The notes under the pieces are model-generated. The model saw only the letters and a list, made by a program, of their open reading frames with translations, was not told the origin of the DNA and ran no database searches. From a virus: a DNA stretch of 40,727 nucleotides. Numbering within the stretch: the stretch's first letter is position 1; every line of letters starts with the position of its first letter. The stretch lies in IMG/VR virus record IMGVR_UViG_3300000115_000064, positions 1 to 40,727 of that record, one strand, 5' to 3'. Shown one piece after another: positions 1-40,727 of this stretch. A program made the position numbers and the translations under genes.

Positions 1-1
1 C

Positions 2-301
2 TTTGGTGGTATCAATCACAGTAAGATAGGTAAAGATATGACGGATGCTAGTGATGGTGTTGAAACATATATGGTAGACGCTAACTACACAGATTCAGAT
101 ACAACGAAGTATTTGGGTAAAGTGAGTTGGGATACCGATACATACAATCAAACACTAGAAGAAGCAAAAGAGGCTGAAGATGTACATATTGATACTTATG
201 CTGACGAGGTAGAAGTAATGACACCTGAAGAAGAAGACGCTAACGCTGGTGTTGTAAGAGATAAAGACGGTAATGTAATGAGTGAGGTAACCGGTGTCTA
301 A
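2..301 (+). CDS. 3' part of an acidic protein of unknown function (5' end outside window)
   Basis: The reading frame is open from the first bases of the window to a TAA at 299-301, so the true start lies upstream; 99 residues are visible. The visible part is very acidic, with runs such as EEAKEAEDVH and TPEEEDAN, and has no membrane segment or cysteine. It ends in a 4-8 base overlap with the next gene, which starts at a GTG inside it, as expected for translational coupling. I do not recognise the family. An internal ATG at base 38 is possible as a start, but the frame continues upstream of it. Confidence 0.6.
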   Translation, partial: FGGINHSKIGKDMTDASDGVETYMVDANYTDSDTTKYLGKVSWDTDTYNQTLEEAKEAEDVHIDTYADEVEVMTPEEEDANAGVVRDKDGNVMSEVTGV

Positions 302-560
302 AACGGTAACTATTACAGTAAAGAAAAAGACTTTAGAGTCAGTTTATAATCAAGTTAAATTATGTAATGATTTAGGTTTTCCTAGTTATTCAAAAGGTGA
401 ACCTATCAATAACTTGATGAAAGAAGTTAAAAGAGATATTAATAAACAAAAGAAAGAACAAGATTTAGGTTGGAAAGACTTTTGGGATTTTTGGCCATTA
501 TCTATTGTTGTACCTTTAATGTTATTATCAATTATATTAGGACCGGTATTTACAAGATGA
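294..560 (+). CDS. Small single-pass membrane protein, unknown function
   Basis: This 88-residue protein starts at GTG (294), overlapping the previous stop. The first 60 residues are lysine-rich and polar. Residues about 67-86 form one hydrophobic segment (PLSIVVPLMLLSIILGPVF) close to the C-terminus, preceded by an aromatic stretch (WKDFWDFW). This is a C-tail-anchored layout with the basic domain presumably in the cytoplasm. The stop overlaps the start of the next gene (ATGA at 557-560). No family is recognised; membrane location is inferred from hydrophobicity only. Confidence 0.6.
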   Translation: MSKTVTITVKKKTLESVYNQVKLCNDLGFPSYSKGEPINNLMKEVKRDINKQKKEQDLGWKDFWDFWPLSIVVPLMLLSIILGPVFTR

Positions 561-805
561 ATAATAAACCAAATGAATGGGAACAAGGCGTAATAAATGG
601 TGCTGTAGAGTATTCTATTATGGAGTGGAGATCATTGGATAGAAGTACAAAAACAGTTGTAAAAACTTATAAAGAGGCAAAAGAGTTGTTTAAAAAAACT
701 ATTAAAAAACATAGACAGACTTTAGCATATGCTGTTGATAAGAATGGTAGATTTGCTAATCTAAACCATTTACCAGAATTTAAAAAGGAGATAGGTGATG
801 AGTAA
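557..805 (+). CDS. Small conserved-looking phage protein, unknown function
   Basis: The start was chosen at ATG 557 because it makes an ATGA overlap with the upstream stop; an upstream in-frame ATG at 470 would bury most of the neighbouring gene. The product has 82 residues, is basic and soluble, and is probably helical (KTYKEAKELFKKTIKKHRQT). The C-terminal half contains a short AVDKNGRFANLNHLPEF stretch that looks like a beta-hairpin. The function is not recognised. Confidence 0.6.
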   Translation: MNNKPNEWEQGVINGAVEYSIMEWRSLDRSTKTVVKTYKEAKELFKKTIKKHRQTLAYAVDKNGRFANLNHLPEFKKEIGDE

Positions 806-1013
806 TCAAAGACCAGGTAAAGTAGTAAGAGCTGCCGATCCGACAATGAAGGATATGACAACTCTAAAGTTTTTTAAGAATGCTCAAAAATTATTAGAAC
901 AAGAAGGTAAAACAGATGAGGCGTTTTATTTTGAACAGATGGTAGATTGGTTAACTAGTGGACACCAATTACCTACCACGGAAGAACAAACAATTAAGGC
1001 ACTAGGAATATAG
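798..1013 (+). CDS. Small soluble protein, unknown function
   Basis: ATG 798 has AAGGAG at 785-790, seven bases upstream, and overlaps the previous stop. The protein has 71 residues. It contains a helical segment rich in K/E/Q (FFKNAQKLLEQEGKTDEAF) followed by FEQMVDWLTSGHQLPTTEEQ. No membrane segment or metal motif is seen, and no family is recognised. Confidence 0.6.
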   Translation: MSNQRPGKVVRAADPTMKDMTTLKFFKNAQKLLEQEGKTDEAFYFEQMVDWLTSGHQLPTTEEQTIKALGI

Positions 1014-1020
1014 GAGGACT

Positions 1021-1227
1021 ATGATACAAGAAATAGCAACGGTAGATTTGTTGAATACGGTCATTGATAAAATTGATGATGGTAAAATAGCAGACGCCAA
1101 AGACGATCTAATTACATTTAAAGATGAGATACAAAAAGAGATTGATCAATTTGATAAATGGGCTGAGGTACAATCAGATATTGATACATCATTACAACTA
1201 GAGATTGATAGTGAGGCAGGAAAGTAG
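1021..1227 (+). CDS. Small acidic helical protein, unknown function
   Basis: The gene has a strong ribosome site (AGGAGG at 1012-1017) before ATG 1021. The 68-residue product is very acidic and predicted to be almost entirely helical, with heptad-like spacing of I/L residues through KIDDGKIADAKDDLITF and the segment after it, suggesting a short coiled coil. It is the last gene before a 160-base gap that carries a promoter. Confidence 0.6.
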   Translation: MIQEIATVDLLNTVIDKIDDGKIADAKDDLITFKDEIQKEIDQFDKWAEVQSDIDTSLQLEIDSEAGK

Positions 1228-1326
1228 ATGATGTACTACTCACACAAGCTAAGAATCACCAATCCTGGCGTGTCCAGGTGTGTTCCATATGTAGAAAACC
1301 AAGTAAAATCAATACTTTTTACAGGC

Positions 1327-1355
1327 TTGACAATTGGAACGATTTGTGGTATACT
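1327..1355 (+). promoter_or_regulatory. Sigma70-type early promoter with extended -10
   Basis: TTGACA at 1327-1332 and TATACT at 1350-1355 are separated by exactly 17 bp, with TG one base before the -10. Predicted start is near 1362, giving a leader of about 27 nt that contains the GAGAGAGG ribosome site for the gene at 1389. The rest of the 1228-1388 gap shows nothing else clear. Confidence 0.85.
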
Positions 1356-1388
1356 AATATCATTAACTTAACAGAGAGAGGAATACAT

Positions 1389-1763
1389 ATGTTTTATACA
1401 AAAGAAATGCTACACACAGAGTTTAAAATGGCTACTCAAAAAGATGAGAAAAATGCTATGAAGCCTGCCGGTAAGAAATCTTACAAACACAGAGTTGCTT
1501 ACCTTACTGCTTTAAAAGAAGATATGATTAAAGTACCTAAAAACTTTAGTAATCTTAAATTAACGACAGACAATCTACAAAATTTAATTGATGATTGGTC
1601 TGCTCCTAATCCTAGAGACGCTACTTATATGAGAGTATTCGGTATGACGTACTCGGAAAAGAAAGCACAAGAAGAACTAGAATATGTTATATATGAAAAT
1701 GGTGAAAAAAAAGAAGTCAGAAAATCTAAAAGTGATAAACAGGAAACACAATCAATACATTAA
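1389..1763 (+). CDS. Small phage protein, unknown function
   Basis: ATG 1389 was chosen because it follows the promoter at 1327-1355 and a GAGAGAGG ribosome site; an in-frame ATG at 1278 lies upstream of that promoter. The 124-residue product is basic and soluble. It has a lysine-rich N-terminal half (KPAGKKSYKHRVAYLTALKE) and an APNPRDATYMRVFGMTYSEK stretch near the middle. The C-terminus is charged and repetitive in K and E. The end overlaps the next gene by about 65 bases in another frame. The family is not recognised. Confidence 0.6.
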   Translation: MFYTKEMLHTEFKMATQKDEKNAMKPAGKKSYKHRVAYLTALKEDMIKVPKNFSNLKLTTDNLQNLIDDWSAPNPRDATYMRVFGMTYSEKKAQEELEYVIYENGEKKEVRKSKSDKQETQSIH

Positions 1764-2007
1764 ATCTTTAGGTGTCAACATTGATGTTGATACTGGTGAG
1801 ATTCAATCTTTTTTTGATGGTTACCCTATGCCAGATTTATCGTGTAGGCCTAGTTTGCCTACGAGTGATAACATAGCAGGTGTTGGTTTGAAAAAACAAT
1901 ACGCTACACGAATACCTGCTGGTAAAACAATTAGTGTGGCATATAATAAGGGTCCTTATATGTTGATTGATGATAAGGATTTTAAAACTATGGGAAGGAA
2001 AATATAG
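1699..2007 (+). CDS. Small soluble protein, unknown function
   Basis: The frame is open from ATG 1684, with further ATGs at 1693 and 1699; none has a clear ribosome site, so the start is uncertain and 1699 is a compromise. The product (102 residues from 1699) has a very basic N-terminus that overlaps the preceding gene. A better-structured part starts at about residue 24 (SLGVNIDVDTGEIQSFFDGY) and runs to an IPAGKTISVAYNKGPYMLI segment that looks like beta structure. No family is recognised. Confidence 0.5.
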   Translation: MVKKKKSENLKVINRKHNQYIKSLGVNIDVDTGEIQSFFDGYPMPDLSCRPSLPTSDNIAGVGLKKQYATRIPAGKTISVAYNKGPYMLIDDKDFKTMGRKI

Positions 2008-2008
2008 T

Positions 2009-2242
2009 ATGAAAACTATGATGATGATAACCATTGCTGTTTTAATGACAATGACAATGGCTAAGAGTGATGAGACAAAGACTATAACTCCTAAAGAGTT
2101 TGCTACAGCAATTGCTGAAACACCAAAAAAAGTTGGTAACCATTTAAAAAATGAATGGGAAGAAACTAAAGAGTATCAAGCAAAAAGTTGGGCTGAAATG
2201 AAAACTAAATGGCCTTTTACAATGTTTAAGGGTAATCAATAA
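2009..2242 (+). CDS. Small exported protein with N-terminal signal segment
   Basis: ATG 2009 follows GGGAAGGAA and starts one base after the previous stop. The 77-residue product begins with MK and a hydrophobic, methionine-rich stretch (MMMITIAVLMTMTMAKS) that looks like a signal peptide or anchor. It is followed by a hydrophilic, probably helical domain with tryptophans (NEWEETKEYQAKSWAEMKTK). Export to the periplasm is inferred. It opens a run of five exported or membrane proteins (2009-4042). Confidence 0.6.
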   Translation: MKTMMMITIAVLMTMTMAKSDETKTITPKEFATAIAETPKKVGNHLKNEWEETKEYQAKSWAEMKTKWPFTMFKGNQ

Positions 2243-2448
2243 TGCCTGGTGATTTTGTATGTACAAGTGCCAATGATGGTACACATTTATTTAGACCTGT
2301 TTCTGCCAGAGGACATACTTTCTGGCATAAACAAAACTTTAATAAATTTGTAGTTGATAATAACGAAGATTATTACATTGTAAAAAGTGTTGATAGTCAG
2401 AAAATTTGTGATGAAATTAGAAAAAATAATATGGATTTTACTAGCTAG
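2242..2448 (+). CDS. Small soluble protein, unknown function
   Basis: The start is a TAATG junction with the previous gene. The 68-residue product has two aromatic/histidine-containing stretches (GTHLFRPVSARGHTFWHKQN and NNEDYYIVKSVDS) that suggest a small beta-rich fold. It overlaps the start of the downstream lipoprotein gene by 38 bases. The function is not recognised. Confidence 0.55.
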   Translation: MPGDFVCTSANDGTHLFRPVSARGHTFWHKQNFNKFVVDNNEDYYIVKSVDSQKICDEIRKNNMDFTS

Positions 2449-2896
2449 TTTGTTATTAACAAATTGTGCTGTAAACAGATCAAATGTGGGTGCCGGTTTA
2501 GGTGCTACTACAACAACAGGTATGTGTGTATCAATGGGTGTGGATAATCCTTATGCTATTGCTGGTTGTGCTGTAGTTGGTGCCTTTAAGGGTGCTGATC
2601 TTATGTATAATTCAGACTATGATGTACACAACGCCGTATTTGTAGATCATTTAAATACAAGTCCTAACGGTTCAAGTTATACTAATTGGTTTAATTCTAA
2701 AACTGGTAACTCTGGTATAATTAAAGTCTATAACACTTATATTAAAGGGCCTATCAAGTGTAAAGATTATGACGCTACAGTTGATATATCAAGTAAATGG
2801 CCATTAGTTGGTATTGGTGGCGTAAATAGGTCAATGGTATTTGGTACTGCTTGTCAGTTACCAGATGGACAATGGATTGAGGATCCTACAAAATAA
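2411..2896 (+). CDS. Predicted lipoprotein, glycine-zipper-like
   Basis: The start at ATG 2411 gives a compact type II signal peptide (MKLEKIIWILLASLLLTNC); an earlier TTG at 2387 is possible but would put extra charge before it. LLTN-C is a good lipobox, so the mature protein would be lipid-anchored. Residues 27-60 are rich in glycine and alanine (VGAGLGATTTTG, AGCAVVGAFKG), resembling glycine-zipper membrane-associating segments of outer-membrane lipoproteins. Four further cysteines may pair in the periplasm. Total 161 residues. A role in superinfection exclusion or envelope change is possible but is only inference. Confidence 0.65.
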   Translation: MKLEKIIWILLASLLLTNCAVNRSNVGAGLGATTTTGMCVSMGVDNPYAIAGCAVVGAFKGADLMYNSDYDVHNAVFVDHLNTSPNGSSYTNWFNSKTGNSGIIKVYNTYIKGPIKCKDYDATVDISSKWPLVGIGGVNRSMVFGTACQLPDGQWIEDPTK

Positions 2897-3273
2897 TGAA
2901 AAAAATATTATATTTTAGTTTAGTAGTTTTTTGGATTTTTATGATAATGGCTAGCTTTAAAGTGATGGCTGGTGAAAAGATATTACATAGTAAGATTAAA
3001 TCTATATCGCCAGAAAAAACAGATGGTCAGTATTGTTTTGTAAAAGTGATAATTAAACAAAAAGGTGATGAGATTATTAAAGAAGAAATTTTGGAGTGTG
3101 CTGATGGTAAAAAGGGTATTGATACCCCAGGTTATTGGGATTTATTTGCTCAGTTTTATTATAGAGACGTGAATGCTACAGAATACTGCCGGTATTATAG
3201 TCGGGAGGGACACGCTTTTAAGACACCAGGAAAAGTGTGTTTATTAGTAAATGGTGAATGGGAGGTTAGATGA
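2896..3273 (+). CDS. Secreted cysteine-containing protein, unknown function
   Basis: ATG 2896 overlaps the preceding TAATG junction. The 125-residue product begins with a signal peptide (MKKILYFSLVVFWIFMIMAS, probable cut after VMA). The mature part is a small domain with cysteines in YCFVKV, LECADG, EYCRYY and KVCLLV, an even number that could form two disulfides in the periplasm. The stop overlaps the start of the next short gene. No family is recognised. Confidence 0.65.
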   Translation: MKKILYFSLVVFWIFMIMASFKVMAGEKILHSKIKSISPEKTDGQYCFVKVIIKQKGDEIIKEEILECADGKKGIDTPGYWDLFAQFYYRDVNATEYCRYYSREGHAFKTPGKVCLLVNGEWEVR

Positions 3274-3416
3274 TTAGAAATATAATCATTATCGCTCTCC
3301 TATGTGTAATAGTGTATGATGTATCTGCTGAAGAGTCATTATCTTATATTCAAATAGGACTTGACTTTTTGAAAGAGATCGTATATAATGTAGAGAGGAG
3401 TGTGGATAAAATATGA
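3270..3416 (+). CDS. 48-residue exported peptide
   Basis: A short frame begins at an ATGA overlap (3270) with a GGGAGG ribosome site just upstream and ends in TGA at 3414-3416, overlapping the next start. The product opens with MIRNIIIIALLCVIVYDVSA, a good signal peptide or membrane anchor, then a short tail of about 28 residues. The same bases carry the promoter at 3361-3389, so the gene doubles as a promoter region for the following lipoprotein gene. Confidence 0.55.
   Translation: MIRNIIIIALLCVIVYDVSAEESLSYIQIGLDFLKEIVYNVERSVDKI
3361..3389 (+). promoter_or_regulatory. Sigma70-type early promoter inside a short gene
   Basis: TTGACT (3361-3366) and a perfect TATAAT (3384-3389) are 17 bp apart. 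Unlike its sister promoters in this window it lacks the extended -10 TG. Predicted start is near 3396, leaving a 17-nt leader with GAGAGGAG before ATG 3413. Confidence 0.8.
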
Positions 3417-4042
3417 AAAACTATATAAAAGTAATAGGTATATTAGTAGCTGGTTTGTTAGTAGCAAACTGTTCTAGTAGCACTTATAATATGAAGTCAG
3501 AAAAAGGCAAGGTATTGAATAAAGTACCTAGTTGGTATATGAATGACTTTAAAGTAAAGAAAGCGTGTGGTACTACGAAGTTTGGTAAAAACAAAAGCAA
3601 AGAGTGTATCTTTGGTGTTGGTACTGCCGTTTCTCCTGATTTACAATTAGCAATTGAAAAAGGTATGATGATTGCTAAGGCTGATTTGGCCGATATTGTA
3701 AAGGGTGAAATGAACAAACAATCTAAACAGTATATAACTGAAATTGGTAAAACCAATACAATGTCTGTTGTATCAGATGTTGAGGTTACAATAATCAATA
3801 TAATATCTAAAACACAAGTTAGAGGTTATGAAATGTGGAAAAAAGACGTTACAATAACTAAAAACGGATATTATAGAGTTTGGATTGGTTTGAGATTACC
3901 AATGGGTGAGTATAATAAAATGTATCATTATACCATTGAAACAGCATTAGATTCTTTTAAGTTAAAAGAGAAGTCTGATCTTGCTTACAAACAACTATTG
4001 GAAAATACAGGTAATGCGAATGAAAATAACAATTTACAGTAA
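3413..4042 (+). CDS. Predicted lipoprotein, LPP20-like
   Basis: The N-terminus is a type II signal peptide ending in LLVANC, a good lipobox. The mature protein (about 190 residues) starts with serines, then VPSWYMNDF. It continues with a FGVGTAVSPDLQLAIEKGMM segment followed by helix and a strand-rich part with YRVWIGLRLP. That sequence of features (P-x-W at the start, G-x-G-T/A, AxxxAxxxA helix, WxxxxLP at the end) resembles bacterial LPP20-type lipoproteins. It has a strong ribosome site (GAGAGGAG) and its own promoter. Its role in infection is unknown; changing the host envelope is a reasonable guess. Confidence 0.65.
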   Translation: MKNYIKVIGILVAGLLVANCSSSTYNMKSEKGKVLNKVPSWYMNDFKVKKACGTTKFGKNKSKECIFGVGTAVSPDLQLAIEKGMMIAKADLADIVKGEMNKQSKQYITEIGKTNTMSVVSDVEVTIINIISKTQVRGYEMWKKDVTITKNGYYRVWIGLRLPMGEYNKMYHYTIETALDSFKLKEKSDLAYKQLLENTGNANENNNLQ

Positions 4043-4292
4043 GAATAATTGTATATACTGCTCCAAGGCCAAGACCTTGGTAAAAAACCTTGGCCTAGAG
4101 TATGAGGAGAAGTCATTAGAGAAAGACTTTGGCTCTGACCCTAGTAAAATGTTGGAAGACATTGGTAAAAATGTTAGAGCTATGCCTCAAATTAAAATTG
4201 ATGACGAGTTGATTGGTGGTTATAATCAATTAGTTGAATATTTTGAAAAACAAAATAAAGTTAATTTTAAGGGTGAAATTATAAGTGAGTGA
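4020..4292 (+). CDS. Glutaredoxin
   Basis: This is a 90-residue thioredoxin-fold protein. The start at ATG 4020 puts MKITIYSKNNC at the N-terminus as in short glutaredoxins; upstream ATGs at 3981 and 4014 would add unrelated residues. The active-site CIYC lies at residues 11-14, the cis-proline loop (AMPQI) at 54-58, and the glutathione-binding GGYNQL at 66-71. T4-like phages usually encode such a protein (T4 nrdC) to reduce ribonucleotide reductase and other disulfides with glutathione. It overlaps the lipoprotein gene by 23 bases. The family call is strong; the exact partner is inferred. Confidence 0.9.
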   Translation: MKITIYSKNNCIYCSKAKTLVKNLGLEYEEKSLEKDFGSDPSKMLEDIGKNVRAMPQIKIDDELIGGYNQLVEYFEKQNKVNFKGEIISE

Positions 4293-4776
4293 TGATAAAA
4301 TAATACAATTTCCTAAAAATCGTATTGTTAATCAAAGAAGTAGAGAACTTGATGAACAAAGACGTAAAATGGGTAGTAAAGTTGCCAAAGAAATAGAAAA
4401 ACAACAAACAAAACAATTTGTTGAAACTTCAATTGATGATATAAGTATGAACTTACTAAAACAATTTTATGATATGGCAATCAAAACTGATAAACATAGT
4501 TTTACAAAAGACTTGGCTTTGTTAGTAGATATAATGAGAGGTTTAATGTATAGAGACTTTGATATTAAACACCCAGCACAAAAACTATCAGACAAAATGG
4601 TAAACTTAAAGGTAAACAGAGACGGAACTCAATCTGCCCAAATAGATTATACGGGTGTCACAGATACTAAAATTAAAAACGGTAAACCATTGAGCAGAGA
4701 TTTTAAAGAAGAACTAAAAGATTTAAACGAAACTGGAATTATATTTGATCCAGATGACGATAACGGAATTACATAA
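4285..4776 (+). CDS. Conserved-looking soluble phage protein, unknown function
   Basis: The gene starts with GTG 4285 inside the end of the glutaredoxin gene. The 163-residue product starts with a charged, helical, probably flexible region (residues 1-48). A compact helical part follows (DDISMNLLKQFYDMAIKTDK, then DLALLVDIMRGLMYRDF), and it ends in an acidic tail with DPDDDNG. No catalytic motif is seen. Position between redox and DNA-modification genes gives no clear hint. The family is not recognised. Confidence 0.6.
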   Translation: MSDDKIIQFPKNRIVNQRSRELDEQRRKMGSKVAKEIEKQQTKQFVETSIDDISMNLLKQFYDMAIKTDKHSFTKDLALLVDIMRGLMYRDFDIKHPAQKLSDKMVNLKVNRDGTQSAQIDYTGVTDTKIKNGKPLSRDFKEELKDLNETGIIFDPDDDNGIT

Positions 4777-4832
4777 AGTAATCGCCTTAGCAGGTTGTAA
4801 AATAGTCCAAAAATAAAAAAGGAGAAATTATT

Positions 4833-5171
4833 ATGTTTGGAAATACTAAAAACGAAACAAGAGGCAGAAAGAGTTTGTCAAAAAAACAAACAATTCTTAA
4901 TGCTTTATTAAGAGGTCAAGCAATTGCTTGGAAGACTTTAAACACAAAGTTTGGTCTTAAATCACCAAGAAGTATGGTTGATACTTTAAGAGCTGAAGGC
5001 TATATGGTCTACGGTTCAAAAGTAAAAGGTAAACACGTGTACAGACTTGGTACACCAACGAGAGCTATTATCTCTGCTGGTATCAAAGCGTTATACGGAA
5101 CGCCTTTTAAATACGACAATGCTTCAGTTGTAGCACCTACAAAAGCTACAGTTGCTTCTATTGACGCTTAA
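4833..5171 (+). CDS. Predicted winged-helix/HTH DNA-binding protein
   Basis: ATG 4833 has an AAAGGAG ribosome site. In the 112-residue product, residues about 10-75 are basic. They read as a winged-helix module: a helix around QTILNALLRGQAI, a recognition-type helix around LKSPRSMVDTLRAEGY, and a beta wing MVYGSKVKGKHVYRLGTP. The N-terminal GRKSLSKK looks like an AT-hook-like arm. The C-terminus is low-complexity, rich in A/T/V. It could be a phage transcription regulator or nucleoid protein. DNA binding is inferred from the fold pattern, not from a named family. Confidence 0.6.
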   Translation: MFGNTKNETRGRKSLSKKQTILNALLRGQAIAWKTLNTKFGLKSPRSMVDTLRAEGYMVYGSKVKGKHVYRLGTPTRAIISAGIKALYGTPFKYDNASVVAPTKATVASIDA

Positions 5172-5186
5172 TTAAAATAACGGTGT

Positions 5187-5206
5187 GGTGGCGAGCAATC
5201 GCCACC
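5187..5206 (+). terminator. Hairpin after the winged-helix gene, possible weak terminator
   Basis: GGTGGCG (5187-5193) pairs perfectly with CGCCACC (5200-5206) around an AGCAAT loop, followed by TATCATTTAT. The T tract is interrupted, so termination may be weak; the stem also lies 8 bases before the next start codon and could affect its translation. Confidence 0.5.
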
Positions 5207-5214
5207 TATCATTT

Positions 5215-5397
5215 ATGGATTTAGAACACGGATTATTATTAGGTTTTTTAGGTTGTACGGTAACCTTTGTAGGTTTCTTTACAGCTTTTTTGCTTATAAA
5301 TTATAGTAAGAAAAAAGAATTAAAAAGATTAGAAGAAATTGAAAAAAGAAAAAAAGGGCCATTGTCAGACCATTACTATGGTGATGATACAGTATGA
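5215..5397 (+). CDS. Small membrane protein with cytoplasmic basic tail
   Basis: ATG 5215 was chosen over an in-frame GTG at 5185 because the latter lies inside the hairpin. The 60-residue product has one hydrophobic segment (residues 6-29, including LLLGFLGCTVTFVGFFTAFL). A strongly charged helix follows (KKKELKRLEEIEKRKK), then a short SDHYYGDD tail. This is the layout of a small single-pass phage membrane protein. The function is unknown. Confidence 0.6.
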   Translation: MDLEHGLLLGFLGCTVTFVGFFTAFLLINYSKKKELKRLEEIEKRKKGPLSDHYYGDDTV

Positions 5398-5540
5398 AAA
5401 TTAAAGAATCAGAATATCAAAATTATGCCGATTGTATAAGAAGCGATCAGGTATCAGCACCTGAAATTGTAAAACTATTTGAAGACAAAGCATTTTATAA
5501 ATGGTATAAAAAGAAATACTTAAATGATACACCACATTGA
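5394..5540 (+). CDS. 48-residue soluble peptide, unknown function
   Basis: The frame starts at an ATGA overlap (5394-5397) and ends with TGA at 5538-5540, overlapping the methyltransferase start by 17 bases. The product (MKIKESEYQNYADC, then IRSDQVSAPEIVKLFEDKAF) looks like a small helical domain ending in a lysine/tyrosine-rich tail. Tight coupling on both sides supports that it is translated. Confidence 0.55.
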   Translation: MKIKESEYQNYADCIRSDQVSAPEIVKLFEDKAFYKWYKKKYLNDTPH

Positions 5541-6300
5541 TTGTTTAAAGTTTTTAGAAACAACAGCAGATGAATCGTTTGATGTGTGTATATCAAGCCC
5601 ACCTTATAATCTAGGGATAAATTACAGACAATACAAAGACACAAGAGAAGATTACATATCTTGGATGAAAGAGGTGTGGTATGAAGTGTGTAGAGTTTTA
5701 AAACCAAATGGCCACCTATTTTTAAATTTAGGTTATTCAAAAAATAATCCGTTTGATGTATTTAAAATTGCTGAGAATGTACCTTGGAAATTACAAAACA
5801 ATATTATATGGGCAAAGTCAGTAGAAGTTGATGGTAAAGTTAGAGGTTATTCTACACCAACAACAAGCAAAAGATATTTACAAAATGGCTGGGAACATTT
5901 GTTTCATTTTACAAAAGATGGTAATACAGATATAGATTTAGAATGGTCAGGTGTGCCTTATGATGAGGCATATAATAACGCTGAACGAAATAAAAAAAGA
6001 AGTGGTAGAGATTGGAGACCAACAACTAATTGTTGGCATATAACTTATCAAAGTAAAGCGACAAAAGATATTACAGCAGAAATAGCTGGTGAAGATAAAC
6101 ACCCAGCAATATTTCCTAGGCAGTTAGTAGAAAAATGTTTAAAAGTATCTGGTCTTAAACAAGGAGTTGTATTTGATCCTTTTATGGGTACAGGCACAAC
6201 GGCCGTGGTTGCCAAAGAGTATGATTTAGAGTATATTGGTTGTGAAATAGATAAAGCATATATAGAAACAGCGAACAATAGATTAACACGAACATTATGA
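5524..6300 (+). CDS. Orphan site-specific DNA methyltransferase (N4-C/N6-A, beta class)
   Basis: The protein transfers a methyl group from S-adenosylmethionine to an exocyclic amino group in DNA. It has 258 residues. Catalytic motif IV (SPPY, residues 25-28) comes first and the SAM-binding motif I (FDPFMGTGTT, residues 217-226) is near the C-terminus. This circular order, IV then target recognition then I, defines the beta class. The segment between (about 60-190) would read the target site. SPPY is seen in N4-cytosine as well as N6-adenine enzymes, so the base is not settled. No restriction endonuclease is adjacent, so protection from host restriction or regulation is more likely than a restriction system. 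Confidence 0.9.
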   Translation: MIHHIDCLKFLETTADESFDVCISSPPYNLGINYRQYKDTREDYISWMKEVWYEVCRVLKPNGHLFLNLGYSKNNPFDVFKIAENVPWKLQNNIIWAKSVEVDGKVRGYSTPTTSKRYLQNGWEHLFHFTKDGNTDIDLEWSGVPYDEAYNNAERNKKRSGRDWRPTTNCWHITYQSKATKDITAEIAGEDKHPAIFPRQLVEKCLKVSGLKQGVVFDPFMGTGTTAVVAKEYDLEYIGCEIDKAYIETANNRLTRTL

Positions 6301-7142
6301 TATTAGTAGATTTAAACCAAGTATTGATTTCAAACCTTATGGCACAGGTCAGAGGTAAGGGTGATGTTAAACCTAATAAAGAAATGATAAGACAAATGGT
6401 GTTAACTTCATTAAGAGGTTTCAATGCCAAGTTTAAACGAGAATACGGTACAATGGTTTTGTGTTCAGACGCCAGCAATCCTTGGCGAAAAGACTTTTTT
6501 CCTAATTATAAACATAGTAGAAAAATGGCTAGACAAGATGGCCCTTTTGATTGGGATAATATATTTAAAATTATTACCGAAATCAAAGAAGAAATTAAAG
6601 ATAACTTTCCTTACATTATGATGTATGTAGAGAACTCTGAAGCAGATGATATTATAGCAACACTAATTAAATTACAAGAAGAAGATATTTACCTTGTTGT
6701 ATCAGGTGATAAAGACTTTATACAATTACATAGTTATGGTAATGTATATCAATGGTCTCCATTTTTAAAATCATTTATTGGTGAACAACAAGACCCTATA
6801 CAATTTTTAAGAGAACAGATAATAAAAGGTGACCGATCAGATGGTGTACCAAACATATTATCAGATGACGAAATTTTTGTTAGAGGTGATAGGCAGAAAC
6901 CTATTACTAAACAAAAGTTGGCTGAATGGTCTAATTTAGACAACATACCACTAGGTTCGGAAACAAAGAAGAACTATAACAGAAATAAGAAGCTAATAGA
7001 CCTATCTCAAATACCATTGACGATAGAAAATAACATTATAAATAGCTTTAGAAATTATAAAGTACCTGACAGGTCGCTCCTGTTGCCTTACTTTATGAAA
7101 AACAAACTGAAATCATTGATTGAAAACATTAACGATTTTTGA
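6297..7142 (+). CDS. rnh: T4-like RNase H (5'-3' exonuclease, FEN1 family)
   Basis: This 281-residue protein (T4 RNase H is 305) removes RNA primers from Okazaki fragments at the replication fork. Metal-binding acidic motifs are in family order: VDLNQ at the N-terminus, a WRKDFFPNYKHSRK stretch typical of the helical arch/template contact, SEADDIIA, SGDKDFIQL, and GDRSDGVPN, the helix-hairpin entry. The start is the ATGA junction with the methyltransferase gene. It belongs with gp59 and gp32 further on as lagging-strand machinery. Confidence 0.93.
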   Translation: MILVDLNQVLISNLMAQVRGKGDVKPNKEMIRQMVLTSLRGFNAKFKREYGTMVLCSDASNPWRKDFFPNYKHSRKMARQDGPFDWDNIFKIITEIKEEIKDNFPYIMMYVENSEADDIIATLIKLQEEDIYLVVSGDKDFIQLHSYGNVYQWSPFLKSFIGEQQDPIQFLREQIIKGDRSDGVPNILSDDEIFVRGDRQKPITKQKLAEWSNLDNIPLGSETKKNYNRNKKLIDLSQIPLTIENNIINSFRNYKVPDRSLLLPYFMKNKLKSLIENINDF

Positions 7143-7163
7143 CAATATATATTGGAGATAATT

Positions 7164-7682
7164 ATGGCAGAACAACAACCAAGAAACTCACAACTAATGA
7201 GTAAAGAGGCTATGACGGCTATGGCAAACACATCTGGTGTTTCCGGTAAAACCGTACACGAAATCTTTACTTTAATAAACAACGCTAAAGATAAACCTAA
7301 AAAAATAGAAGTTTTAAAACAGTACGATAAACCGTATTTAAGACAACTATTAAAGGCCGCTTTCTATTCTAAAATAGAATGGGACTTACCAGACGGAACG
7401 CCGCCATTTATGGCAAACGAGGCACCAGTTGGTACACAGCATACACTTTTAAGATCGGAAACAAGAAGATTGTTTAACTTCATAAAAGGTGGTAATAACA
7501 CTCTATCTAAAACAAGAAAAGAAACCTTGTTTATTCAGGTGTTAGAGGGTTTACACACAACAGAAGCTGATTTATTAATCAACATTAAAGACAAAAGATT
7601 AAACCAAGTTTACAAAGGCCTTACAGAGGCTGTAGTAAAAGAGGCTTTTGACTGGAATGATGATTTTATGAAAAAAGCTTAA
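7164..7682 (+). CDS. DUF6433-like phage protein
   Basis: This is a 172-residue soluble protein; ATG 7164 was chosen because TTGGAG lies seven bases upstream. The stretch KKIEVLKQYDKPYLRQLLKA, followed by a P-D-G-x-P-P-F motif and a LLRSETRRLFNFIKGG segment, matches the pattern I know from a conserved family of T4-like cyanophages (DUF6433). The ending (NQVYKGLTEAVVKEAFDW) also fits. In those phages it is an uncharacterised cytoplasmic protein near replication genes. No catalytic motif is visible. The gene is followed by a hairpin and a new promoter, so it ends a transcription unit. Confidence 0.7.
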   Translation: MAEQQPRNSQLMSKEAMTAMANTSGVSGKTVHEIFTLINNAKDKPKKIEVLKQYDKPYLRQLLKAAFYSKIEWDLPDGTPPFMANEAPVGTQHTLLRSETRRLFNFIKGGNNTLSKTRKETLFIQVLEGLHTTEADLLINIKDKRLNQVYKGLTEAVVKEAFDWNDDFMKKA

Positions 7683-7693
7683 GAATCAACGAA

Positions 7694-7726
7694 TTTTGAG
7701 GGCGTCCAATGTGTCGCCCTTCAAAA
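7694..7726 (+). terminator. Terminator-like hairpin after the DUF6433-like gene
   Basis: TTTTGAGGGCG (7694-7704) pairs with CGCCCTTCAAAA (7715-7726) with one bulged base and a 10-nt loop. Because the stem itself begins with TTTT and ends with AAAA, the structure could also act on leftward transcription. No long T run follows on the plus strand. Confidence 0.6.
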
Positions 7727-7755
7727 AACTCAATAAAATCAACACTTTTAATCGC

Positions 7756-7784
7756 TTGACAAGTCACTCTTTTTGTGGTATATT
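7756..7784 (+). promoter_or_regulatory. Sigma70-type early promoter with extended -10
   Basis: TTGACA (7756-7761), 17-bp spacer, TATATT (7779-7784), with TG one base upstream of the -10. It drives the small exported-protein gene at 7809. Its last -10 base is also the first base of an exact TATAAATA late box. Confidence 0.85.
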
Positions 7785-7791
7785 ATAAATA
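7784..7791 (+). promoter_or_regulatory. T4-type late promoter box
   Basis: An exact TATAAATA begins at the last base of the early -10. The predicted late start is near 7797, about 12 nt before ATG 7809, so the same gene could be made from sigma70 early and from gp55/gp33 late. Confidence 0.5.
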
Positions 7792-7808
7792 TAGAAAGAG
7801 AGGATATT

Positions 7809-8138
7809 ATGAAAAAGTTTGTTATGACAATATTGATAGTAAATGGCCTGATATGGAGTTTACTTTCAAATATAGCGAAAGCAGATGACTATAATACGGC
7901 GGTAATTGGCCACGTTATACAATCTAAAGTGAATGGCACGAATGTTGATGTCAATGCTTTGATGAGTTATGAGTTAGAAAAGTTAGCTCATAAGTATTCA
8001 ATAGAAATGGTATCAATACTTCAAGCTTATTTACCTGCTATTTTAGACGGTGTAATGACCGATTTAAGATTACAGGCTGATGAAAAATATAAATGTGCTT
8101 TATTAAAAGACTCTAAAATTGAGGACGATTGTAAATGA
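7809..8138 (+). CDS. Small exported protein, unknown function
   Basis: ATG 7809 was chosen because it follows the promoter and a GAGAGGA site; an in-frame ATG at 7773 lies inside the promoter. The 109-residue product starts with a signal peptide (MKKFVMTILIVNGLIWSLLS, probable cut after AKA). The mature domain is mostly helical, with SYELEKLAHKYSIEMVSILQ, and has two cysteines close to the C-terminus. It is presumably periplasmic. No family is recognised. Confidence 0.65.
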   Translation: MKKFVMTILIVNGLIWSLLSNIAKADDYNTAVIGHVIQSKVNGTNVDVNALMSYELEKLAHKYSIEMVSILQAYLPAILDGVMTDLRLQADEKYKCALLKDSKIEDDCK

Positions 8139-8266
8139 TTGAAATATTTTTAGAGGCTCCAACTGATTTGAAAATTATTATACTGGCAGGACTATCACTA
8201 GTCATATACGAAATTTTTAAAAAAGAGGTGTCAAGTTGGAAAAAGCAAAAGTCAAAAAAATACTGA
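8135..8266 (+). CDS. 43-residue membrane peptide
   Basis: The start is an ATGA overlap with the previous stop. The product has a hydrophobic segment (LKIIILAGLSLVIYEIF) followed by a lysine-rich tail, the layout of a small single-pass membrane peptide. Its last 31 bases overlap the start of the SprT-like gene in another frame. Support comes from the tight junction and the hydrophobic pattern only. Confidence 0.5.
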   Translation: MIEIFLEAPTDLKIIILAGLSLVIYEIFKKEVSSWKKQKSKKY

Positions 8267-8643
8267 AAAAAGAATTAGCATCCAGACGTAAGTATAAAAC
8301 AACTTACAAGGATATAAAATACTATTTTAATATGATTAATAAAGCTGTATTTAAAAATAAACTAGCACCATTTAATGATATACAGATTAAAAAGATTTAC
8401 AAAGATAAATCTAAAAAGTTTTGTTTTGGTCAGGTCACAGTATGGGAGTGGAAAAGAAAAGGCTCTCAACAATTTCATTTAGAAATGTTGCCTGAATATA
8501 GAGATAAAAAAGATTTTGTGGACACTTTAGGACACGAAATGGTACACTTGTACCAAATGGCTAATGTTGGTGATACTGGTAATCACAACAAACTATTTTA
8601 TAGTTATAGGCCAAAATTAAATGCTATAGGGATTGACCTATAA
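8236..8643 (+). CDS. SprT-like zinc metalloprotease
   Basis: This is a 135-residue protein starting at TTG 8236, which has GAGGTG five bases upstream. The zinc-binding GHEMVHLYQ (residues 99-107) has the HExxH core (H100, E101, H104). A third histidine lies in GNHNKLFY (H117), the short-spacer pattern of SprT/Spartan-like proteases. The N-terminal half has YFNMINKAVFKNKL, like the family's helical entry. Cellular Spartan cuts proteins crosslinked to DNA; phage SprT-like proteins are mostly uncharacterised, so clearing DNA-protein crosslinks or processing virion proteins are both open. The C-terminal zinc ribbon of bacterial SprT is absent. Confidence 0.8.
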   Translation: MEKAKVKKILKKELASRRKYKTTYKDIKYYFNMINKAVFKNKLAPFNDIQIKKIYKDKSKKFCFGQVTVWEWKRKGSQQFHLEMLPEYRDKKDFVDTLGHEMVHLYQMANVGDTGNHNKLFYSYRPKLNAIGIDL

Positions 8644-8664
8644 TGAAAGTGAGAGAGATATATA

Positions 8665-8961
8665 ATGAGAAAAGTAAAAGAGCTAGACCCTTACATTAAA
8701 CAGCGTGTAGGTGAGGCATTAATACTATTAAGTGAATTGGTAAAACCATCTAACTTATCAGGTACAGGTAAAGTATATTATACTGGTCAATGGGCAAAAG
8801 ATGTTTACGACAACTTTACTGATAAACAAGCAGCTGTTATCTTTACAAAAGTAAGAAAGCTAGAACCACAATTATCTTTTTATCAAATAAAATTAGAATC
8901 ATTTAAAGATGGTGACGGTGTAGAATGGGGAGGATATGATTATTATGCCAAAAAACTTTAA
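8665..8961 (+). CDS. Small soluble protein, unknown function
   Basis: ATG 8665 has a GAGAGAGA ribosome site. The 98-residue product is helical at first (IKQRVGEALILLSELVKPS). It then has NFTDKQAAVIFTKVRKLEPQ, and ends with GDGVEWGGYDYYAKKL, which is aromatic and glycine-rich. No motif is recognised. The end overlaps the ribosome site and start of the glucosaminidase-like gene, indicating coupling. Confidence 0.6.
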   Translation: MRKVKELDPYIKQRVGEALILLSELVKPSNLSGTGKVYYTGQWAKDVYDNFTDKQAAVIFTKVRKLEPQLSFYQIKLESFKDGDGVEWGGYDYYAKKL

Positions 8962-9631
8962 TTGGGAAAAAACATTACACAAAACTTGGTACTGGTCTAA
9001 AGTTATTTTAGCCCTTATTACATTAACATTATTAAGTTATGGGTATGGTACTTTTCACCCTAATAAACACGCTAAATTAAAAGTAAATAGTGAACTTGAT
9101 ATATTCTATATGAGCAAAATCAAAGATATGGATTTAAGAGAACCAGAATTTACATATACTAATGATGTACAATTTGTTAGAGCTTTACATAAATGTATAA
9201 ACTATATAAACTTTTCAACACCAAAAGATAAAAGAGTGCCTTATGAAATGATTGTAGGCCAGGCCGCTTTAGAAAGTGGTTGGGGTATGAGTAGATTTGC
9301 TCAAAAGGCAAATAACTTATTTGGTATTAGAACGTTTAGCGAAAAAACACCACACTTATTACCTGTAGGTGTAGAAAAATGGCCAGGTTGGGGTGTTAGA
9401 TCATTTGGTAGTAAATGTGATAGTGTAAAAGAGTATGTTAGGTTGTTAAATGAACACCCAGCATATGCTGAGTTTAGGGAAAAAAGACAAGAAACTGGTG
9501 ACCCTATAAAATTAATTAAAACTTTAGATAAGTTTTCAACTACAGCTGACTATGACCAAAGAGTTATTAGAATAATTAAGAAAGTCAGAAAGTTAGAAAA
9601 TACTTTTGCCACGGATAAATCAATCAAATAA
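8945..9631 (+). CDS. Membrane-anchored glucosaminidase-like peptidoglycan hydrolase
   Basis: The start is ATG 8945, 11 bases after GGGGAGG; ATG 8936 would be only two bases from it. Of 228 residues, 17-36 are a transmembrane or uncleaved signal segment (SKVILALITLTLLSYGYG). Residues about 75-220 are a glucosaminidase domain of the Bax/FlgJ type, with QAALESGWGMSRFAQKANN carrying the probable catalytic Glu110, then NLFGI and YVRLLNEHPAY. It would cut glycan strands in the periplasm. It could serve as a signal-anchored endolysin, or help local wall opening. The M15-type enzyme at 12938 is the other lysis candidate. Confidence 0.8.
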   Translation: MPKNFNWEKTLHKTWYWSKVILALITLTLLSYGYGTFHPNKHAKLKVNSELDIFYMSKIKDMDLREPEFTYTNDVQFVRALHKCINYINFSTPKDKRVPYEMIVGQAALESGWGMSRFAQKANNLFGIRTFSEKTPHLLPVGVEKWPGWGVRSFGSKCDSVKEYVRLLNEHPAYAEFREKRQETGDPIKLIKTLDKFSTTADYDQRVIRIIKKVRKLENTFATDKSIK

Positions 9632-9639
9632 ATATAACT

Positions 9640-10596
9640 ATGTTTTTAACATTACTAACTTTTATATCAGCTATTAGTATTTCTATTATAGCGGCTGGTT
9701 ATTCAATCATAGGTCTAGCAACACTTTTTGCTGGCGCTTTTGTTCCTATTATTGCTATGGGCTCTGCTTTAGAAGTAGGTAAGTTGGTAGCTGCCAGTTG
9801 GTTATATCAAAACTGGCGCTCAGATGTACCAAGATTATTAAAAGGGTACTTATTTGGTGCCATCATAATTTTAATATTCATTACATCTATGGGTATCTTT
9901 GGTTTTTTATCAAAGGCACACCTAGACCAGGTTAAACCTACATCTGGTAATAATATAAAAATAGAATTACTAGACAATCAAATAAATTCACAACAATTGA
10001 TTATTAACAGATCACAAAAAACGTTAGATCAACTAGACAAAGCTTTAGATGTTTACATAGATAAAGAATATGTAAGTAGAGGTTTAAAAGAGAGAAAGAA
10101 ACAAAAATCTGAACGAGAAGAATTAAATACAGCAATCAATAATGCTAGTGATAAAATTGCTGAACTTACAAATAAAAAGGCAACCTTAAAATTAGAACAA
10201 GATAAGATAGAGGCCGAAGTAGGACCTATCAAGTATATCGCTGAAATGATATATGGTGAAAAAGCAGAGGATTATTTTGACCACTCTGTTAGAATAGTTA
10301 TATTGATATTGATATTTGTATTTGACCCTTTAGCAGTATTACTATTAGTAGCTGCTAATATTTCATTAAGACAATGGAATATGAAAAAAAAATTAAGTAA
10401 AGTAAATGATGAAGACTATCTACAACAAAAGATAGATAAGTTAGAAAAAAGAAACAAAAAATTAAAAGGTTACCAAGGTTTTGTAAACAAACTAGGTTAT
10501 AAAGAGTTAGACGGCCTTGATCCAGATGAAATCAAGCTTAAAATAAATCAAATAATGGACTGGAACGATAATGACAAAAACAATCCTAATAATTAG
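9640..10596 (+). CDS. Multi-pass membrane protein with a long coiled-coil domain
   Basis: This 318-residue protein has three hydrophobic segments before residue 95 (LTFISAISISIIAAGYSIIG, a second about 22-45, and LFGAIIILIFITSMGIFGFL). A coiled-coil of about 90 residues follows (roughly 105-200, KIELLDNQINSQQLIINRSQ onward). A fourth hydrophobic segment is at about 220-245 (IVILILIFVFDPLAVLLLVA), then a basic coiled-coil tail. Similar membrane-coil-membrane proteins occur in marine T4-like phages without known function. The A-G-A-F-V-P-I-I-A-M-G-S-A-L-E-V-G-K stretch with charged residues inside a hydrophobic region is unusual. No ribosome site is seen before ATG 9640. Confidence 0.7.
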   Translation: MFLTLLTFISAISISIIAAGYSIIGLATLFAGAFVPIIAMGSALEVGKLVAASWLYQNWRSDVPRLLKGYLFGAIIILIFITSMGIFGFLSKAHLDQVKPTSGNNIKIELLDNQINSQQLIINRSQKTLDQLDKALDVYIDKEYVSRGLKERKKQKSEREELNTAINNASDKIAELTNKKATLKLEQDKIEAEVGPIKYIAEMIYGEKAEDYFDHSVRIVILILIFVFDPLAVLLLVAANISLRQWNMKKKLSKVNDEDYLQQKIDKLEKRNKKLKGYQGFVNKLGYKELDGLDPDEIKLKINQIMDWNDNDKNNPNN

Positions 10597-10870
10597 TATT
10601 CTATTACTAAATGCTTGTGGTACTTTACCAGCAGTTGTTGGTACATCTACAACCACATACGAATCATATAAAACAATAACATATGTTAAAAGTGGTATTG
10701 ACCTAAGCCTTACGGCCAATGGTAAGAAAACAACAGATGACAAGATTTTATCTTCAATTACAGGTTATGATTGTAAGATTCGTAGGGTTTTGAAAGACGG
10801 ATTAGAGGCAATATGCCAAGAAGTTGATTATAAACAACATCCTGTGCTTGACAAGAACAAAAAAAACTGA
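10571..10870 (+). CDS. Small predicted lipoprotein
   Basis: This 99-residue protein has a type II signal peptide (MTKTILIISILLLNAC, lipobox LLNAC). The mature part contains a KTTDDKILSSITGYDCKIRR segment and DGLEAICQEV, so two cysteines besides the lipidated one. I associate the pattern TTDD...G-x-DC-x-x-x-R...IC with small exported proteins of alphaproteobacteria, which would suggest capture from the host, but I cannot confirm it here. It overlaps the previous gene by 26 bases. Its 3' end carries the promoter at 10848-10876. Confidence 0.7.
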   Translation: MTKTILIISILLLNACGTLPAVVGTSTTTYESYKTITYVKSGIDLSLTANGKKTTDDKILSSITGYDCKIRRVLKDGLEAICQEVDYKQHPVLDKNKKN

Positions 10871-10876
10871 TATACT
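10848..10876 (+). promoter_or_regulatory. Sigma70-type early promoter giving an almost leaderless transcript
   Basis: TTGACA (10848-10853), 17-bp spacer ending in TGA, TATACT (10871-10876). The predicted start at about 10883 is one base before ATG 10884, and no ribosome site lies between. Confidence 0.8.
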
Positions 10877-10883
10877 ATATTAT

Positions 10884-11081
10884 ATGATTAGCAAAGAACT
10901 AAAAAATGAAATCGAACTAAAATCTAAACTGTCACCTGTACAGATTAGAAGAATATCAAACGCTGAAAACAGATGTAAAAAGTCAATGACCGATTGGAGT
11001 AAAAACTATTGGTTTAATGTTTTCAAAAAACTATGTGAGAAATATGACGCTATGGATTATTTCAGAAAGGTTATACATTAA
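10884..11081 (+). CDS. Small basic protein, unknown function
   Basis: ATG 10884 gives 65 residues and lies right behind the -10 of the promoter; in-frame upstream ATGs fall inside the lipoprotein gene and promoter. The product is helical and basic (LSPVQIRRISNAENRCKKSM) with a tryptophan/phenylalanine-rich centre (WSKNYWFNVFKKL). The stop overlaps the next start (TAATG). It might bind nucleic acid, but no family is recognised. Confidence 0.6.
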   Translation: MISKELKNEIELKSKLSPVQIRRISNAENRCKKSMTDWSKNYWFNVFKKLCEKYDAMDYFRKVIH

Positions 11082-11716
11082 TGAATGTTTTTTATTTAGA
11101 TAAAGACCCCGTAATAGCAGCTCAAATGAGTTGTGATAAACACGTGGTAAAAATGATTTTAGAATCAGCACAATTACTTTCTACTTGTCATAGAGTATTA
11201 GACGGTGTAGAGTATTATGGCAAAACAGCCAACGGTAGAAAAATCAAAAGGTGGAAACACCCTAATTCAAACTACGAACAAATACTATACAAAGCAGGCT
11301 GGGTAAAACACCCTAGCACAATATGGTTATTTGAATCTGCTTATAACTATATGTGGTTATATAAACATATGATGGCTCTTAATGATCAGTATAAGAAAAG
11401 ATATAATCATACAAAAGACCACGTTGCTATACAAAAACTTGGTCAAATATTATCATCACCACCTAAAAATTCTAAAATTAATCAGATAGCAACTGATCCA
11501 AAACCAGCAATGCCAGATGAATGTAAAGTACCAGGTGACGCTGTTCAAAGTTATCGTAATTATTATGTGATGAAGAAAAGAAGATTTGCTACTTGGAAAG
11601 CACCGTCTGTTGTACCACAATGGTATACAGATATGATTGAAGCTGACAATAAAAATGTACAGTATAATCAATATGATAGTTTTGACGCCAAATGGTCAGA
11701 GACATTTAAAGGATAG
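11081..11716 (+). CDS. Conserved phage protein with N-terminal FYLDxDP...CDKHVVKM motif
   Basis: This 211-residue protein opens with MNVFYLDKDPVIAAQ and CDKHVVKMILESAQLLS, a pattern I know from uncharacterised proteins in many T4-like and other phages. Conserved-looking D, H, C and K residues cluster in the first 40 positions. W-K-H-P-N-S and KHPSTIWLFESAYNYMW follow, then a C-terminal YRNYYVMKKRRFATWKAPS block rich in aromatic and basic residues. These suggest a nucleic-acid or nucleotide enzyme, but the reaction is unknown. It does not look like T4 endonuclease V. Confidence 0.7.
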   Translation: MNVFYLDKDPVIAAQMSCDKHVVKMILESAQLLSTCHRVLDGVEYYGKTANGRKIKRWKHPNSNYEQILYKAGWVKHPSTIWLFESAYNYMWLYKHMMALNDQYKKRYNHTKDHVAIQKLGQILSSPPKNSKINQIATDPKPAMPDECKVPGDAVQSYRNYYVMKKRRFATWKAPSVVPQWYTDMIEADNKNVQYNQYDSFDAKWSETFKG

Positions 11717-11717
11717 T

Positions 11718-11885
11718 ATGAACTATGAAGAACAAGAAAAATTGTCATTAGTTGAATCTAAAAGACAAACTAAAGAAAGAAAAAACAAAGGTAAAAATAT
11801 GATTAGACCATTTACGTTTGACGAAGAAAAAATATTATGGGATGGTTTAAGAGAGGATAAAAAAAATGAGAACACAACTAATTGA
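11718..11885 (+). CDS. 55-residue charged protein, unknown function
   Basis: ATG 11718 starts one base after the previous stop; earlier in-frame ATGs would lie inside the upstream gene. The product is highly charged (EKLSLVESKRQTKERKNKGK) with an IRPFTFDEEKILWDGLRED C-terminal part. It overlaps the next gene by 20 bases, consistent with coupling. Confidence 0.55.
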   Translation: MNYEEQEKLSLVESKRQTKERKNKGKNMIRPFTFDEEKILWDGLREDKKNENTTN

Positions 11886-12087
11886 AGCATTACAAGAACA
11901 CGCTAAAGGTCATATAGCAAAACATAAAGCAAATGTAGAAGTATTACTAGAAAAAATAAATGGTATTGCTGAACATCCAGATGTTATAGAAACAATTGAA
12001 AAAGAATTGTTGATAATTGCTGAGTATGATGACCAGTTAGAAATACTTAATAAGTATTTTATAACTAAAGACCCATTTAAAAGTTAA
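11866..12087 (+). CDS. Small conserved T4-like phage protein (helical)
   Basis: This 73-residue, almost all-helical protein starts with MRTQLIEALQEHAKGHIAKH. It continues with a KANVEVLLEKINGIAEHPDV block and ends at DDQLEILNKYFI. I recognise this arrangement from small unnamed proteins of T4-like cyanophages. A GAGGA site precedes the ATG. It is followed by a TAATG junction into another gene of the same conserved set (12087, 12394, 12796), so the four probably act together, perhaps in virion assembly. Confidence 0.65.
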   Translation: MRTQLIEALQEHAKGHIAKHKANVEVLLEKINGIAEHPDVIETIEKELLIIAEYDDQLEILNKYFITKDPFKS

Positions 12088-12392
12088 TGCCTTTATATAC
12101 GTTTTATAACAAAAAAACTAAAAAAGAACATACTGATATGATGACCATATCAGAAATGGAGACATATTTAGAACAAAATTCACACATCAACCAGGTCTTA
12201 AAGAGTCTAAATATTGTAGCAGGGGTTTCAGGCCTCTCATATAGGCAAGATGGCGGATGGAAAGACAATTTAAGTAGAATAGCAGAAGCTCACCCTAAAA
12301 GTGAACTTGCCAACAGATATGGTAAAAAAACAATCAAACAATCTAAAACAGAACAAGTATTAGCAAAACACAGGAAAAGAAGAGGTAAATAA
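12087..12392 (+). CDS. Small conserved T4-like phage protein
   Basis: This 101-residue protein opens with MPLYTFYNKKTKKEHTDMM, like the N-terminal strand pair of FmdB-type proteins but without their zinc cysteines. It then has LNIVAGVSGLSYRQDGGWKD and NLSRIAEAHPKSELANRYG, a block well conserved in marine T4-like phages as I remember them, and a basic tail ending KHRKRRGK. The basic tail suggests nucleic-acid or acidic-surface contact. No function is established. Confidence 0.7.
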   Translation: MPLYTFYNKKTKKEHTDMMTISEMETYLEQNSHINQVLKSLNIVAGVSGLSYRQDGGWKDNLSRIAEAHPKSELANRYGKKTIKQSKTEQVLAKHRKRRGK

Positions 12393-12393
12393 G

Positions 12394-12783
12394 ATGGCAG
12401 ATATACCAGATTATATGCGAGATTTTGATATGGACCAAGACTATGGTTTTACACCGGTGTCTTCAAAGCCAAAAACTGATAGTACACCTGCTGTTGATCC
12501 AAAATTGGTAGAAAACTCTAACATAGAGATTTCTAAAGTTAAATCAGATGTTTCATCAATTAAGTCAATGATGAACGAGATAATGCAAATAGTAGCAGAA
12601 AAAGAAACTATAACAAAAGAAGTACAAGCTAAAGATATAACAGATAGATTTAAAGAAATTGAAAAAGTAATATTACCATTTTTATATAATTTATCTAAAT
12701 CAGACGAACCTTACATACATTGGCCAAATAGAGGACCAATTATTAAGGCACAGATAGAGAAAATCTTAAAATTAACAAGGTAA
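12394..12783 (+). CDS. Conserved T4-like phage protein with N-terminal IPDYMRDFD motif
   Basis: This 129-residue acidic protein begins MADIPDYMRDFDMDQDYGF, a short linear motif I associate with small proteins of T4-like cyanophages. A low-complexity linker follows, then a central helix likely to be a coiled coil (residues 45-90), and a C-terminal SDEPYIHWPNRGPIIKAQIE block that ends the family. The N-terminal motif could be a peptide that docks to a partner. Function unknown. Confidence 0.65.
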   Translation: MADIPDYMRDFDMDQDYGFTPVSSKPKTDSTPAVDPKLVENSNIEISKVKSDVSSIKSMMNEIMQIVAEKETITKEVQAKDITDRFKEIEKVILPFLYNLSKSDEPYIHWPNRGPIIKAQIEKILKLTR

Positions 12784-12795
12784 CAAGGAGTTAAT

Positions 12796-12966
12796 ATGAC
12801 AGCGAAAGCAGAACATAAAGAACTAAAAAGAGCCGTTAATGATATTGAAGTAAAAAGAAATAATGATAGATCAACCGGCACTTGGTACGATTTAAGACAA
12901 CTCAAAAAATTAAAGTTAAAAGCAAAGGAAAAAATAAATGAGACTAAGCAAAAACTTTTCGCTTAA
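12796..12966 (+). CDS. YdcH/DUF465-like small helical protein
   Basis: The 56-residue frame starts at ATG 12796 after AAGGAG and ends TAA at 12964-12966, overlapping the next gene by 29 bases. It contains EHKELKRAVNDIEVKRNNDR and the C-terminal LRQLKKLKLKAKEKI, matching the family pattern of a helical hairpin with LKKxxLxxKDxI near the end. Bacterial YdcH proteins are uncharacterised; here a coiled-coil adaptor role is possible. Confidence 0.65.
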   Translation: MTAKAEHKELKRAVNDIEVKRNNDRSTGTWYDLRQLKKLKLKAKEKINETKQKLFA

Positions 12967-13453
12967 AGAACTTATCAAAAGCGAAACAGCTACCAGGAAG
13001 AATATCAATAATAATCCTAATGAGGATAATATTGAGAACTTACAAAGACTTTGTGACCACGTATTACAACCAGTCCGAGACCATTTTGCCAAAGTTGTAT
13101 CAATATCAAGTGGGTTTCGTAGTCCAGAATTGTGTGTAGAAATAGGCTCAAGCGTATCTTCACAACACGCCTCTGGCCAGGCGGCCGATTTCGAAATCTA
13201 TGGATTGTCGAATAAAACATTGGCCGATTGGATACACGATAACCTGGATTTTGACCAGTTGATTCTGGAATACCACAAAAAGGACGAACCTAATAGTGGG
13301 TGGGTACATTGCTCTTATAAGAATGGTGATGAAAATAGAAAAGAATATTTGATAGCATTTAGAGACGCTAATGGTAAAACAGCTTACCAAAAAGAATATT
13401 CAGACGCTGCTGGCGGACCTACACCAGAAGAAGTTAATGAATCTTTGATTTGA
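12938..13453 (+). CDS. Peptidase M15-type peptidoglycan peptidase
   Basis: This 171-residue zinc peptidase is of the Peptidase_M15 type (D-Ala-D-Ala carboxypeptidase/VanY fold). Residues 57-62 are SSGFRS. The metal motif HASGQAADFE gives H77 and D84, and WVHCS gives H124 as third ligand. An N-terminal NFSLKELIKSETATRK segment is typical of this family too. It should cleave peptide stems in the cell wall and is a good endolysin candidate, though virion-associated use is possible. There is no signal peptide, so it would need a holin or other export. AAAGGAAA precedes the ATG. Confidence 0.88.
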   Translation: MRLSKNFSLKELIKSETATRKNINNNPNEDNIENLQRLCDHVLQPVRDHFAKVVSISSGFRSPELCVEIGSSVSSQHASGQAADFEIYGLSNKTLADWIHDNLDFDQLILEYHKKDEPNSGWVHCSYKNGDENRKEYLIAFRDANGKTAYQKEYSDAAGGPTPEEVNESLI

Positions 13454-13477
13454 TTTCGAAGTATTTAAGTATGAAGC

Positions 13478-13506
13478 TTGACAAATAAGCTAAATTATGG
13501 TATAGT
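13478..13506 (+). promoter_or_regulatory. Sigma70-type early promoter, near-leaderless
   Basis: TTGACA (13478-13483), 17 bp ending in TGG, TATAGT (13501-13506). The predicted start near 13513 leaves about 3 nt before ATG 13516. The GAGG ribosome site (13507-13510) lies upstream of that start, so it would be present only in read-through transcripts. Confidence 0.8.
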
Positions 13507-13515
13507 GAGGATATT

Positions 13516-14202
13516 ATGACATTTAAATTTATAGAACTAGACAAGACTATATTACCTAAAACAAAAGGTATGAAAGTAGATGGTCACCGTTTTTACAATA
13601 TAGACGGTAAGAACTATCCATCTGTTACCACGGTATTGGGTATAAGAAAAAAAGAAGGCTTACAAAAATGGCGAGACGCCATTGGTGAGAATGTTGCCAA
13701 TTGGGAAATGGGTAGAGCAGCTCGTAGAGGTAAAGCATTTCACACACTTGTAGAACAATACATCAAAGGCGAAACTCCTAGTATTAGAGACGTTTTACCA
13801 ATAGGTTTATTTAAGTTAATGAAACCTTACATAGATCAAATTGATAATATACATCTATTAGAAGCAATTATGTACAGTCCAAAACTTACAATTGCTGGTC
13901 AAGTAGATTGTGTGGCCGAGTACAATGGTAAGTTATCTGTAATTGATTTTAAGACAGCAAACAAAGAGCGACAAGAAGACTGGATTGAGAATTACTTTCT
14001 ACAAACCACAGCTTATGCTCATATGTTTGAAGAAACGTTTGGAAAACCTATTGAACAAGTGGTTATCTTACTTGCTAGTGAAGACGGTACTGTTCAGACC
14101 TTTGTTAAGAACAAAGCAGACTACGAAGAAGAACTTGGCAAGTCTATTCAAAACTTTTATAAATATTTTGAACAGAAAACAAAAGATAAGGTGAAGTCTT
14201 AA
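13516..14202 (+). CDS. PD-(D/E)XK exonuclease (RecB/Cas4-like)
   Basis: This 228-residue nuclease has the motifs of the RecB-like PD-(D/E)XK group in order. RRGKAFHTLVE contains the conserved H76. GQVDCVAEYNGKLSVIDFKT has the metal-binding D131 and the D144-F-K146 core. YFLQTTAYAHM is the Q-x-x-x-Y motif (Q163, Y167). Related single-domain enzymes in T4-like marine phages are annotated as exonucleases and resemble MGME1, which trims single-stranded DNA ends. A role in recombination, replication-end processing or host DNA breakdown fits its place between an early promoter and gp33/gp59. Confidence 0.88.
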   Translation: MTFKFIELDKTILPKTKGMKVDGHRFYNIDGKNYPSVTTVLGIRKKEGLQKWRDAIGENVANWEMGRAARRGKAFHTLVEQYIKGETPSIRDVLPIGLFKLMKPYIDQIDNIHLLEAIMYSPKLTIAGQVDCVAEYNGKLSVIDFKTANKERQEDWIENYFLQTTAYAHMFEETFGKPIEQVVILLASEDGTVQTFVKNKADYEEELGKSIQNFYKYFEQKTKDKVKS

Positions 14203-14227
14203 AAACATCTTATTTAACAAGGATAAG

Positions 14228-14560
14228 ATGAAAAAACTCATAACAATTTTAGGTATACTATTTGCTACAAGTGTATATGCTGAACACGAAAATGATTTTG
14301 GTCAATACTACTTTCAACAAGTGCCAGCATTATGTGGTTCACAAAATACAATTAACAATTACTTAAATCATTATGAATTTAAACCACTTACTCTTTCTTT
14401 AGGTAGAGAAGGAATGGCTTTTGATGGACAACCAGTTTATATGATAACTTATTATGTAAATGAGGACAAATCAGAGTCAGCAGCCGTAATAGATGTACCA
14501 GATGGTTCAGAGAGCTGTATATTATTTCATACATTTGATCTAACAACTACCGACAAATAA
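14228..14560 (+). CDS. Small secreted protein, unknown function
   Basis: This 110-residue protein has a clear signal peptide (MKKLITILGILFATSVYA, cut before EHEND). The mature 92 residues contain two cysteines (PALCGSQN and ESCILFH), probably one disulfide. They also hold a strand-rich region with GQPVYMITYYVNEDKSESAA. The ribosome site is AAGGAT. Periplasmic location is inferred; the same kind of small two-cysteine exported protein occurs in many marine bacteria, so host origin is possible. Function unknown. Confidence 0.7.
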   Translation: MKKLITILGILFATSVYAEHENDFGQYYFQQVPALCGSQNTINNYLNHYEFKPLTLSLGREGMAFDGQPVYMITYYVNEDKSESAAVIDVPDGSESCILFHTFDLTTTDK

Positions 14561-14573
14561 ACTTCTTAAAAAC

Positions 14574-14602
14574 TTGCCAAAACCAATATCATATGATATA
14601 TT
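14574..14602 (+). promoter_or_regulatory. Sigma70-type promoter overlapped by a palindrome, ahead of the gp33-like gene
   Basis: TTGCCA (14574-14579), 17-bp spacer ending in TGA, TATATT (14597-14602). The spacer and -10 are covered by the perfect palindrome ATATCATATGATAT (14586-14599), flanked by CCAAT and ATTGG. This could be a repressor operator. Confidence 0.7.
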
Positions 14603-14663
14603 GGTACCGTTAACAAACAATAGGTACCAGGCCGTGTACTAGGCGAGAGTCAAACCACGGCCT
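14603..14663 (+). promoter_or_regulatory. Structured leader: paired GGTACC palindromes and a GC-rich hairpin
   Basis: Two GGTACC palindromes (14603-14608 and 14623-14628) lie 20 bp centre to centre around the predicted start. Next, AGGCCGTG (14629-14636) pairs perfectly with CACGGCCT (14656-14663); the 19-nt loop carries GGCGAGAG, the only ribosome-site-like run before ATG 14675. Eleven bases separate the stem from the ATG, mostly A. It could control translation of the gp33-like protein. Confidence 0.5.
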
Positions 14664-14674
14664 TAAAAAAAATT

Positions 14675-14890
14675 ATGACAAGCAAAGAATTTAGTTTAAA
14701 AATAGAAAACATTGTAAAAGAAAAATCCATATCACATATGGACGCCGTGTTGTGGTATTGTAAAGAACACAACATAGATGAGGGTACAGTAGGTAACCTT
14801 ATATCAAAATCACTTAAAGAAAAAATCAAACTAGAGGCGACTAACTTAAAGATGTTAAAATATCCTAAATGTGGTCAGTTACCAATATGA
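14675..14890 (+). CDS. 33: gp33-like late promoter co-activator
   Basis: This 71-residue protein has the layout I know from annotated T4-like late transcription accessory proteins: an N-terminal helix FSLKIENIVKEKSISHMDAV, the signature LWYCKEHNIDEGTVGNLISK, SLKEKIKLEATNLKML, and the short hydrophobic end QLPI. T4 gp33 bridges the gp45 sliding clamp and RNA polymerase, working with gp55 at TATAAATA promoters; its extreme C-terminus is the clamp-binding peptide, which would fit the terminal QLPI here. The exact late boxes in this window fit. The assignment rests on remembered pattern, not alignment. Confidence 0.65.
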   Translation: MTSKEFSLKIENIVKEKSISHMDAVLWYCKEHNIDEGTVGNLISKSLKEKIKLEATNLKMLKYPKCGQLPI

Positions 14891-15066
14891 TAAAAGATAT
14901 ATTAAAAGATTTAAGAGAGTTGAGAGACGAAATGGTACAATCAAATTGGCCTGCTCAGAGATTAAGTAATCTAATCTTAAAGTATGAAATGAAATTACAA
15001 GATGATAAAAGTAAATTTACGACAGAGGAACTAATAGAGGCTACAAATAAAATATTAGAAGATTGA
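14887..15066 (+). CDS. 59-residue helical protein, unknown function
   Basis: ATG 14887 makes an ATGA overlap with the gp33-like stop. The product is helical and amphipathic (MIKDILKDLRELRDEMVQSN, then LSNLILKYEMKLQDDKSKF). It sits between genes 33 and 59, so it may be a small replication or transcription accessory, but no family is recognised. Confidence 0.6.
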   Translation: MIKDILKDLRELRDEMVQSNWPAQRLSNLILKYEMKLQDDKSKFTTEELIEATNKILED

Positions 15067-15069
15067 TGT

Positions 15070-15681
15070 ATGTATGGAGGTTTTGAAGTATTTAAGGCTT
15101 ACTTGGCAATCAAGTTACATTTTACAACGGATACATATAATTATGAAGAATATGGTGGAAAAGTTAATTGTAAACTTGAAACATTTACTAAAAGAAATGA
15201 CAGATATTTCTTTCATAAATTATCAAAACAGTATGACCAAGATAACATTGTTGACTTTTTTGTTGCTAACTTTATACATAATAACAAAAAGTGGATAGGA
15301 AATTTATTACAAAATGACGGAAAAGACATCTATTTGGACTTTAGAAAACGTAAAGAATCTTTTGGATATCATTTTAGGGACGATATGGTACGGATTAATA
15401 ATGACTTTCTTTCTCGTAATCTTTCTTTTGATGATGGTTTTATATGCCGTAGCGGACAACATCCTAGATTGTTACGTTTACTTATTCAAAAAAGAACGTC
15501 TTTCCAGTCCGCCATTGTGCTTGACCACTTCTTGTCGTTTAGTAAAAATTGGGATAAAGAAATTACCGAGAATGTGGTATGGCCTAAAATCTCATCTACG
15601 TTGGCCAAGTTAAAACCATTTGTTAAATTTAATCCTACTGAATGTAAACTAATAATGAAAAAGGTATTTGTTTATGGGTAA
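15070..15681 (+). CDS. 59: gp59-like DNA helicase assembly (loader) protein
   Basis: This 203-residue protein (T4 gp59 is 217) has the T4 pattern. The N-terminal GFEVFKAYLAIKLHF corresponds to T4 SVYKLYLMIKQHM. FTKRNDRYFFHKLSKQY matches T4 YQKRRDKYFFQKLSEKY closely. FVANFIHNNKKWIG matches FISNLVANQDAWIG, and SFQSAIVLDHFLSF matches SFETFILLDSFLN. gp59 loads the gp41 hexameric helicase on gp32-covered forked DNA and gates leading-strand polymerase. It is encoded just ahead of gene 32, as expected for partners. ATG 15070 was chosen because MYGGFEVF fits the family start. Confidence 0.9.
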   Translation: MYGGFEVFKAYLAIKLHFTTDTYNYEEYGGKVNCKLETFTKRNDRYFFHKLSKQYDQDNIVDFFVANFIHNNKKWIGNLLQNDGKDIYLDFRKRKESFGYHFRDDMVRINNDFLSRNLSFDDGFICRSGQHPRLLRLLIQKRTSFQSAIVLDHFLSFSKNWDKEITENVVWPKISSTLAKLKPFVKFNPTECKLIMKKVFVYG

Positions 15682-16558
15682 AGAGGGCGGTTCATATCCT
15701 AATATTGTATTTTGTTTAGGCAATGGCCAAAGTAGATTAGGTGTTGATTTAAAAAAACTAAAACAACACGGTAAGATTTATGGTTGTAATGCCATTTATA
15801 GAACTAATCCAGATGACATAGACACTCTTATAGGTGTAGATCAAGGTATAATGCACGAAATTTATCATAGTGGTTATGCTGAAAAAGTACCTTGTTATTT
15901 TAGAAACTGGTCAAAAGTACCTGCTGAACTATATGAGAATATGATTAAGGCTGGTGCTTCAGATGAAGATTTAAAATTAGCAAGAGAAGAAGGAGCCTTT
16001 TACGAAAATGAGAGAGGCAATAGTAAAGAATTTGTAATGCACGGTTCAAGTGTTTCTGGTGTTGCTAGCGTAGTTAGAAGTGATAAAACTAAAGGCAGAA
16101 AGTTTGTACAACAAAAATCTATTAAAGTATCTTGGCTAAAAGAGGGTAATAAGTCAAAATGTTTAAATGACATAGATGATTTTAAAGATAAAGGTTGGGC
16201 AGCTGGCCCTACAGCAACTTATATATCGTGTTTACTAGAACAACCGAATGAGGTCTATCTATTGGGTATGGATTTAGGTAGCACAACAGGTAAAGTTAAT
16301 AATATATTTGCTGGTACACCAAACTATGTGCTAAAAGACCACGCCCCTACACCTAGTGTAAATTGGGTACAACAATTAAAAGAGACATTTTTTGACTTCT
16401 CTGGTAAACATAAGAGTAAAAAAGTTATGTTTTACAAGGTACAGAATAGTATCAAAGGTAATGATGATATTAACAAGGTGTGTAGAGATTGGACAGACCA
16501 CAAAGGCAACCTAGACTATATGAGTTATGATGATTTTTACAAGAAGTTTAATTTGTAG
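15674..16558 (+). CDS. Putative glycosyltransferase-like protein (GT42/DUF115-type start)
   Basis: This 294-residue protein starts at ATG 15674, nine bases after AAGG. Residues 8-40 hold IVFCLGNGQSR and KIYGCNAIYRT, the N-G-x-S...G-C-N-x-x-x-R arrangement of nucleotide-sugar binding in CST-I-like sialyltransferases and DUF115 proteins. Later features are MHGSSVSGVASV, AAGPTATYISCLLEQPNEVYLLGMDLG and a C-terminal region ending MSYDDFYKKFN. It might modify phage DNA bases, the host surface or a glycan, but the donor and acceptor are unknown. Position between 59 and 32 is unusual for a glycan enzyme. Confidence 0.55.
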   Translation: MGKEGGSYPNIVFCLGNGQSRLGVDLKKLKQHGKIYGCNAIYRTNPDDIDTLIGVDQGIMHEIYHSGYAEKVPCYFRNWSKVPAELYENMIKAGASDEDLKLAREEGAFYENERGNSKEFVMHGSSVSGVASVVRSDKTKGRKFVQQKSIKVSWLKEGNKSKCLNDIDDFKDKGWAAGPTATYISCLLEQPNEVYLLGMDLGSTTGKVNNIFAGTPNYVLKDHAPTPSVNWVQQLKETFFDFSGKHKSKKVMFYKVQNSIKGNDDINKVCRDWTDHKGNLDYMSYDDFYKKFNL

Positions 16559-16563
16559 GAGCA

Positions 16564-16592
16564 TTGACAAAATCATCTGGTTGTGATATATT
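16564..16592 (+). promoter_or_regulatory. Sigma70-type early promoter, near-leaderless
   Basis: TTGACA (16564-16569), 17-bp spacer ending in TGA, TATATT (16587-16592). The predicted start near 16599 is three bases before ATG 16602, with no ribosome site between. Confidence 0.8.
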
Positions 16593-16601
16593 AGTAGTTA
16601 T

Positions 16602-16769
16602 ATGTTTGATAAAATTATATATAAACTTTTAAACACGATAGTAAGATGGTGTGAAAGTTATAAAGAGTACAGAATTAAGAGGTCTTTACCTAGAGCAACC
16701 TATGATGAAAAGGCTAGAAATGCTGAAGTAAAAAAATGGGCAAATCAACGTGAGAACTCTTATAAATAA
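16602..16769 (+). CDS. 55-residue basic protein, unknown function
   Basis: A short frame begins 9 bases after the -10 of the promoter at 16564-16592 and ends TAA at 16767-16769, whose bases belong to a TATAAATA box. The product is basic and helical (MFDKIIYKLLNTIVRWCESY, then KEYRIKRSLPRATYDEKARN). It could be a small membrane-surface or nucleic-acid-binding peptide. Evidence is its placement relative to the promoter. Confidence 0.5.
   Translation: MFDKIIYKLLNTIVRWCESYKEYRIKRSLPRATYDEKARNAEVKKWANQRENSYK
16761..16768 (+). promoter_or_regulatory. T4-type late promoter box upstream of gene 32
   Basis: Exact TATAAATA, 68 bases before ATG 16837. The predicted start near 16774 gives a leader of about 63 nt. 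T4 gene 32 is also transcribed late, so this is plausible, but the box overlaps the previous stop codon and could be coincidental. Confidence 0.5.
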
Positions 16770-16836
16770 AAATGATACCGATTATACAGGTAACACAAAA
16801 ACAACGAATACAAAGATACATACAAGGAGAAATACA

Positions 16837-17727
16837 ATGGACTTTGAAACATTAAAGACATCATCAAGTAATTTTGATAAGTTAACAAAAGCACTTGAAA
16901 CAAACCTCAAACCTGAGGATCAATCAAACAAGAACAAATACCAAGACGACAGATTCTGGAAACCAGAACTAGATAAAACTGGCAATGGCTTTGCTGTGTT
17001 AAGATTTTTACCTGCCATAGATGGTGAAGACTTACCTTGGCAGAGAGTTTGGTCTCACGCTTTCCAAGACAAAGGTGGCTGGTATATTGAAAACTCATTA
17101 ACAACAATGTCACAAAAAGATCCTGTGTCGGAAGAAAACACAAGATTGTGGAATACAGGACTAGATAGTGATAAAGAGATAGCTAGAAAAAGAAAAAGAA
17201 AGTTATCTTACTATTCTAATATTATGATTGTAAGTGACCCAAAACATCCTGAAAACGAGGGCAAAGTATTCTTATTCAAATTTGGTAAAAAGATATTTGA
17301 TAAGATTACAGAAGCAATGCAACCGGCGTTTGATGATGAACAACCAATCAACCCATTTGATTTTTGGAAAGGTGCTAACTTTAAACTAAAAATTAGAAAA
17401 GTTGATGGTTATTGGAACTACGACAAATCCGAGTTTGAGGGCGTAAGTCAAGTTGCTGTTGATGACGAGAAAATCAAAGCAATTTGGAAACTACAACACC
17501 CTCTAAAACCTTTTGTTGACCTTAGTAATTTTAAAACCTATGATGAACTCAAAGAGAAACTGAATAGGGTAATTACAGGCGACAGAAATGCTAGTACCGT
17601 TGAGAATGTAAAGCTCCCGCCTCAAACCAACGATACAGCAAAAAAAGCTGAAGTTAATGCTCAACCAGAAGCTAGTGATGGTGACGATACTTTGTCATAC
17701 TTTAGTAAATTAGCTGAGGAAGAGTAA
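16837..17727 (+). CDS. 32: gp32-like single-stranded DNA-binding protein
   Basis: This 296-residue protein (T4 gp32 is 301) coats single-stranded DNA and organises replication proteins such as gp59. ATG 16837 has AAGGAG upstream. An N-terminal basic/aromatic region precedes GFAVLRFLPAIDGED, the first OB-fold strand. KLSYYSNIMIVSDP, NEGKVFLFKFGKKIFDKI and the F-W-K-G-A-N-F-K-L-K-I-R block match the T4 core (YWANILVVKDP, NEGKVFKYRFGKKIWDKI). The C-terminus is acidic (SDGDDTLSYFSKLAEEE), the partner-binding tail. The protein contains no cysteine, so the T4 zinc site is missing. Confidence 0.93.
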   Translation: MDFETLKTSSSNFDKLTKALETNLKPEDQSNKNKYQDDRFWKPELDKTGNGFAVLRFLPAIDGEDLPWQRVWSHAFQDKGGWYIENSLTTMSQKDPVSEENTRLWNTGLDSDKEIARKRKRKLSYYSNIMIVSDPKHPENEGKVFLFKFGKKIFDKITEAMQPAFDDEQPINPFDFWKGANFKLKIRKVDGYWNYDKSEFEGVSQVAVDDEKIKAIWKLQHPLKPFVDLSNFKTYDELKEKLNRVITGDRNASTVENVKLPPQTNDTAKKAEVNAQPEASDGDDTLSYFSKLAEEE

Positions 17728-17750
17728 TACTCTCTCTCTTAACTATGCTT

Positions 17751-17785
17751 AAAGGTCAGGTAGAAATACCTGGCCTTTTTTATTT
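17751..17785 (+). terminator. Strong rho-independent terminator after gene 32
   Basis: AAAGGTCAGGTA (17751-17762) pairs with TACCTGGCCTTT (17767-17778), 12 bp with one G-U, closed by a GAAA tetraloop and followed by a T tract (TTTTTTATTT). It separates the early/replication block from the late block whose promoter begins at 17791. Confidence 0.92.
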
Positions 17786-17790
17786 CCTCG

Positions 17791-17798
17791 TATAAATA
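17791..17798 (+). promoter_or_regulatory. T4-type late promoter box opening the tail gene block
   Basis: Exact TATAAATA directly after the gene 32 terminator. With the T4 late start about six bases downstream, transcription would begin at the A of ATG 17804, so the first late gene would have a leaderless mRNA. Confidence 0.75.
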
Positions 17799-17803
17799 TT
17801 GTT

Positions 17804-18355
17804 ATGGCTTCAATACTAGATCCATTAAAAGACAGGCAAGGCGGAATTAAGAAGTCTGCTGATTGGTACAGAAAAAATGTACAATCAATGGCAGACACAG
17901 TTACCGCTAGAAAGTTAATGAATAGTGGTAAATTGATAGGTAAACCAAGCACAGGTCGTTTAAATATGTTTTTTTACGATCCTAAAACAAAGGCTAAACT
18001 ACCTTACTACGACAGATTTCCACTTGTATTACCACTAGAACCAATTAAGGGTGGTTTTTTAGGTATGAACTTTCACTACTTACCATATCTTTTAAGATTT
18101 AGATTGTTAGAAAGATTACAAAAGTTTTCAGATGGTGGTTTTAAATCATCAACTAAAATGAGTGTAAGTTATGATATTGTAAAAGGTATTAATCTAGTAA
18201 AACCAACACTTAAAAAATATTTGTATGGCTATGTTAGGTCAAGTTTTTTAAGAATAGATTTTGATGAGTCTGCTTTAGCAGCTTATCTACCTGTACAAAG
18301 ATTTGTTAAAGCAGGTACAAGTAAAGTATGGGCAGACAGTAGAGGTATGATTTAA
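17804..18355 (+). CDS. Conserved T4-like virion-associated protein, unnamed
   Basis: This 183-residue protein has a central block NMFFYDPKTKAKLPYYDRFP, LVLPLEPIKGGFLGMNFHYL and PYLLRFRLLERLQKF that I recognise from an unnamed protein encoded beside tail genes in T4-like marine phages. The N-terminal part (residues 1-50) is basic and helical. The C-terminal AALAAYLPVQRFVKAGTSKV segment is hydrophobic. It is expressed from the late promoter at 17791 and joined to the tail-tube-type gene by a TAATGG junction, so a structural or assembly role is likely. No catalytic motif. Confidence 0.7.
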   Translation: MASILDPLKDRQGGIKKSADWYRKNVQSMADTVTARKLMNSGKLIGKPSTGRLNMFFYDPKTKAKLPYYDRFPLVLPLEPIKGGFLGMNFHYLPYLLRFRLLERLQKFSDGGFKSSTKMSVSYDIVKGINLVKPTLKKYLYGYVRSSFLRIDFDESALAAYLPVQRFVKAGTSKVWADSRGMI

Positions 18356-19338
18356 TGGCAATTTTAAGAGGCGGAAAAAGAATAGGCGGTTTTGATGTAA
18401 GGATTGGTATACCACGTGACCGATCTTTAGACAATGTACAAGGTGATAGTAGATTAAAACAAAGAGCAGGTGGTAATCCAGATTCTACAATGGGTAGAAT
18501 ACAAGCCTACGTAAACGAGGCAGAGGGTTTTGCTAGAAAAGCAAGATACTATATTGAATTTAATTTACCAAATGGTGTAGGTGAGAACTTATTTGGTACT
18601 TCCGATAATGACGCTACTTATTCTAGTGAGATTACAGATGAGACAAGAGGTTTTGCTTTATCAAAAGATTTAAGAGCAGTACAGTTGGCCAATGCTAGAC
18701 GAGTACAAGCATTTTGTTCAGCAGTAGATATGCCTAGTAGAGAGATAATAACAAAAGAAATTAAGCACAATGGCCCTACTAGAAAAATAGCTTATGACGC
18801 TCAGTTTGCTGACATAACAGCAACATTTTATACAGACAAATTTTTAAGAGAACGAAGTTATTTTGAACTATGGCAGAAAGCTGCTTATAGTAATACTACA
18901 TTTAATTTTAATTATTACAACGATTATGTATCTCCGGTAAACATATTACAATTAGGTAATTATGCTAGCCAAAACGAAAGAGATGACGTAACTTACGCTG
19001 TAAAATTATTTGATTGTTTCCCAAAAACTATTGGTGCTGTTTCGTATTCACACGATACAAACCAGGTACAAACGTTTACAGTAACGTTTTCATTTAGACA
19101 TTGGGTCAATTATTTCATTGATGAAGCAGATAATGTTTCATTGTTAGGTCAAAAAGAATTTAACGTACCAACAGTTAAATATGGTGGATTGTTTGGTGGT
19201 TTATTCAGTAAATTACCGCCTGAATTAAGAAGAGCAGGCCGTGATGTATTGAACGATATAAGAAGACGAGTACCAATAGGACCTATAACTGGTGGAAGAG
19301 CATTTCCACCATTTAGAATACCACCACTAAATATATAA
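18355..19338 (+). CDS. 54: Tail-tube-fold protein, gp54-like baseplate tube initiator
   Basis: This 327-residue protein contains the T4 gp19/gp54-type tube fold. RRVQAFCSAVDMPSREI is the first domain motif. QFADITATFYTDKFLRERSY with FELWQKAAYS follows, and later comes YAVKLFDCFPKTIGAVSY then QTFTVTFSFRHW. The size is that of T4 gp54 (320) rather than gp19 (163), so the baseplate cap that starts tube growth is preferred. A glycine/proline/arginine-rich C-terminal tail (from about residue 285, RRRVPIGPITGGRAFPPF) is extra. Next to gp48 and gp53 functions it would sit at the top of the baseplate. Confidence 0.75.
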   Translation: MAILRGGKRIGGFDVRIGIPRDRSLDNVQGDSRLKQRAGGNPDSTMGRIQAYVNEAEGFARKARYYIEFNLPNGVGENLFGTSDNDATYSSEITDETRGFALSKDLRAVQLANARRVQAFCSAVDMPSREIITKEIKHNGPTRKIAYDAQFADITATFYTDKFLRERSYFELWQKAAYSNTTFNFNYYNDYVSPVNILQLGNYASQNERDDVTYAVKLFDCFPKTIGAVSYSHDTNQVQTFTVTFSFRHWVNYFIDEADNVSLLGQKEFNVPTVKYGGLFGGLFSKLPPELRRAGRDVLNDIRRRVPIGPITGGRAFPPFRIPPLNI

Positions 19339-19359
19339 ATTATATAATAAGGAGATATA

Positions 19360-20094
19360 ATGGCATTACCAAAAATTGAAACGCCGACATATGAACTGAC
19401 TTTACCATCACAAGATATTAAAGTTAAGTATAGACCGTTTCTAGTAAAAGAAGAAAAGATACTTTTGATGGCAATGGAATCTCAAAAAGCAGATGAGATT
19501 TTTCAAGCAACAAAACAAATAGTAGCGTCTTGTACATTTAATAGTTTAAAAGTAGAAGAATTACCAACATTTGATTTAGAATACATCTTTTTACAGATAA
19601 GAGCTAAATCAGTAGGTGAGATAACTAAATTTAAAGTGTTATGTCCAGATGATAAAAAAACTTATGCTGATGTTGAAGTTGATTTAACAAAAGTTAATGT
19701 TGAAGTTGACGATAAGCATACAAACAAATTAGTAGTTGATGAAAAAAGAAACTTAGGTGTTGTACTTAAATATCCAACAATGAATGTATTAAAATCAGGC
19801 ACTATGGAAAACCCTACGACAGAGCAAATATTTGATGTTCTAACGGAGTGTGTTGACCATATATACGAGGGCGATAAAATATATCCAGCGAAAGATAGTA
19901 CACAACAAGAGATAAAAGAATTTTTTGAAGATTTATCACAAGATTCTTTTGTTAAAATTAAGTCATTTTTTGATACTATGCCTCGTTTAAGATACGAGGT
20001 TGAGGTGACAAATCCAGTTACCAATGTGAAAAGTAAAGTAGTTTTATCAGGACTAAATGATTTTTTCGAATCAGCCTCGCCCACAACAGCCTAG
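19360..20094 (+). CDS. 26: gp26-like baseplate hub/assembly protein (frameshift donor)
   Basis: This 244-residue protein has the T4 gp26-type start: PTYELTLPSQDIKVKYRPFL followed by VKEEKILLMAMESQ, and VASCTFNSLKVEELPTFDLE with YIFLQIRAKSVGE. T4 gp26 (208 residues) is needed for hub assembly. AAGGAG precedes the ATG. At codons 234-236 (GAT TTT TTC) the gene carries a T TTT TTC heptamer (20061-20067); ribosomes slipping -1 there would leave out the last 8 residues and read on into the gp51-like extension. The gene lies upstream of the tape measure gene, like tail assembly chaperones of other phages. Confidence 0.85.
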   Translation: MALPKIETPTYELTLPSQDIKVKYRPFLVKEEKILLMAMESQKADEIFQATKQIVASCTFNSLKVEELPTFDLEYIFLQIRAKSVGEITKFKVLCPDDKKTYADVEVDLTKVNVEVDDKHTNKLVVDEKRNLGVVLKYPTMNVLKSGTMENPTTEQIFDVLTECVDHIYEGDKIYPAKDSTQQEIKEFFEDLSQDSFVKIKSFFDTMPRLRYEVEVTNPVTNVKSKVVLSGLNDFFESASPTTA

Positions 20095-20108
20095 AGGCAT
20101 ACTTCGAA
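20061..20108 (+). promoter_or_regulatory. Programmed -1 frameshift signal: slippery heptamer plus stem-loop
   Basis: T TTT TTC (20061-20067) in the gp26 frame can re-pair as TTT TTT C. Six bases later GCCTC (20074-20078) pairs with GAGGC (20094-20098), and outside it TTCGAA (20065-20070) can pair with TTCGAA (20103-20108). The gp26 stop (20092-20094) lies at the base of the loop. Confidence 0.75.
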
Positions 20109-20252
20109 ACTAACTTTGCTCTGATACAACATCATAAATATAGCTTAAGTGAATTAGAGAATTTAATGCCTTGGGAACGAGACGTATATGTGTCTCTGTT
20201 GTCAAATTGGATTAAACAAGAAAATGAGAGAAAACGAGAGAGGAACAAATAA
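20061..20252 (+). CDS. 51: gp51-like extension, read by -1 frameshift from gene 26
   Basis: The -1 frame is open from just after a TGA (20058-20060) to TAA at 20250-20252, about 63 codons. It encodes SLEAYFETNFALIQHHKYSL and SELENLMPWERDVYVSLLSN, then a charged tail ending ERKRERNK. This is the type of short protein annotated near gp26 in T4-like marine phages (gp51, hub assembly catalyst). There is no ATG, GTG or TTG between the upstream stop and the conserved part; the first ATG (20166) would cut it in half. With the slippery site at its very start, I infer it is made only as a gp26 fusion. The stop overlaps the next ATG (TAATG). Confidence 0.7.
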   Translation, partial: FFRISLAHNSLEAYFETNFALIQHHKYSLSELENLMPWERDVYVSLLSNWIKQENERKRERNK

Positions 20253-20545
20253 TGTTTGAAGAAACTACAACGAAAACAGTAAATACAATTAAATGGGTAT
20301 GGTGGTTTTTAAAAGAAGAATTACCACAATTTTTATCTAATTGGAGAACTGTACCTAGAATTATGATGGTCTTATATGGCCTAGTATTCTATAACACTAT
20401 GAATTGGTTTATGGCTTTAGACGCTCCTAACAATGCTCAAGCAGGTTTTGTATCTGTTGTTGTTGGTGCTGGCGCTGCTTGGTTTGGATTATATGTAAAT
20501 GGTAAATCATCAAAAATTTCATCATCAAAAGAACCAAGAAGATAA
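20252..20545 (+). CDS. Small membrane protein, holin candidate
   Basis: This 97-residue protein has a tryptophan-rich amphipathic N-terminus (KWVWWFLKEELPQFLSNWRT) and two hydrophobic segments (RIMMVLYGLVFYNTMNWFMA and AGFVSVVVGAGAAWFGLYV). It ends in a short lysine/serine/arginine C-terminus. Two or three membrane passes and a charged tail are the usual holin layout, and the cell-wall enzyme at 12938 lacks its own signal peptide. Placement between the gp51-like and tape measure genes is unusual for a holin, so a tail-associated membrane protein is the alternative. Confidence 0.55.
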   Translation: MFEETTTKTVNTIKWVWWFLKEELPQFLSNWRTVPRIMMVLYGLVFYNTMNWFMALDAPNNAQAGFVSVVVGAGAAWFGLYVNGKSSKISSSKEPRR

Positions 20546-20548
20546 TAA

Positions 20549-21928
20549 ATGGCCGTATTAGAATCTGATATAAAAGCTCTGTTTAAGACCATAACTAGCG
20601 AGACTATGAAAACAGTCAGCGCAGGTCAAAAAACTGTTATATCTCCTACAACAGTTAGAAATCTAGCAAAAGAGATAACTGAACAGGCAGAGAGTGGTAG
20701 TATTTTTAAGTTTGAAGAAGCACTTAAAAAAACAGAGACTATAATTGATAAATTAGGTATTAATTTAGATGATTTTAATAAAGGCCTATCAGATAGACTT
20801 AAACAACTTGGCGAACAAAAAGTTAAGGCAGAGGCCGAAGTACAAGAGTTAAGACAAAGTAATATAGCGGCTGAAGTAAAAACTATCAAAGAAGGCAAAG
20901 AGTTTAGAATAGAAACTAATATACTTACTAGAAAAGAAATTAAAGAACGAACTTCTTTACTAAACAATCAAATAAAACAGACGGACAAAAGAGAAAAAGA
21001 AATCATCAAACAAAGAGAAAAACTTTTAAAGAAAGATGAACTTACAGTAGCAGACAAAGAAAAAATAATTGCTGATGAAAAAGAAATCACACAACGAAGA
21101 GCTGCTATAGCTACAGAATCAGAAACGTTAGGCATAACGGCTGATACAGGTGGTGATAGATTAGAACTGCCACCAATGTTGGCAGGTTTTGTTGACGCTT
21201 TAATGACACCATTTAACGCCATTGGTGAGGCAGGTATGATGTTAAAAGATACTGTTGTGGGTATAGGCGAGACATTTATGTTTTTAGGTAAGGGTGCTTT
21301 GAAAGTTGTAGTAAAAGCATTTAAAGCTTTATCATTTATATTAAAACCAATACCTATAGCAATAGGTTTGGCCATAGGTGGTGCTATATTTTTAATTTAC
21401 AAATTTAGAGACAGCATTAGTGATTTTGTTGACGCTGTAAAATCAATACCTGGTAAAATCAAAAACTTTTTTAGTGAAGCATTTAGAATGGTCAAAAACT
21501 TTTTTATTGACTCCCTTAATAATATAATAGAGTTAATTAATAAAGTCAATCCATTTAAGAATATAGAACTTTTAGAAAGAGACGAGGGTCCTGAAGCACT
21601 TGTAAATGACTCTGCTACCAAACAGAAACAAGAAATGCAGTCCATCATAAGAGAGGCCGAAGAAGATCAAAAACTAAAAGAAAAGATACTAAAAGATTTA
21701 GAGGTGCCAGAATCACCTACGTTTACTGTGCCTAATTTAAATATTGAACAAAGAACAAAAACAAATGCTGAATTTGCTAGTGCTGGTACAACAGGTAACA
21801 CAGTAATAAACAATGTAATTGGTGGAAGTCAACAAAACGTGGCTAGCAACTCTGCTAGTATTAATACTTTAAGTGGTAGTAAAAACATAGACGACACAAT
21901 GATTAATTTAGGAACTGTGCCTGTTTAA
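20549..21928 (+). CDS. 29: Tail tape measure protein (gp29-like)
   Basis: This 459-residue protein (T4 gp29 is 590) is organised as a tape measure. The N-terminal 200 residues are strongly helical and coiled-coil (KEIKERTSLLNNQIKQTDKR and following). Residues about 215-290 are hydrophobic (MLAGFVDALMTPFNAIGEAG, then ALSFILKPIPIAIGLAIGGA). An amphipathic region with FFSEAFRMVKNFFIDSLNNI and a low-complexity end with NTVINNVIGGSQQNVAS follow. It fixes tail length and is later ejected. Location right after the frameshifted gene pair matches the chaperone-tape order of other tailed phages. Its stop overlaps the convergent gene 4 stop. Confidence 0.8.
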   Translation: MAVLESDIKALFKTITSETMKTVSAGQKTVISPTTVRNLAKEITEQAESGSIFKFEEALKKTETIIDKLGINLDDFNKGLSDRLKQLGEQKVKAEAEVQELRQSNIAAEVKTIKEGKEFRIETNILTRKEIKERTSLLNNQIKQTDKREKEIIKQREKLLKKDELTVADKEKIIADEKEITQRRAAIATESETLGITADTGGDRLELPPMLAGFVDALMTPFNAIGEAGMMLKDTVVGIGETFMFLGKGALKVVVKAFKALSFILKPIPIAIGLAIGGAIFLIYKFRDSISDFVDAVKSIPGKIKNFFSEAFRMVKNFFIDSLNNIIELINKVNPFKNIELLERDEGPEALVNDSATKQKQEMQSIIREAEEDQKLKEKILKDLEVPESPTFTVPNLNIEQRTKTNAEFASAGTTGNTVINNVIGGSQQNVASNSASINTLSGSKNIDDTMINLGTVPV

Positions 21929-22362
21929 TAGATACCTAATTCTTTTTCAGTAAAGATTTTAAACTCTAAACCATTATCATTACAATAAACATCAGCGGCT
22001 TGCCATTTAGCCACATTTTTGATATATTCTAAACTCTCTCTCATAAATGCTCTTGTTCTCTTTGTTTTAGGTTTAGGTTTTTTAGTTTGAGCAGCTGGTT
22101 TTATCTCTATCATATAACGCTTGCCTTTTGTAGTTTTTATGATAAAGTCAGGATAGTAACGGTGTCTTTTTCTATCAATTGGATTGACGTAGGGTATCGC
22201 TAATTCTTCACTAGCCCAATGTATAATATCCTCATTACGGTCACAATATACCATAAACTTACGCTCCCAATTAGAACGATATATTATTCTTGTAGGATCG
22301 CCAGCGTATTTCTTTGGATTGGTGGGTCTGTAAATACCCTTATATGTTGCTCTCTTTTTCAT
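21925..22362 (-). CDS. 4: gp4-like head completion nuclease-fold protein
   Basis: This 145-residue protein on the minus strand is the only opposite-strand gene among the tail genes. The start MKKRATYKGIYRPTNPKKYA is that of T4 gp4 (GYKGKF...NP.KY.GD). SNWERKFMVYCDRN, IIHWASEELAIPYVNPIDRK and HRYYPDFIIKTTKGKRYMIE follow, giving a PD-(D/E)XK-like set D72, E86, K88 with E33. T4 gp4 (gp50/65 group) completes the DNA-filled head before tail joining. An in-frame ATG at 22404 would overlap the divergent late promoter and gene 48 start. It ends convergently with the tape measure gene, the two stops sharing TTAA. Confidence 0.88.
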   Translation of the reverse strand: MKKRATYKGIYRPTNPKKYAGDPTRIIYRSNWERKFMVYCDRNEDIIHWASEELAIPYVNPIDRKRHRYYPDFIIKTTKGKRYMIEIKPAAQTKKPKPKTKRTRAFMRESLEYIKNVAKWQAADVYCNDNGLEFKIFTEKELGIY

Positions 22363-22370
22363 TATAAATA
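22363..22370 (+). promoter_or_regulatory. T4-type late promoter box upstream of gene 48
   Basis: Exact TATAAATA in the 35-base space between divergent genes 4 and 48. The predicted start near 22376 gives a leader of about 22 nt before ATG 22398, with AGGTAAG as weak ribosome site. Confidence 0.7.
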
Positions 22371-22397
22371 TTACTAATATATAGGTAAGCAAACAAA

Positions 22398-23588
22398 ATG
22401 GCATTTACAAGTAAAGTATCAAACATCATAAAAGGCGTAGTAGGAAATATGGTTGGTCAATCTATTTCTGGTGCTATAAACAATTTCGCAGCTGGTGGTG
22501 CTCAAAAGAAGAAATTGGCTGCTAAGTTAATTAACAAGTCACCACTAGAAATACAAAACATAGACCCTAAAGCACATATGACGGTCAATCCGTATGAGTA
22601 TGGTTTTGTGGCATATCCTGAAGAAACAATGAATTTAGGTGAAGGCCATTTTATTATATTTGATGTGCTAATGCACAAGTCATCAAAATTTAAAGATCAA
22701 GGTACAAACCCTAATACAAAAATAAATCAAGCTGTTAATAATGTAACAGGTGCTGATGGTGGTTTTTATGTTGGCGAAAATAATAGTCAAAATCAAACAC
22801 TAGCAAAATTAAAGAAAAAAGGTTTAAACTTTGCTGATAGAGAAATTAAAGTAAGCTCAGGACTAAATGAAAAAACACCAACACACACTTTTTTATCAGA
22901 CAGTATAATTTTATACACACCAGGTCAAGCACTTAAATTTGGTTATGGTACTAGTTACAATGACGCTTCAACAGGTTTAGCAGGCCTATTAGGTAATGCC
23001 TTGACAGGTGTTGTAAATGCTGGTAGTGTAAAAGACGCCGCCTCTGCTCTAGTATCAGCAGCTAAAGACGCAGGTGGTGATACAAAAGACATATTTATTA
23101 GAAGTGCTTTATTTGGAGCAGCTAGTTTAATACCAGGTTTTGAGGGTGCTGAGGCAGCCTTTGATAAAGCAAAAGGTCAGGCAGTTAACCCACAAATGGA
23201 ATTAGTATTTCAATCTGTACCATTTAGAACATTTAATTTTCCTTTTGAGTTTGCTCCTAAAAATCAAAAAGAAAAAGATGAAATGCACAAGATTATAAAC
23301 TTATTTAAATTTCATATGTCGCCTGAATATCAATCTACAAGTAGAGGTTATTTTAATGTGCCTAGTGAGTTTCAAATTACATATATGTACAGAGAAAATA
23401 TTAACACATATATTCCTAGAATTAGCCGTTGTGTATTAGAAACAATGAACGTTGACTATGCTCCTGAAGGAGTGTTTTCTACATTTAAGGCAGACGACAA
23501 GGGTGCTCCGCCAGTTATGGCAAAGGTTGATTTAGCATTTAAAGAAACAGAAATTATGACAAAAGAAACAATAGCGATGGGTATGTAA
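22398..23588 (+). CDS. 48: gp48-like baseplate tail tube cap
   Basis: This 396-residue protein (T4 gp48 is 364) has a glycine/alanine-rich N-terminus. The tube-cap core follows: SPLEIQNIDPKAHMTVNPYE, a central insertion of alanine/glycine-rich helices (residues about 190-270), and the family block NPQMELVFQSVPFRTFNFPF with EFAPKNQKEKDEMHKIINLF, then FNVPSEFQITYMYRENIN and RISRCVLETMNVDYAPEG. gp48 sits on the hub and with gp54 starts tube and sheath growth. It is followed one base later by gene 53. Confidence 0.88.
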   Translation: MAFTSKVSNIIKGVVGNMVGQSISGAINNFAAGGAQKKKLAAKLINKSPLEIQNIDPKAHMTVNPYEYGFVAYPEETMNLGEGHFIIFDVLMHKSSKFKDQGTNPNTKINQAVNNVTGADGGFYVGENNSQNQTLAKLKKKGLNFADREIKVSSGLNEKTPTHTFLSDSIILYTPGQALKFGYGTSYNDASTGLAGLLGNALTGVVNAGSVKDAASALVSAAKDAGGDTKDIFIRSALFGAASLIPGFEGAEAAFDKAKGQAVNPQMELVFQSVPFRTFNFPFEFAPKNQKEKDEMHKIINLFKFHMSPEYQSTSRGYFNVPSEFQITYMYRENINTYIPRISRCVLETMNVDYAPEGVFSTFKADDKGAPPVMAKVDLAFKETEIMTKETIAMGM

Positions 23589-23589
23589 T

Positions 23590-24126
23590 ATGGCATATTT
23601 CTCTAAATTTCCTAAAGGTGTTTACGATATTAAAGGTAACAAACAATTAAAACTTGTTACTGATATAATGAGACGTATTAAAGTTAGAGCAAAGATTTTA
23701 GATGAAGTTAGTTTGTATGATACGTATGACGTACCTAGTGGTGAAAGACCAGAAGTAACAGCATTTAAACATTTTGGTGACACAGAATTACATTGGATTA
23801 TTTTACTTACAAATGATGTAACAGACGCCTACTATGGTTGGCCGTTATCAGACCAAGACTTTGAAAAATATGTTACAGACAAATATACAAATCCACAAGG
23901 CATACATCATTATGAGATTACACAATCAAGTGGTGATACAACAGGTAATGGTCCAGATGATTACTCACACAAAATAGAAGTTAATAGTACAGAGGCAGGC
24001 GCTGAGTCTGTATCTAATTATGAATACGAAAGAAGATTACAAGACGAGAAACGAACTATTAGGTTATTAAACCCACAGTTTTTAGGATTATTCATAGAAG
24101 AATTTGAACGTAAAATACAAGGCTAA
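23590..24126 (+). CDS. 53: gp53-like baseplate wedge protein
   Basis: This 178-residue protein (T4 gp53 is 196) starts MAYFSKFPKGVYDIKGNKQL. Family features are VTDIMRRIKVRAKI, YDVPSGERPEVTAFKHFGDT, LHWIILLTNDVTDAYYGWPL (the LysM-like segment) and the C-terminal LLNPQFLGLFIEEFERKI. gp53 clamps gp6 and gp25 wedges around the hub. It is placed directly between genes 48 and 27-like as part of one late transcript. Confidence 0.9.
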   Translation: MAYFSKFPKGVYDIKGNKQLKLVTDIMRRIKVRAKILDEVSLYDTYDVPSGERPEVTAFKHFGDTELHWIILLTNDVTDAYYGWPLSDQDFEKYVTDKYTNPQGIHHYEITQSSGDTTGNGPDDYSHKIEVNSTEAGAESVSNYEYERRLQDEKRTIRLLNPQFLGLFIEEFERKIQG

Positions 24127-24131
24127 TTATA

Positions 24132-25619
24132 ATGTATAGTGAAATTAATACAGATGAACTAAAATCAGCTGGCCAATATTCTTTATCAGATGTAACATTG
24201 GTCTCATATCAATCAGCAGCTGGTTCAAGTAATTCAAAAAAAATATCAATTAGAAGTCTAGTCGCAGAGATAAACATTTACGAAAGTTTAGACAGTAAAT
24301 GTCTATCAGGTAATATTGTGGTGACAGACGCTCAAAATATACCAAATCACTTACCACTTACAGGTTTAGAACGAGTAGAGTTTAAACTGTTTACACCTGG
24401 TACAAGCCGTGCCTTTGATTTTACACCTGAAACTGGCCACCCTATGTACGTCTATAAAATATCAGATAGAATAGGTTTAAATCCTAGAGCACAAGGTTAT
24501 ATCTTACATTTTTGTAGTAGAGAAATGATAACTAACGAACAAGTTAGAATACAAAGACCTTTTACCAATTCAATAGATGGTATGGTGTTAAACATTGTTA
24601 GAGATGAACTTAAATCTAAAAAACCATTAATCGTAGAAGAAACAAGTGGTATTAGAAAATATACTACACCAAGAATTAGACCTTTTGAATTTATAGATGA
24701 ACTAGCAAAAGAGTCAGAAAGTTTAAAGTACAACAATGCTGGTATGCGCTTCTTTGAGAGCTCAATTGGTTTTTCATTTAAATCATACGAGTCTATGTTG
24801 GCCGTATCTGGTGTATCAGCAAGACCTGTTGTTGCCAAGTTTTTAAGTGTGCCAGCAAACGTTAGAGATGAACAAGGTAATAAAAATGTAATTAGAAGTA
24901 TGCAAATTGTAGAAAGTTTTAACATTAACAGCCAATTTGATACACTTAAAAATTTAAGAAACGGTGTCTATAACAGCCGAGTTGTATCACACGATTTATA
25001 TAACAAAACCTTTACTGAAACAGATTTTGATTACTTGACACAGTTTGAAAAGAACTTCCATACTGAACACGACGGACAAGGTAATAAGATAGATGACAAG
25101 GTAATACTACCAGCGGCCAATTATGACGAGGGTAAGACATTATCAGATAGTCCAGAGGGTACATTGTATTTTGTATCAACAACAGAAAACGTACACACAG
25201 GTTTTGAACAGGCACCACAAGAAAAGATATTAGGCAAAAGACTATCACAAAGACTTGCTTTTGAAACAATGACATTAAGTCTAAACTGTCACGGATTTAC
25301 TGGCCTATCAGTAGGAGAACTCATCTCCTTTGAAATGCCAGCATTTGAACCATCTGGTGTAGATAACCCTTTAGACATTGACCCCTATATGTCTGGTCGT
25401 TATCTAGTTAAATCAATACGTCACCAAGTTAATACAGGCGCTGATAAACATAGAATGGTCGTAGATTGTATAAAAGATAGCGTTATGAGACCATATCCAG
25501 TAGAAACAACAGATACATTTACAAATAAAGAAAATTTAGAGAACAAGATAAACGTATTACAGGACCAGTTAGATGAACAAGTCTTACAAGACCTGGGAGG
25601 TAATAAGATATTGAAATAG
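24132..25619 (+). CDS. 27: Baseplate hub protein, gp27-like
   Basis: This 495-residue protein (T4 gp27 is 391) lies between wedge gene 53 and spike gene 5. The N-terminal part has NIYESLDSKCLSGNIVVTDA and LTGLERVEFKLFTPG, as in the first beta domain of gp27-type hubs. A middle domain includes RPFEFIDELAKESESLKYNN. A C-terminal part has LSLNCHGFTGLSVGELISFE and YMSGRYLVKSIRHQVNTGAD, a typical hub ending. The last 30 residues are helical. It forms the trimeric hub that holds gp5. It ends at TAG, after which the same frame stays open for 44 codons. Confidence 0.75.
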   Translation: MYSEINTDELKSAGQYSLSDVTLVSYQSAAGSSNSKKISIRSLVAEINIYESLDSKCLSGNIVVTDAQNIPNHLPLTGLERVEFKLFTPGTSRAFDFTPETGHPMYVYKISDRIGLNPRAQGYILHFCSREMITNEQVRIQRPFTNSIDGMVLNIVRDELKSKKPLIVEETSGIRKYTTPRIRPFEFIDELAKESESLKYNNAGMRFFESSIGFSFKSYESMLAVSGVSARPVVAKFLSVPANVRDEQGNKNVIRSMQIVESFNINSQFDTLKNLRNGVYNSRVVSHDLYNKTFTETDFDYLTQFEKNFHTEHDGQGNKIDDKVILPAANYDEGKTLSDSPEGTLYFVSTTENVHTGFEQAPQEKILGKRLSQRLAFETMTLSLNCHGFTGLSVGELISFEMPAFEPSGVDNPLDIDPYMSGRYLVKSIRHQVNTGADKHRMVVDCIKDSVMRPYPVETTDTFTNKENLENKINVLQDQLDEQVLQDLGGNKILK

Positions 25620-25754
25620 GCTGAGAGAATCCGCCGAGTCCGGCGCTTCCGTGATAATATAGGCCACCCAGCAGGCCATAACAGAAACAATGAGAGAAGG
25701 CAAGCTGAAAATATGATAGAGAGACTTCCTCAACAACAACAGAGAAAACAATGA
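25620..25754 (+). other. Open frame after the hub TAG; candidate readthrough extension or cryptic gene
   Basis: In the same frame as the hub gene, 44 codons follow the TAG (25617-25619) up to TGA (25752-25754), which overlaps the next ATG exactly like the real gene junctions here. The encoded segment is arginine-rich, then glutamine-rich (AERIRRVRRFRDNIGHPAGH, NRNNERRQAENMIERLPQQQ). It is clearly richer in G+C than the flanks. No ATG, GTG or TTG occurs in this frame before codon 32. It may be an amber readthrough tail, a gene with a non-standard start, or a broken small gene. Confidence 0.4.
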
Positions 25755-25945
25755 AAAATATAATAGACAACATAAGAAACTCATATAAGACCTCTCTAGC
25801 GGCCGCTGAAGATGGACTATATACCATAAAAACACTATATTTCTTTAAGGGATTGAACGGTGTCAGAGAATATATCAATGATAAAGTCAGTTTAGCAACT
25901 GCCTTGTCTCGGATAATAGGCCGTAATAAGGGAAAAGACAAGTAA
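25751..25945 (+). CDS. 64-residue protein, unknown function
   Basis: ATG 25751 overlaps the TGA of the preceding open segment. The product is helical and basic (MKNIIDNIRNSYKTSLAAAE, then GLNGVREYINDKVSLATALS) and ends GRNKGKDK. It sits between hub and spike genes in the late operon. A long minus-strand frame over the same bases is also open, so coding direction rests on gene order. The following 91 bases to gene 5 show no feature. Confidence 0.5.
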   Translation: MKNIIDNIRNSYKTSLAAAEDGLYTIKTLYFFKGLNGVREYINDKVSLATALSRIIGRNKGKDK

Positions 25946-26036
25946 CAATGTCTGGCGTACACTTTATAGAAATGGCTGTTTATGGCGTATAGTGAGTGTA
26001 TTAAAAGAAAACATATATCGGTAAAAAAATAAAAGT

Positions 26037-27128
26037 ATGAATGATAAATTTTTAGGGTTTAACGGTTTTGTCTGGTTTGTCGGCGTAGTAGAAGGCCGTA
26101 ATGACCCTACTTACACAGGCCGATTAAAAGTCAGAGCATTAGGCCATCACACAGGAAACAAAGAGATATTACCCACGGCCGATTTGCCTTGGGCTCAAGT
26201 AATGTTACCTGTTACAGCGGCCGGCATTACAGGACTTGGCCAATCTCCTAGTGGCCTTGTTGAAGGTAGTTGGGTGTTAGGATATTTTAGAGATGGCAAT
26301 ACAAGGCAAGAGCCTATTATAATGGGTAGTTTACCTGGGAGGCCAAGTGAGTTAGCCAATACGTCAAAGGGGTTTTATGACCCTAACGGAGTTTATCCCA
26401 AATACAAAAATGAGCCGGACACCAATAGGCTGGCCGTTAATCTAAAAGATGGTGATACAGAAACAAATCCACATCTTTCATTAACATTAAGACGGTCAAC
26501 ACGTATTACAGGAGTGGCAACAGCCGACTTTAATCCTGTTACGGCGGCCGACGGATCAATCGTATCGGCCTCTGATGGAGATACATTTGATCAACCAGAA
26601 ATTCCCTATTCGGCCACCTATCCGTACAATCACGTAAACGAAACAGAGTCAGGCCATATTGTTGAATTTGATGATACGCCTAACAATGAACGAATACACG
26701 AAAGACATAGAACAGGTACAAGTTATGAAATTTCCCCATCAGGAACCCGAACAGACATTATAAAAGGTGACCACTTTACCCTTTTAACCAATGACAATAA
26801 AGTATCCATAGGCGGAGATGCTGATGTCTCCATAGACGGCCGCCACAAGATTTACATTAACAAATCCAATACGGCCAACAATCACTACGATATACAAGTC
26901 GGCTCAAACGCCAACGTAAACATACAAGTGGACAAAGGTGATGTCAACTTGGTTACCGTAGATGGTAAGATAAATGTAAACGCTGGTGGTGATTACAATG
27001 TCAAAGTAGATGGCAATTACAATATGACGGTGGCCGGTAGTAGAACCGTTACCGTAGAGGGTACAACAATAGACAACACAACAGGCTCTGTTACTCATAG
27101 AGGCAGTAGAATAGATTTAAACCCATAG
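26037..27128 (+). CDS. 5: gp5-like central spike protein without lysozyme domain
   Basis: This 363-residue protein begins with the gp5 OB-fold (FVWFVGVVEGRNDPTYTGRL, KVRALGHHTGNKEILPTADL, then WAQVMLPVT and LVEGSWVLGYFRDGNTRQEP). A linker is followed by the C-terminal triple-stranded beta-helix (from about residue 245). It shows V-x-I-x-G-D/N strand repeats such as VSIGGDADVSIDGRHKIYI and INVNAGGDYNVKVDGNYNMT. T4 gp5 (575 residues) has a lysozyme domain between these parts; here none is visible. The gene is GC-rich relative to its neighbours and crowded with GGCC. No good ribosome site precedes ATG 26037. Confidence 0.9.
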   Translation: MNDKFLGFNGFVWFVGVVEGRNDPTYTGRLKVRALGHHTGNKEILPTADLPWAQVMLPVTAAGITGLGQSPSGLVEGSWVLGYFRDGNTRQEPIIMGSLPGRPSELANTSKGFYDPNGVYPKYKNEPDTNRLAVNLKDGDTETNPHLSLTLRRSTRITGVATADFNPVTAADGSIVSASDGDTFDQPEIPYSATYPYNHVNETESGHIVEFDDTPNNERIHERHRTGTSYEISPSGTRTDIIKGDHFTLLTNDNKVSIGGDADVSIDGRHKIYINKSNTANNHYDIQVGSNANVNIQVDKGDVNLVTVDGKINVNAGGDYNVKVDGNYNMTVAGSRTVTVEGTTIDNTTGSVTHRGSRIDLNP

Positions 27129-27141
27129 ACTGGTGGTTTAA

Positions 27142-27192
27142 TTGTGTAAGAGTTTGTGTAAGAGTCTTACACAATGGTATAGACCTAGGTCT
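27142..27192. repeat. Tandem repeat plus two palindromes after gene 5
   Basis: TTGTGTAAGAGT occurs twice head to tail (27142-27153 and 27154-27165). The second copy forms a 21-base palindrome with what follows (TTGTGTAAGA-G-TCTTACACAA, 27154-27174). Seven bases further lies the perfect 12-bp palindrome AGACCTAGGTCT (27181-27192). This may be an operator, a terminator stem or a recombination site. Confidence 0.6.
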
Positions 27193-27479
27193 TGCGAGTG
27201 TGTCAAAACCTGGTAGAGAAAACGACTATTGCCAGCTGGCCTGCTTTTCTAATCTATAAATGTAATAAAGATGTTAAACAATACATTTTAACGCAATTTT
27301 TTTCTCCAGGTTCCTGGATAGATGGCCACCCTTTCAATACTCACATATTATACATAGTGGTGTTAAACCATCAGGAAAAGCTTAGAGTCCAACTGGAAGC
27401 CTTAATACACTTCCTTTTAGAGAAAAAACCCCTCGGACAAAAAACGGCCTCCAGAGTTGCCATATATACATACATATGA
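27192..27479 (+). CDS. Doubtful 95-codon frame in the gap between gene 5 and the 2OG oxygenase
   Basis: The frame starts at TTG 27192, inside a palindrome, and has no ribosome site. The product is rich in C, H, W and hydrophobic residues (NLVEKTTIASWPAFLIYKCN, WIDGHPFNTHILYIVVLNHQ) and is unlike neighbouring proteins. Without it, the 27129-27491 gap (363 bases) holds only the repeat/palindrome cluster. It may be an eroded gene remnant. Confidence 0.2.
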   Translation: MRVCQNLVEKTTIASWPAFLIYKCNKDVKQYILTQFFSPGSWIDGHPFNTHILYIVVLNHQEKLRVQLEALIHFLLEKKPLGQKTASRVAIYTYI

Positions 27480-27491
27480 TATTATATACCA

Positions 27492-28064
27492 ATGAGTGAA
27501 ATACAAGATATATTTAAAATACCTTTATACAAGACGACTTTAGCTTTAAAAAATAAGTCTCTAAAGTCTTACTGTTTATCATTACCTAAAAGGAACAAAG
27601 GCCGTAAATTTACAAATGATGGTGGTTGGCAATCAAATGATCTTTCATTAAAAGAGCCGCCACTACAAGACTTATACAATGCTATACTGTATCATAGTAA
27701 TATCTTTTTAGAAAGCCTTGAATGTAAAGAAAGTGCTAAACTTAACAATTGTTGGATTAATATAAACGGTTATAGAGATTATAACGTATTACATAAGCAC
27801 GATTGTTGTTTATTGTCTGGTGTTTATTATGTAAATACACCTAAAGATTGTGGTAATATAATGTTTAATCGGCCAGGCATTGACTCATTTACCTATGATT
27901 GGAACAAAGCTTACAAGGTGTTTAATCCCTATAATTCAGCCAATTGGTGGCAAGAGGCCAAAGCGTCTAACTTGTATATCTTTCCTAGTTGGTTAAATCA
28001 TTTAGTCGAGCCTAATTTAAATAAAAAAGAAAAGCGTATATCTATATCGTTTAATATTGATTAG
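27492..28064 (+). CDS. 2-oxoglutarate/Fe(II)-dependent oxygenase (2OG-FeII_Oxy_5 type)
   Basis: This 190-residue enzyme has the phage 2OG oxygenase pattern. HKHDCCLLSGVYYVNTPKDC (residues 101-120) contains the iron-binding H103/D104 region and SGVYYV. GNIMFNRP follows, and PSWLNHLVEPN supplies the distal His170, with RISISFNI giving the 2OG-binding Arg182. The N-terminal SEIQDIFKIPLYKTTL is also typical. Such proteins hydroxylate an unknown substrate, in phages possibly a protein or DNA base. It has its own spacing of 80 bases from the next gene. Iron use links it to the Fe-S carrier that follows. Confidence 0.88.
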   Translation: MSEIQDIFKIPLYKTTLALKNKSLKSYCLSLPKRNKGRKFTNDGGWQSNDLSLKEPPLQDLYNAILYHSNIFLESLECKESAKLNNCWININGYRDYNVLHKHDCCLLSGVYYVNTPKDCGNIMFNRPGIDSFTYDWNKAYKVFNPYNSANWWQEAKASNLYIFPSWLNHLVEPNLNKKEKRISISFNID

Positions 28065-28149
28065 CTTAACGTGTATCTTAAAGGCTCTCTAAACCACCGG
28101 AAACTCGGAAATTCTCTCGGATTCTCGAAGCTTTATCCTAAATAATTGT

Positions 28150-28464
28150 ATGATTAAACTATCCGATAATGCCTTATTAAGGTTAAGAGAATTACGAACC
28201 AAGAACAATAAGCCTTTTGTACGTTTAGATATAAAAGGTGGTGGTTGTGCTGGCTTTGAATATACTTGGTCTTATGCGGACGAAGAACAACGAAATGATT
28301 GTCTTGTTGATAATGTGTTGTTAGTAAGTAGAGATTACGAATTGTATCTTATGGGTTTAGAATTAGATTATAGTTTTGATGATTTTGAATCAATGTTTAA
28401 GTTTAACAATCCAAAGGCGACAAGTTCTTGTGGTTGTGGTACATCATTTAGTATAGGGTCATAA
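28150..28464 (+). CDS. A-type iron-sulfur carrier (IscA/HesB-like)
   Basis: This 104-residue protein is of the HesB/IscA/ErpA family. GGGCAGFEYTW gives the first conserved cysteine (C33), and SSCGCGTSF near the C-terminus gives C94 and C96, the C-x-C pair. The start IKLSDNALLRLRELRTKNNK is typical. These proteins receive and pass Fe-S clusters to target enzymes. HesB-like genes are known in marine T4-like phages as metabolic genes. ATG 28150 follows an 85-base gap (28065-28149) that contains short CTCGG repeats but no clear promoter. Confidence 0.9.
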   Translation: MIKLSDNALLRLRELRTKNNKPFVRLDIKGGGCAGFEYTWSYADEEQRNDCLVDNVLLVSRDYELYLMGLELDYSFDDFESMFKFNNPKATSSCGCGTSFSIGS

Positions 28465-29750
28465 TGGCAAGTATTGTAGAAAATAAGAAGTACGGTGAAA
28501 ATCACAAAGTACAACTTAAAGATAAACCTACAAATGTGGCCTTGTTTCGTAAAGAGGGTTATAGACCTGGTCAAACTATCTTTTTAATTACTCGTAAAAA
28601 AGTAAAACCGTCTAAAGTTATTGAATTGGCCAAAGGTAATAAATCTATACTTTTAAAAGATGATAAAAACAAAGTGGTTTTATTTAAAGGTTCTGAAAGT
28701 TCTATTAACGGTTCATTTAATCATTTTACCAATAATGCTAAATCCAAGACTAACGTATTAACAGAGATTAAAGAATTGGTCTCAATGTATATGTTTGAAA
28801 ACTATATTGAAAGAGGTAAAGTATTAAAAGAGGAAGAAGTCAGAGCAATGGTTAAAAGAGTTAAAAATACTTATGACCAATACTTTGATAGTTTTTATTA
28901 TGAAAGTGCTGTTAAACAATTAAACGAATTAAAAAAGTTTCGTTTAAAAAAAGGTTATCAATACGAAAGACAAAAAGGACCTTTAACATTTGATTTATAT
29001 AAAGTGGCTCGTAAACTAACAAACAAGTTAGATGACAACTGGAATCCAGGTGATGTATGGTTAATTAAAAAAGGTTATAAAATGAATACACTTACTGAAA
29101 CAAAAACAGCCAATCAATTAAATAGTGAATTAACAAATGCCTTTAATAAAAGAGATATTGTACCTATATCACTTAAACAAGTAGAACGGCAAACGGCGAC
29201 CTCATCTATTATTGACCCTAGTAATTTAATGAGATCAAAACTTGATTTAGATTTAAAATTTGATAGAGTTGATTTATCAGAAAGTTTTAATAACTTTATT
29301 ATTATATCTAAATCTGGTTTTGCTGTTCGTGTTGGTTTTAAGGCCAGCGCTACAACATTAAACGTTTCGTTAGAAGGCCGATTTATTGGTGCTGGTTTTC
29401 AAACTGGTGCTGTTGACGCCAAGGCTTATACAAAATATGTTAATGAAGAATACAATTACAGTTTAAGAGGTGGTGCTGTAGATAAATCTAGTTATAGTGT
29501 GGCACAAAAAGAATTAAAAGAAATGTTTAGTAAATATAAAAGACTATCAAATAAAATTGAAAACTATAATCAGGCCATTAAGTTGTTTAAAAATGGTAAT
29601 AAACTTATACAAGATAGATTTGCTAACTTAATGAGTTATATGTATTCTTTTCTTATTAAACCTAAAAAGTTTGAAGAACATATGAAGTTTAATTATTTTA
29701 CTTCTAAAAAAATGTCAACTGATAGTAGTATATATTTAATAATACAATAA
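28464..29750 (+). CDS. Large unknown protein (428 residues)
   Basis: The start is a TAATGG junction with the Fe-S carrier gene. The protein is basic and soluble. Residues about 1-85 are strand-rich with basic turns (ALFRKEGYRPGQTIFLITRK). A helical middle follows (EIKELVSMYMFENYIERGKV), then NWNPGDVWLIKKGYKMNTLT, a beta part at 270-330 (FIIISKSGFAVRVGFKASAT), and a helical C-terminus. The phrase GDVWLI and the glycine-rich GRFIGAGFQTGAVDAKAY are the only distinctive spots. I cannot name a family. Length and late-region location suggest a virion or injected protein. Confidence 0.7.
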   Translation: MASIVENKKYGENHKVQLKDKPTNVALFRKEGYRPGQTIFLITRKKVKPSKVIELAKGNKSILLKDDKNKVVLFKGSESSINGSFNHFTNNAKSKTNVLTEIKELVSMYMFENYIERGKVLKEEEVRAMVKRVKNTYDQYFDSFYYESAVKQLNELKKFRLKKGYQYERQKGPLTFDLYKVARKLTNKLDDNWNPGDVWLIKKGYKMNTLTETKTANQLNSELTNAFNKRDIVPISLKQVERQTATSSIIDPSNLMRSKLDLDLKFDRVDLSESFNNFIIISKSGFAVRVGFKASATTLNVSLEGRFIGAGFQTGAVDAKAYTKYVNEEYNYSLRGGAVDKSSYSVAQKELKEMFSKYKRLSNKIENYNQAIKLFKNGNKLIQDRFANLMSYMYSFLIKPKKFEEHMKFNYFTSKKMSTDSSIYLIIQ

Positions 29751-29849
29751 ATGTTTAGTTGGTATGAAAAAATAATTGGTTATTGTTTACTAGGTTATGT
29801 AGGTTATGTAATAGTCTGTATGATACTAGGCACTTTTGATCTTATATAA
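29751..29849 (+). CDS. 32-residue membrane peptide
   Basis: ATG 29751 follows the previous stop immediately; TAA ends at 29849. The product (MFSWYEKIIGYCLLGYVGYV, then IVCMILGTFDLI) is one hydrophobic segment with a short polar start. Its stop lies inside the TATAAATA late box. Only position and hydrophobicity support it. Confidence 0.4.
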   Translation: MFSWYEKIIGYCLLGYVGYVIVCMILGTFDLI

Positions 29850-29852
29850 ATA
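29845..29852 (+). promoter_or_regulatory. T4-type late promoter box directly before the riboswitch
   Basis: Exact TATAAATA; the predicted start near 29858 is three bases before the first conserved base of the glutamine-riboswitch-like element, so the late transcript would begin almost exactly with the aptamer. Confidence 0.65.
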
Positions 29853-29860
29853 ATAATACA

Positions 29861-29926
29861 ATCGTTTATCCTAAAACGGACGGAAGTAAACCATTAAGGT
29901 TGAAGAAACGCTCTTTTAAAAGGAGT
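29861..29926 (+). ncRNA. Glutamine-II (downstream-peptide) riboswitch-like RNA
   Basis: The element has the conserved blocks of the glnA/downstream-peptide glutamine aptamers in order and spacing: ATCGTTTATCC (29861-29871), GGACGGAAGTA (29878-29888), a small stem AACC/GGTT (29889-29892 with 29898-29901), and GAAGAAACGC (29902-29911). CGTTT (29863-29867) pairs with AAACG (29906-29910). TCCT (29869-29872) can pair with AGGA in the ribosome site (29921-29924), the pseudoknot expected to block translation when glutamine is bound. It precedes a short basic peptide gene, as the name of the class implies. Pattern recognised from memory; not scored against a model. Confidence 0.82.
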
Positions 29927-29930
29927 ATGT

Positions 29931-30086
29931 ATGGACTTAATAAAAGACCTACGAGCTCTCAAAAAAGAGAAAAGATATAAAATCTCTGCTAGAGCTCAAT
30001 TAAGAAAAAGAAGTAAAGATAGTATTGCCAGACCAAAGGCAAAGAAAAATCTTTTTTCTAATGATCCACGTTTACAAGGGATTTAG
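29931..30086 (+). CDS. 51-residue basic peptide under the glutamine riboswitch
   Basis: ATG 29931 lies five bases after AAAAGGAG; an ATG at 29927 in another frame gives only a short product. The peptide (MDLIKDLRALKKEKRYKISA, RAQLRKRSKDSIARPKAKKN, LFSNDPRLQGI) is very basic, rich in K and R, with a helical start and a disordered centre. In cyanobacteria glutamine riboswitches control small basic glutamine-synthetase inactivating factors; whether this phage peptide has such a role is only a hypothesis. The conserved-looking end NDPRLQGI may be a docking motif. Confidence 0.7.
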   Translation: MDLIKDLRALKKEKRYKISARAQLRKRSKDSIARPKAKKNLFSNDPRLQGI

Positions 30087-30088
30087 TT

Positions 30089-30096
30089 TATAAATA
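30089..30096 (+). promoter_or_regulatory. T4-type late promoter box before paired hairpins
   Basis: Exact TATAAATA right after the peptide stop. The predicted start near 30102 leads straight into two hairpins and no plus-strand gene for over 1.3 kb. Confidence 0.45.
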
Positions 30097-30111
30097 ACTA
30101 TACCACACCAC

Positions 30112-30130
30112 GATAGAGTTTAACTCTATC
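30112..30130. repeat. Perfect hairpin GATAGAGTT-T-AACTCTATC
   Basis: Nine-base arms with a single central T (30112-30120, 30122-30130). A hairpin with so short a loop would open to about 7 pairs. It precedes the terminator-like stem at 30134 and lies between convergent transcription units. Confidence 0.6.
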
Positions 30131-30133
30131 ATA

Positions 30134-30170
30134 GAAACGGTGCCTCACCTCCACATTACGGCACCGTTTC
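30134..30170. terminator. GC-rich 11-bp stem between convergent genes, probable two-way terminator
   Basis: GAAACGGTGCC (30134-30144) pairs perfectly with GGCACCGTTTC (30160-30170), with a 15-nt loop. It lies between the rightward riboswitch-peptide unit and the leftward tRNA-containing unit. The flanking T runs are short (TTTC on one side, TTTC after inversion on the other). Confidence 0.65.
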
Positions 30171-30199
30171 ACTTTCATAACAACAAGGAATTAAAATTT

Positions 30200-30273
30200 T
30201 GGTACAGGTGACCTGAATCGAACAGATAATTTTTGTACCACAAACAAACGTTTTACCATTAAACTACACCTGC
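30200..30273 (-). tRNA. tRNA-His (anticodon GTG), no G-1, A73, encoded CCA
   Basis: Read on the minus strand, this 74-base gene folds as a full cloverleaf. The acceptor is GCAGGTG with CACCTGT (first pair G-U), the D arm GTTT-AATGGTA-AAAC, and the anticodon stem TTTGT/ACAAA with loop TTGTGGT. Anticodon GTG is at plus-strand 30239-30241. The T arm is ATCTG-TTCGATT-CAGGT. The discriminator base is A73 and CCA is encoded. Most tRNA-His carry G-1 opposite C73; here the base before the gene is A, the pattern known for a group of alphaproteobacteria. It lies four bases after the stop of the minus-strand gene above it, so it is probably co-transcribed. Confidence 0.92.
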
Positions 30274-30277
30274 TTGT

Positions 30278-30550
30278 CTATCTATGGTAGATAGCAAAAG
30301 TATCAGCGTAAGCCATATGGCAAAAAGAAGTAGGCCTATTATAGCCTTGTTTTGAATTACCTCTATAACGTATTCTTAAAGGTTTTACTTTTTTAGAAAA
30401 CTCTTTATAGAAAGATAGATACTTCATAGGTATACCCTTAGCTACACTACACTCAAATTTTGTAGATAGATATTGCTTAGCAATCTTATTGCCTACATCT
30501 TTAAGTTCTTTGTATCTTTCTGTATTCATAATTTTATCAGCGTACAACAT
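30278..30550 (-). CDS. Small basic protein, unknown function
   Basis: The 90-residue frame starts at a TAATG junction (30550) with the gene upstream on the minus strand. An earlier in-frame ATG would overlap that gene. The product is basic, with helical ADKIMNTERYKELKDVGNKI and a C-terminal KKVKPLRIRYRGNSKQGYNR and PTSFCHMAYADTFAIY. It could bind RNA or DNA. The tRNA-His follows four bases after its stop. Confidence 0.6.
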   Translation of the reverse strand: MLYADKIMNTERYKELKDVGNKIAKQYLSTKFECSVAKGIPMKYLSFYKEFSKKVKPLRIRYRGNSKQGYNRPTSFCHMAYADTFAIYHR

Positions 30551-30804
30551 TAAGCGGCCTCCAACATACTCATAGGTACTCTGTAAGTTGTAATTGAACA
30601 TTTAACTAAACATTTTGACCTCATAATTTTAGTAATTACGCCAGGCGTCTTTTTAGTTTTTTGTACAATGTTAACTTTAGAACCAACTTTAAGTGTTGAT
30701 TTAATCTTAACTTCAATTAAGTCTTTAATATAATCTTTTGTTATATTCAAGTCCTCAATGCTAAGACTAGATAATTGTTTATTCAGTTCAGTTAATAGTA
30801 TCAT
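30550..30804 (-). CDS. Small protein with SH3-like strand region, unknown function
   Basis: This is an 84-residue product with an AAGGAC ribosome site. The helical N-terminal half (MILLTELNKQLSSLSIEDLN) is followed by VGSKVNIVQKTKKTPGVITK and an IMRSKCLVKC segment that read like the strands of a small KOW/SH3-type barrel. It is coupled to the next gene by TAATG. A translation- or RNA-related role is possible but not shown. Confidence 0.6.
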   Translation of the reverse strand: MILLTELNKQLSSLSIEDLNITKDYIKDLIEVKIKSTLKVGSKVNIVQKTKKTPGVITKIMRSKCLVKCSITTYRVPMSMLEAA

Positions 30805-30819
30805 AGTGTCCTTTCTATA

Positions 30820-31215
30820 TTATGCTCTTAATCTTCTTTGACTATCCATATACAATGGGCCAGTCCAGTTAATATAATAATTACCAGTTAAAACATTACC
30901 TCTAGCACCGTTTTGAGCAGGAGCGTTATAACCAGCAGGCTTCAATATATCACCTTTTTTAAATTTATCAGTATCTTCTTTTACGATAAAAGCAAATACG
31001 CTTCTTTCTTGTACAACTTTGATAAATTTTTTACCAAAACTAACTTTAGTTTTAGAGTCATATTCTTTTAATTGAATATCACCATATGATCCTGATACTA
31101 TTTCTTTTCTACCATTAGAAGTATGAAACCTCTCATAGTCAGCTTTAGCACCTAACATCATATTTGAGATACCTTCGTCTAAATCTTTAGCAGTCCAATT
31201 TACGTGTATAGTCAT
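30820..31215 (-). CDS. Small protein, unknown function, in the leftward unit
   Basis: This 131-residue protein starts at a TAATG junction with the membrane-protein gene. MTIHVNWTAKDLDEGISNMM is followed by a central beta-rich part (IVSGSYGDIQLKEYDSKTKV, KFIKVVQERSVFAFIVKEDT). The C-terminal segment GDILKPAGYNAPAQNGARGN, then NYYINWTGPLYMDSQRRLRA, is rich in N, G and Y. No cysteine or catalytic motif is visible. Confidence 0.6.
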   Translation of the reverse strand: MTIHVNWTAKDLDEGISNMMLGAKADYERFHTSNGRKEIVSGSYGDIQLKEYDSKTKVSFGKKFIKVVQERSVFAFIVKEDTDKFKKGDILKPAGYNAPAQNGARGNVLTGNYYINWTGPLYMDSQRRLRA

Positions 31216-31388
31216 TATTTTACCTCCGATTGTAGAATTAATGTTAAAATACCTGTTGAAATACCAACAAGAGCCATTATAAAACCAACAAGGTAATTGT
31301 CAGCTTCTACAGCGCCAGTAGCAAGTATCATACTGAATATAAAAACGATACCAAAAAATATCGCCATATTTTCTTTTATTTTCGTCAT
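31215..31388 (-). CDS. Two-pass small membrane protein
   Basis: The start was chosen at 31388, where AAAGGAC lies eight bases upstream; an ATG at 31418 is in frame but poorly placed. The 57-residue product has two hydrophobic segments (AIFFGIVFIFSMILATG and YLVGFIMALVGISTGILTLI) separated by VEADN. It is first in the leftward unit. A holin or exclusion-type role is possible; there is no direct evidence. Confidence 0.6.
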   Translation of the reverse strand: MTKIKENMAIFFGIVFIFSMILATGAVEADNYLVGFIMALVGISTGILTLILQSEVK

Positions 31389-31427
31389 AGTGTTTTGTCC
31401 TTTTGTTTTTGTTGTCATTACTCGTAT

Positions 31428-31456
31428 ATCCTATAACAAATAAATAGGAAAGTCAA
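31428..31456 (-). promoter_or_regulatory. Sigma70-like promoter of the leftward unit
   Basis: On the minus strand TTGACT (31456-31451) and TAGGAT (31433-31428) are 17 bp apart. The -10 is weaker than in the plus-strand set and lacks the TG extension. It would drive four small genes and tRNA-His. Confidence 0.55.
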
Positions 31457-31473
31457 CTAAAAAAAGCAAAAAA

Positions 31474-31653
31474 ATGAAGAAAAAAGCATTATTTTTACTA
31501 ATTGTTCTGGTTTTGTTCACTTCCTGCTCAAGGAAAGTAGAAAAATGTAAATTTTCGCCAGATTTTGAGCTTTCAAACGAATCAATGAGCGAATCACTTG
31601 ACGGAATTGTTCAAATTGAAAAATTACAAGCAAAAACACGTTGTAAATTCTAA
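31474..31653 (+). CDS. 59-residue predicted lipoprotein
   Basis: ATG 31474 to TAA 31653. The product begins with a type II signal peptide (MKKKALFLLIVLVLFTSC, lipobox FTSC). The mature part is about 42 residues with two further cysteines (VEKCKF and TRCKF), near its two ends. It is divergent from the leftward unit. Its size and two-cysteine tail are like small entry-exclusion lipoproteins, but this is inference. Confidence 0.6.
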   Translation: MKKKALFLLIVLVLFTSCSRKVEKCKFSPDFELSNESMSESLDGIVQIEKLQAKTRCKF

Positions 31654-31661
31654 TATAAATA
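31654..31661 (+). promoter_or_regulatory. T4-type late promoter box before the PAAR gene set
   Basis: Exact TATAAATA beginning one base after the lipoprotein stop; the predicted start near 31667 leaves about 32 nt with AGGAT before ATG 31699. Confidence 0.65.
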
Positions 31662-31698
31662 GTATAAAAGAGTAAATTTTGAATATAGGATAAAAAAA

Positions 31699-31956
31699 AT
31701 GGCAAAAATGAGAAAATATCTGTTTTGGAATGAAGCAGGCGAAGAAAAAGAAAAAGAATCAATGAGTTTAAAGAAGGCCGTAATGTCTGTACAAGGCGAT
31801 TACAAAGATAGATTTATAAGTGTTGAATATATCACTAAAAAAGGCAAACAAATTAGTCAATCTATTCAAATACCAATGGGAAGAAAGATTAGACAATCAA
31901 TCGCTATAGAAAAAAAGAAAGCAGCTCTAAAAGCAGCTAGAGAAGCAGGTAGATAA
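31699..31956 (+). CDS. Small basic protein of marine T4-like phages
   Basis: This 85-residue protein starts MAKMRKYLFWNEAGEEKEKE and has DYKDRFISVEYITKKGKQIS in the middle. It ends in a lysine/alanine-rich helix (KKKAALKAAREAGR). It opens a late unit that continues through PAAR and gp25, so it is probably structural or an assembly aid. The function is not known. AGGAT lies upstream. Confidence 0.6.
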   Translation: MAKMRKYLFWNEAGEEKEKESMSLKKAVMSVQGDYKDRFISVEYITKKGKQISQSIQIPMGRKIRQSIAIEKKKAALKAAREAGR

Positions 31957-32102
31957 TGGCAAAACTAGCAAAAAGTTTTGTTGCTCATCAAACTATGCCA
32001 AAAAAGACTTCTCAAGCGTCTAAAAAAGGTAAGTGTAAAATGAGTTCAATGAATAAACACAAAAAAAGAAGTCTAAAATTTTATAACGGTCAAGGTAAGT
32101 AA
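31956..32102 (+). CDS. 48-residue very basic peptide
   Basis: The start and stop are both TAATG junctions with neighbours, which strongly supports translation. The product (MAKLAKSFVAHQTMPKKTSQ, then ASKKGKCKMSSMNKHKKRSL) is lysine-rich with one cysteine, and probably binds nucleic acid or an acidic surface. It lies between a late basic protein and the PAAR spike tip. Confidence 0.55.
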   Translation: MAKLAKSFVAHQTMPKKTSQASKKGKCKMSSMNKHKKRSLKFYNGQGK

Positions 32103-32401
32103 TGCCAGCCGCTTGTAGAAAAGGTGATAGTTTATCAACAGGTCATATTTGTAGTTCAACCACTACATTAACAACACCTGCTCAATCTACCGTATTTGCT
32201 AATAGTTTACTAATGGCAAGAATAACAGATAAAACGGTACCTCACCCTTTTCCACCAAACCCTCCTTGTGCTAATCACGTGGCACAAGTAAACGCTGGTT
32301 CTTCAACGGTATTCGTAGAGGGCTTAGCATTAGCAAGAATAGGCGATAGTGCTGACGCTGGAGCAATGACTTCAGGTTCTTCTAACGTATTCTCTGGATA
32401 G
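32102..32401 (+). CDS. PAAR-domain spike tip protein (T4 gp5.4-like)
   Basis: This 99-residue PAAR protein sharpens the gp5 spike in contractile tails. The start PAACRKGDSLSTGHICSSTT and the middle TVPHPFPPNPPCANHVAQVN give the two cysteines and histidines that bind the tip metal ion. VFVEGLALARIGDSADAGAM and a C-terminal SSNVFSG finish the repeated PAAR strands. The family length is about 95. The gene is in the same late unit as gp25, not next to gp5. Confidence 0.9.
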   Translation: MPAACRKGDSLSTGHICSSTTTLTTPAQSTVFANSLLMARITDKTVPHPFPPNPPCANHVAQVNAGSSTVFVEGLALARIGDSADAGAMTSGSSNVFSG

Positions 32402-32404
32402 TCT

Positions 32405-32412
32405 TATAAATA
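32405..32412 (+). promoter_or_regulatory. T4-type late promoter box before gene 25
   Basis: Exact TATAAATA three bases after the PAAR stop. The predicted start near 32418 gives a leader of only about four bases before ATG 32422. Confidence 0.7.
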
Positions 32413-32421
32413 TTAGGTGTT

Positions 32422-32850
32422 ATGCCAAGTTATAGTGTAGAAAACGTATCAAATAAAAGTAAAAGAACAAGTCGAATTTATAAAGACTTGGATTTAGACT
32501 TTGGTCGTAACACTACAACTAATGATGTTAACAAATTGACAGATGTTGAAGCAGTGAAAAGATCAGTTCGTAATTTAATCAATACTAGTCATTATGAGAG
32601 ACCTTTTCATCCTGAAATAGGATGTGGTATTAGAGGATTATTATTTGAACCGATAACACCTTTAACGTCTTTAAATTTACAAAGAAAAGTTGAAGAAGTC
32701 TTAACAAATTTTGAGCCTAGAATTAGATTAGTTCAAGTTCTATCTCGGCCAAATGCTGACTTAAATCGTTATTCATTAAGAATATCTTTTTATGTAATTG
32801 GCTCAACTTTACCTGTAACAGTAGAAACTTTTTTAGAAAGATTAAGATAA
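32422..32850 (+). CDS. 25: gp25-like baseplate wedge protein
   Basis: This 142-residue protein (T4 gp25 is 132) has the conserved family core EAVKRSVRNLINTSHYERPF, HPEIGCGIRGLLFEPITPLT and FEPRIRLVQV. This gp25/lysozyme-like fold has no lysozyme activity in T4 and forms the wedge core with gp6 and gp53. It is followed by gene 6 one base after its stop, the same order as in T4. Confidence 0.93.
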   Translation: MPSYSVENVSNKSKRTSRIYKDLDLDFGRNTTTNDVNKLTDVEAVKRSVRNLINTSHYERPFHPEIGCGIRGLLFEPITPLTSLNLQRKVEEVLTNFEPRIRLVQVLSRPNADLNRYSLRISFYVIGSTLPVTVETFLERLR

Positions 32851-32851
32851 T

Positions 32852-34714
32852 ATGGCCAGCAATAAATTAGAAGTATCAGAATTAGATTTTGACGCAATAA
32901 AACTAAATCTAAAAACATTTTTACAGAATCAATCAGAGTTCCAAGATTATGATTTTGAAGGATCAGGTTTTGCTGTACTATTAGATTTACTGGCATACAA
33001 TACACACTACCTAGGTTTCAATGCTAATATGTTAGCAAATGAAATGTACCTAGACTCAGCAGATATTAGAAAAAATATTGTATCATTAGCAAAGATGTTA
33101 GGTTACACACCAACATCATCAAAAGCTCCTTCAGCTTTACTTGATGTAACAATGAATAATGTAACAGGCACTCCTGCTACAATCACGGCCGCTAAAGGCA
33201 CAGTTTTTACAACAACAGTTGATGGCACTTCTTATCAATTTGTTACAAATGCTGAAACAACAATTTCACCGTCAGAGGGTGTTTATCAATTTCAAAGTTT
33301 ACAAGTTTTTGAAGGCACTTTAGTTACTTTTAAATATACAGTTGATAGTTCAGATGTTGACCAAAGATTTATTATACCTTCAATAAATGCTGACACAACA
33401 ACATTAAAAGTTTCAGTTCAAAGCTCAGCAAACGATACAACTACAAACACTTATTCAAAGGCTACAAGTTTTACAAGTTTAAATAGTGAAAGTAAAGTTT
33501 ACTTTTTACAAGAAAGTGATGAAGGCAAATTTGAAGTTTATTTTGGTGATGGTATTATAGGCCAATCTTTAACAGATGGTAATATTGTACTTTTAGAATA
33601 TGTTGTGACTAACAAAACGGAGGCCAATGGTGCTTCTGCTTTTACTTTATCAGGAACAATTGATGGATTTTCAGATGTTTCAATTTCAACATCTTCAAAT
33701 GCTCAAGGCGGTTCAGAACCACAAACAAAAGAGTCAATTAGATTTAATGCTCCTTTACAATATTCAGCACAAGACAGAGCAGTTACTACAAGTGATTATG
33801 AAACAAAAATTTTAGAATTATATCCTAATGCTCAGGCCGTTTCAGCTTGGGGTGGAGAAGATGAAGAAACACCAGTTTATGGTACGGTAAAAATTTCAAT
33901 TAAGGCTGCTTCAGGTTCTACTTTAACAAATGCTACTAAACTTGATTTAGTAACACAATTAAAAAAATTCAATGTTGCTTCTGTAACACCTGAAATAGTT
34001 GATCCAGAAACAACAAAAATACTATTAACAAGTAATGTTAAGTATGACACTAATGCTACAATAAAAACAACAGATACTATTAAGTCTGATATTTTAACTA
34101 CTGTAACAAATTTTAGTACAGTAAATTTACAAAAATTTGATAATGTTTTTAGATACTCTAAACTATCAAAAGCAATTGATGATACTGATACATCAATACT
34201 ATCAAACATAACAACTTTAAAAATTAGAAAAGAGTTTACACCAACTTTATCTAGTTCAACATTATATAATGTTTACTTTAGAAATACTTTGTACAATCCA
34301 CACTCTGGACACAATACAGCTGCTGGTGGTATTTTAGAATCATCAGGATTTAAAGTAGATGGCGACACAATAAACGAAATGTTTTTAGATGATGACGGTC
34401 AAGGTAATGTTAGAAGATATTATGTAGTTTCTGGTGTTAGAACATACTCTAACAACACACAAGGTACAATTAATTATACTACTGGTCAAATTACTCTTAA
34501 TTCTTTAAACATAGCTTCTATATCAAACATAAGAGGCTCAGCTTCAACAGTTGTTGAGTTAACAGTAAAACCAAATTCAAATGATGTTGTACCTGTAAGA
34601 AATCAAATATTAGAAATTGATACTGCTAATTCATCAATTACTGTAACTGCTGACTCGTTTGTTGGAGGTTCTGCTGACGCTGGCGTAGGATACACAACGA
34701 CAAGTAGTTACTAA
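32852..34714 (+). CDS. 6: gp6-like baseplate wedge protein
   Basis: This 620-residue protein (T4 gp6 is 660) is of the Baseplate_J type. The N-terminus ELDFDAIKLNLKTFLQNQSE, then GFAVLLDLLAYNTHYLGFNA and NEMYLDSADIRKNIVSLAKM with LGYTP, is the family signature. A central part has YFGDGIIGQSL, a J-type motif. The C-terminal third is strand-rich and unlike T4. gp6 dimers form the continuous ring of the baseplate inner part. It ends in a TAATGG junction with the next gene. Confidence 0.92.
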   Translation: MASNKLEVSELDFDAIKLNLKTFLQNQSEFQDYDFEGSGFAVLLDLLAYNTHYLGFNANMLANEMYLDSADIRKNIVSLAKMLGYTPTSSKAPSALLDVTMNNVTGTPATITAAKGTVFTTTVDGTSYQFVTNAETTISPSEGVYQFQSLQVFEGTLVTFKYTVDSSDVDQRFIIPSINADTTTLKVSVQSSANDTTTNTYSKATSFTSLNSESKVYFLQESDEGKFEVYFGDGIIGQSLTDGNIVLLEYVVTNKTEANGASAFTLSGTIDGFSDVSISTSSNAQGGSEPQTKESIRFNAPLQYSAQDRAVTTSDYETKILELYPNAQAVSAWGGEDEETPVYGTVKISIKAASGSTLTNATKLDLVTQLKKFNVASVTPEIVDPETTKILLTSNVKYDTNATIKTTDTIKSDILTTVTNFSTVNLQKFDNVFRYSKLSKAIDDTDTSILSNITTLKIRKEFTPTLSSSTLYNVYFRNTLYNPHSGHNTAAGGILESSGFKVDGDTINEMFLDDDGQGNVRRYYVVSGVRTYSNNTQGTINYTTGQITLNSLNIASISNIRGSASTVVELTVKPNSNDVVPVRNQILEIDTANSSITVTADSFVGGSADAGVGYTTTSSY

Positions 34715-37308
34715 TGGCCAATTTTAAAGATAAATTATCCTTACTCATAGAAAAACAAGCTCCTGAGTTTGTTTTATCCGATCACCCTAAATTTTTAGAG
34801 TTTATTAAAAGTTATTATACATTTATGGAATCGGCAGAAATGTCCGTTACAAGTATTGAATCAACAGATGGTATTACACTAGAAACAGAAACAGCTCAAG
34901 AAAATAATTTAATATTAGACGCTTCTCGTTTAGATACTGATAGAACACAATTAGACGCTGGTGATAAAATTATTTTAGAAGATACATCTTTTGGTAAGTT
35001 TACTAGAGGTGAAGTAATTACAGGTGCCACTTCAGGTGCCACATCAACCGTATTAACCGAAGACTTAATAAACAATAGATTATTCATATCAGCACAAGAT
35101 AAATTTGTTATGAATGAAATTGTAACTGGTGCTAGTTCAGGTGCTCAAGCAGTTATTAATAATTACAAACCTAATCCTGTTACTAACATACAAGAGTTAT
35201 TAAACTTTCGTGATCCTGATAAAGCTATATCAAACTTCTTAACAAAATTTAGAACAGAATTTTTAAATACTTTACCTGAAACATTAGCAACTGGTTTAAA
35301 TAAAAGAAATTTAATTAAAAATATAAAAACACTTTACAGATCAAAAGGTACTTCCAGAGGCCACGAATTATTTTTTAGATTGTTATTTAACGAAAACGCT
35401 GAAGTAATTTATCCTAGAGAACAAATGTTAAGAGCTTCAGATGGACAGTTTGATACTAGAAAAATTATGAGAGCTATACAATCAACAGCTCAATCATTAA
35501 CAGGTGATACAACAGATTTAATAGGCCGAACAATAACAGGTGAAACCTCAGAAGCGACTGCTATTATTGAAAACGTATTTAAATTTCAAATAGGTGAAAA
35601 TCTTGTTACAGAGTTTATTTTAAATGAAGATACTATTGTAGGTACTTTTCAAATAGATGAAATCATACGAGGTACAGAAACAGATGAATCAGATGTTTTT
35701 ATTAAGGCAACTGTTACAGGAATACCAAGTGTAATTTCAATTACAAATGATGGTGCTTTATATACAACTGGCGAGGCATTAGGTATTTCAGGTGGTGGAT
35801 CAGGTGCTTCAATAAACATTGATGATATTGGTCGTGGCTCTCTTTCACAAATTTTTGTAGATAGTGCTGGATCAGGTTATTCAATTGGTGATGATATAGT
35901 TTTTAATAATACAGATACAGGTGGTGGTTCTGCTCAGGCAAAAGTTTCACTTGTAAATGGTGGTATTGTGGCCGAAGAAGGCACAACTAATATGACAGAG
36001 GGTATAGATCATTTAGTTTTAGAAGATGAAACTCAAAGAGGCGATCCTTTTACAGGTAATAAAATTGTACAAGAATCTGGAACAGGCTCAGGCGATATTA
36101 CAGATATTAGAATTATAAATGGTGGTAATAATTATGGTTCTTTACCAACAGCTACTATTACAAGTGAAGGCTCAAGTGCTACAATAAAAGTTTTTGGTCC
36201 TGAAATTGGCAGAGTTCAATCAACAAAAATTATTGAATCAGGTGCTGAACATCAACAGTCACCATCTCCACCTACATTATCGTTAAGATCAAAACTTGTT
36301 GTAACAGGTGTTTCTGGTACTTTTGTAACAAGTGATACTGTATCAGGAATTAGTGATGACGGTTCAACAACCGTTTCAGGTACTTTTGTTTCTTTAGATA
36401 CTGACAGAGGTTTAATGACTTTAAGTGATGTGACAGGTAACTTTGGTACAGACGTTACAGTTACAGGCTCAGGTTCAACGGCAACCGCTACAGTTAAAGC
36501 AGGTAGTTTAGCAACTGCCACAACCACGGTTTCAGCAGTAGCAACTACTTCAGGTTCATTTTTAAATGAAGATGGCCACATTTCAGAAACAACAATGAGA
36601 ATACAAGATAGTTTATACTATCAGGATTATTCTTATGTAATTAAAGTAGGTAGATCAATTGCTGACTGGAGAGATAGTTTTAAAAAGACAATGCACGGTG
36701 CTGGTTTTTATTTTACAGGTCAAGTAAACATAGCTTCACAAGTTAATAACAGAATTAGAAGCTTTACAGGTGTTAATTCTAGTGTTGATTATGATGGCGT
36801 GGCACTAATAATTAATACACTATTCTCTACAATATTTGGTAGAAGATTAGGAACAGAAACAGATGGTACATCATTAAGAGGCAGTCCACAGGCTGGTGTT
36901 GATCCAGACTTTAATGATAGCACAACTGAACACTTTACTACAAATACAAGGGATGTTACGTTAAAACAGGCTATCACTTTAAAATTTGATACTAGACAAA
37001 CACATACTATTAGAGAAAACACAACTAGATTTGGTGTTGTAGTGGCAGGCCCTCGTATGAGAAGTATTAATAGATTTTACAGATTGTATAGTGGAAGTAG
37101 CTTTCCACAAACAGGAGCCGTTGGTGCTGATAGTACCACAACATCATATATACAACCATTAACTCTGGCAGACTGGAATCAGCACAAAGTTATTGGCACA
37201 CAATTAGATAGTGTTGACGGTACTACTGTTCAATTTGGAGAGATAAACACACCGACACTAAAGACTTATTTAGCTTTTCCAACGGAAATTACAATAAGCT
37301 ATAGTTAA
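34714..37308 (+). CDS. 7: Large baseplate wedge protein, gp7-like
   Basis: This 864-residue protein lies between genes 6 and 8, where T4 has gene 7 (1032 residues). The N-terminus KDKLSLLIEKQAPEFVLSDH, PKFLEFIKSYYTFMES is typical of marine T4-like phages. The block FLNTLPETLATGLNKRNLIK, NIKTLYRSKGTSRGHELFFR, LLFNENAEVIYPREQMLRAS is its conserved core. The rest is beta-rich and glycine/serine/threonine-rich, with repeated G-E-x-I-T-G-x-T-S-G-A units. The C-terminal 150 residues return to a compact fold (WRDSFKKTMHGAGFYFTGQV). gp7 is assigned by order and size, less by sequence. Confidence 0.75.
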   Translation: MANFKDKLSLLIEKQAPEFVLSDHPKFLEFIKSYYTFMESAEMSVTSIESTDGITLETETAQENNLILDASRLDTDRTQLDAGDKIILEDTSFGKFTRGEVITGATSGATSTVLTEDLINNRLFISAQDKFVMNEIVTGASSGAQAVINNYKPNPVTNIQELLNFRDPDKAISNFLTKFRTEFLNTLPETLATGLNKRNLIKNIKTLYRSKGTSRGHELFFRLLFNENAEVIYPREQMLRASDGQFDTRKIMRAIQSTAQSLTGDTTDLIGRTITGETSEATAIIENVFKFQIGENLVTEFILNEDTIVGTFQIDEIIRGTETDESDVFIKATVTGIPSVISITNDGALYTTGEALGISGGGSGASINIDDIGRGSLSQIFVDSAGSGYSIGDDIVFNNTDTGGGSAQAKVSLVNGGIVAEEGTTNMTEGIDHLVLEDETQRGDPFTGNKIVQESGTGSGDITDIRIINGGNNYGSLPTATITSEGSSATIKVFGPEIGRVQSTKIIESGAEHQQSPSPPTLSLRSKLVVTGVSGTFVTSDTVSGISDDGSTTVSGTFVSLDTDRGLMTLSDVTGNFGTDVTVTGSGSTATATVKAGSLATATTTVSAVATTSGSFLNEDGHISETTMRIQDSLYYQDYSYVIKVGRSIADWRDSFKKTMHGAGFYFTGQVNIASQVNNRIRSFTGVNSSVDYDGVALIINTLFSTIFGRRLGTETDGTSLRGSPQAGVDPDFNDSTTEHFTTNTRDVTLKQAITLKFDTRQTHTIRENTTRFGVVVAGPRMRSINRFYRLYSGSSFPQTGAVGADSTTTSYIQPLTLADWNQHKVIGTQLDSVDGTTVQFGEINTPTLKTYLAFPTEITISYS

Positions 37309-37312
37309 GAGG

Positions 37313-37320
37313 TATAAATA
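37313..37320 (+). promoter_or_regulatory. T4-type late promoter box before gene 8
   Basis: Exact TATAAATA in the 34-base gap between the gp7-like gene and gene 8. The predicted start near 37326 leaves 17 nt with AAAAAGGAA before ATG 37343. Confidence 0.7.
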
Positions 37321-37342
37321 TAAATAGATTAAAAAGGAATTT

Positions 37343-38806
37343 ATGGCAGCAATAATAACAAACAAATTTAGAATCCACAACCAAGAGCAATTTGTGGAAT
37401 CTTTTTCAGAATCTTCAGCAAATGTCTATTACTTGGGCATAGGAAGACCACAAGCATTTACAACACAAACAAGAGGTGATAGCCGTACAGAATATCAAGG
37501 TTCTGATAGTGCTCCACCAACACCAATTGATTCAAACTACGAAGAATTTAATACTTTTAACGAATTATTAGCTGCTAAAAAGGTTACAAGTACAGATTCA
37601 TCTATTGTAGTTCCTAGAAGAAATTGGGCAACAGGTACAACATACGATTATTACAGACACGACTATGGTCATTTTGTAACTGGTTCAACTTCAAGTGTTC
37701 AAACAGCTTCTAGTGGTGCTACAACTTTATTTGATTCAAACTTTTATGTATTAACAGATGACTTTAATGTTTACAAATGTTTAGAAAATGATGGCGATAC
37801 TGCTTCAACGGTAAAACCAACAGGCACGTCAACATCTATTTTATCAACAGGAGACGGTTACAAATGGAAATATATGTACACATTAACAGCTGCTCAAAGA
37901 ACAAACTTTTTATCTACTGATTTTATGGCTGTTGCTACAGATTCAACGGTGGCTGCCGCTGCTGTAGATGGCGCTGTAAATCACGTTAGAATTAAAACTG
38001 CCGGTTCAGGTGGTACAAATGGTTCACACACAGGTGTTGCTATTAGAGGAGATGGTTCAAGTGGCGCAGCTACGGTAACAATCTCAGGTGGTGCTGTGTC
38101 AGCAGTTACGGTAACTACACCAGGAACAGGATATACTTTTGGTTATATTAGAGTTGCTGATATTAATACTGCTGGCGGTGGTTCTTTATCAGGTTCAGAG
38201 TTAGATGTAATTATTGAACCAAAAGGTGGTCACGGTAAAAATGCTATAGAAGAATTAGGCGGATTTTTTGTAATGTTAAATACAAACTTTGAAGCTGGTG
38301 AAACTTCAAACACAGGTGACTTCACAACATCAAACGATTTTAGAAAAGTTGTTTTAATGAGAGATATTTTATCAGGCGGTTCAGCTGCTAGTGCTACTAC
38401 ATTAAGAGGCACAAAAGCAGTATTAGTAACATCACCATCAGGAACATTTACAGCAGATGAAGAAATAAATCAAGCTTCAACAGGCGCAGTAGGTAAAGTT
38501 GTTGAATGGGATAGTTCAAACAATATTTTATATTATATTCAAACAAGATTTAATGATGAGGGCGTTGATAGTAATGGTAACTTAACGGCCTTTTCAGGAG
38601 CAAATGCTATATCTGGTCAAAGTTCAAGTGCTTCGGCCACACCATCAACTTCATCAACAACTGTTGATAGTGTAGTATTTTCTAGTGGATATAATTCAGG
38701 TGAGATTGACGCTGACACAGGTGACGTGATGTATATAGAAAATAGATCACCAATAACTAGAGCAGCAGATCAAACTGAAAACGTTAAACTGATTATTGAA
38801 TTTTAG
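37343..38806 (+). CDS. 8: gp8-like baseplate wedge protein
   Basis: This 487-residue protein (T4 gp8 is 334) has an N-terminal TNKFRIHNQEQFVESFSESS and YYLGIGRPQAFTT, then the family block DGYKWKYMYTLTAAQRTNFL with STDFMAV. A long glycine/serine-rich middle follows (about 200-270). The C-terminal GEIDADTGDVMYIENRSPIT, RAADQTENVKLIIEF is the characteristic end of marine gp8 proteins. gp8 joins gp7, gp10 and gp6 in the wedge. Like the gp7-like and DUF4815 proteins around it, it has insertions of low-complexity strands. Confidence 0.9.
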   Translation: MAAIITNKFRIHNQEQFVESFSESSANVYYLGIGRPQAFTTQTRGDSRTEYQGSDSAPPTPIDSNYEEFNTFNELLAAKKVTSTDSSIVVPRRNWATGTTYDYYRHDYGHFVTGSTSSVQTASSGATTLFDSNFYVLTDDFNVYKCLENDGDTASTVKPTGTSTSILSTGDGYKWKYMYTLTAAQRTNFLSTDFMAVATDSTVAAAAVDGAVNHVRIKTAGSGGTNGSHTGVAIRGDGSSGAATVTISGGAVSAVTVTTPGTGYTFGYIRVADINTAGGGSLSGSELDVIIEPKGGHGKNAIEELGGFFVMLNTNFEAGETSNTGDFTTSNDFRKVVLMRDILSGGSAASATTLRGTKAVLVTSPSGTFTADEEINQASTGAVGKVVEWDSSNNILYYIQTRFNDEGVDSNGNLTAFSGANAISGQSSSASATPSTSSTTVDSVVFSSGYNSGEIDADTGDVMYIENRSPITRAADQTENVKLIIEF

Positions 38807-38816
38807 AGGGAAATAA

Positions 38817-40727
38817 ATGCCAAGTCCAACAGACTTTAACCTCTCGCCTTACTATGATGACTTTACGGAAAGTAAAAAATTCCATAGAGTTCTTTTTAGA
38901 CCAGCATTTGCTGTACAGGCTAGAGAGTTAACAACATCACAAACAATATTACAAAACCAAATCGAAAGAGTTGGCGATCACCTATTTAAAAAAGGTGCGA
39001 TGGTTATTCCTGGTCAAGTATCTATTGACACAAAATATTATGCTGTCAAGTTAACAAGTATTGATAGTTCAAACACTTTATCTCACTTTACAGTAGGAAC
39101 AATTTTAACTGGTGGTACTTCAGGTGTAACTGCTGAGATTACAAAAACAGAAGCTACAGACGGTACTGATCCAGATACAATATTTGTAAAGTATTCTAAA
39201 ACAGGTTCAAACAATTCTACCACAACTTTTAGTGATAGTGAAACAATTACAGGAACAAATAGTGATAGTGTTTCTTTATCTGCTGTTGTAAACACAACTG
39301 CCACAGGTTCAGCGGCTGGTGTTCAAGCAGGTGTATATTATATAAATGGTTTTTTTGTACAAGTTGACTCTTCAACTTTAATACTAGACAAATATACAGA
39401 CACACCATCATATAGAATAGGATTTACGGTAACAGAATCATTTGTAACACCAAGTGATGACACAACTTTAAATGATAACGCTGCTGGTTCATCAAACGTA
39501 AATGCTCCAGGTGCTCACAGATTTAAAATTTTATTAACACTTGCTAAGAAAACTTTAGCTTCTACCGAAGATGAAAACTTTTATGAAATTGCTAGAGTTG
39601 TAAATGGTAATATTAAAACAATTGTAAGAAATACAGAATATGCTGTACTAGAAGACACACTTGCTCGTAGAACATTTGACGAATCAGGTGATTATGTTTT
39701 AAGAAATCCAGATTTTGATGTAAGAGAACATTTAGCCTCAGGTAATAATAGAGGTATTAATACATTGGCTAATGGTGGTGACGCTACTAAACTCGCTTTA
39801 GGTGTATCGCCCTTTAAAGCATATGTAAAAGGTTATGAAGCTGAAAGATTAGGAACAACTTTTGTTGATGTTGATAAAGCAAGAGATTTTGAAACAGCAA
39901 ACAATAACAAAACAAGATTTAATGTTAAAAACTTTTTTAATGTTACAAATGTTTTTGGTTCGCCAGACATAGGATTTGTTTCTGGTGATGTAGAGGCATT
40001 TAAAACTATAAACTTATATGATACGGCCACAAGCGCTAGAGGTACAGAGGTATCAACAGTTGGTACAACCGTGCCACAAATTGGTCGTGCTAAATCTCGT
40101 GGCTTTGAAACTGTATCTGCTACAGACACAGATGATATAAACGCTACAAGTTCAATATTCAAACATTTCTTATTTGACATTGAGATGTTTACACACTTAA
40201 ATGCTTTAGGCACAGCTTCATACACAACAGGTGAAGTTGTATCAGGAGCTACTTCAGGTGCCACAGGTATTGTACAAAGTATAACGGCGACTAGAAATAC
40301 AGCAGTTACTTCTATCACAGCTTCAGGCACAGATATGGAAGGCCAGTTTTCAGCGGCCGTTGTAACTTTAAACGATCACGGTATTACAGACGGTCAACAA
40401 ATTCATTTAACAGGTGGTAGTTTTCAAATAGACTCATCTGCTACAAGTGATACAACCGTTTACACAGCTAGAAACACAACAGCAAATACTTTTGAATTAT
40501 TTGATTCTGCTGGCACAACAGCAATAAATGTAACATCATTTAGTTCAGCACCTACTTTAGAACACACAACAATAGTTGTTGCTAATGTTGAAGGAACATT
40601 TAGTGCTGGTGAAGTTGTAACAGGTCAAACTTCAAATGCTGCCTTAACTTTACAAGCAAACGCTTTAGGTTTTAAAGCTGTAAGCACAAGAGATATTACA
40701 GCAGTTAAACAAATTGGTATGGCAGGG
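38817..40727 (+). CDS. DUF4815-type phage structural protein (3' end outside window)
   Basis: The frame is open from ATG 38817 to the last base (637 codons, no stop). The N-terminus FNLSPYYDDFTESKKFHRVL, FRPAFAVQARELTTSQTILQ, NQIERVGDHLFKKGAMVIPG is the DUF4815 signature found in baseplate or fibre-associated proteins of T4-like marine phages. Later parts are beta-rich, with T-G-x-T-S-G/N-A repeats and GLY/SER-rich strands. It has an AGAGGGAA ribosome site. It is probably attached to the wedge and involved in host contact; the attached fibres would be encoded further right. Confidence 0.88.
   Translation, partial: MPSPTDFNLSPYYDDFTESKKFHRVLFRPAFAVQARELTTSQTILQNQIERVGDHLFKKGAMVIPGQVSIDTKYYAVKLTSIDSSNTLSHFTVGTILTGGTSGVTAEITKTEATDGTDPDTIFVKYSKTGSNNSTTTFSDSETITGTNSDSVSLSAVVNTTATGSAAGVQAGVYYINGFFVQVDSSTLILDKYTDTPSYRIGFTVTESFVTPSDDTTLNDNAAGSSNVNAPGAHRFKILLTLAKKTLASTEDENFYEIARVVNGNIKTIVRNTEYAVLEDTLARRTFDESGDYVLRNPDFDVREHLASGNNRGINTLANGGDATKLALGVSPFKAYVKGYEAERLGTTFVDVDKARDFETANNNKTRFNVKNFFNVTNVFGSPDIGFVSGDVEAFKTINLYDTATSARGTEVSTVGTTVPQIGRAKSRGFETVSATDTDDINATSSIFKHFLFDIEMFTHLNALGTASYTTGEVVSGATSGATGIVQSITATRNTAVTSITASGTDMEGQFSAAVVTLNDHGITDGQQIHLTGGSFQIDSSATSDTTVYTARNTTANTFELFDSAGTTAINVTSFSSAPTLEHTTIVVANVEGTFSAGEVVTGQTSNAALTLQANALGFKAVSTRDITAVKQIGMAG

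Follow-up and report, generated by a model that had tools for sequence, protein, structure and literature searches.

A gp26 gene of a marine T4-like phage predicted to encode two tail assembly chaperone forms by a programmed -1 frameshift

Our analysis of the window, that is, the whole 40,727-base virus record studied here, from a marine T4-like phage of an uncultivated lineage, indicates that gene 26 very probably encodes a tail assembly chaperone and is read in two ways, with a -1 slip on a slippery heptamer giving a predicted long form. On comparative grounds, a programmed -1 frameshift is strongly favoured, given the in-phase heptamer, the unconserved start of the -1 frame, the coding constraint on this frame, the constraint on a stem within the clade and an SD-like element. 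In the proposed mechanism, most ribosomes would halt at the TAG at 20092-20094 and yield a 244-aa short form (TAC-N), and a minority would slip by -1 on T TTT TTC (20061-20067) to give a long form (TAC-NC) of 297 aa, with the gp51 segment at its end. A stem 6 nt past the heptamer would aid the slip, which we infer together with its efficiency, and the upstream SD-like AGGA would probably do so as well. In lambda G/GT, the short form coats the tape measure and the long form recruits the tube protein; by analogy, coating of the tape measure protein would fall here to the short form and recruitment of the tail tube protein to the C-terminal segment of the long form, with both forms in a fixed ratio. 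In T4, the two forms correspond to the separate paralogous genes 26 and 51.

The gp26 gene, its -1 frame and its neighbours

The features of the region are the following.

19350-19354, plus strand: AGGAG, SD sequence of gp26
19360-20094, plus strand: gp26, predicted short form (TAC-N), 244 aa; residues 8-237 match positions 1-219 of the PF12322 (T4_baseplate) profile, its full length (E 3.8e-61); phrog_150, E 6e-68
20049-20052, plus strand: AGGA, SD-like element 8 nt before the heptamer, a probable stimulator judging from SD-like enrichment
20058-20060, plus strand: TGA, stop closing the -1 frame just 5' of the heptamer
20061-20067, plus strand: slippery heptamer T TTT TTC in the -1 phase (codons GAT TTT TTC)
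20061-20252, plus strand: -1 ORF, gp51 C-terminal segment, 63 codons, ended by TAA at 20250-20252; phrog_634, E 1.1e-28
20074-20078, plus strand: GCCTC, 5' arm of the predicted stem, based on codon usage, pair counts and synonymous recoding
20092-20094, plus strand: TAG, frame-0 stop of the short form
20094-20098, plus strand: GAGGC, 3' arm of the predicted stem, based on codon usage and a change of the outer pair
20252-20545: 97-aa ORF (phrog_10198) with hydrophobic stretches, its start overlapping the gp51 stop (TAATG)
20549-21928, plus strand: tape-measure protein candidate, 459 aa, based on a partial match to phrog_4197 (tape measure, E 2.6e-4) and on its position

The heptamer can be read directly from the sequence, in the right phase for a -1 slip as the initial annotation had stated, and the -1 frame opens exactly at the heptamer, after the TGA. 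The earliest ATG, GTG or TTG in this frame is an ATG at codon 35, within the conserved NLMPWER motif, so that the gp51-like segment has no usable start in the window. Joining gp26 to the -1 ORF gives a predicted TAC-NC fusion of 297 aa (236 aa in frame 0 and 61 aa in frame -1), for which the predicted slip-junction peptide is VVLSGLNDFFR and the frame-0 counterpart is VVLSGLNDFFESASPTTA. The -1 ORF also matches positions 231-278 of phrog_150, the end of this family, suggesting that some members of the gp26 family hold the segment within one protein. Among named phages, the nearest gp26 is that of Pelagibacter phage Mosig, with 54% identity.

The gene for a tube-type protein (18355-19338) is followed by gp26/gp51 and then by the tape-measure candidate. 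This order of tube, gp26/gp51 and tape measure genes fits a tail assembly chaperone, but the frameshift gene does not lie immediately before the tape measure gene as the initial annotation had claimed, since the 97-aa ORF intervenes. Small ORFs between gp51 and the tape measure gene are also present in Mosig, HTVC008M, DLP6 and Rhizobium phages. Short and long forms with a common N-terminal domain, the long one arising by a -1 slip near the 3' end, would also fit such a chaperone at the level of the sequence. T4 gp26 and gp51 have been listed as hub assembly chaperones, gp51 being essential and not found in the particle (PMC3004832). AlphaFold2 gave good models for gp26 (pLDDT 86) and for a T4-like gp51 (pLDDT 87.5). 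When the gp26 model was compared with the PDB by Foldseek, the highest-probability match was the HK97 chaperone 2ob9, a weak match (probability 0.47, TM 0.51 by target, E 2.0) that is only a hint of a shared fold, and YqbN (3klu) was also listed, weakly (E 6.2). Profile searches of the PDB sequences with gp26 and gp51 did not find relatives, and a Pfam search with the gp51 alignment did not find a tail chaperone family.

Conservation of the heptamer, the -1 frame and the putative stimulators

For comparison of the junction across relatives, we gathered loci by searches of viral contigs and from annotated phage records; one further viral-contig search added two loci. A distant gp26 alignment had too little conserved to serve as a contig query, and a Vibrio gp26 query gave no match in viral or genome contigs. 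An in-phase run of six T residues (T6) is present at the same spot in 176 of the 180 loci, as T TTT TTC (161 loci), T TTT TTT (13), T TTT TTA (1) or T TTT TTG (1), and T TTT TTC occupies the site in 108 of 120 distinct sequences; because the loci are phylogenetically related, these counts are not independent events and were not converted to probabilities. Elsewhere in the same genes, in-phase T6 runs occur at only 24 of 27,805 positions. The slip site uses TTT TTC for Phe-Phe in 108/120 sequences, compared with 7/142 cases elsewhere, and the codon preceding TTT ends in T in all 120 distinct sequences. The in-phase heptamer is found in Pelagibacter, cyano-, Rhizobium, Stenotrophomonas, Vibrio and Aeromonas phages, and also in Aeh1, Ci1, VmeM-32, S13 and nt-1, with the frame-0 stop 0-27 nt beyond the T6 run. 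The heptamer signal is therefore real and strongly conserved, beyond chance. Note that HTVC008M has a T8 run (L002:4193-4200) directly followed by AA, which places a frame-0 stop immediately after the slip codons; at this locus, slippage by the polymerase is more plausible than it is in the window.

The -1 frame is coding and under purifying selection from the heptamer onward, with pN/pS of 0.41 over codons 2-9, 0.32 over codons 2-19 and 0.33 over codons 20-44, as compared with 1.1-2.3 for the other two frames. Its first ATG, GTG or TTG varies in position from codon 3 to codon 45 across the loci and is not conserved. The start sites of the free gp51 proteins in GenBank likewise vary between records and seem to have been picked by the annotators. 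In 7 of 78 non-redundant loci, the frame-0 stop and an ATG overlap (TAATG or TGATG), for example in Vibrio D484, Stenotrophomonas YB07, Caulobacter Cr30 and Rhizobium phages, suggesting that coupled re-initiation could supplement or replace slipping in these cases. The gp51 segment of Vibrio phage D524 (L094:3190-3390) lies in the -1 frame; stop and start overlap there as TAATG and a T6 run is absent, so that stop-start coupling apparently stands in place of slipping. In Ackermannviridae, the gp51 segment also follows gp26 in the -1 frame, unannotated in the records read (Klebsiella phage May, L091:3280-3465; Salmonella SS9, L098:3217-3410; L280-L295), but a T6 heptamer is lacking, as is any start codon upstream of the conserved part. 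At the junction, this family has ATT TTC ATT TAA TTT TTG, the conservation of which is overstated because the search pattern itself fixed much of the stretch.

The GCCTC/GAGGC stem, which begins six bases past the heptamer as initially noted, is under synonymous constraint in the clade of the window. In this clade, Leu is encoded by CTC in 29 of 31 loci (2% usage), AGC, TGC or GGC is used in 31/31 and GAG in 31/31 (27% usage); the clade thus keeps the predicted stem through rare synonymous codons. The outer pair is swapped between G-C and C-G among related clades. The predicted fold of the window was more stable than those of 199 of 200 synonymous recodings in which the protein was held fixed, and one recoding equalled or bettered it. 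By the same test, z was below -2 in 25 of 27 loci of the window's clade (mean -3.3) and in all 18 loci of the Synechococcus clade (mean -4.4), in which the stem is stronger and lies in a different register. Conservation of the stem in relatives, which the initial annotation had proposed as a check, therefore holds for these two clades but not for the Mosig-like clade (mean z -0.2) or for most outgroups, in which the synonymous-recoding test detected no stem. Dinucleotide shuffling over 60 nt gave z of -0.59, although synonymous recoding is the more apt test because it keeps the protein fixed. A search of 19000-21000 against Rfam gave no match. An outer TTCGAA/TTCGAA pairing (20065-20070 with 20103-20108), which had also been proposed, was rejected, since it overlaps the heptamer and is not conserved.

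Among the 78 non-redundant loci, 33 have an SD-like 4-mer 6-16 nt 5' of the heptamer, compared with 7% of background windows. A conserved Gly codon in this region is GGA or GGG instead of the usual GGT or GGC (GGR enrichment, Fisher p 5e-11, not corrected for relatedness). The upstream SD-like AGGA is thus a probable stimulator of the slip, judging from this enrichment.

Relation to gp26 and gp51 of T4

In T4, genes 26 and 51 adjoin on opposite strands and are divergently transcribed. Residues 1-201 of T4 gp51 (249 aa) comprise the full PF12322 (gp26-family) domain (E 3.9e-52), and its C-terminal part matches phrog_634; T4 gp26 matches PF12322 across its whole length. Comparison by hhalign of the -1 ORF family with residues 200-245 of T4-like gp51 gave E 1.3e-7, with the alignment starting from the slip-site Phe. 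T4 gp51, being a PF12322 domain followed by the same C-terminal segment, is therefore a one-frame fusion protein, and T4 gp26 is the short form. The proposal of the initial annotation that T4 gp26 and gp51 are the same pair in another form is borne out, and T4 has two genes for what the single-gene phages are predicted to make from one by frameshift. Gene 26 of T4 also has an annotated internal-start product, 26' (L085:2303-2590).

A phylogenetic tree built on the shared domain separated T4-type gp26 from T4-type gp51, each as one clade (support 100/100), and put the two together on one side of the single-gene phages with weak support (85/54), as predicted by one duplication in the T4 lineage. 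Straboviridae outside this lineage (Aeh1, AS-yj, Ci1, S13, VmeM-32 and nt-1) have a single gp26, the T6 run and a -1 gp51, which is unannotated in several of them. In Aeromonas phage Aeh1, an unannotated -1 ORF after T TTT TTC (L195:1650-1856) encodes gp51. Aeh1 has been listed as the sole genome without gp51, and the gp51 proteins of cyanophages and vibriophages have been described as short of about 200 N-terminal residues (PMC3037559). Both the "missing" gp51 of Aeh1 and these "truncated" proteins would be accounted for if the N-terminal part is gp26, joined by frameshift.

Alternative explanations, known systems and implications

The stop-start overlaps in 7 of 78 loci, the D524 junction and the free gp51 annotated in many GenBank records could be taken to mean that gp51 is a separate small protein with its own start, produced by termination-reinitiation at the end of gp26. 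We consider this improbable, since the first start in the window is inside a conserved motif and the first start wanders across the loci, the peptide that directly follows the heptamer (FFRIsL..sLEayfe) is constrained, and T4 gp51 is a natural fusion. Slippage of RNA polymerase, rather than of the ribosome, on the T run would leave a -1 event looking alike in the sequence, and T runs of 7-8 in some relatives, such as the T8 of HTVC008M, speak for it. Still less credence is given to this explanation, because most loci have exactly six T residues followed by C in the X XXY YYZ phase, and the SD-like element and the downstream stem are ribosomal features; a six-T run is also short for polymerase slippage. 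The idea that gp51 is a decaying remnant or a sequencing artefact, with a T run arising by chance in an AT-rich genome, might draw on the AT-rich sequence and on the cyanophage gp51 described without about 200 residues (PMC3037559), but is contradicted by the same layout in 176/180 loci from cultured and uncultured phages and by purifying selection on the -1 frame, and its probability is practically negligible. Programmed -1 frameshifting by the ribosome is thus the reading preferred here.

The window resembles lambda G/GT in gene order and logic, with a short and a frameshifted long chaperone before the tape measure gene, but lambda slips on G GGA AAG and has a larger extension of different sequence. 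P2 gpE/E+E' also has a -1 frameshift before the tape measure gene, with T TTT TTG, of the same slip class, at the annotated E/E' frameshift; judged by eye, the E' tail (FHWPPSELYPMSLTELITWREKA) looks similar to the gp51 motif, and the 80 E' relatives gathered for a profile were all identical and uninformative. The -1 cassette of E. coli dnaX, which yields a shorter product, consists of an SD-like element upstream, the heptamer A AAA AAG and a stem downstream. The layout in the window is the same, although the heptamer is T TTT TTC and the product would be longer.

The initial annotation knew of no description of such a gene in T4-like phages, but the T4-like tail assembly chaperones gp26 and gp51 were identified by Vladimirov, Gautam and Davidson (Virology 2022, 566:9-15), according to PMC10885494 and PMC12846349. 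As far as these citing papers show, the T4-like gp26/gp51 of that study belong to the same protein families, with a short and a long form sharing an N-terminal domain; T4 has two divergently transcribed paralogous genes, whereas the phage of the window has one gene with a predicted frameshift. A later citing paper credits Vladimirov et al. with poly-T slippery sites in T4-like chaperone genes, and the PRFect paper (PMC10885494) cites them for some T4-like phages that, instead of frameshifting, have a longer fusion gene separate from the short one. One GenBank record already labels gp26 and gp51 'tape measure protein assembly chaperone'. The homology and the slip were thus largely anticipated by published work; the general scheme is already known, and the window is a well-supported further case. 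The literature searched describes neither the stems and the SD-like element nor the case of Aeh1 or of the pelagiphage-like clade, although the 2022 paper may contain them, and the clade-specific stimulators, Aeh1 and the uncultivated lineage may be new.

The present results explain why gp51 of marine T4-like phages seemed reduced to roughly one fifth of its length and why that of Aeh1 seemed absent. They argue that, in hundreds of genomes, the labels 'baseplate hub' for gp26 and 'hub assembly catalyst' for gp51 should be replaced by short and long tail assembly chaperone, respectively. A broader scheme, which we put forward tentatively and rate at somewhat below even chances, is that the slip site is ancient and nearly universal among the T4-like phages that have one gp26 gene, and the stimulators turn over; clades would hold the ratio with stems in different registers or with none, some adding stop-start coupling, Ackermannviridae would reach the -1 frame in another way, and the T4 lineage would have replaced slipping by duplication. 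If this is true, these phages would offer a natural series of alternative solutions for fixing one protein ratio.
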